Positions 1 to 33,072 of a stretch of DNA of 33,072 nucleotides are shown in pieces; the stretch's first letter is position 1, and every line of letters begins with the position of its first letter. A program made the position numbers and the translations under genes. The stretch spans positions 1 to 33,072 of IMG/VR virus record IMGVR_UViG_3300030108_004067; one strand, given 5' to 3'. Source of the stretch: a virus. The notes beneath the pieces were generated by a model. The model saw nothing but the letters and a program-made list of their open reading frames with translations, was not told the DNA's origin and did not search any database.

Positions 1-834
1 CTTGGCTACATCCTCGGACTCCATGCCAACAAGCATACCAAAGGAGTGCTCTATCACTTCTGGGGATTCATGAAGCAAATGGGTGTCACCCAAGATAAGT
101 GGGGGAGTTACAAGATGACCGACCGTAGCAAGCTGGCGCTGCTCCGTTCCAAGATGTATGGGGTGAACACGCACCGGCTCACGGTCGAAGACTTCCCTGA
201 CTCGTTTCGTAACAATCGAGTTTACACCAAGCCCATCAACTTCCGATCCAATGCCAAGATCCAGAAGGCTTACGATGACATCGGTCTTACTCCCAAGATC
301 ATTGATGACTACATCAACAAGGGCACAGTAACCGACAGCGAGTATGTGCTGGTAAACCTGCTCCGTGCTCGGCAACTAGCAGAGAGTTACAAGGCAGTCG
401 ATCTGGCAGAGATGGCAGAGAATGCGATAGCTGCTGGCAAGAGCGTTGTCCTGTTTGTTAATTTTTCAGATACCGTGGACGCGCTCACTGCTCGCCTCCA
501 TTGTGGAAAGATTGACGGCTCACAAAAACCGCATGAAAGACAGTTCGTCATCGATGAGTTTCAACGTGATGAGTCACACTGTATCGTGTGCAACATCAGT
601 GCTGGCGGCACCGGCATCTCGTTGCATGACACCCAAGGTATGCGTCCCCGTGTATCCTTCATCTGTCCTACGTTTAACAGCAAGGATTACCAGCAGGTGC
701 TCGGTAGGATTCACCGCAACGGTGCTAAGTCAGACGCTATACAGCAGGTGCTAGTCGCAGCCAACTCTATCGAGGAGCATGTGATGAAGAGCATCATCCG
801 TAAGATTGCTAACCACAGTGATCTTCACGAATAG
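1..834 (+). CDS. SNF2-type DNA helicase, C-terminal part (5' end outside window)
   Basis: The frame is open from base 1, so the gene begins upstream and only the second RecA-like lobe is seen. A GTG at 46 is in frame but is probably internal. A strand-helix segment ending in LFVNFSDTVDAL (about 448-490) fits helicase motif IV. GGTGIS (604-621) fits motif V. QQVLGRIHRNG (691-723) fits motif VI, with the arginine finger in the GRxHRxG form typical of SNF2/Swi2-family translocases. Proteins of this kind are common in phage replication modules with a family A polymerase and a DUF2800 nuclease, as found at 22-26 kb here, and are thought to remodel replication or recombination intermediates using ATP. 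The ATP-binding lobe (Walker A and DEAH box) must lie outside the window. The family is clear; the exact role is inference. Confidence 0.88.
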   Translation, partial: LGYILGLHANKHTKGVLYHFWGFMKQMGVTQDKWGSYKMTDRSKLALLRSKMYGVNTHRLTVEDFPDSFRNNRVYTKPINFRSNAKIQKAYDDIGLTPKIIDDYINKGTVTDSEYVLVNLLRARQLAESYKAVDLAEMAENAIAAGKSVVLFVNFSDTVDALTARLHCGKIDGSQKPHERQFVIDEFQRDESHCIVCNISAGGTGISLHDTQGMRPRVSFICPTFNSKDYQQVLGRIHRNGAKSDAIQQVLVAANSIEEHVMKSIIRKIANHSDLHE

Positions 835-873
835 AACCTAAAGGCTGGCCCCTTGCCTGATAAAAGGAGCAAC

Positions 874-908
874 CTAAAAACTAAAAACTAAAAACTAAAA
901 ACTAAAAA
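874..908 (+). repeat. Five tandem copies of CTAAAAA in an A-rich leader
   Basis: Five perfect head-to-tail heptamers CTAAAAA end 12 bases before the ATG at 921. The leader has no Shine-Dalgarno sequence next to that start, although AAAGGAG occurs far upstream at 864-870. An unstructured A-rich leader could help 30S loading, as known for A-rich leaders in Bacteroidota, or the array may simply be slippage-prone low-complexity sequence. The copy number is exact; any role is inference. Confidence 0.85.
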
Positions 909-920
909 CAACATAAGACA

Positions 921-1256
921 ATGAGTGAATTACTGAACTACGAAAGACAATCCCACCAGCCCGAATGGTTTGAAGAGAATTGGGATCACTTCTATCACGC
1001 CGTGACCAGCGGGACATCCCCGTCGAACGAGTGGTATGAATTTAAAAACGAGGAGGATGCACTAGATTTTGCGTTGTCTTTTGAAAGCCAAAGCGTGATC
1101 GACCACTTTGAAGTAGCGGCTTATGACAGTAAGGATCGATGGTTCCACATCGAAGACATCGCTGTCATGGCTGATGGCTGGGATCCTGCGATTGCAAAAA
1201 AAGACGCTAGGCCAGCCGCCTTTGCGGACCTTGCTGAAGCAGAGTCCCCCTTCTAA
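921..1256 (+). CDS. Hypothetical acidic 111-aa protein
   Basis: I do not recognise this family. The protein is acidic and rich in aromatic residues (W, F, Y), with no signal peptide or membrane segment, so it is probably a small soluble protein. It begins with ATG after the CTAAAAA array and has no Shine-Dalgarno sequence. A 33-base A-rich gap separates it from the next gene, so the two are probably co-transcribed. Its position behind the helicase in a run of tiny plus-strand genes is typical of early phage accessory genes that modify host functions, but nothing in the sequence shows a specific activity. Antisense and other-frame readings here are rich in C, F and R and look like shadows. Confidence 0.75.
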   Translation: MSELLNYERQSHQPEWFEENWDHFYHAVTSGTSPSNEWYEFKNEEDALDFALSFESQSVIDHFEVAAYDSKDRWFHIEDIAVMADGWDPAIAKKDARPAAFADLAEAESPF

Positions 1257-1289
1257 CCCTGAACCAACAAAACGAAAAAAAATAACACA

Positions 1290-1784
1290 ATGGCTAAACG
1301 CAAAAAACAAAAACAACATTGGACCCCGCTCTACCGAACCGAACTCAACAGGATGAGTCCTGAGCAGGAGAGGGATTGGATCAGCAAGTTGGTCACTGAG
1401 TTTAGTGTCCCCAAAGAAATAGCTCTGGTTGAGTTACGGCGCAACGCTACCTTGGAGGTGTGGAAGAACGACATCTACACGGTGCTCGTTGACCGTAACA
1501 ACGAAGAGTATAATGGCTGGGTCCACATCTCCTTTCGGAGAAACGACCGTGAACCTGTGACGGACTGGCGGCACAAGCAACTCATCAAGAACCAACTTGT
1601 TGGTGAAGAGTGCGAGGCCGCTGAACTGTTTCCTGCTGAGTCCAGATTGGTGGACACCGCCAATCAGTTCCACCTGTGGTGCTGGCCTGAGAAGGACCAC
1701 CGTTTCCCCTTCGGCTGGGGTGCGCGTGTAGTAACGGAAGATGGCATCGAAGGACACACCACTCAACGTAAACCAGAAAAATGA
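1290..1784 (+). CDS. Conserved phage-type 164-aa hypothetical protein
   Basis: The N-terminus is strongly basic (MAKRKKQKQ) and is followed by a helical part (residues 20-50). A beta-rich domain then has a conserved-looking core: WRHKQLIKNQLVG, a downstream ELFPAESRLVD and NQFHLW near residues 115-130. From memory, this combination (an IKNxLxG segment, then ELxPAESRLxDxxNxxHLW) recurs in small uncharacterised phage proteins, and I believe it belongs to a DUF7694-like family; this was not checked. No enzyme motif is apparent. The leader is almost pure A and C with no Shine-Dalgarno sequence. Its stop overlaps the next start as ATGA, indicating translational coupling. Confidence 0.82.
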   Translation: MAKRKKQKQHWTPLYRTELNRMSPEQERDWISKLVTEFSVPKEIALVELRRNATLEVWKNDIYTVLVDRNNEEYNGWVHISFRRNDREPVTDWRHKQLIKNQLVGEECEAAELFPAESRLVDTANQFHLWCWPEKDHRFPFGWGARVVTEDGIEGHTTQRKPEK

Positions 1785-2020
1785 TAATCGACGTAAGGAA
1801 ATACATGCCAGCCATGAGGCGCACTTGCGCTGAGATGGTTTTGAAAAACGGACTTAAGCAGCTTGAGAGAACGAGGATGTCATCGTACGACCACCAGCGG
1901 TACCTCTCAGAGGATACACTCATCGCGGAGATGCAACACGCTGTAGAAATATTGAGAAAAGAATCGACGACCCGCATCGGGCCTGTCACAAAGCGAAACC
2001 ACAAACAAAAAAACAAATGA
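1781..2020 (+). CDS. Hypothetical basic 79-aa protein
   Basis: Family not recognised. The protein is mostly helical and ends in a strongly basic tail (KRNHKQKNK). It has no membrane segment. Its start overlaps the previous stop (ATGA at 1781-1784) and its stop overlaps the next start (ATGA at 2017-2020). It is thus the middle of a translationally coupled trio, which is the main evidence that it is real. A 215-aa open frame on the opposite strand (1585-2232) is rich in C, W, H and Y and is judged a shadow. Confidence 0.68.
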   Translation: MIIDVRKYMPAMRRTCAEMVLKNGLKQLERTRMSSYDHQRYLSEDTLIAEMQHAVEILRKESTTRIGPVTKRNHKQKNK

Positions 2021-2253
2021 GTAAACCAACAATATACAAAATAGAAGCCTACGTTTCCCCAGCTCCACATCTCTTTGGGAACGATCCCGAGGTGGTAGCA
2101 GGACAAATAGTAGATGATGTGCATGAATCTCTCATGTACATCGACACAATACAGACTGTCGCAGAAATGCCTACCATCGAGGAGTGTGAGGTAGTTCCGA
2201 AAGCGGAGATTGATATGCACCGCAGACTCCACGATGAAGCCATTAACGCCTAA
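2017..2253 (+). CDS. Hypothetical acidic 78-aa protein
   Basis: Family not recognised. The product is acidic, with alternating strand-like and helical segments and no membrane segment, signal peptide or metal-binding pattern. The ATG overlaps the upstream stop by four bases and follows an A-rich stretch in the 3' end of the previous gene, which suggests coupling rather than a separate promoter. It ends 20 bases before the next start. A role in host takeover is possible for such small early genes but is not shown. Confidence 0.68.
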   Translation: MSKPTIYKIEAYVSPAPHLFGNDPEVVAGQIVDDVHESLMYIDTIQTVAEMPTIEECEVVPKAEIDMHRRLHDEAINA

Positions 2254-2273
2254 CCACTGAGTGACGCAGTAAA

Positions 2274-2594
2274 ATGAATAAAGAAATAATTAAATTAGGT
2301 AAGGACAACTCTATTACCGTGACTGCCATGCGCGATGAGAGCGCACGTTGCCGCTGGTCAATATGCGTGTTCACTTCATCTGGATCAGTCCGATCCATGC
2401 ACATGCACGACAGTGAAGCATACGGCAGATTCATTCTGTCCGCTGTAGCCCTCGCTGGAATTGATAAGCAGGATCTTAAAAACGTATCACTCTTAGTGAA
2501 CGCAGTGAGCAGGGTAACGCTGAACTCATTGTATGAGATCAGTGGTGTCCATGAAAAAACTGAAGCTATCTGTGGAAACGATGAGCATCAATAA
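2274..2594 (+). CDS. Hypothetical 106-aa protein
   Basis: Family not recognised. The N-terminal half looks beta-rich: a short strand, DNSITVTAMRDES, then RWSICVFTSSGSVRSMHMHD. The C-terminal half is helical. There is no signal peptide and no clear catalytic motif. The start has AAAATG context without a Shine-Dalgarno sequence. The 3' end overlaps the proposed start of the next gene by 14 bases. Confidence 0.65.
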   Translation: MNKEIIKLGKDNSITVTAMRDESARCRWSICVFTSSGSVRSMHMHDSEAYGRFILSAVALAGIDKQDLKNVSLLVNAVSRVTLNSLYEISGVHEKTEAICGNDEHQ

Positions 2595-2808
2595 GACTAT
2601 GGCGAAACGGCACACTTCTGAGTTAAGTAAGTTAGAACAATACATTTTAAAGAATGTAGCTTCTCGGAAGTGGAACAAGGAACAGCTCCATGCTGAGTTA
2701 GGCAAGGTCTACTGCTTAGGCATGAAACATTCCCAGCAGATCATCGCCATGATAACGGCAGCAGAACAAGCCACTACGTTTGAAGTAGAAACGAATCCTG
2801 ACGCTTAG
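2581..2808 (+). CDS. Hypothetical 75-aa helical protein, last gene of the left plus-strand operon
   Basis: The frame is open from 2533, but the ATG at 2581 (MSINKTM) or at 2599 (MAKR) is a better start because it limits overlap with the upstream gene. The product is helical and moderately basic, with a motif-like stretch of alternating K and E (SKLEQYILKN, KWNKEQLHAELGK). A small DNA-binding or protein-binding helical bundle is possible. Its stop (TAG, 2806-2808) overlaps the stop (TAA on the other strand, 2805-2807) of the giant convergent gene. Confidence 0.65.
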   Translation: MSINKTMAKRHTSELSKLEQYILKNVASRKWNKEQLHAELGKVYCLGMKHSQQIIAMITAAEQATTFEVETNPDA

Positions 2809-5800
2809 TCATCTATCTTGCTGAACCTAGTCCGTGTCTTCACGGCTTCAGCAAAGTCTCTAAGTCTCTCAGCCATCTTCGGCTCTTCTTCTGCTTCGGC
2901 CATCATGATAGCAACCTTGTTCGCGGATAGAACAGGACGCTCCATGTAGCCTTGCAGAAGAAGGGCCGCTCTGCGTTTACCGATCTTCGGTCCTCCACCC
3001 TTGCCACCAGATGCGATCCGATAGATCTCACCCTTGGTGAGTCCCATCTTCTCGTAAGCCTTAAACTTAGAAATCATATCTGCGTTAAGCTTCTCCAGTC
3101 TGGTGTATACACTGTCGTATATATCGTTCACCTCTTCAGTTGAGATTGAGTTCTCCTTTCTGTAGAGCGGCTTGAACTCTTCCCTGATCTGTGACCTTGC
3201 TTGCTCTGCCTTGAAGATGAATTGCTTCAGGGCTGTGTCAGGGTTCACAGGTCGTGTTCTTACCGGCGCGAACTCCTGAACGATGATACCTAAAGGGCTG
3301 TATTCAAATTCGGTATAGTCACCATCAGAATTCTGGTGTGCCAAGATAGCTTTCTGAAGTGTCCTTGGACTGAATGCGTTATCCGCAATAAAACCAAGTC
3401 TCTTTACAGCCTTGGCTAATCCGGTGTCCACACCCTCAACAAAGATTCTCTCTCCTGTTGTTTCGTTCACACCACTCTTAGCCTGAAGTATAGCTGACGA
3501 GAAGATCTGATCATCTAGGTATTGATCGAAGATGAACGAATTAAACAACGCTTCAAAAGCACTCTCTGGATTTGCGTCTGGATTGAGTATCTCTCCAGCC
3601 GTGGCGGTCATTGATTCCGTCACTGGTGAGAACGGGTTGAGGTATGTCAGGCTCAGTGTTCTCAGCTTACCGTCTGGTGTCCTGAAGTAGATTGGGTTTT
3701 GATACCGCGCCCACCTCGGACCAGCCGCCTTGATCGCTTCGTCTTCATCATCACTGACTCCGAAGATAAAGCGCATCAACACAGGCAACGCAGTTGATAA
3801 CCCACCGATAGTGAACCCGAACCCGCGCAGTCTTTGGAAACCTCGTTTTTTAAGAATTGGGTTTTCGCTATTGATCTCCTCGAAAGCAACCTTGGGTGTG
3901 TTATACATCACCTTGATCACATCAGCTTTGAACCTTACGAACGGAGCGAAGAGTGCTCCGACAGGCGATCTCTGAAATGCCTTCACGATTGGTGGAGCTT
4001 CTGAGTATGCCTGTGTCGTGCGAAGGACTTTGCGAGCAGCCTCTTTCTTAAGTTGCTGTTCATCCATCCTCCCCAGTTCAGATTCTGCATCGGTCTCCGC
4101 AGCCTGTGCTTCTCTAAGAACACGTAGCTCATTCTCAAACATGGCTATCTTGAAGAACGAATCCATAGCTGCCGCTAATCGTGGTGCCCTATCAAGTCCG
4201 ACTTTCTCCACACCTTTCTTAAGTGCGCTTTGTGTTCCGGTGATAAGCTTGTTGAACTCACCAACAACATCATCAAGCGTGGCTTCACCAGACATGAGTT
4301 GCTGCATGGTCTTAGTTCTACTCTCGTCACCGACGATTCGTAGCGCACGTAACTCGGCTATGTAATTATCGAGTTTAGCTTTGTCTCCTGACCAAGCTCT
4401 CCGTAGTTCACCCTGCACCAGTGCGTCACCACCACCGAAAATATTTGTCAAATAGTTCTTGTTAGCTTTCAGACCTCCAACAAAACCTAACTGCATCGGG
4501 CCGAAGAACAGGGAGTTGCTCAATCCGTTACGTAGGTAGAAGCCAATAGATCCAAGAGTCTTGCTGGCCATCGATAAACCAGTCAGGATCTGGAATCCTT
4601 TCAGGGACTTGGCTAAGATAGAGTCTGACTCACTGGCGTAGACGGTGCCGCTCTTCTTGAACGTAGCGGTAAATGCGTCTGCATAATCTCGGTTAGCATA
4701 CAAACCGGAGAGCGGGTTGAAGTCCTTATCACTCTCACTGTTTATTATTTTCTGCCAACCAACGTAGCGTTCGGAATTCGTATCGTATTCTTCTTTACTC
4801 ACCAGCCATCCTTTTTCTAAACCGGCCTTTGCGACTGAGTTAAGGAAGGCTTGGTTAGCAGCCATGTTAGCCACAGTCATGATGGATGAAAGCATCGCAT
4901 CAGGCGTATCCTTATCCTTCCGCTCACCAAGAAGATCCCTCAGAACCTTGGGCACATTCTTCTTAGCCTTGAGGGTCTTTATCATAGACCTCACCGACTC
5001 ATCGATTGCGAGAGCGTCAGCACTTGGCTTCTTCTCATAAGAAGAAATGAATGCCTCTAACGCTCTGTCACCAAGTCTTTTCTTTTTGATCTCATCGTCA
5101 ATGATCTGGTCTGCTTCTGTAGGTGTCTTGCCGTCGATGACCATCAGGTCATTCTTTCTCCCCTGCCTATATGTTTCTGTAAAGAACTTGATAGCAGCAT
5201 CTCTCCTGTCTTGATACCTCTCATCTTTCCTGACGGCATCAGCATAGCCAACGTCCAAGAACATATCGTATGTCCTTGTCAGGTAGATCCCAAAGTTATC
5301 GTCAATCTTAACTTTGTATTTACCAGACTCGTTATGGATCTCTTGCAGTTTAGCAGACAACCTGTCTAGCAAACCACGCAGCCCTTTCCCGTCTTCAGTC
5401 CCTATCACATTGTAAAGCTCCTGTGATTTAGCAGCTATCTTTTGCAGGGCAGCATCCCGCTTTGCTCTGATAGCGACCCTTGATCTGTCAAGTGCAGCAG
5501 CCTCGGCAACATCCCTTGCAACTTCCGCTGCCTCAACATCAGAGTCTAGCTGTCTCTTAATAGCAGCAGGTGAAGCGGACTTAGCCAGCGTGCTGCGGTG
5601 TGATTGCGTCCAAGCTGCAACCATGTCCGCATTGTAGTCGTCGTCTATCTTCTTTTGATCTAAATCAGATATGGTAGCCCCTGCTGTAGATCCGCTTGCA
5701 ATCTGTATCAGGCTCAAACCATCCTCGGTTGGGACACCATCGGGATACACCTGCTTTATCAAACGCTTCAGCTTACCGTGAACAATACCAAGTTCTTGCG

Positions 5801-8800
5801 ACATGGCATCTGACAAAGCATTACGGTGCTTCATCCAGTGATGGATCTCAGGCTGCAACAAGCCCACCGTATGTGTCTTTATAAACTTCCTGATATTCCC
5901 CATGAAACCTTTGTCGAAGACTTCAAGGTCTGACACTTCAAGTAGCGGCATGTCAAACTGCTCTATGAAATCGCCGTAGTTGAAATCAAAGGCATCAAAC
6001 TCGGAGTCTCCAGAACGCCTCTTGGTTCCAAACCCTGCGTAAAGGATACCGCCGTCATCAAGAACGGTGTCCTTCTTAAGATTAAATGTTGGAGCAAACA
6101 GTTCCAGAAGAGCTGCGTTGTCTGGGGTAGGGTTGGCTGTGCCTAGATCAAATTTGAATCTGTCACTTAAGGAAACAACTCTAGTTCCTCGGCCACGAAC
6201 CACTGCCTCTGTGCCAACTGAGTCCAGCCAAACACCATACATCTTTTCCGCTATGTCTTTCTCCTCTTCAAACAACTTGCTGGCTTCGACATACTCAGGA
6301 TTAGGAATCTCAACCTCTACTGCTTCGGGGTCTGTTGACTCTGAAGTTATGGTGGGTGACATCTTAGCCAACTCATCTTTGAGTCTGCTATACTCTTGCT
6401 GCCCCTTGATCAGTGAACCCTTATCTAGTTTTTGAATAGTTACTGTATGGGCTAGTTGCCTGAATGAATCTACGGTGACTCTCTCCTTTTGCTGCTCAAA
6501 TATACTTGCCGCTCTACTGTCGTTGTCACCACCTCTAGCAATATTGCGAAGGTAATCCTGCTCTACCTCTTCAAACGAGATAACATCTGGCGGAAGCGTC
6601 AAAGGCTCATCTGGATTAACGTCTTTAGATTTATTTGGATCAGCCGCCTCTTCATCTTCAGTTGGGTTGACGCCTGTAGTTGTCCGCATGAACTGACTGA
6701 CTGTCTCCTTCGGACTTGCGTTCGGGTCCATGACCGGAGCTGATCTATAACCCAGCTCAATGGAACGCAGAGTTACAAGCATACGCTTCACAGCAATGCG
6801 TTCGTCAGCAGACAATCCAGATGTCCCATCGTTGAACACCCTAATGAACTTATTGATAAACGTCTTTAAGTAGAAAGATATTGTTCCCAGCGTGCTTGGG
6901 TTGGACATAAAGAAAGCCTCGACCTCGGAACTACTCACCCCGAATCGTGCTTTCTCTACGTAATTAGCGAGCCGTTCTTGAACTAAAGTCTCTTTCTCTG
7001 CTGCGCTGATTTTGGAATCATCATTCTCTAATCGCGCCTTGGCTTGCTTCGCGGCCTCTGTCTCTTCGCCATAGTAGTTGTTAATGTCCTTTTCAAAGTC
7101 GGCGTTAGACGATTTATCGATGAGGTTGCCGATCATCGAACTGGTCAAAGCAGACTTGGCTGATTTGTGTCCGATCTCTTGCCGGATGAGTGTGGCTATA
7201 AGCTCGCGTCCTTGGAAATCAGATAGACCTTCATCCCGCACAGCAAAAGCTGCGTTCTTGGGATCAAAAACTAAAGTGTTTGTGTCACGGTTGAACGCCA
7301 TGACCTTTCCATTAGGTAGCGCGGCTACTTCAAAGTTAAGCTCACGCGGTTTGCGAGAGACGACAAAGGCTCTGAGGTTATCGGCAGTCTGCCTAAGTTG
7401 AACTATATCTTCTGGGCTAAGACCTTTCTGCTCTTCAATAGAAGATACATCAGCTCCTGTAGTAGCTTGGAAGTTAGCAAAACTTAAGTTCTCTTCTTTG
7501 GTTCTGAAAGGAACAGCGTCTACAGCCTCTTGTCTTTGTCCTGCTGGAGTGATTGGTTCTGACTTCTCGTAGTTCTGTGCATTGAGAGTTTCAAAGAATG
7601 CTGTTTGGAAATCTTTATCGGTTGCTGACTCAGGCGCTGCAATCCTCAACATGATATTAGAGACATCTCTGATGGACATCCCTTCTTCTAAGGTTGGCAG
7701 CATACCTCTGAAGTCTAATTGGAATTGTGTGTTCGTCATCATGTTTGATGCGAACTCTTCTAAACTTCCCTCAAGAGGTGTCTTTAAAGAGGTGCGTTTT
7801 TCATTCTTAGCCTTATCTCTTACTTTAATTTTTATATTAGCAAGCTCTTGCCTTGCCTTCTCAGTTTTGCGGCGTGCAGGTTTGCTTAGTTCAGCGAGAA
7901 GCAATCCGTGAAATGCTTCGTGTATTGTGTTCTCAATCAACCCACGGCCATTCCAAGCAGCAAGGTCCATTGCTATTTGAATCTGATCGCCAATACGCCG
8001 CGCCCTACCAGCGTAAGCGCCACTTCCCCTGTAGAAGTGGAAGTCAAATTTTGAAATAGCTTCTTGCACAGCAGCGTCTGATGACAAAATCAGCGCAGCA
8101 TTTCTTACAGACTCTGGGTAGTTAATGTTACCTTCACCATTTGCCACCCTATTAAAAGCGTTGTGGATTACTTTAGATGGTCTGGCAAACTCAGCTCCAG
8201 AAGTATTCGATGCTTCTAAACCAAAGCTAGTAGCTGTCGCAGTATTCCGATCAATAGCTATAGCCCTGTTCACAGCATTCTGGAATTCCGAGGCAGAGAA
8301 AAAGCTGCGTTCACCACTATGTTGTTTAATCAATTTGTGGACATTGTTTGCACGCTTTATCAGAGTCGCATCATCAACCTGCTCGTCATTCTCGACAGAG
8401 ACGGCTCTGACTTCTCCCAGCATCCATCGCACATACTTTTCTGAGTCGAGAACCTCTTTGTGCATATCAAGGATATCCTCGTCTGTTACAGAATCAGCAA
8501 GGTTCTGTCTAAGAAACTCCAGCGTATCAGGTGAGTTGCCTTTCCATATATTCTTTACGATTGTAAATGGTCCAAGAGCATCACCATTTTGATCTCTAGT
8601 TCCACTAACTGTGCCGAATCGGAATCCACCCATGTCGAACAAACGGAATGCTCGTTGCAAAGTTTCAACCGCTGGGTCTTCCCTTATTACATTCCCTTCA
8701 CGATCAAGCTCGACTCCAGTGTTACGTAGCTTTCTAAGAAACGCGATAGGCGCTGGGTTGTTTTCTTGGCTCGCTCGTTTTACATAAGAAGTTAGCTCAC

Positions 8801-11800
8801 CCCACTTGTCAGAAACTGAGTGGCTTTTCCAAAACGAAGCTGGAACTTCCCTGAAGGGGCCAGCCTTAAGAAGTTGATTAAGTGCTTTTTCTAATTCTGG
8901 CCTTGTTGAGATAACAGATACTGCTGCATCCTGAACGCCAGACATTATGTTGTCTATGTGTTCTGTATCAAAGGGCATATGCCCCATTGAAGTTTGCGGA
9001 CTAGAATCTCCTGTGAGGTCTACAAAGTCTTCGACTTCGCTAAGATCCACATTACCCTCACCAAACCCAGTCCTTGATTCTTTTTCAAGTCCTTGTCTAC
9101 CCGCTTGTTGTTTGAGCAAGCGATCAGTTACTGCGCGACCAACTTCTTTGTAGTCAAAGAGCCGGTCTCTGTTATTAAGGTTATTTCTTTTGTAGATACT
9201 TTCTTGGAAGAAAGATCTGAAAACAGCTCTGTAGTTGTCTTTCTCCCCAGCCTTCTTAACAGGCTGATCGATCTTATTGTTGAGAATAAACTCTGCGAAT
9301 TTACGCTTAGATTCAACGGTGACTTTTCCTTTATCTTTTCCTTTATCAGTATACTTTAAACCATCATACCCTTCTGCTTCAGCACTTCGATCAACATAAG
9401 ACAAGAATGTGTTTATGGCTCTGTCTATTTGACCCTCCGCAATATTTCCTTCTTCATCGAAGAATTTATCCAGCGCCTTCCTAATTTGGAACAGCTTAAC
9501 TTCGGTAGAATACTCAGCCAAAAGCTGAGAAGAAGCTTCCTGAAAGTTATCTTCAGTAAGCTCTGCTGCCCTTGTTCCTGCAAAGCCAGTTAAGAAAGAG
9601 CGTAGTTTATTAACCGCCTCTTTTGGATTCTGTGTGATCAAACCACTATTGCCACGGGCCTTTGCCTCGTTCTCAATAGCGTTACGTGCAAGCACATCAA
9701 ATGACTCTTCCTTATTTCGTTCTGCATTAGCAACTGCAAGCCGGATAGCATCCGTAGCAAGCTCAGTTCTTGCAGCTTCATTAGCCGCTGCGAGTGCATC
9801 AGTTGCTTCATTGTAAGTATCTAGTTTTTCTTTAAGTCTTTTATCTGTCGCAGCGCGGGTCTCAACATCCCTTAAAACTACAGACTCAAGTTCAACTAGA
9901 TACGCTTGCCTTTCTTCTCGGGCACGGAGCAGATCCTGATCATTTGTAGATTCGTCTACAGCCTTATCAAATATGGCTAATTGTTTGGCTGCATTTTCAA
10001 ATACGGTGGTGTCTTGATCAGTCAGTTCAGAGACACTGAATGAACCTGTAGCATCCTCTGTTTCTATAACGGTATTAGCATTTGTAATAATGTCGTTAAG
10101 AGCACTGATCAGATTAACGACTGTAGTCTTGGCTCCTACGGCAAAGCCGTTGGGGTTGTCTAACTCAAAATCACTCTCCTTTATAAACTTACCCATCTCG
10201 GTGCGCTTTTCAAAGTCACGCCGATTGATTGCGCCTGTTATTTCTTTAGCAAGTTTTACACTATCAAGTTCCCCCCGCTCGTTTACCCCTATGATATCAT
10301 ATATTCTTCTGCGACCTCCTAGTCTTTCAAATCGGAAAGCAGGGTTCAGAACTCCACTAAAGTCTTCGGGGATATAAACATCTATGTTCCTCTCCATGAG
10401 GACTTTCATGGATATGGGATCGTTGTCAAAAACACCTTCTCCAAAAGAATCCACAAACGCAAGGGGCCTGTAGCTTGTTGTTCTCTCCGGCTGAACTTCG
10501 GCAACGTAACGCTCTACGCCACGCTTATCCATTTCTGGTCTCAAGGAACCCGTCCTTCTTACTTTTCTGGAAACAACATTCCCGAAACGGCCAGACCTTT
10601 CAAACTCCCAAGGACTGTATGCTGTTATCTTGTTTTGTGATCTTACAGATGCGCCATTAAACGGTTTAGAAACATTCAGCACTGGGTAAAGACTGTAGAT
10701 ACGTTCGGCAACAGAAGCCAAACCCCTATCGTAAAAGCCTTTACGTTTTGCTTCGGTGTCACGTTGAGTTTCCACCCCATACGTTGTCCCATTTTTATCA
10801 GAAAAAGAACCTGTCGGGAGCAACCCATAATTAACAATTCTCTCTAAGCCCTCTTTTTCTTTTTCGGTTACGTTCCCAGCCCAATTAGAACGCAAAGATG
10901 TGGAGGCAATCTCTGGGCCACGTTCTAAAAACGCGACGAAGTTTTCTAGTTTAGTGAAACCAGCACCAGCTCCCTTTGGATCAGAAGGAAGTTCGCCCAC
11001 CTCATGGAATACACGATTACCATTCACTATGCTGGATGTAACGAACACACGATCTCCAGCGACATCGACAGGGATAATCGGGCGGCTGCCCTTTTTCACA
11101 ACTACGTTCCCGTTCTTATCAAGATCTGCTTCAAACAATTCCCTGACCTTTTCTCTGGACCCTTTGTATACATATACGGGTTTGCCATCTTTCTTCGATT
11201 CCTCGATAGCTTTTTTAATAGCCTCTTTCCTGTTTGCTTTTTTCAGGGCTTTTAATCTCTTACCAAGAGCTTTCCCTCTTTCGATTTCAGCAACGGTGTC
11301 AGAGTAAACACCTGAGTCATTTAGTTTATTGATCTCCTTAATTCTGCTTTTGAATAAATCATTTACAGACAGCTCTTTTTTACGGCCAGCAGCTTCTCGA
11401 TTTACTTCAAGCAGGACATTAAGTTCCTCGGTCAGTTCAGGTATAGTCGCCGTGGGCTTGTTGTCTTTGTCATAACCCTTAAATTTTTTGTTTTGTTTTC
11501 TGATAGCAGATACCAACTTAGAGTATTGCTCGGCGTCAGCATCTGTTTCTATTGGTTCAACAAGCTTCCTTTTCCCAATCGTTATTCCTTCTTGGGATAA
11601 AGCTTCATCACGTAAGACTACCTTGATGCTTGTGGTCCCTGTCAGACCCTTTGCAAAATTATCAGCGGCTGCTTTGTTTTTGAATGTTCCTACAAGTGTA
11701 GCACCGCCTCTTTTCGCTTCTTTGCCCTTTTGTGTTTCTGGATCAGGGATTATCTCATTGAAGTCATATACGTTATCTCGGGTTTCAAACGTCCCTACTT

Positions 11801-14800
11801 CCTCATCGACTGCTACTACTTTTACCTTTTCAGGTTCAAATTCTTCATTGTTAATAAAGACTGTATCTCCTTCTTTGGGTATCTTAACAGTGTCTGTTTC
11901 TTCTTCTGCTTCCTCTGCGGTTTCCTCAACTTGATAAACTTCGTAGCGCCTAAAACGAGTGTCCGCTTCAGGGGTAAATATAACTTCGGATTTATCCCGT
12001 GATTCTAATGTCGTCGCATCTACACTCGCTATAAACGCCTGTTCTTCATCAGTCAGTTCTTTGCCAGCATCAGATTTTTTTATGATCCTACCAAGTTCTG
12101 CTAACAGTTTATCTTGATCAGAGATTGGAACTCTATCGGCTAAAGCCCCCGATCTTTCTGCCTGTCTTATGAAGGATGTTAATGATGGAGTTACCCCGCT
12201 TTTAGGAAGCTGTGCGTCTCTCCTTATGAAAGAAACATTTTGAGATTTGTCAGCGGTTGTTACCGCTACAGAAGAAGTCTCTCCTGTCAAAACGCCAACA
12301 TTACGAGGTCTTTCAAATGGACCTATTGTGCCATCAGTTTCACCACTAAACTGTGGGACGGTTGGAGAAAAGACATCGAAGTCCTGCTCACCAGTTTCAA
12401 GAGACACAATGATTGGACCTGAATCTTTTGAGGTGCCTATTGTTTCTGGAACAGGTATGAACTCTTCGTCAACAAGACCACGGCCAAAAGCTCCTTGTCC
12501 TTCTAAGCCCCTGACATAATTTATCTCCTGATAAATTGTTTGGTCAGACGCTTGACGGAAAGCCTCGATAACTTCGTCTGCTTGTTCGGATACATCTTCT
12601 GGGACAACTTCTGCCGCGAGGTCTTCTGCATCAGCGTCTTCTTGTGATAACCTTTGGTTTAAATCTTCAGTAGTATCTAAATCTGCACGGAGGATATCCC
12701 CGACTACAGTTGCTGTTATCTCACTGTTTGTCTCCCTAAGTCTAGTTGTTATATCCTCGATAAGCTGGTTCTCCAGTGCGCCAGCCTGAACCGTTTCTGC
12801 CATCCGGTCAGGGCGTAGCCTTCTCGCAGCAGCACCAATCGTTGGAGCAGCCGCACCAAGAATACCTCCAAGAGTTCCTGCATACAGCGAGTGTTTTGCG
12901 TGGTCAAAGAGTGGTGTGTCCTGTTCCAGTCCTGCGTCTGTTACGAACGTGTTTACAAACTCATCGAGTGCCTCCTCTGCAAACTCTTCTCCTCCAGCGC
13001 GTATAGCAGACTTGCCGAAGAAGTTATTACGCATCATTTCTTTACCAGACTTTTTAATAGCCTCGGAAAACACTGCATCGCTAACGCCGTCGATTGTTAC
13101 GTTATCTGCATTTTGAACAACTCGTTCAACCACGGTCTTCATGTTGCGGTATGACATACCGCTAAGGAGTGCGTTCTCCATACCACCGCGACCGAAGTAA
13201 GAAAACGATCCGGTAATCAATCCTGTTCCCGTTCCGGCAACCATTGCGGTTCCCATTGCGCGGTCGTGTGCTTCTTGTTCTGTAGCGCCAGAAGCGAGCA
13301 TTTGACTGTAAACAGTTCCGTAAGTGGCGCTGGCTGATCTGTTCGCGGCGGTAAGTCCGATTGCAGAGGTTGTTACATTCTTCAGGTTGACACGGTTGTA
13401 TGCTTCAAGGGCGTCGAGAGCAGTCCTGCTGGTAGCGTTCTTGATCAAACCTTGAGCCGCTAGATTCTCAGCTAACTCTTCAGCTCCTTCTGTAGCTCCT
13501 CGTCTGAAAGCATTTGTGGTAAACGCTTTTAAGAGACCTTTCTTTGTCAGGCTATTATACAGAGGCGCTTTAGCTGCGGCTGCTTTTACTGCTAAAGCAT
13601 TTCCACCAAATCGAGATAACAGTGCAGTCGCACCAATGTCTACAGTGACTTCAGGTATGAGCTTCGCAAGATCCTGTGCCATCCCCAGTTCACCACCAAA
13701 AAGCTCGGTCAGTTCTCTGCGTCTGTTGTTGTCTTCGGCAATGTTACGGAGGTGTGACTTAGCCCAGTCAGCATCGGCCAAAGCAAATACTGTAGAGAAC
13801 GCTGATGTGAATGGTCGGAATATGTCTCTGCCCTTGAGGTAAAGATCTCCAATAAGAGGAGCGTCAAAGAAAGGCTCTTTGCCTTCTTCTTTAACGGCTG
13901 TGACAAACGATGTCAGGATTTGTGTGTCCGACATCTTAGACTCCCTACCGGCAACGACATGATCCAGCCACTCCTTGGACATATCAGAGTTGCTGAGTGT
14001 TTTATTTATGTTGGCAAAGTTGGCAGCAACAGCAGCGTCTCTGTCAGCTTTGATTGCCTTGACTGTAGCGGGGCTTAGATCCGTCCTTGCTTGCAGCGAC
14101 CGCTCAAAGAGTTTGTCGTCTAGTTTTACAGAGAGCGGTATGAACGGAAGTCCGTATCCATCGTCCCTGATATTTTTACCGACTTCTTCGTCGCTCTCAA
14201 AAACCTTCAACGGTGCGCCCTTGACTGCTATTTCTTGTAGCGCGGTGCGGATATCGTCTGGAGCCTTATTGAATTTTTTAGCCATCGACATAACGATGCC
14301 ATCAATATCGTCCGACATTGCCTTATCGATTGCTCGCTCTGTAGTCGTGCCGTCAGGCTTGGATCCTGAAAGTGCTCCTATCGCAGATTCAAAGACACCC
14401 CTGATTGGGAGGCCAATGTATTTTCGGAAGCCTTCTTCAAAATGGTCAAAGGTGCTGTAGTCCTCTTCTGCCATTCTTTTCCCAATCGCAGCTACCTGTA
14501 TCTGGAGTTGCTTATCGTTCTGTATCTCAGATTCAATGAGGCTTTCTGCTTCATTGAGCTGGATCATTTTGTAACGAGGCACGGACATCCCCTCGGGGGT
14601 TTCAATCAGACCTGTGCTATTGATGCTCAGAGCATCCAGCATACTTACATCACCACCCCCTTTGTTCGACATACGCAGTGCTTCATGCAACGGCATAGTC
14701 TCAACTAAATCGTTAGCCTTAATAAAAGAGTTACCGTTAGTATCTGTGAAACGACCGAAGGCAATCTCACCTGCGTCTAGCTTGGCTTGCATCACATCAT

Positions 14801-15281
14801 TTCGTGTGCGTGCTACAGACGCTAAAACACTTTCTTCTAAAGAAGCTAGTTCTTCGGGAGAAGCTGTGTCTTTTAATTGCAAATACTTTGCACCATTATG
14901 CCAGTCATCCTGCTCTAAGCCAGAATGAGCAACCATATCACGAACTTGTTGCTCCAGAGAAGGACGGTTGTAAGCGTCTATCTGCGCCTGAACTTCTGGT
15001 GCGTTCTCGTCACTAAGAAGATTCTTCTGAACTAGCGCGGCACCCAGCTCTTCCTGAATCTTGGTCTCAACCCCACTGTTAAAAGCTTTGCGCTTTACGT
15101 ATTCCTCTCGCAAGTAGTCTCCATACCCAAGGTGTCTATCAACTTCGTTTTCAATATTCTTGTCAGCAGACCATTCGTCGTAACTAGAAACCTTGATTGG
15201 TTTTACTTCTTCGGGGTCGGACGGCAGTAGTGATGCGCTGCGTGCAAGGATATCCGATGGATTGAACTGTTCTTCTGACAT
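2805..15281 (-). CDS. Giant 4158-aa polyvalent-like protein with tandem zincin motifs
   Basis: This uninterrupted gene fills 38% of the window. N-terminal region (1-900): helical, with two short similar segments centred on an EGAEELAEN or GGEEFAEEALDE motif (about 593-611 and 758-776) and Gly/Ala-rich hydrophobic stretches (about 675-700 and 798-822). Middle: very acidic linkers (about 850-1130), basic helical stretches (about 1290-1400) and a long coiled-coil-like tract. At 2454-2458 lies HEAFH, with a possible third ligand at E2508 or E2509: a zincin metallopeptidase. At 2701-2705 lies QEIGH, a second zincin-like segment lacking the first His, with E2769 and E2776 downstream. C-terminal region (about 3590-4158): hydrophobic helices and RSPVGALFAPFVRFKAD (about 3771), resembling LPD38-type domains of large polyvalent proteins (recalled, unchecked). 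It is last in an operon starting after terL, so it is probably a virion or ejected protein. I see no polymerase, helicase or methylase motifs. Confidence 0.93.
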   Translation of the reverse strand: MSEEQFNPSDILARSASLLPSDPEEVKPIKVSSYDEWSADKNIENEVDRHLGYGDYLREEYVKRKAFNSGVETKIQEELGAALVQKNLLSDENAPEVQAQIDAYNRPSLEQQVRDMVAHSGLEQDDWHNGAKYLQLKDTASPEELASLEESVLASVARTRNDVMQAKLDAGEIAFGRFTDTNGNSFIKANDLVETMPLHEALRMSNKGGGDVSMLDALSINSTGLIETPEGMSVPRYKMIQLNEAESLIESEIQNDKQLQIQVAAIGKRMAEEDYSTFDHFEEGFRKYIGLPIRGVFESAIGALSGSKPDGTTTERAIDKAMSDDIDGIVMSMAKKFNKAPDDIRTALQEIAVKGAPLKVFESDEEVGKNIRDDGYGLPFIPLSVKLDDKLFERSLQARTDLSPATVKAIKADRDAAVAANFANINKTLSNSDMSKEWLDHVVAGRESKMSDTQILTSFVTAVKEEGKEPFFDAPLIGDLYLKGRDIFRPFTSAFSTVFALADADWAKSHLRNIAEDNNRRRELTELFGGELGMAQDLAKLIPEVTVDIGATALLSRFGGNALAVKAAAAKAPLYNSLTKKGLLKAFTTNAFRRGATEGAEELAENLAAQGLIKNATSRTALDALEAYNRVNLKNVTTSAIGLTAANRSASATYGTVYSQMLASGATEQEAHDRAMGTAMVAGTGTGLITGSFSYFGRGGMENALLSGMSYRNMKTVVERVVQNADNVTIDGVSDAVFSEAIKKSGKEMMRNNFFGKSAIRAGGEEFAEEALDEFVNTFVTDAGLEQDTPLFDHAKHSLYAGTLGGILGAAAPTIGAAARRLRPDRMAETVQAGALENQLIEDITTRLRETNSEITATVVGDILRADLDTTEDLNQRLSQEDADAEDLAAEVVPEDVSEQADEVIEAFRQASDQTIYQEINYVRGLEGQGAFGRGLVDEEFIPVPETIGTSKDSGPIIVSLETGEQDFDVFSPTVPQFSGETDGTIGPFERPRNVGVLTGETSSVAVTTADKSQNVSFIRRDAQLPKSGVTPSLTSFIRQAERSGALADRVPISDQDKLLAELGRIIKKSDAGKELTDEEQAFIASVDATTLESRDKSEVIFTPEADTRFRRYEVYQVEETAEEAEEETDTVKIPKEGDTVFINNEEFEPEKVKVVAVDEEVGTFETRDNVYDFNEIIPDPETQKGKEAKRGGATLVGTFKNKAAADNFAKGLTGTTSIKVVLRDEALSQEGITIGKRKLVEPIETDADAEQYSKLVSAIRKQNKKFKGYDKDNKPTATIPELTEELNVLLEVNREAAGRKKELSVNDLFKSRIKEINKLNDSGVYSDTVAEIERGKALGKRLKALKKANRKEAIKKAIEESKKDGKPVYVYKGSREKVRELFEADLDKNGNVVVKKGSRPIIPVDVAGDRVFVTSSIVNGNRVFHEVGELPSDPKGAGAGFTKLENFVAFLERGPEIASTSLRSNWAGNVTEKEKEGLERIVNYGLLPTGSFSDKNGTTYGVETQRDTEAKRKGFYDRGLASVAERIYSLYPVLNVSKPFNGASVRSQNKITAYSPWEFERSGRFGNVVSRKVRRTGSLRPEMDKRGVERYVAEVQPERTTSYRPLAFVDSFGEGVFDNDPISMKVLMERNIDVYIPEDFSGVLNPAFRFERLGGRRRIYDIIGVNERGELDSVKLAKEITGAINRRDFEKRTEMGKFIKESDFELDNPNGFAVGAKTTVVNLISALNDIITNANTVIETEDATGSFSVSELTDQDTTVFENAAKQLAIFDKAVDESTNDQDLLRAREERQAYLVELESVVLRDVETRAATDKRLKEKLDTYNEATDALAAANEAARTELATDAIRLAVANAERNKEESFDVLARNAIENEAKARGNSGLITQNPKEAVNKLRSFLTGFAGTRAAELTEDNFQEASSQLLAEYSTEVKLFQIRKALDKFFDEEGNIAEGQIDRAINTFLSYVDRSAEAEGYDGLKYTDKGKDKGKVTVESKRKFAEFILNNKIDQPVKKAGEKDNYRAVFRSFFQESIYKRNNLNNRDRLFDYKEVGRAVTDRLLKQQAGRQGLEKESRTGFGEGNVDLSEVEDFVDLTGDSSPQTSMGHMPFDTEHIDNIMSGVQDAAVSVISTRPELEKALNQLLKAGPFREVPASFWKSHSVSDKWGELTSYVKRASQENNPAPIAFLRKLRNTGVELDREGNVIREDPAVETLQRAFRLFDMGGFRFGTVSGTRDQNGDALGPFTIVKNIWKGNSPDTLEFLRQNLADSVTDEDILDMHKEVLDSEKYVRWMLGEVRAVSVENDEQVDDATLIKRANNVHKLIKQHSGERSFFSASEFQNAVNRAIAIDRNTATATSFGLEASNTSGAEFARPSKVIHNAFNRVANGEGNINYPESVRNAALILSSDAAVQEAISKFDFHFYRGSGAYAGRARRIGDQIQIAMDLAAWNGRGLIENTIHEAFHGLLLAELSKPARRKTEKARQELANIKIKVRDKAKNEKRTSLKTPLEGSLEEFASNMMTNTQFQLDFRGMLPTLEEGMSIRDVSNIMLRIAAPESATDKDFQTAFFETLNAQNYEKSEPITPAGQRQEAVDAVPFRTKEENLSFANFQATTGADVSSIEEQKGLSPEDIVQLRQTADNLRAFVVSRKPRELNFEVAALPNGKVMAFNRDTNTLVFDPKNAAFAVRDEGLSDFQGRELIATLIRQEIGHKSAKSALTSSMIGNLIDKSSNADFEKDINNYYGEETEAAKQAKARLENDDSKISAAEKETLVQERLANYVEKARFGVSSSEVEAFFMSNPSTLGTISFYLKTFINKFIRVFNDGTSGLSADERIAVKRMLVTLRSIELGYRSAPVMDPNASPKETVSQFMRTTTGVNPTEDEEAADPNKSKDVNPDEPLTLPPDVISFEEVEQDYLRNIARGGDNDSRAASIFEQQKERVTVDSFRQLAHTVTIQKLDKGSLIKGQQEYSRLKDELAKMSPTITSESTDPEAVEVEIPNPEYVEASKLFEEEKDIAEKMYGVWLDSVGTEAVVRGRGTRVVSLSDRFKFDLGTANPTPDNAALLELFAPTFNLKKDTVLDDGGILYAGFGTKRRSGDSEFDAFDFNYGDFIEQFDMPLLEVSDLEVFDKGFMGNIRKFIKTHTVGLLQPEIHHWMKHRNALSDAMSQELGIVHGKLKRLIKQVYPDGVPTEDGLSLIQIASGSTAGATISDLDQKKIDDDYNADMVAAWTQSHRSTLAKSASPAAIKRQLDSDVEAAEVARDVAEAAALDRSRVAIRAKRDAALQKIAAKSQELYNVIGTEDGKGLRGLLDRLSAKLQEIHNESGKYKVKIDDNFGIYLTRTYDMFLDVGYADAVRKDERYQDRRDAAIKFFTETYRQGRKNDLMVIDGKTPTEADQIIDDEIKKKRLGDRALEAFISSYEKKPSADALAIDESVRSMIKTLKAKKNVPKVLRDLLGERKDKDTPDAMLSSIMTVANMAANQAFLNSVAKAGLEKGWLVSKEEYDTNSERYVGWQKIINSESDKDFNPLSGLYANRDYADAFTATFKKSGTVYASESDSILAKSLKGFQILTGLSMASKTLGSIGFYLRNGLSNSLFFGPMQLGFVGGLKANKNYLTNIFGGGDALVQGELRRAWSGDKAKLDNYIAELRALRIVGDESRTKTMQQLMSGEATLDDVVGEFNKLITGTQSALKKGVEKVGLDRAPRLAAAMDSFFKIAMFENELRVLREAQAAETDAESELGRMDEQQLKKEAARKVLRTTQAYSEAPPIVKAFQRSPVGALFAPFVRFKADVIKVMYNTPKVAFEEINSENPILKKRGFQRLRGFGFTIGGLSTALPVLMRFIFGVSDDEDEAIKAAGPRWARYQNPIYFRTPDGKLRTLSLTYLNPFSPVTESMTATAGEILNPDANPESAFEALFNSFIFDQYLDDQIFSSAILQAKSGVNETTGERIFVEGVDTGLAKAVKRLGFIADNAFSPRTLQKAILAHQNSDGDYTEFEYSPLGIIVQEFAPVRTRPVNPDTALKQFIFKAEQARSQIREEFKPLYRKENSISTEEVNDIYDSVYTRLEKLNADMISKFKAYEKMGLTKGEIYRIASGGKGGGPKIGKRRAALLLQGYMERPVLSANKVAIMMAEAEEEPKMAERLRDFAEAVKTRTRFSKIDD
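6954..7181 (-). other. Degenerate zincin core 2 in the giant protein (QEIGH)
   Basis: Residues 2701-2705 read QEIGH after the amphipathic lead-in ELIATLIR. A strand pair (VMAFNRDTNTLVFDP) precedes it and ERLANYVEKA (E2769, E2776) follows. The layout mirrors a zincin fold, but the first zinc ligand His is Gln (codon CAA, 7179-7181). It is therefore probably a pseudo-protease or a reader domain. Homology to core 1 is inferred from layout only. Confidence 0.5.
7753..7922 (-). other. Zincin metallopeptidase core 1 in the giant protein (HEAFH)
   Basis: Residues 2454-2458 read HEAFH in a helix preceded by LIENTI. About 50 residues downstream, SLEEFASN supplies E2508 or E2509 as the likely third zinc ligand, the usual gluzincin arrangement. 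All canonical ligands are present, so this copy could be an active protease. Substrate unknown: it could be the giant protein itself, other virion proteins or host proteins. Confidence 0.75.
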
Positions 15282-15313
15282 AGCAGTAAGACTTGGGTAT
15301 GTATTTTATTTAA

Positions 15314-16363
15314 TTACTTTGTTGGAGCCGCACCCCAACTTCCGATGCTCTTAACATCTTTTTTCTTAGCAGACCCGTAAAGGTCCATCTGTCTTTGTAA
15401 ACTTCTAAACTTTAGATTTGTAATGGCTTGCTTAAGGTCAGGAATAAACTGATCCATGTTAGCAGCACCTGCCACAAAAGTTTGGGTATCATCCGTATTC
15501 ATACCCAGCGCGGTTGCAATCTGAATACCAATCTGCGCTGCTCGTTGTTTTGATTCTTCAGAATATTCTTTAGGTTGGCCTCCAACAAAGGGGCCAAGGT
15601 CATCATCCAATCCACCACTAGGTGCTGTTTTTTCAAGCTGGTCAATTTCTCTAAACAATGTGGAGTAAAATTGGTCTTGGGTTTCTAATCCTTTGATTTC
15701 AGATTCCCGTGCAGCCTGATCAGCAGATCTTTGCTGCTTACCTTGCACAGCTTCAGCAAACTCTTCAATGGTGCTATCTGGTCTTACGCCTTGCTGTGCC
15801 ATTGCAAATCCTCTGGACTCTTCATTTGACTTAGCCTTGTTGACATCTTGGTAAGTTTTAAACAAACCAGTAAACTCAGTAGCATTAGGATACTGAGCTG
15901 CAACCCTTGCTTGCAGTCTACTTGCTTCGGCAGCTTTGTCGAAATTGTTTAGGTTAGGATTCTTGTCGATATCCATCAAGGCACCCAATACTTGTGGCAT
16001 ACGTTGTGCGATCTCACCCTGCTGTTTTGCTTTGGCAGCAGTGGCTTGCAAATCAAACATGGCTTTTCGCGCATTGATGTCTGCTGTCCGCATTGCCATA
16101 CGCTGCGACTCTTGCTGCATACGCAACTTCTCCATGTCGATAGCCGCTTTGTCCTGCCGTGCCCTTGCAGAATCCAACATGTCCTGCATTTGTTGCAAGT
16201 CTTGCATAGCTGCTTGGCGTTCCCTCTGATTCATATCATCAGTAGGCAGCATACTTGCTATTGCTTCGGGTCCAAACATCTGACCGCGCATACCCCCAGC
16301 CATGTTTTGCGGCTGGAGAGCACCGTAGATTTCGTCAGGAGCGATAGGGTTGAAGGTAGCCAT
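15314..16363 (-). CDS. Putative internal virion protein, 349 aa, coiled coil
   Basis: Family not recognised. After a Met/Gly-rich start the protein has a long Gln/Met/Arg-rich coiled-coil region (about residues 45-115), then helical segments, a Gly/Asp-rich hinge (SGGLDDDLGPFVGG, about 250) and a final helix. There is no signal peptide or enzyme motif. It lies between the 609-aa and 4158-aa genes, with 20 and 32 bases of spacing, so the three are almost certainly one transcript. In short-tailed phages, Gln-rich helical proteins beside a giant protein often form the internal core or ejectosome (compare T7 gp14, gp15 and gp16). That role is inferred from context, not from similarity. Confidence 0.8.
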   Translation of the reverse strand: MATFNPIAPDEIYGALQPQNMAGGMRGQMFGPEAIASMLPTDDMNQRERQAAMQDLQQMQDMLDSARARQDKAAIDMEKLRMQQESQRMAMRTADINARKAMFDLQATAAKAKQQGEIAQRMPQVLGALMDIDKNPNLNNFDKAAEASRLQARVAAQYPNATEFTGLFKTYQDVNKAKSNEESRGFAMAQQGVRPDSTIEEFAEAVQGKQQRSADQAARESEIKGLETQDQFYSTLFREIDQLEKTAPSGGLDDDLGPFVGGQPKEYSEESKQRAAQIGIQIATALGMNTDDTQTFVAGAANMDQFIPDLKQAITNLKFRSLQRQMDLYGSAKKKDVKSIGSWGAAPTK

Positions 16364-16383
16364 TACGAACTAGGCATTACGTT

Positions 16384-18213
16384 TTAAAGGACTGGTATGG
16401 GAGCGCCATACATTGGTTGAGGTGGCATTGTCATTTTGTACCCGACAATCGGTCTTACCATTCCAAATTGATTATTTGGATCTACAGGATTAAACAGAGG
16501 TTGCTGTGTGGTCCCTAAGCCTCCCATCATCCTAGCCATAGCTATTTGTCGCGCTAAATCGTCCCTTCTGGCTTGCGCTTGACGACCAGCAGCGGTGCTC
16601 ACAGCACCTCCTCTGGAACCAACTTGGCGTCTGGCCCCTAGCTTGCCTATGCTCAAACCACCACCTTGCGTGTTCCTGTTAAAGAAGTTTTCGTAGGATT
16701 CACTAAACCCTTTATCAAGTAATCCTTTACCCCGTAGAAATGCTCTAATTTGAGACGGCTCAAGACCTAGCTCTTCGCCACGCTTGTAAGCGTCCACCAT
16801 GAGTTTCTGTCTTGTCTCTGGATTTTGGAACGCACTTGATGGTGCATCACTGTAACTAAAGTCACCTTCTAGTCCTCTGGCGAATAGCTTGCGGGCCTCT
16901 AATCTTTCTGCGTCTGATTTTTCTTTATCGTCCGCTGCCTTAGCTGTCTCACTTGCCATCTGCTCCACATTTCTCCCAAAGCTGGCTAGTTGTTTTCCGA
17001 TACTAGCCCCCCCTCTACCTAAAGCCTTTGCTCCTTCACGCGCCTCTTCTATATCTGCTTCAGCTTGCGCCTGTCGGCTTCTTGCCAAACTAGCTTTGAA
17101 CCCTATTTCTGGATCAAAAATGCTTCTTCTTTCTTGAGAAGAAAGTTTTCCGTCTTTGTCAGCGTCGAAAAGCTCCATCAAAAATTCAGGGTTTTCTCTA
17201 GCTGTTTGAGCGAAAGCAGCTCTATCTTCAGGCCCGAAGAATTTATCAGCATCACTTGCTGTAGCGCCTTGTCTTCTTTTAATTATGTCTTCGTAAGTCG
17301 GATTATCAATTTTTGGATTGCCTGTTTTGCCTCTTCTTTTTGCTGATTCGGCCTCTATCGCCATAAGAGCATCCTTCTCTGCTTCTGCAAACTGTGGGTC
17401 TGCGGCTCGTCCTAACAAGAATCGTTCACCGAGTGATCCTGCAAACTTGCTAGGAGCGAATTCAGTTCCAACGCCTTCCAGACCACTGAATGTTTCTTGC
17501 AAAGCTCTTCTTCTGAAATCCAATCTGCTTTCGTCTTCTCGCATAGCGCGTTTCTGTGCTGCTTCACCTTCAGTCGTATTCAGTGGGTCAACCGCTTCAA
17601 AACCTTTTAGGTCTCCTTCTCCAATTTGAAATAACCCTTGAGCTGCTGCACTGAGAGCGGCACCCGGATCAAGTTGCGCTTTAAGGACTCTCCCAGCGAC
17701 ATTACCAGCAGTCCCAAGTGCGGTTGCTTCTTTAGTTACTTCATTAGTTTTAGGATCATATTCAACGTCACTAAATCCACCGCCGAATTTACCTACTTGT
17801 TCTTTCCTAAGCGCCTCTGCTTCTGGGCTGTCACCCATTGCACCAATACCCTCTGTCGCTATATCAAAAAGCTGTGCGCCAGCCGCGAAAGGACCAACCT
17901 TACTTACAACAGGTAAAGCTACTTTACCAAGAGGTGCAGCTACTTTACCCGCAGTCCTAAGAGTTCCTCTAGCAGTCGGTGCTCCTCTATTTAAAGCAGC
18001 GCGTGCTCGTCCAAGTCTCCCTTGATTCTTTGGTCCTTCTACGGGCCTGTCATCTAAAATACCCAGATTAACAGCTTTTGGAATTCTGCTACGTAATCCC
18101 GTGCCACCACCTGTTTGTGTTGATCTTGCTGCCTCGGCTGCTTTAGCAGCTTTCCTCTTAAGTTCTGCTTCCTGAAGCATTCGGCGTCTTACGCTTTCTT
18201 GTATGGCGGTCAT
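16384..18213 (-). CDS. Putative virion protein, 609 aa, with one EF-hand-like loop
   Basis: Family not recognised. The N-terminus (1-30) is a basic, Ala-rich helix. Residues about 75-125 are an Ala/Gly/Val-rich stretch that could contact membrane. Residues 350-361 read DADKDGKLSSQE, a full match to the 12-residue EF-hand calcium loop (D1, D3, D5, G6, L8, S9, E12), flanked by helices (FLMELF before, RRSIF after). A helical, Glu/Ala-rich region follows (380-440), and the C-terminus is Gln/Met/Pro-rich and probably disordered. The gene sits 12 bases after the 117-aa gene and 20 bases before the 349-aa gene in the terL-distal operon. A structural or ejected virion role is likely; calcium could tune assembly or stability. 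Confidence 0.82.
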   Translation of the reverse strand: MTAIQESVRRRMLQEAELKRKAAKAAEAARSTQTGGGTGLRSRIPKAVNLGILDDRPVEGPKNQGRLGRARAALNRGAPTARGTLRTAGKVAAPLGKVALPVVSKVGPFAAGAQLFDIATEGIGAMGDSPEAEALRKEQVGKFGGGFSDVEYDPKTNEVTKEATALGTAGNVAGRVLKAQLDPGAALSAAAQGLFQIGEGDLKGFEAVDPLNTTEGEAAQKRAMREDESRLDFRRRALQETFSGLEGVGTEFAPSKFAGSLGERFLLGRAADPQFAEAEKDALMAIEAESAKRRGKTGNPKIDNPTYEDIIKRRQGATASDADKFFGPEDRAAFAQTARENPEFLMELFDADKDGKLSSQERRSIFDPEIGFKASLARSRQAQAEADIEEAREGAKALGRGGASIGKQLASFGRNVEQMASETAKAADDKEKSDAERLEARKLFARGLEGDFSYSDAPSSAFQNPETRQKLMVDAYKRGEELGLEPSQIRAFLRGKGLLDKGFSESYENFFNRNTQGGGLSIGKLGARRQVGSRGGAVSTAAGRQAQARRDDLARQIAMARMMGGLGTTQQPLFNPVDPNNQFGMVRPIVGYKMTMPPQPMYGAPIPVL

Positions 18214-18225
18214 GATGTAATTTTT

Positions 18226-18579
18226 TTAAAGGCCGACAGTGCCTTCGTATTGCTTAATCTGTGAGTTCGGGTTCCTACCAAGTCCTCGGTAAGAAGCCAT
18301 CGGTGAAGTGCTTGGGGTTGTTGAGTCGCCTACAGCTCCGGTGTTCCGTCTAGGAAGCGGCTGTTTTCGCGCCTCCTCCATTGCTTTCTTTCTTTCAGCT
18401 TCACGTTTTTTTCTTTCACGCTCTTCCTCTTCCTCGTCTTTTTTCTTCTTCTTCTCCGCTTCTGGTAACGCATCTACGTTTGCTTTTGCAGAAGCAGAGC
18501 CATCTGCAAAACCTGAAATAATATTTAGGAACGGGTTTCCCGTGTCGTAATTACCTAAATCTTCGGGGAAAAGAGCCAT
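18226..18579 (-). CDS. Hypothetical 117-aa protein with highly charged helix
   Basis: Family not recognised. The middle third (about residues 42-73) is a Lys/Glu/Arg-only stretch, likely a single charged helix, flanked by disordered Ser/Pro/Gly-rich segments. The start (MALFPEDLGNYDTGNPFLN) resembles short linear tags on small phage structural or scaffold-like proteins. It is the first gene after the promoter at 18606-18634. A small virion or assembly factor is the best guess. A plus-strand open frame here (18308-18550) is Ser/Phe-rich and is a shadow. Confidence 0.72.
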   Translation of the reverse strand: MALFPEDLGNYDTGNPFLNIISGFADGSASAKANVDALPEAEKKKKKDEEEEERERKKREAERKKAMEEARKQPLPRRNTGAVGDSTTPSTSPMASYRGLGRNPNSQIKQYEGTVGL

Positions 18580-18588
18580 CTCAATGAT

Positions 18589-18606
18589 TGCTAAAATGCT
18601 TTAGCA
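18589..18606. repeat. Inverted repeat overlapping the promoter start region (possible operator)
   Basis: Two perfect 7-base arms, TGCTAAA and TTTAGCA, surround a 4-base centre. On the minus strand the repeat begins at the last base of the -10 box and covers the expected transcription start near 18599. No T-run follows on either strand, so it does not look like a terminator. The position suits a repressor or activator site. Confidence 0.55.
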
Positions 18607-18634
18607 TATTATGATTTAAGGCTTTTCATGTCAA
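18606..18634 (-). promoter_or_regulatory. Sigma70-like promoter for the 117/609/349/4158 operon
   Basis: Read on the minus strand, TTGACA (18629-18634) is followed by exactly 17 bases and then TAATAT (18606-18611). The -35 box is a perfect consensus and overlaps the TGA stop of terL. The expected start is near 18599, giving a leader of about 20 bases to the ATG at 18579. This would let the virion/ejection operon be expressed separately from terL. Sequence match only. Confidence 0.6.
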
Positions 18635-20418
18635 TCAAGCAAAACGGCACCAGAGTTCTGCAAAGCTCTACCTAGATCCTTAATTGTCTTTGGGCGTTTA
18701 TTATAATTCTTTGCACCCTGTTTAGGTGGGTCAACTGCTACCAGACCCAAACGCTGTCTAGCACAATCCAAGGCTAGAAACGCTGCGTCCGCAAGGTCTG
18801 GACTGCTGCCGAATCTAGCTTTGAACTCAGGCTTGGACTCAATTTTGACACGTAGCGTTCCACTTTTTACCATGTCGTAGTTTCGGCTGGTCATTTCACT
18901 GGCCAGATTTGCAGTGATTCCGAACACCTGCTGGGTCCGCATCAATTCTTTTCCGACGAACCACAGCTCAGATACTCGGTTCATATAGAGTTCCTCTCCA
19001 ACTAACTGACTACTAGCACTTACCCTCTTGTCACTGGCTTTTCCCCCGAACCCGACACGCATGAATTTGTTCGACCACTCACCAGCAAGCACATCACAAA
19101 ATGGGGCACCCGCTCCTGTGGCATCGACCGCTACGTTCTCTGCCAGAATTTTGTTTTTCTCACAGTGATCTTTAATCTGCCGGACAATCTGATATGTGCG
19201 CGGAACTGCTTTATTTGTAGCGTCATCGTTAAGGTGGATAGCCTTGTCGAACTCTATTACGTAATGTCCGTTTTTATTATACCCGACAGTAGCAGTGTAT
19301 AAGATGGTCCGGTCACCCCCGTTTGTAAATGCAGGGTCAAGACCCGCGACCTTGGTGGTTGCTCCCTCCCACTCTACACGGTTCATAGCCCCACTCATGG
19401 TCAGCTCGTTCTCGGTGTATATGCCAGTGGTTTCATCAGAGTCAAAGAACACCGCACGAACCATTCGCATGTATCCCCGTGACTCCTCCCCCAGCAAAGC
19501 CCTGTCTTCATCAAGCTTTTGCTGTGTCGGTAGCCACGGATAAACAACCTCCCCCGCGAGGACATTGGGGCTACGCTCCCCATCGAGCCTTAAATACTGA
19601 CCGTCCCACTTAGTTTTCCATTTGTCATCGACATTCGTGTCCACAGAGTCCCACCCATTTTTAGGTTCAGACCAAACCCCAAAAGCATCAAAGCGGCTGT
19701 TTGGGTTAGACATCCCGATCATTTGGAAGTGTGGGTTCTTAGAAAGGTTTGTCAGACCAGCGTTTACAATACTTTCAGAAATCTCTGAAAGCTCATCGCC
19801 AATCAAGATAACTCGTTTTTGTTTTATACCGATAAGCTTATTGGTCGCCTCTCGCGTCCTTGCTTTCTCGGCGGCTACCAGTGAAAGCCCTGCCCTCTCA
19901 ATGAGTGTTCCACTTTCGTTTACGTAACTTGCGTTGCCTATTGAGTCTCTGATCTTAATTGGCGCTCCTTCAATAACCGTGAGAAGCGTCATTACAGAAC
20001 CCCATATCCGTTTTCTCGCTTCCCGCAAAGTGGTGGATGTCATCAAAACAAGGGTGTCCTGTGGTTGCGATAACCAGTTGATAATGCCCCACGCAGCCAT
20101 CGTGTGACTTTTCCCTGATGATGCAGAACCACCAATCGACAAATATTTATTTTTTATTGCCGCCCGTATCATTTTTTCAGCCCACGGATGCTTTACCATA
20201 AGCTTTTCTGGTAAGTCTGCGTTGTTCCAAAGCTCATCGCACACACGCCAGAAGTAAAACTCCTTTGCGCGTGGGGCATCGTGGTTTGCAAAACCATACA
20301 ATAACCCTGTCAAGAGACTCGTTGGGGGTATCAACAAACCCCCAACATCCATCTTCTTGGTCTTTGGATCGATGCGTGGCTCCAGTATCGTCTTGAAGGA
20401 CCGCTTCTTCTTCGCCAT
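18631..20418 (-). CDS. terL: Terminase large subunit (packaging ATPase and nuclease)
   Basis: The 595-aa product has the normal two-domain layout and length. ATPase domain: Walker A GGSASSGKS (96-104), Walker B VILIGDE (203-209, with D208 and E209 as metal and catalytic acids) and a coupling motif SNPNSRFD (from about 237). RNase H-like nuclease domain: D361 in AGLDPAF, D432 in VAVDATGAG, and D531/D534 in SSPDLADAAF. All three acidic positions are present, so the protein should cut and pump DNA. It acts at the portal, which is not in this window. Unusually, it is transcribed away from the HTH gene that looks like the small subunit, with only 26 bases between the two starts. The promoter candidate at 20430-20458 would give a leader of only about five bases. 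Confidence 0.95.
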   Translation of the reverse strand: MAKKKRSFKTILEPRIDPKTKKMDVGGLLIPPTSLLTGLLYGFANHDAPRAKEFYFWRVCDELWNNADLPEKLMVKHPWAEKMIRAAIKNKYLSIGGSASSGKSHTMAAWGIINWLSQPQDTLVLMTSTTLREARKRIWGSVMTLLTVIEGAPIKIRDSIGNASYVNESGTLIERAGLSLVAAEKARTREATNKLIGIKQKRVILIGDELSEISESIVNAGLTNLSKNPHFQMIGMSNPNSRFDAFGVWSEPKNGWDSVDTNVDDKWKTKWDGQYLRLDGERSPNVLAGEVVYPWLPTQQKLDEDRALLGEESRGYMRMVRAVFFDSDETTGIYTENELTMSGAMNRVEWEGATTKVAGLDPAFTNGGDRTILYTATVGYNKNGHYVIEFDKAIHLNDDATNKAVPRTYQIVRQIKDHCEKNKILAENVAVDATGAGAPFCDVLAGEWSNKFMRVGFGGKASDKRVSASSQLVGEELYMNRVSELWFVGKELMRTQQVFGITANLASEMTSRNYDMVKSGTLRVKIESKPEFKARFGSSPDLADAAFLALDCARQRLGLVAVDPPKQGAKNYNKRPKTIKDLGRALQNSGAVLLD

Positions 20419-20420
20419 AC

Positions 20421-20430
20421 TACTTAAGTA
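20421..20430. promoter_or_regulatory. 10-bp perfect palindrome between divergent terminase genes (possible operator)
   Basis: TACTTAAGTA is its own reverse complement. It lies in the 26-base gap between terL (leftward) and the HTH gene (rightward) and begins at the last base of the leftward -10 box. The HTH product is an obvious candidate binder, but a 10-bp palindrome in AT-rich DNA can arise by chance. Confidence 0.4.
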
Positions 20431-20458
20431 ATTTAGTAAAAACTGTGTTGCCTGACAA
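20430..20458 (-). promoter_or_regulatory. Sigma70-like promoter candidate for terL
   Basis: On the minus strand, TTGTCA (20453-20458) is followed by 17 bases and TAAATT (20430-20435). The predicted start is about 20423, so the terL message would be nearly leaderless. It lies inside the first codons of the divergent HTH gene. The -10 match is 4 of 6, so this is moderate evidence. Confidence 0.4.
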
Positions 20459-21062
20459 ACCCAAAGAGACCCTGCAAGAAAGAGCGTTAAAAATGTATAA
20501 CGCCGACTGGAAAACCGTAGCTATTGCGAAAGAACTAGGGGTCCACTCAGGGACAGTCCGCAGGTGGTTTAAAAAACTAGGTATTCCACCACGGAAGAAT
20601 GAAAAAAACATGGCTTACGAAAAGCCTGTAGAAGTTAGTCCCGAAGCTAACATTGAGTTTGATGCCGATGAACTAGCTAAAGACTTAGAGGACAACTTAG
20701 ATAAGCGGACAAGAGAGGCTATTCTAAGTGCCAAGCATGACGCTCGCCTCGAAGAGGATCAAACGATCTTGGATATTGCGGAGAATCAAGCGACTCCTGC
20801 TGAACAGTATCAGCATTACATCGCGGCTCAAGGGATCAAACTCATGCGCGATAATATCAAAAACCTGCGTGGACCGAAGACGGTCAAAGATCTGGACCAA
20901 CTAGATCAGATTATCAGGCGCAGTCTTGGCCTCGGTGCAAAATCAGGAGGCAACAGCAAAATGCAAATCGACATCTCAATCCTAAATAATTCTAAAGCAG
21001 ATAAGGGTGGAGGCAGTGTGCAACCAATAATTGATATCGAACCTAATGATCAGCAACTTTGA
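20445..21062 (+). CDS. Helix-turn-helix protein, probable terminase small subunit
   Basis: Residues about 14-48 form a clear HTH: a helix with ALKMYNADWKTVAIAKELG, a turn, then VHSGTVRRWFKKLGIPPR as recognition helix. An acidic helical middle (70-120), another helical part (120-160) and a disordered C-terminus ending in IIDIEPNDQQL follow. HTH plus helical oligomerisation region plus acidic tail fits small terminase subunits, which recognise the packaging site and pass DNA to TerL. GTG at 20445 or TTG at 20448 must be the start because the first ATG (20493) lies inside the HTH. The gene is divergent from terL, and its frame overlaps the next gene by 17 bases. A transcription regulator of the divergent promoters is the alternative. 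Confidence 0.78.
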   Translation: MLPDKPKETLQERALKMYNADWKTVAIAKELGVHSGTVRRWFKKLGIPPRKNEKNMAYEKPVEVSPEANIEFDADELAKDLEDNLDKRTREAILSAKHDARLEEDQTILDIAENQATPAEQYQHYIAAQGIKLMRDNIKNLRGPKTVKDLDQLDQIIRRSLGLGAKSGGNSKMQIDISILNNSKADKGGGSVQPIIDIEPNDQQL

Positions 21063-21393
21063 GTCGGGAGGTTCTGGATACGATCCTTTAGATGATCCTT
21101 ACGCTAACCGTCAGGTTGGTGTGAATTTGAATTTTGAAGATGATGACGGGGATGACGAATGCACAACCAAGTTAGTCCTTTTTGCAGAAATAAAAGAAGC
21201 TCTGCTTGGTATTGTTGAGCACCCAGTCAACCCAGCAATCGCGTGTTACTCGTCAAGTATGACGATCACACTTCTTAAAAAGAAGCACGGCCTTACCGAA
21301 GAGCAAGCCAACCTAGCTTTGCAAGAATTGATGCGGTGTAATCTTGGCCCAAATACACCATGCTTCCTCGACACAAGTATCATTGATGAATGA
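21046..21393 (+). CDS. Hypothetical 115-aa protein, acidic N-terminus
   Basis: The ATG at 21046 is preferred over an in-frame TTG at 21031 because it shortens the overlap with the HTH gene. The first 45 residues are acidic and probably flexible (NFEDDDGDDE). Residues 45-105 look like a winged-helix-type fold: EIKEALLGIVE, then TITLLKKKHGLTEEQANLALQ as two helices. No catalytic motif is seen. The position in the replication operon suggests a DNA-related accessory role. Family not recognised. Confidence 0.7.
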   Translation: MISNFESGGSGYDPLDDPYANRQVGVNLNFEDDDGDDECTTKLVLFAEIKEALLGIVEHPVNPAIACYSSSMTITLLKKKHGLTEEQANLALQELMRCNLGPNTPCFLDTSIIDE

Positions 21394-21622
21394 CTTATTC
21401 CAGAATAGGGAAGTCGAACTAAACCCAAAGGTTCTTGTGCGTAAAGATAGCAGCACAAAGAACGATTTTACTTTTGTTGTTCAAGAACGAGTAGGGCGGT
21501 TCTATCGTGTTGTTCCAAACACAACAAGAGATGTTCTATACCTTAAGTCACTCAACAAAGGTTACGACTATTTCACACCCGCTGACGGAGACGGGCTAAT
21601 AATTTCAGCGCACGTTCTTTGA
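21386..21622 (+). CDS. Hypothetical 78-aa protein
   Basis: The ATG at 21386 overlaps the previous stop by eight bases. The upstream extension to TTG at 21344 would overlap much more and is not favoured. The product is beta-rich, with a strand ladder such as DFTFVVQERVGRFYRVVPN, and has no signal peptide or metal site. It ends in an overlap with the TTG start of the resolvase gene (TTGA at 21619-21622). Family not recognised. Confidence 0.66.
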   Translation: MNDLFQNREVELNPKVLVRKDSSTKNDFTFVVQERVGRFYRVVPNTTRDVLYLKSLNKGYDYFTPADGDGLIISAHVL

Positions 21623-22110
21623 TTGTAGGAATCGACAACGGTTTGAAAGGTGGTCTCTGTGCTATATCTGAGCCAGACGGTAGAATTCTTGCCAAGTGCT
21701 CCATGCCTACAATGCACCGATCAAAGAAAACGGAGATCGATTCAGCAAAGATCAAAGCATGGCTGGCTTCGCTCAACTCAAGCTTCATCCTTGCTGTGGA
21801 AGAACCACTCGGGTTTGCAAAAAGTTCTCAAGCAGTCCGTTCAATGGCGCTGAGTTTTGGGAAGCTAATGGGGATGGCAGAGTGCTGTGGTTACAAGGTC
21901 AACAGGGTCTCCGTTCACAAGTGGCAAAAGCAAATGCTGGGGCATGTCGCTAAAGGCAAAAGTAAACAAGCAGCTTTACATACGGCCCAAACGCTTGCTC
22001 CAGAAGAGAATTGGTTGCGTAATAAAAGGTGCAAGACCCCAGATGATGGCATGATTGATGCGTTCCTGATTGCTCGTTACTGTTTGACTAAGCATGCAAA
22101 GATTTTGTAA
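21619..22110 (+). CDS. RuvC-like Holliday junction resolvase (RNase H fold)
   Basis: The 163-aa product has the RuvC layout: first acidic residue D6 in VGIDNGLKGG on strand 1, E61 in LAVEEPLG on strand 4, and D143 and D147 in PDDGMIDAFLIA on the last helix. These four acids bind the two metal ions that cleave four-way junctions. Phage members resolve branched replication and recombination intermediates before packaging. The TTG at 21619 must be the start, since the next Met lies well beyond D6; it overlaps the upstream stop as TTGA, giving translational coupling. The gene lies directly before the DUF2800 nuclease. A generic RNase H-fold nuclease remains possible. Confidence 0.87.
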   Translation: MIVGIDNGLKGGLCAISEPDGRILAKCSMPTMHRSKKTEIDSAKIKAWLASLNSSFILAVEEPLGFAKSSQAVRSMALSFGKLMGMAECCGYKVNRVSVHKWQKQMLGHVAKGKSKQAALHTAQTLAPEENWLRNKRCKTPDDGMIDAFLIARYCLTKHAKIL

Positions 22111-22119
22111 AATGGGAAC

Positions 22120-23235
22120 ATGCAACCCCAACATGCAGACCGAGACCATGCTGAGTTCTCCCCGTCAGCACTTAAGTATTTAGCGACCTGTAGTGGGTAT
22201 CACGGCAAGGATGGGACATCGTATGCCGCTGAAAAGGGGACTCGTATTCATGAGGCTTTAGAGGTGCGTGACCCGTCCGAACTCAGGGGTGCGGATGAAG
22301 TAGACATCTACCAGCAGATCGTAGAGGAAGAAGACGAGTTTCTCAAAATCGCAAAGGGGAGCGACGAAGTGGCTGAAGATCACATGGAGATACCGTTGGA
22401 TATTCAACTCAACGATGGTGTTCTTACATGGGGGACTTGCGACCGTCTAACAATCTTTGATAACGGAACAGCAGTAATGGCTGATTACAAAACGGGGGTG
22501 TCAAAAATTGATTCACCCGAATGTAACTGGCAAGCTTGGGCATACACAATCGGTGCGTTCCAACGATTCCCAGATCTTACGCAGATTACGTTTGTGTTCT
22601 ACGTTCCGCAGAGATCGGTTACCCTCCACCACACCTTTAAACGGAAGGACACTCTTGCCTTGCAAGCAGCAATCACTGGAGTGATTAAGTCTGCACAAAT
22701 CTCACGACCAAAATGGAAGGATGGGACACCAGAAAGAAAAGCACTCAAGCCTACTGCCGTTTGTAGTTTCTGTCGCCACGAAGAAAAGTGCCCTGCGCTC
22801 GGTGGGTTAGCAAAGCAAGTTGCAGAACAGCTTGATGAAAACTTACCACAATTTGATGTGGGTAAAGTCGATGACCCCGTAGAGCTTGAAAAGATGTTTG
22901 CAGTCAGCGCAGTGTTGTCAAAGTGGGCAGACACGATTCGCAAGAAGGCGATTGAAGTCGCAAAGGAAGGGACTGAATACGACAAGTTCACCTTGCGATC
23001 TATGGGTTCGTCACGAAAGGTAGCCGACAATCAAGGACTCATTGAGTTAGCCAAACAACACGGAATAACTGAACAGGATATTCTCGCAGAAGCGTCACTG
23101 AGCGTCACAAAGATTTCTAAGATCGTAGCTAAAAAACAGGGCAAGGGGAAAAATGTGGAAGAATTCCTTGACGCTTGTGAGGATCAAGACATTATCACCC
23201 GCACTCCAGAGAGATGGACTCTTTCGGAGAAGTGA
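22120..23235 (+). CDS. DUF2800-type PD-(D/E)XK nuclease with probable Fe-S cluster
   Basis: The 371-aa product matches RecB/Cas4-like phage nucleases. After LKYLATC (C24) comes GTRIHEALE (H44, E45). The core has WGTCDR (D108) and ADYKTG (D122, K124), followed by the Q-W-AY motif (Q138, W140, Y142). C215, C218 and C224 follow as CxxC plus C; together with C24 they form the four-cysteine set that holds a 4Fe-4S cluster in AddB and Cas4 relatives. It probably degrades or trims DNA ends for recombination-dependent replication. It follows the resolvase by nine bases and precedes the putative ssDNA-binding gene, the usual order in phage replicons with a family A polymerase. The DUF2800 assignment is from memory of the motif set. 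Confidence 0.87.
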   Translation: MQPQHADRDHAEFSPSALKYLATCSGYHGKDGTSYAAEKGTRIHEALEVRDPSELRGADEVDIYQQIVEEEDEFLKIAKGSDEVAEDHMEIPLDIQLNDGVLTWGTCDRLTIFDNGTAVMADYKTGVSKIDSPECNWQAWAYTIGAFQRFPDLTQITFVFYVPQRSVTLHHTFKRKDTLALQAAITGVIKSAQISRPKWKDGTPERKALKPTAVCSFCRHEEKCPALGGLAKQVAEQLDENLPQFDVGKVDDPVELEKMFAVSAVLSKWADTIRKKAIEVAKEGTEYDKFTLRSMGSSRKVADNQGLIELAKQHGITEQDILAEASLSVTKISKIVAKKQGKGKNVEEFLDACEDQDIITRTPERWTLSEK

Positions 23236-23237
23236 AA

Positions 23238-23253
23238 GTTACATAGTTACATA
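23238..23253 (+). repeat. Short direct repeat GTTACATA x2 before a start codon
   Basis: Two adjacent copies of GTTACATA end one base before the ATG at 23255. There is no Shine-Dalgarno sequence. It may be a leader element or chance. Confidence 0.5.
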
Positions 23254-23254
23254 A

Positions 23255-23908
23255 ATGAGCGAATCAGATATTATTACAGCAGAAGAAGCACCGGCAGAAA
23301 TCACCCCTCTTGTCGGCGGGTTTGAACCCACAGCACAAGACATCGATATCCCTAGACTGAATGTAGTCCAAGCGGTATCCCAGATCGAGGCACCCCACGG
23401 GAGCATCGTTCTCGACAAGAGACACGTATTAACTGAATTAGAGCAGCCAATCACTGCTATACCAGTTGCAGAGGTGAAAGGTTTCCGTGAGGACAAACCT
23501 TATGGAGTAGGTGAGATGGCGCGTTCCGTTTACACAGAGGAAGATCTTGCGCTTTTGAAAGCGGATACAGAATATCCGCTGATTGAGTTTGCTAACGTCA
23601 CCATCATGTTTCCCGAGCCGAAAGATGCAAAAGGAGGCGGGGCCTTCCCATTCAAGATTGGTAAAACAAAGTATGCGATTGGCACCATGAATGTAGCAAA
23701 GGTCGCTTACAAAAATACCTACAAGCGCCTTGTTACCCACATGAGCACAAGGGTTGATGAGCCATACTACGGCGTTTACTGGGATCTTACCCCTTTGAAG
23801 ATTGAAGGGAAGGTCACTTACTATGCACCAAGTCTCACCGTGCAAGATACGGAAGACACCGTGCCCAAGGATGTAGTCAAGTTTATCGAACGCTTTCGGA
23901 AGGGCTAA
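23255..23908 (+). CDS. Putative phage ssDNA-binding protein, 217 aa
   Basis: After an acidic N-terminal tail (about 1-30) the sequence DIDIPRLNVVQAVSQ begins a beta-rich domain. From memory, phage proteins with an IPRLxxxQxxS start are often OB-fold-like or annotated as ssDNA-binding. Other strands contain aromatic residues suitable for base stacking (EPYYGVYWDLTPL, KVTYYAPSL). The gene sits between the DUF2800 nuclease and the polymerase, exactly where phage replicons usually carry their SSB. It lacks the typical start of DUF2815 proteins, so I do not use that name. The acidic region is at the N-terminus rather than the C-terminus. Function is mainly inferred from position. Confidence 0.72.
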   Translation: MSESDIITAEEAPAEITPLVGGFEPTAQDIDIPRLNVVQAVSQIEAPHGSIVLDKRHVLTELEQPITAIPVAEVKGFREDKPYGVGEMARSVYTEEDLALLKADTEYPLIEFANVTIMFPEPKDAKGGGAFPFKIGKTKYAIGTMNVAKVAYKNTYKRLVTHMSTRVDEPYYGVYWDLTPLKIEGKVTYYAPSLTVQDTEDTVPKDVVKFIERFRKG

Positions 23909-23916
23909 ACACACCG

Positions 23917-24210
23917 ATGGCTAAGAAGAAACGCAAGAAGGAGTTTGAGGCTGGTGGCGTGGTTGCTGAACCCGACCCGCGTGTTGAGCTAATTAAAGAA
24001 GAAATTCACAAATTAGCTTTAGCAATCAACGAGCTTGAGACACAGATCGAAACGGCAGAAACCGCAAAGATCAATCTTGTGGTGCTGAAGGAGACGTTTG
24101 AGCTTGGACTCAAGCACACCCCCGAGCAGACTCAGTATAGTTTTGCTGAACCTGCTGTGGTGGATGAGACGGATCCTCTCAATCAACCGTTCGTTAAGTT
24201 CGAGGAGTGA
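23917..24210 (+). CDS. Hypothetical 97-aa protein with coiled coil
   Basis: The product starts with a very basic tag (MAKKKRKK) followed by a coiled-coil helix (about residues 24-65, with LALAINELETQIETAETAK). The C-terminus is acidic and ends in FVKFEE, resembling the acidic aromatic tails that bind replication partners. It sits between the putative SSB gene and the polymerase gene, directly upstream of two hairpins. A replication accessory or SSB-partner role is possible. Family not recognised. Confidence 0.75.
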   Translation: MAKKKRKKEFEAGGVVAEPDPRVELIKEEIHKLALAINELETQIETAETAKINLVVLKETFELGLKHTPEQTQYSFAEPAVVDETDPLNQPFVKFEE

Positions 24211-24216
24211 AACTTT

Positions 24217-24255
24217 GGGTGTGTGGGGGGTCTTTCATTTAAATCCCACACACCC
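24217..24255 (+). other. Perfect 11-bp hairpin upstream of terminator
   Basis: GGGTGTGTGGG (24217-24227) pairs perfectly with CCCACACACCC (24245-24255) around a 17-base loop. No T-run follows on either strand, so it is not an intrinsic terminator alone. With the terminator just downstream it may form a two-hairpin 3' end that protects the upstream message, or an attenuator. Confidence 0.8.
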
Positions 24256-24264
24256 GCTACCTAG

Positions 24265-24304
24265 CCCCACTCCCGATCCGTGATAGGCGGGAGTGGGGTT
24301 TTTT
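24265..24304 (+). terminator. Intrinsic terminator touching the polA start codon
   Basis: CCCCACTCCCG (24265-24275) pairs perfectly with CGGGAGTGGGG (24288-24298), loop 12 bases, followed by six Ts (24299-24304). This is a textbook rho-independent terminator for the genes at 20445-24210. The next base begins GTG of the polymerase gene, so read-through messages would have the hairpin at the translation start. Confidence 0.9.
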
Positions 24305-26056
24305 GTGCCCGTGGATATTTACGCATTAGACTTTGAGACATACTACGACAAGACCTGCTCGATAAAGAACCTTGGATCTTTAGGTTATTTTTCACACCCA
24401 GACTTTGAAGCCTACATGGTTTCAGTAGTGGGGACAGATGGGACAAAGTTTGTCGGGCATCCTGATTTCTTTCAATGGGATCTGCTTAACGGTAATATTG
24501 TCCTTTCACATAACGCATCTTTCGATGAGACCCTATATCTATATGGAGTTAAGCAAGAGTGGTGGCCGGAGGTCACGCCGCACGCATGGTATTGCACAGC
24601 GGATATGGCAGCGTATTGCAGGTTGCCTCGCTCACTTAAAGGGGCGGCAGAAGAATCGCTAGGCGAGCCAGTTGTCAAAACCACCCGTGACCGTATGTCC
24701 GGTAAGCGGTGGGAAAAGATGAAGCCTGAACTTCAAAAGGAGGTTCTGGATTACGCCCTGAAGGATTCGGAACTTTGTCTGAAGCTCTGGCTCAAACACA
24801 GTAGACAGTGGCCAGAAATAGAACGGGAGATCAGCAAGTTGAACAGGGAGATCGTTCAGACAGGAGTGCCTATCGATATTGAACTAGTGAAGGCGCAGTT
24901 GGAGGTCATCCAAGAGGAGTTGTTTCGAGTCGAGAAATCAATCCCTTGGAATGGAGACAGACCGCTTTTGAGTCGGGCAGCCTTCAACGACGCATGTAGG
25001 GAAGTTGGGCTGGAGCCGCCAGCTAGTCTGGCTGCAACAAACGAAGAGTCTCAAAAGTGGATTGATGATAATTCTAAGGAGCACCCGTGGGTATCCGCAG
25101 TGAAAAACTGGCGGCGAGTCAATGCGCTTAAAAAGAAAATACAATCTTTTGATTACGCAACGATGCCCGATAAAAGATTCTACGGAGGCATCATGTATTT
25201 CGGAGCACATACTGGACGCTTCAGTGGATCGGGTGGGAACTTAAACCTACAGAACCTTCCCCGTAGTGAGATGTTTGGTGTAAACTTGCGGCATTTGATC
25301 GCAGCGCCAGAAGGGGAAAAGTTAGTCGTAGTAGACCTAAGCCAGATTGAAGTTCGCACCTTGTGCTGGCTGGCGGGAGATATTGGAATGCTGGAGGAGA
25401 TTGCCAACGTAGATGACATCTACGAAGCATTCGCAATTCGCTTCAATGTATGGGACCACGACCGTGGGGTGTTAAAAGAAAAAGATCCTGCTCTCAGGCA
25501 CAAGGTGAAACAGATGGTTCTTGGGTGTGGTTATGGTGCTGGGAAAAAACGATTCAAAGAAATGAGCGGGATGACGGCAAAAGAAGCAGATGTATCCGTA
25601 GATGTTTATCGGAAATCTATGCCCAGTGTCACTAAGTTGTGGGCTAAATATAGCTCGGACATTGCGACAGCATGTTCAATGAAAGAATCATTCACAGTAG
25701 ATCTTCCCAGTGGACGGACACTGGACTACGGGCGCATCAAAGCGGAAGAAGCAAGCATGGTGGCCATGATGCCAAGAAATGGAAAAAAGATTCCCATCAA
25801 ACTGTGGGGAGGGCTGGTCGCGGAAAATGCTTCACAAGCTTTAGCGAGAGATATATTTAGTGACATGATGCTGCGTGTTGCCGCAGCGGGACATAGAATA
25901 GTATTCCATGTTCATGATGAGTTGGTTGTCCAAGCTAACGAAAATGATGCTGAAGAAGTTTACAAAGATATTGTTCAGATGATGAGCAAGCCACCTGAGT
26001 GGATCGATCTCCCTCTGGAAGCAGAAGGATCCATAATACAAAGATATGAAAAATGA
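24305..26056 (+). CDS. polA: Family A DNA polymerase with 3'-5' exonuclease domain
   Basis: The 583-aa enzyme lacks a 5'-nuclease domain, as is usual in phages. Exonuclease domain: ExoI D9/E11 (LDFET), ExoII N70/D74 (HNASFD), ExoIII Y150/D154 (YALKD). Polymerase domain: motif A D344 in DLSQIEVR, motif B K402 to Y410 (KQMVLGCGYG) and motif C D538 in HVHDE. All catalytic acids are present, so it should be an active proofreading replicase. The residue equivalent to E. coli Pol I Phe762 is Leu406. The start must be GTG at 24305 or 24311, because the first ATG (24415) would remove ExoI. That places a terminator directly before the gene. The stop overlaps the primase-helicase start (ATGA, 26053). 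Confidence 0.95.
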   Translation: MPVDIYALDFETYYDKTCSIKNLGSLGYFSHPDFEAYMVSVVGTDGTKFVGHPDFFQWDLLNGNIVLSHNASFDETLYLYGVKQEWWPEVTPHAWYCTADMAAYCRLPRSLKGAAEESLGEPVVKTTRDRMSGKRWEKMKPELQKEVLDYALKDSELCLKLWLKHSRQWPEIEREISKLNREIVQTGVPIDIELVKAQLEVIQEELFRVEKSIPWNGDRPLLSRAAFNDACREVGLEPPASLAATNEESQKWIDDNSKEHPWVSAVKNWRRVNALKKKIQSFDYATMPDKRFYGGIMYFGAHTGRFSGSGGNLNLQNLPRSEMFGVNLRHLIAAPEGEKLVVVDLSQIEVRTLCWLAGDIGMLEEIANVDDIYEAFAIRFNVWDHDRGVLKEKDPALRHKVKQMVLGCGYGAGKKRFKEMSGMTAKEADVSVDVYRKSMPSVTKLWAKYSSDIATACSMKESFTVDLPSGRTLDYGRIKAEEASMVAMMPRNGKKIPIKLWGGLVAENASQALARDIFSDMMLRVAAAGHRIVFHVHDELVVQANENDAEEVYKDIVQMMSKPPEWIDLPLEAEGSIIQRYEK

Positions 26057-28206
26057 TTAGCTACAGATACATAAAGAACTTAAGAGACAATGCAGCACAC
26101 AAGACCCATGACGTATCTGTAATACAAAAAGTAAAACCCAAGTTTGCAAACAAAGCAGACTTCAGGACATGGTGCGCTGCCAAGACAACCGATCATGTTT
26201 TCTACAGCCTTGTTGAAGGTGATGCCCCAGCAGAAAGAATATCTGGGCACAATCCACCCAATATTATCTACGGTGTGGTGGCTGACTATGATGCACCTGT
26301 TAAGTGGGCAAGCGTGGATGCGGATATCGCAATGTCTTGCGGGGCGCTCCTCCCAACTTGGCGGTCTAAAACACAATCAGGATACATTCGCCTTGTCTGG
26401 GAATTTGAAGAAGGGATACCTATATCCCCGCAGTTGTTTGATGCCTTCATGGGTAACATGAAGCAAACACTAAAACTTCAAAAGGTCTTAGCTGGGTTTG
26501 ACAGTAGTTCTTTAAAGGCAGCTCAGTATTTTGAGCTTGGTGAGGACTGGGTGAAGATGTCTAAACCGTTAGATTCCTCTGTCCCACAAACAGCATTATT
26601 GAAAGCGGCGTCGAGCAAGGCACCACAAACCACAGACACATCCATCCCGATTGAAGTCATAGCGGCTGAAGTCGAGAACAGGTTTCCGAATAGGTGGATG
26701 GGAGAATTTGAGGTTGGTATGAGAGGACCGTTGTTCTGGATTGACGACGGCATCGACAGGGAAGGTTGTCAGGTATCTGAAGACGGTATGATCTGTTATT
26801 CAGACAGAGCAGGGAAAGGGTTTTTGAGCTGGAGAGAAATATTTGGGCAAAGTTTTGTTGAGGACTATGAACAGCAGAAGATGGGCAACCTGCTTGATGA
26901 GTATTGGTTCAACGGGAAGACGTTCTTTAAACTGCTACAGAACACGGCAGTTCAAATCCCACGCGAACAACTAATCCTTGAGCTGCGCCAGTTCGGATTC
27001 TCAACCAGACTTAAGAAAGGACAGACTCTTTCGGAGGTAGAAGCCGCTATGCTGGTTATTAGTAATCAGAACAGGATAACTGAGATAGCCCCAGTGATAT
27101 TCTCAAATGACAGAATAGTTGAGTGCAACGGTAACAGGATTCTCAATACCTCAACTATCGAGCCTGTTGCACCTGCCTCGGATGGCGACCCAAAAAACTG
27201 GCCGTTCCTCCACCAATGGCTTCACCAGTTGTTTGAGAACTCTACACCCCAACCAACCATTGACTATTTCTTTGCTTGGCTGAAGCGGTTCTACATAGCG
27301 GTAATCGATAAGCACCCTTATCAAGGACAGGCATTGATCCTTGTTGGGCCAACGGGGCGGGGTAAATCGCTTCTCTCCAACAGAGTGATATCTGGTTTGG
27401 TCGGTGGTTTCTCGGACGCTTCGGATTACCTGTCAGGGCACACTAAATTTAACAAAGACCTCGGGCGTGTGGCAGCGTGGGTCATTGATGACACGACAAG
27501 TGCCAGTTCATTTCAGGATCAAAGAAAGGCAACGGAGCTAATTAAGAGGGCCGTAGCCAACCCGAGGATCGAATACATGGCTAAATATGCGGACTCAATA
27601 TCAATTCCGTGGTCTGGGCGCGTTATCTTATCCCTAAACATGGACGCAAACAGCCTTTCAGTCATCCCTTCTCTGGATAGCAGTAACAGGGATAAGCTTA
27701 TGGCAATACGAGTCAGGGACGGTTCGACCAGCGATTTCCCACCTAATGTGACTTTGGAAAAAACAATTAAAGAAGAACTGCCCCATCTCGGTAAGTGGTT
27801 GCTAGACTGGAACCCCCCGCAAGAAGTAGAAGATTTCGGGCGGTTTGGGGTCGTTAGTTTTATAGACGAATCTGTGGCGTCTGCGGCATACGACAACTCA
27901 AGCAGGTCGGCGGTCGCTGAACTGGTGGAGATATTCTCTAAAAGGTGTAGGGACATTGACCCACACAAGGTTACATGGGAGGGCACGCTTACAGAGTTTC
28001 AGGTAACCTTGCATGATATGAACAACGGAAGAAGCGTCGGCATGAGCAACAACCTTGAGTTTGTCAGAAGGGGAATGTCCACGTTAGAAGAAGCCGGAAA
28101 AGCGAACGTGCGGATACGGCCAATAGCATCACAAGGAAAGGGTGGCGGTAAGGTGTGGAGTATCAATGTCGAGGAAAGATTTGACATTTACAAATCTTCT
28201 CCCTAA
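26053..28206 (+). CDS. Primase/SF3-like helicase fusion, 717 aa
   Basis: The C-terminal half carries a P-loop helicase core: Walker A GPTGRGKS (432-439) and Walker B AWVIDD (475-480), in the context of phage SF3/virulence-associated-E-like helicases that unwind the fork. The N-terminal part (about 40-170) resembles an archaeo-eukaryotic primase domain: VVADYD with D78 and D80 as metal-binding acids, then SGYIRLVWEFE (109-119), where the usual motif II His is not obvious. It could be a primase-polymerase or an origin-binding domain. The gene overlaps polA by four bases (ATGA), so the two would be made together. The helicase is firm; primase activity is inference. Confidence 0.88.
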   Translation: MISYRYIKNLRDNAAHKTHDVSVIQKVKPKFANKADFRTWCAAKTTDHVFYSLVEGDAPAERISGHNPPNIIYGVVADYDAPVKWASVDADIAMSCGALLPTWRSKTQSGYIRLVWEFEEGIPISPQLFDAFMGNMKQTLKLQKVLAGFDSSSLKAAQYFELGEDWVKMSKPLDSSVPQTALLKAASSKAPQTTDTSIPIEVIAAEVENRFPNRWMGEFEVGMRGPLFWIDDGIDREGCQVSEDGMICYSDRAGKGFLSWREIFGQSFVEDYEQQKMGNLLDEYWFNGKTFFKLLQNTAVQIPREQLILELRQFGFSTRLKKGQTLSEVEAAMLVISNQNRITEIAPVIFSNDRIVECNGNRILNTSTIEPVAPASDGDPKNWPFLHQWLHQLFENSTPQPTIDYFFAWLKRFYIAVIDKHPYQGQALILVGPTGRGKSLLSNRVISGLVGGFSDASDYLSGHTKFNKDLGRVAAWVIDDTTSASSFQDQRKATELIKRAVANPRIEYMAKYADSISIPWSGRVILSLNMDANSLSVIPSLDSSNRDKLMAIRVRDGSTSDFPPNVTLEKTIKEELPHLGKWLLDWNPPQEVEDFGRFGVVSFIDESVASAAYDNSSRSAVAELVEIFSKRCRDIDPHKVTWEGTLTEFQVTLHDMNNGRSVGMSNNLEFVRRGMSTLEEAGKANVRIRPIASQGKGGGKVWSINVEERFDIYKSSP

Positions 28207-28214
28207 TTTTAAGC

Positions 28215-28430
28215 ATGAGTGTTGAGCAAGACACTACTGAAACCTTCTTGGAAGAAGAAGACATCGGCGTTGTGGAGTCCCGAATAATTTTTGCTAGAGA
28301 AGATTATTCGATGCTCACAAAAAAGATTGAATACTACACCGAAGAAAGAAGCAAACTTGAGTCCTCTTTAAGGAAACTCAAGGCTGTCCATGCTAGGCTG
28401 AAAAGCTGGCAGGTGGACGAAGATTGCTAA
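28215..28430 (+). CDS. Hypothetical 71-aa coiled-coil protein, last gene of replication operon
   Basis: The product has an acidic start and then a single coiled-coil helix over about residues 20-65 (with YYTEERSKLESSLRKLKAVHARLKS). There is no membrane segment. It starts eight bases after the primase-helicase and its 3' end overlaps the convergent nuclease gene by 38 bases. A small oligomeric adaptor is plausible. Family not recognised. Confidence 0.72.
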   Translation: MSVEQDTTETFLEEEDIGVVESRIIFAREDYSMLTKKIEYYTEERSKLESSLRKLKAVHARLKSWQVDEDC

Positions 28431-28935
28431 TCTCCGTGTGGTATCCATCTACTTTGTAAGTGAAGCCATAGTCATCAGGATCTCCACAGAACTTATAATC
28501 TGCATCCCGCAGAAGAGTTCTCGTTCCAATCCAACCTAGCATCCAGACTTTAGAGTAGTCTTTAAGGACGCGGACAAAATAGTAATAACCAGCCTGTGGC
28601 TTCTTGAGCTTGGGGCAGTTTACACTAGCTGTGTAGTGGGGCAGGGGTTTGCTAGTGCAAGTCTTCGACTTAACATCTATCGTCTTTTTACCAATCACAT
28701 AGTCATGTGTGAAGGATTTGTCCCCTACGTAAACTGAGTTTGTAAAAAGTAACTCAAAGGCAATCTCCCCAAGAAACCCAACCATTCTTCCTTGGCCTCC
28801 AGTAAATGAGTTTCTTTGAATTCCAAGCTTTTGGCTACGTTCAAAAGCTAACTTTATGTCAGCCGATGTTGGTGTGAATGCAATATACTTGCTACTCCGC
28901 TCTCTTTTGAACTGGGCGGGTAGCTTTCTAGGCAT
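28393..28935 (-). CDS. PD-(D/E)XK-type endonuclease-like protein, 180 aa
   Basis: The core fits the restriction-endonuclease fold: G56-E57 in GFLGEIAFE on the first helix, D78 in HDYVIG, and D87-V-K89 in KTIDVKSK, the D-x-K signature. A later strand pair has YYYFVRVLKD and VWMLGWIG. All key catalytic positions are present. Phage enzymes of this type serve as Holliday junction or homing-like endonucleases, or degrade host DNA. ATG 28935 is preferred because it overlaps the upstream stop by one base (TGATG); GTGs at 28938 and 28941 are alternatives. It is the last gene of the right minus operon and converges with the replication operon. Its substrate cannot be told from the sequence. Confidence 0.78.
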   Translation of the reverse strand: MPRKLPAQFKRERSSKYIAFTPTSADIKLAFERSQKLGIQRNSFTGGQGRMVGFLGEIAFELLFTNSVYVGDKSFTHDYVIGKKTIDVKSKTCTSKPLPHYTASVNCPKLKKPQAGYYYFVRVLKDYSKVWMLGWIGTRTLLRDADYKFCGDPDDYGFTYKVDGYHTEISNLRPPASFSA

Positions 28936-29228
28936 CACCACAGTTTTTTACACGCCCAATATCTGGCTGAAAGCTTGTCTTTCGCCGTGGCGCAGTTGTG
29001 TCGAGCACGGAAGTTAGCTCGGCGTTTAGGATCTTTGTGCTGTGTAAAGTCTGAGTAATCTCTGTGACCGTAAGAGACTTTTTTTACTTTGTCCCCTTGT
29101 TTTGCCAACACAACAAACTTCTTCTTACTCCCTTTTGGAGCACGCTTAGGCTTGTTGAAGCCCGGAAAAGTTTCCCCGTGATAACTAATCCTGCCCGAAG
29201 GTAGTCTTTTGAATCTTTTAGTAGCCAC
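28935..29228 (-). CDS. Basic 97-aa phage protein with H/C-rich C-terminus
   Basis: The protein is strongly basic. Its central part has FVVLAKQGDKVKKVSYGHRDYSD-like strands, and its C-terminus has RARHNC (H77, C79), then DKLSARYWACK (C93). From memory, a similar ending (FRxRHxC, then DKxxxxYWxCKxW) recurs in small proteins of many marine and other phages, with unknown role. H77, C79 and C93 might bind a metal, or the protein may simply be DNA-binding. The start overlaps the upstream gene by 11 bases. Confidence 0.8.
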   Translation of the reverse strand: MATKRFKRLPSGRISYHGETFPGFNKPKRAPKGSKKKFVVLAKQGDKVKKVSYGHRDYSDFTQHKDPKRRANFRARHNCATAKDKLSARYWACKKLW

Positions 29229-29412
29229 TTTCTTTCATTCTACTTTCAACACTCTCAGTAAAAGATTTTCTTTTAGCAGATTTTTTCTTAGGTGCAGAAT
29301 GCCCGTAACCTTTTTTCTTTAGAGCTAAGTGTTTTTCGTAAGTGTCCGCTTTGACACCTTTACCCGTTTTCGGGTCAAACATCATGTGGGGTTTAAAGTC
29401 TTCTTTTTTCAC
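29218..29412 (-). CDS. Hypothetical basic 64-aa protein
   Basis: The sequence is Lys-rich, with HMMFDPKTGKGVKADTYEKH near the start and a Lys/Ser tail (APKKKSAKRKSF) before an SRMKESGY end. It resembles tiny phage proteins that copy a K-rich tag next to a helical tail. It lies five bases after the 90-aa basic gene and overlaps the next gene. No domain is recognised; DNA or RNA contact is possible given the charge. Confidence 0.72.
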   Translation of the reverse strand: MKKEDFKPHMMFDPKTGKGVKADTYEKHLALKKKGYGHSAPKKKSAKRKSFTESVESRMKESGY

Positions 29413-29417
29413 TGTAG

Positions 29418-29690
29418 TTATTTTTTCTTGGTTTTTTTTCGTCTACGGTTTGTAGCACTAAGGAAAGCTCGTTTTTCTGCTTCCGTGTATTTTGCTCGCC
29501 CTTTGCCCGACCTCATTGCTTTACGCTTCCGCGCTGTGCCAGCCGCATATTGAGATGCAGAAAGTTTTTTTATGGCCGCTTCTGGAAGATACCGCTCCCC
29601 AGTCTCGGAGGACTTTTTGCCACTCTTGGTGCGCCATTTTTGATCGCTCCAATCTTTTAGTGACTGCTGTGATTTTCTTAACCTAGCCAT
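29418..29690 (-). CDS. Conserved-looking basic 90-aa phage protein (GERYLP family)
   Basis: The product has WSDQKWRTKSGKKSS, then GERYLPEAAIKKLS, then a Lys/Arg-rich tail ending RRRKKTKKK. From memory, the WxxQxWxTKSGKxS and GERYLPxxAIxxLS pair recurs in small proteins of marine phages. More than a third of the residues are Lys or Arg, so nucleic-acid binding or packaging-related charge neutralisation is plausible. It sits in a cluster of four basic genes with gaps of only 2 to 5 bases. Confidence 0.82.
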   Translation of the reverse strand: MARLRKSQQSLKDWSDQKWRTKSGKKSSETGERYLPEAAIKKLSASQYAAGTARKRKAMRSGKGRAKYTEAEKRAFLSATNRRRKKTKKK

Positions 29691-29692
29691 GA

Positions 29693-29884
29693 CTAATTGC
29701 GATAACCGCCACCTTTCTCTTTATAAAGCTTTGCTAGAAGCTGACTTTTACGCGCCGACCATTTACCCGCAGGTGTCCCGTGTGTATTCCTGTTTTTGAT
29801 AGAGTTAAAAAGGCGCTTACGCATATTAGGCTTGGTATAATTGCCAGCTTCATTAACACGCGACTTACTTTTTTTCTTAGCCAT
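29693..29884 (-). CDS. Conserved-looking basic 63-aa phage protein (NEAGNYTKP family)
   Basis: The protein has VNEAGNYTKPNMRKRLFNSIK, then GKWSARKSQLLAKLYKEK and a GGGY ending. From memory, this VNEAGNYTKP and WSARKxQ combination is common in small basic phage proteins of unknown function, often of DUF6321-like annotation (not checked). It starts two bases after the zincin stop and ends two bases before the 90-aa gene. The high conservation of such proteins suggests a virion or DNA-related job. Confidence 0.83.
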   Translation of the reverse strand: MAKKKSKSRVNEAGNYTKPNMRKRLFNSIKNRNTHGTPAGKWSARKSQLLAKLYKEKGGGYRN

Positions 29885-29886
29885 TT

Positions 29887-30195
29887 TTATTTAAATCTTT
29901 TACAGAACCTTTCCCACGCTGGAAAAAATAGTTCTTCTATACACACTACCAAACTTTCTTCTTGAAAGCTATCTAATCTATCTAAGCCGCTGAACGCTAA
30001 ACAAGCATGGAGCATTTCATGTCGTATTGTTGATTTTACATCTGCGGGTTTAAGGTTTTCGTCTATTACAATAGTTTTCCGCTCATGAGAATAGTATCCG
30101 TAATACCCTTTAGAGCGATTGTTCTCATCACTTAAGTCTTCTTTTACAATCTTAACGGGAACTCCCGCTATGTGGATACTTTTGGGGAGCCTCAT
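29887..30195 (-). CDS. Stand-alone small zincin metallopeptidase-like protein, 102 aa
   Basis: The protein has a strand pair (GYYGYYSHERKTIVIDENL), then the helix TIRHEMLHACLAF with H59, E60 and H63 as the HExxH zinc site, and then EESLVVCIEELF where E79 or E80 can be the third ligand. It therefore carries a complete minimal zincin site in a single small domain. No signal peptide is present, so it would act in the cytoplasm or in the virion. It overlaps the amidase gene by four bases. It might process virion proteins, such as the giant protein, or degrade a host factor. Substrate unknown. Confidence 0.82.
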   Translation of the reverse strand: MRLPKSIHIAGVPVKIVKEDLSDENNRSKGYYGYYSHERKTIVIDENLKPADVKSTIRHEMLHACLAFSGLDRLDSFQEESLVVCIEELFFPAWERFCKRFK

Positions 30196-30749
30196 CCTTC
30201 GGCATATTTCTTTATCGCACGGGCATACACCCCTGCTAGTTTGCCACGGTTGTTGTTAATCATCCTCCACTCGTCGGGATTACTACCAAAAAAAGGCTCA
30301 CCAATAACAATAGGGGGGCGAACACCACGAAGCATACCAGACCCTCGTTGTTTTGATGCGCGAGGTTTAGCCCCCCTTGAAGGCAAATCAGGGTAGGCTT
30401 CTTTCATTTCATCCCTAAGTAAATAAGCTAACTTACTGCCTTTCTTACTTGTGTGCCAATAAAGCCACTCATGGCCAGAAGCTTTGGGACTAGCTGAGTT
30501 AAAATGAAACTCAATAGCGGCATCAATTCCGTCTTCATCTAGTTTACTAGCTAAATACTTAATTGCTGCTTTGTAGGTTTTAACAGGCGATTGATCGTAG
30601 ATAACAAAATCTACTGCCCCCTTTAGGGGGAAAGCAACCCGACGAACTAAATCACGATTAAAATCCCATTCTGATAAAATATATTCACCAGAACTGTAAG
30701 CGCCTTGGTCACCAAGACGAGAGTGACCTACTATCAATCCGAACTTCAT
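30192..30749 (-). CDS. N-acetylmuramoyl-L-alanine amidase (endolysin)
   Basis: The 185-aa product fits the Amidase_3 family, which cuts the bond between N-acetylmuramic acid and L-Ala in peptidoglycan. The zinc ligands are H9 in IVGHS, E27 in SEWDFN and H82 in EFHFNSA; the catalytic Glu is E151 in VIGEPFF. Every key residue is present. There is no signal peptide or wall-binding domain, so it needs a holin to reach the wall, and two candidate membrane genes lie upstream (30746-30913 and 31235-31414). The start overlaps the 55-aa membrane gene by four bases (ATGA). Confidence 0.92.
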   Translation of the reverse strand: MKFGLIVGHSRLGDQGAYSSGEYILSEWDFNRDLVRRVAFPLKGAVDFVIYDQSPVKTYKAAIKYLASKLDEDGIDAAIEFHFNSASPKASGHEWLYWHTSKKGSKLAYLLRDEMKEAYPDLPSRGAKPRASKQRGSGMLRGVRPPIVIGEPFFGSNPDEWRMINNNRGKLAGVYARAIKKYAEG

Positions 30750-30913
30750 TTTTTAAGTAACCGATAGAGAGAGGCGAGACCCACTGCGATACCAACTATA
30801 AGAGAACCGACACGCAACCAGTATTCAAACTGCTCTTGCATACTCGTAATCAGACCGATGACCGGAGCGGCCATCCCCACCAGAGAATCGAATATTCGCG
30901 TGTTAAAGATCAT
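30746..30913 (-). CDS. Small membrane protein, 55 aa, probable holin or lysis protein
   Basis: Translated directly from the minus strand, this is a 55-aa protein. It has a hydrophobic segment LVGMAAPVIGLITSM (11-25), a short polar turn, a strong membrane span GSLIVGIAVGLASLY (36-50) and a basic end (RLLKK). Small size, membrane span, charged C-terminus and the four-base overlap with the amidase are the classical marks of a holin or antiholin. Start ATG; no Shine-Dalgarno sequence. It may partner the other small membrane gene at 31235-31414. Confidence 0.78.
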   Translation of the reverse strand: MIFNTRIFDSLVGMAAPVIGLITSMQEQFEYWLRVGSLIVGIAVGLASLYRLLKK

Positions 30914-30916
30914 TTG

Positions 30917-31195
30917 CTACTTGCCGATAATCATTGCGCGACGATATGAATAATCACTGTGGAATCTGTGATCGTCGCGTCCTACAAGAACCCCCTCTTT
31001 GAATTGATATGATCTACCTTTAATCAACGTGATCGTCGGGGGATCGTATAATGCGCTTGCGTTCGCGCTCGATGCGTTTGGCGACGCGCTCGATGAGCAG
31101 CTTGCTATGAGCATCGCCAATGGCAGCGAGGCCATCAAGCCTATCTTCGAGAGCGTCGAGATGTCTGTCTCTCCGTAATCGCACATGTTCGACAT
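30917..31195 (-). CDS. Possible nested lipoprotein (Rz1-like) or 36-aa small protein
   Basis: This frame runs through the 72-aa gene in another register and stays open about 100 bases past its stop, ending three bases before the 55-aa gene. Read in full (92 aa), it has a hydrophobic core ending in the lipobox-like LIASC (Cys33) and a Ser/Ala/Asn-rich linker. That pattern is typical of lipoproteins such as Rz1 in phage spanin pairs, which are encoded inside a neighbouring frame. Against it, the n-region is long and acidic (CDYGETD). The alternative is a TTG start at 31027, giving a 36-aa protein (MIKGRSYQFKEGVLVGRDD and so on). One or the other is needed to explain the gap; which is unresolved. 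Confidence 0.42.
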   Translation of the reverse strand: MSNMCDYGETDISTLSKIGLMASLPLAMLIASCSSSASPNASSANASALYDPPTITLIKGRSYQFKEGVLVGRDDHRFHSDYSYRRAMIIGK

Positions 31196-31238
31196 AAGCC
31201 TGAAGGGCAGCGGTTAGCAGTTTAAACAAATGACTCAC
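31020..31238 (-). CDS. Hypothetical 72-aa coiled-coil protein in lysis cluster
   Basis: GTG start at 31238 overlaps the stop of the upstream 59-aa gene (GTGA). The product is a single charged helix: residues 18-62 with RRDRHLDALEDRLDGLAAIG and IERVAKRIERERKR. It lacks a clear membrane span (the first 15 residues are only amphipathic), so it is not a normal inner-membrane Rz. It could be a partner of the lysis proteins or a small adaptor. Family not recognised. Confidence 0.65.
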   Translation of the reverse strand: MSHLFKLLTAALQAYVEHVRLRRDRHLDALEDRLDGLAAIGDAHSKLLIERVAKRIERERKRIIRSPDDHVD

Positions 31239-31414
31239 TTACTCTTAGCTTTGCCCACGTTAAGTGCGAGCCACGATACAACGGCTGAAGCGCGGGATAC
31301 CCACTTGTTATCACTTTCGTTTGGAGTCAATGTAGCGACAAGAGAAGCTACGGCGATTACACTTGCTGCAATTTGCAGAAAGGTGTCTACGTTTTCTGTA
31401 ATGTATTCGATCAT
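31235..31414 (-). CDS. Small membrane protein, 59 aa, holin candidate
   Basis: The protein reads directly from the minus strand. MIEYITENVDTF leads into a membrane span (IAASVIAVASLVATLTP, 15-31), then a polar segment PNESDNKWVSR, a second moderately hydrophobic helix (ASAVVSWLAL, 42-51) and a basic tail NVGKAKSK. From memory, a hydrophobic helix, then TPxxxD, then WLALNxGKAK recurs in short phage membrane proteins annotated as holins. It starts 5 bases after the structural gene and heads the lysis cluster. Confidence 0.8.
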   Translation of the reverse strand: MIEYITENVDTFLQIAASVIAVASLVATLTPNESDNKWVSRASAVVSWLALNVGKAKSK

Positions 31415-31419
31415 AGGGG

Positions 31420-32424
31420 TTACATCATGTTTAGTGTTCTATGCCCGTCAGCTACAAAAAGTAGCTTGGGCTTGGCAGCTCCTCTCGATGCGTCGAGCTG
31501 TTGGTCTAAAAGTTTTTGGCACACGCCCCAATGGTAATTGGCACGCTCTAAATCTGCGTTGTCCTCTGCAATGTTTCCAAGAAGTGCATGTTTGATTGCT
31601 GGTAAGCTAGAAAGGAAGACGACATCAGAATCCGAAACAAAGGGTTTGAACTTTCTCTTAAGAAGGCAGCGGATAGAAATTGTTTTATTATCATCGTTCG
31701 AGATCCGATACCTGCGATAACGAGTTACTTCGTTAGGGAATTGTAAGTCATCAGCAGCGGTTAAATGAGCACCCGACGCAGTATCTTCAAACAAGATTTT
31801 GACGGGTAGTGATAGTTTTGTTTCACCGACTCTTATTTCGCTTATGCTAGTTATGTCTGTATCTGATGTAACTATGGGCGAACCGGCAAACTCAAACTTA
31901 CCACCACCAGCACCAGAAGTTAATTCATCAGGATCGGAAAAATCAGTGCCATCTGAATACTTAACATGGACAGTTCCTGATAATGGAAGGGATGCTGTCC
32001 CAATACCAGTAGCTGCTTGTGCTCTAAGTTTATATGTGCGTCCAGATATAGGCTGCTCAATAGTCGGGGAATACCCATCGTCTACGATGCCGTAGGAAAT
32101 CAGTGTGTCCCCGTCATCATCTCGGCCAGTGATTCTGTAATCATGGAAACGAGATTGAATAGCTTCGGGGTAAGAGTGATCTTCTGTGCTAGAATCGTAA
32201 TCAACAATCGCACTGATAAGAGATTCGGCGTTGCTGGGTATGGTGAAGGTGCTAGAGGATGTTGTGACTACATGCTCAAAAAGCAGATCGCGCCACATTC
32301 CCAAGTCGTAGAGACGGGGTAGGGCTAAATTCAATTCTTTTATAAACTCAGCGGGGGTGGCATTCGGAGACCCAGCAAGCTCCCGTAACGCATCATCAAC
32401 ACCAGCAACAGTAAGCGTGGCCAT
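31420..32424 (-). CDS. Putative phage structural (tail or adaptor) protein, 334 aa
   Basis: The ATG at 32424 (MATLTVAGVDDALREL) is preferred; an upstream ATG at 32433 would add three residues and overlaps the -10 box of the promoter candidate. The N-terminal part is helical, with LPRLYDLGMWRDLLFEHVV, followed by beta-rich segments such as TFTIPSNAESLISAIV, YKLRAQAA and GTVHVKYSDG and a C-terminal helix pair (AIKHALLGNIAEDNADLERA). LPRxYxLGMWRDL followed by beta-rich stretches is, from memory, typical of tail or head-tail connector proteins. No enzyme motif is seen. Confidence 0.78.
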   Translation of the reverse strand: MATLTVAGVDDALRELAGSPNATPAEFIKELNLALPRLYDLGMWRDLLFEHVVTTSSSTFTIPSNAESLISAIVDYDSSTEDHSYPEAIQSRFHDYRITGRDDDGDTLISYGIVDDGYSPTIEQPISGRTYKLRAQAATGIGTASLPLSGTVHVKYSDGTDFSDPDELTSGAGGGKFEFAGSPIVTSDTDITSISEIRVGETKLSLPVKILFEDTASGAHLTAADDLQFPNEVTRYRRYRISNDDNKTISIRCLLKRKFKPFVSDSDVVFLSSLPAIKHALLGNIAEDNADLERANYHWGVCQKLLDQQLDASRGAAKPKLLFVADGHRTLNMM

Positions 32425-32429
32425 AACCC

Positions 32430-32458
32430 ACATTATCAGAAACCCGTTAAGGGGTCAA
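32430..32458 (-). promoter_or_regulatory. Sigma70-like promoter candidate for the structural/lysis operon
   Basis: On the minus strand, TTGACC (32453-32458) is followed by 17 bases and TAATGT (32430-32435). The predicted start is about 32423, at the A of the ATG at 32424, so the message could be leaderless. The -10 match is weak (3 of 6), but the spacing and -35 match the two other candidates. Confidence 0.35.
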
Positions 32459-32493
32459 GAAGTGGGGAGGGAAAGGAATTGAATAAAAACTGT

Positions 32494-33072
32494 TTATCCT
32501 TCGGTTCTAATATGGACTAAAATAGACCAATAAACATCACTAGATATGTCTTGTTTTATTGGATCCCCATCATTCACAGAGCCTATTTTTACCCTATAAG
32601 TCCCCGTGTCGTCCGTTGGGGCATTGCGGTTAGCCGTCCCCTCAGTAGTTCTATCATTTGCTCTATTTGCAGCATCAACTGTAAGCGCAGGGACATCTGA
32701 TTCGGGGGTTGTTCCGTCTACTGTCACCCAACATTTTGTGACCCTATTGGCATCATCAAGATCTACTTTCCAATAAAGGTAAACATCTCCATACCCATCA
32801 AGTTGATGGTATTTTAATCCAGTAGGCGTGCCATCCTCATCAATGTCATTTATGTTAGATGACATCGGCTTGCCGTCTTCAGTATTTATTGTCGGGACTT
32901 TTACGTTTAGCCCGTTAATCGCGCCCTGAGAAGAATTATTAGCAACGCCGCTGCCGTATTGTATGGTGAGAGTATCTATCCTCCAAAGCAACTGACCGTA
33001 AGAAATCTTAGCGCCACCGTCACCGTGCATCAGGGCAAACGCATGTGGGCGATGGAGCTGGTATGGGTTGTC
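32494..33072 (-). CDS. Putative phage structural protein, 5' end outside window
   Basis: The frame continues without a stop to the window edge, and the in-frame residues just before the ATG at 33030 read NPYQLHRPHAFAL, so the gene most likely starts upstream of the window. The visible part (at least 192 residues) is beta-rich and acidic, with Gly/Asp/Asn/Thr repeats such as GLNVKVPTIN, YGDVYLYWKVDLDD and RVKIGSVNDGDPI. No signal peptide or catalytic motif is seen. Beta-rich acidic sequences of this kind are common in tail fibres, spikes and neck proteins. Its stop lies 60 bases before the next gene's promoter-bearing leader. Confidence 0.72.
   Translation of the reverse strand, partial: DNPYQLHRPHAFALMHGDGGAKISYGQLLWRIDTLTIQYGSGVANNSSQGAINGLNVKVPTINTEDGKPMSSNINDIDEDGTPTGLKYHQLDGYGDVYLYWKVDLDDANRVTKCWVTVDGTTPESDVPALTVDAANRANDRTTEGTANRNAPTDDTGTYRVKIGSVNDGDPIKQDISSDVYWSILVHIRTEG

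Follow-up and report, generated by a model that had tools for sequence, protein, structure and literature searches.

Two literatures meet in the protein described here: that on large polyvalent proteins, for which injection was predicted in 2017 (Iyer et al. 2017, PMC5512222), and that on the ejectosomes of T7, N4, and PhiM1. Large polyvalent proteins are very large, unite several unrelated activities in a single chain, are encoded near late genes, and commonly, but not universally, contain a zincin-like metallopeptidase and large-polyvalent-protein associated (LPD) domains. The N4 model involves proteins of 16.5, 66, and 383 kDa, of which the largest goes through the tail last, and an HExxH motif has been reported in the C1 region of N4 gp50 (PMC12633501). 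PhiM1 gp48 was built within the capsid, above the portal (PMC11440229). N4-like virion RNA polymerases (vRNAPs) lack Cys, and it has been suggested that disulfides would impede their transit through the tail (PMC3915230, PMC4837373).

The window analyzed here is the entire IMG/VR record IMGVR_UViG_3300030108_004067 (33,072 b, classed as linear), from an uncultivated marine phage. Many marine viral contigs carry the same TerL (63–99% identical) and reach 59–68 kb; therefore, the record is probably a fragment of about half a genome. Its minus strand contains an ORF with an ATG start and without an internal stop, whose product we call the giant (Table 1). This protein very probably completes a four-gene DNA-ejection cassette (ejectosome), of which it is the last and largest component. 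The proposal is supported by four computed lines of evidence: the C block is homologous to a virion protein detected by MS/MS (phi18:3 gp123), the zincin block is homologous to solved internal virion and ejection proteins, Cys exclusion is confined to the cassette and to known ejection proteins, and the cassette diverges as one unit. They agree with the virion association and ejection that a preliminary description of this DNA had proposed; for the giant's own phage, we infer both packaging and ejection. Read most simply, the cassette encodes an ejectosome in which a large polyvalent protein is the last component.

Table 1. Features of the giant gene and its operon in the 33,072-b window
Feature	Positions	Strand	Remarks
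Terminase large subunit (terL), operon start	18631..20418	-	phrog_2, E 4e-16
117-aa protein, Cys-free; probable ejectosome partner	18226..18579	-	similar in size to N4 gp52; no sequence homology demonstrated
609-aa protein, Cys-free; probable ejectosome partner	16384..18213	-	similar in size to N4 gp51; no sequence homology demonstrated
349-aa protein, Cys-free; probable ejectosome partner	15314..16363	-	a gene of this family comes before the giant in all relatives examined
Giant, 4158 aa, without Cys; probable ejected large polyvalent protein	2805..15281	-	
N block, aa 1-880	12642..15281	-	conserved across all 27 aligned relatives
Variable middle, aa 926-2424; probable cargo/linker	8010..12506	-	most of it only in closest relatives
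Short conserved element in the middle, aa 1595-1700, GVF(D/N)NDP motif	10182..10499	-	most relatives
Zincin block, aa 2425-2900	6582..8009	-	profile matches 9sfn_G and 8vb2_A (PhiM1 gp48)
HEAFH metal-binding motif, aa 2454-2458, zincin core 1	7908..7922	-	
QEIGH (RQEIGH context), aa 2701-2705, degenerate second zincin-like core	7167..7181	-	first His lost
Spacer/slot between zincin and C block, aa 2901-3104	5970..6581	-	variable in relatives
C block, aa 3105-4158, helical, conserved	2808..5969	-	phi18:3 gp123, HTVC027P gp85, and Y3 WPJ21803 homologous

The giant was present in 30 of the 35 related contigs searched, nearly always as a single long open frame. We fetched 27 homologs from related marine contigs, 26 of them whole (3030–5134 aa) and one cut by the contig end. 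The ORF is a real gene and not a chance frame, because the 26 homologs are single open frames, and the earlier claim of one uninterrupted minus-strand gene was borne out. The exceptional size claimed for it was correct insofar as the giant is real at 4158 aa, but relatives are larger still. In one contig, G027, a weak match to the giant contained a stop. Scans of the whole giant gave no match in Pfam (E < 1) or in PHROG. Searches with tblastn found nothing in GenBank phages for aa 1–2100 of the giant, and no match in the GenBank phage collection for TerL.

Pairwise and multiple alignments revealed a common plan, with an N block, a variable middle, a zincin block, a variable slot, and a C block, so that in this family the ends are fixed and the interior is variable. 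The N block has Gly/Ala-rich, mildly hydrophobic segments near aa 521–841; it has no known homolog, and a PDB profile search with it gave nothing credible. Conservation is lowest in the middle, most of whose length is common only to the six nearest homologs, and its profile had no credible match in the PDB. A match at 0.0011 to a designed helical protein in one of these profile searches was taken as chance. The slot exceeds 1000 aa in some relatives, where it matched GNAT, methyltransferase, and DUF7178 domains, only DUF7178 above its curated cut-off; an ART-PolyVal match, also below cut-off, was found in a variable region of one relative examined. The GNAT, methyltransferase, and ART-PolyVal matches are weak leads.

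The minus-strand operon runs from terL through the genes of the 117-aa, 609-aa, and 349-aa proteins to the giant. All 25 relatives examined had the order terL, one to three genes, a gene for a protein of ~314–409 aa, and the giant; the earlier statement was that the giant closes an operon beginning just after terL. It is thus encoded among the late/virion genes. A profile of the 349-aa family found nothing credible in the PDB. Comparison with a 68-kb relative (G001) showed 93.5% DNA identity over terL together with 11 kb of replication genes and 96.6% over the 0.5 kb immediately 3′ of the giant, whereas the proteins of the four cassette genes were only 36–65% identical. The block diverges beside a 99% identical TerL, and its edges are sharp. 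The four genes appear to have been replaced as a unit, which would be expected if their products have to fit together.

The giant and its three upstream partners contain no Cys in 5233 aa, against 57 expected from the other genes of the record (1.09% Cys; simple binomial log10 P = −24.8). Across the giant family, 7 Cys occur in a total of 114,732 aa, and 24 of its 28 members have none. In 19 related contigs, ORFs of 250 aa or more were Cys-free in 52 of 53 cases downstream of terL and in none of the 74 others (Fisher p 3.5e-35, an overstated value as related genes are not independent). Likewise Cys-free are N4 gp50–52 (the 383-, 66-, and 16.5-kDa ejection proteins), T7 gp15 and gp16, PhiM1 gp48–50, phi18:3 gp121–123, and HTVC027P gp82–85; T7 gp14 has one Cys. 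Portals, tail proteins, fibres, and terminases mostly contain Cys. Exceptions to this signature were T7 gp9, N4 gp56, and a 405-aa protein in G001, and we regard it as supportive of ejection, not as proof. Earlier noted for N4-like virion polymerases, Cys exclusion here extends to entire ejection cassettes across several phage groups, and it could offer an inexpensive way of predicting which proteins of unannotated phages are ejected. It also bears on the idea that the giant is a non-virion cytoplasmic effector produced during infection. The polyvalent-type enzyme domains in relatives would fit such a role, but the giant shares an operon with terL, its lack of Cys is common to known ejected proteins, and its C block also occurs in a virion protein detected by MS/MS; we consider an effector of this kind highly improbable.

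The preliminary description had reported two zincin-like cores. The first, HEAFH, is conserved, with an HExxH at this column in about 20 of the 27 relatives. The second does not stand as described: Gln replaces its first His, most relatives have NEExxH, and RHELAH occurs only in the two closest, so in the giant's copy it would be at best a degenerate core. Four contigs with an N block ~60% identical (L082–L085) have lost the HExxH motif, and therefore proteolysis cannot be essential in all of them. When the zincin-block profile was compared with the PDB, two chains were well ahead of the remaining matches: 9sfn_G, "Internal virion protein" (E 2.8e-10), and 8vb2_A, the PhiM1 "Tetrameric ejection protein (gp48)" (E 5e-9). 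Against PhiM1 gp48 alone the block gave an iE of 1.6e-13, and the match spans ILLHEAAHA. Structure models of the zincin and C blocks were of middling confidence (pLDDT 69.7–71, the C block 69.7), and Foldseek found nothing below E 0.03 for either in the PDB; the zincin model had weak fold matches to the small metallopeptidases jannalysin and selecase (prob up to 0.72). PhiM1 gp48 (PDB 8VB2) and T7 gp16-like proteins resemble the giant in coming last after two Cys-free internal proteins, and the PhiM1 zincin is homologous. However, the giant is three times longer than PhiM1 gp48, and the N and C blocks are not in common.

The C-terminal ~1050 aa are homologous to gp123 of Cellulophaga phage phi18:3 (HMM E 4.5e-42), the record of which notes a structural protein with "experimental MS/MS proteomics analysis". 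This homolog has only the C block in common with the giant, a point that we counted against the ejection reading. The C-block profile also matched HTVC027P gp85 (3e-44) and Pseudoalteromonas phage Y3 WPJ21803 (2.4e-63), whereas it found nothing credible in the PDB, and nothing clearly above chance in PhiM1 gp48 or T7 gp16. A Foldseek search with the C-block model gave 37 viral matches at E ≤ 1e-3, the best of which include phi19:3 gp129 and "Large polyvalent protein associated domain" (LPD) proteins; the latter reached E 1.4e-19 and prob 1.00, the matched part not necessarily being the LPD. No LPD was found in the giant by Pfam. Both phi18:3 gp123 and phi19:3 gp129 are homologous to the C block and Cys-free but have 1871–1935 aa, and the zincin and N blocks were not found in them by profiles. 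In Y3, adjacent Cys-free genes encode WPJ21802 (3421 aa), which contains an HExxH, and WPJ21803 (1027 aa); unlike the giant, this arrangement is split over two genes, and the N and zincin profiles give no match.

Being helical, very long, and encoded in a late operon, the giant could also be the tail tape-measure protein of a long-tailed phage, with its length setting that of the tail; in P23-45, a tape measure of 5002 aa carries an RNAP fused to it (PMC10770324). However, the zincin block matches internal virion and ejection proteins, and among cultured phages the C block has its best match in Y3, which is short-tailed (PMC11654794). The giant is followed by no recognized tail gene and has no PHROG tape-measure match, a separate 341-aa tape-measure-like protein is encoded elsewhere in a close relative, and conserved ends with a variable interior are unlike a ruler. 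A tape measure is therefore very unlikely.

The cassette shares several features with N4 gp50–gp51–gp52, in which a giant Cys-free last gene accompanies proteins of ~600 aa and ~100–150 aa. The N-terminal region of N4 gp50 is suspected to meet the membrane, and its HExxH module is followed by a helical C region of ~1050–1100 aa. The zincin module weakly matched N4 gp50 C1, with 22.2 bits against 5.7 for the best of 300 shuffles that kept the HExxH motif. The giant might be a divergent N4-type virion RNA polymerase, built of N, polymerase, zincin, and C parts, with a polymerase too diverged to be seen. The order of parts is that of N4 gp50 (PMC12633501), the giant is likewise Cys-free and the last gene of an operon, facing the opposite strand, ORF30 of Y3 was named an RNAP via PSI-BLAST (PMC11654794), and about 1500 aa of the middle are without explanation. 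Against this, none of the block profiles (sequence profiles only) matched an RNAP in the PDB, in agreement with the earlier remark that no polymerase motifs are seen. In addition, family members differ most in the middle, which is unlike the behavior of a polymerase core, and the C block is unrelated to N4 C2; that equivalence was rejected at an hhalign probability of 0.2 percent, no better than controls. These points make an N4-type polymerase improbable, with only slight odds in its favor. The cassette also differs from that of N4 in having a fourth gene (349 aa). By analogy, the giant is best read as functioning in the manner of the N4 system while not itself being an N4 vRNAP.

As an ejectosome component, the giant would be made late and packed in the head alongside its three Cys-free partners, and then pushed with the DNA through the tail and cell envelope as a threadable chain incapable of disulfides. 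The conserved N, zincin, and C blocks would form a chassis, with the C block as the head-packaging/ejectosome body and the N block perhaps located at the inner membrane. The zincin, a predicted peptidase, may cleave the giant itself or cut in the envelope or host, and the variable stretches (aa ~926–2424 and the slot) may bear cargo with a function in the newly infected host. The family looks like a reusable delivery vehicle with an exchangeable middle for different payloads. More tentatively, and with some doubt, it might be a general injected vehicle of constant Cys-free N, zincin, and C modules with unrecognized enzymes, here bearing a payload of ~1500 aa with a fold or activity not known among phage effectors. 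A chassis-plus-cargo protein that varies within one marine phage family would separate the parts for packaging and passage from the payload.

The large-polyvalent label given earlier is supported by fold matches of the C block to LPD-annotated proteins and by weak matches to unrelated enzyme-like domains (ART, GNAT, and methyltransferase) in relatives. Unlike large polyvalent proteins, the giant has no LPD or enzyme domain recognizable by Pfam, and its zincin is the sole activity-type domain; the constant ends and variable interior inside one phage family, over 3030–5134 aa, also set these giants apart. The preliminary description was therefore right only in part in calling it a new type of injected protein, since this class of proteins had been described (Iyer et al. 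2017, PMC5512222) and a layout like that of N4 was also known.

Candidates for the portal and adaptor had no match in the PDB; the cultured relatives and the ejection homologies suggest a podovirus morphotype. A host look-up with a terL profile in bacterial genome contigs gave matches only in MAG contigs (a planctomycete, Opitutae, and a flavobacterium); as these come from unrelated taxa, they are probably binning artefacts and not host evidence. A membrane-type C-terminal region, described earlier, was not upheld: there is a single marginal segment (aa 3824–3842), with a Kyte–Doolittle value of 1.51, below the mean maximum of 1.88 in shuffled copies. The same segment is similarly hydrophobic in relatives (median 1.61).

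Between the window and its 68-kb relative G001 (loci L002 and L090), DNA identity was 93-97% outside the four-gene cassette that includes the gene of the 4158-aa giant protein, and little or no DNA similarity was found within it. This identity falls sharply at both ends, which suggests that the cassette was exchanged as a unit.

The zincin block of the giant matched PhiM1 gp48, a tetrameric ejection protein whose residues 268-528 have been described as endolysin/exotransglycosidase-like (PMC11440229). This region holds an HExxH motif (ILLHEAAHA, residue 385) and may itself be a zincin-like domain. A HEMLH motif was present in a 102-aa protein whose gene adjoins the amidase gene.

The giant's middle part is variable except for a short element that most relatives keep, and no known match was found for this element. 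In Pseudoalteromonas phage Y3, the homolog of the giant is split. Its second gene was annotated as an ADP-ribosyltransferase and considered an auxiliary metabolic gene (PMC11654794); despite this annotation, the giant's C block makes up most of it. A close relative, otherwise inferred to be short-tailed, carries a tail-tape-measure-like protein.

Location of the features discussed
Feature	Position	Strand	Basis or remark
Cassette edges	window 18210 and 2795		DNA identity drop vs G001
102-aa protein	window 29887-30195	-	phrog_1233; metallo-protease family phrog_87 (E 8e-5)
Conserved element, giant aa 1595-1700	window 10182-10499		GVF(D/N)NDP motif
PhiM1 gp48	L169:8198-11989		residues 382-518 match zincin block
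Y3 homolog of giant	L086:3843-17217		two adjoining genes
Tail-tape-measure-like protein, 341 aa	L114:1499-2524		phrog_9483 (E 7e-11)
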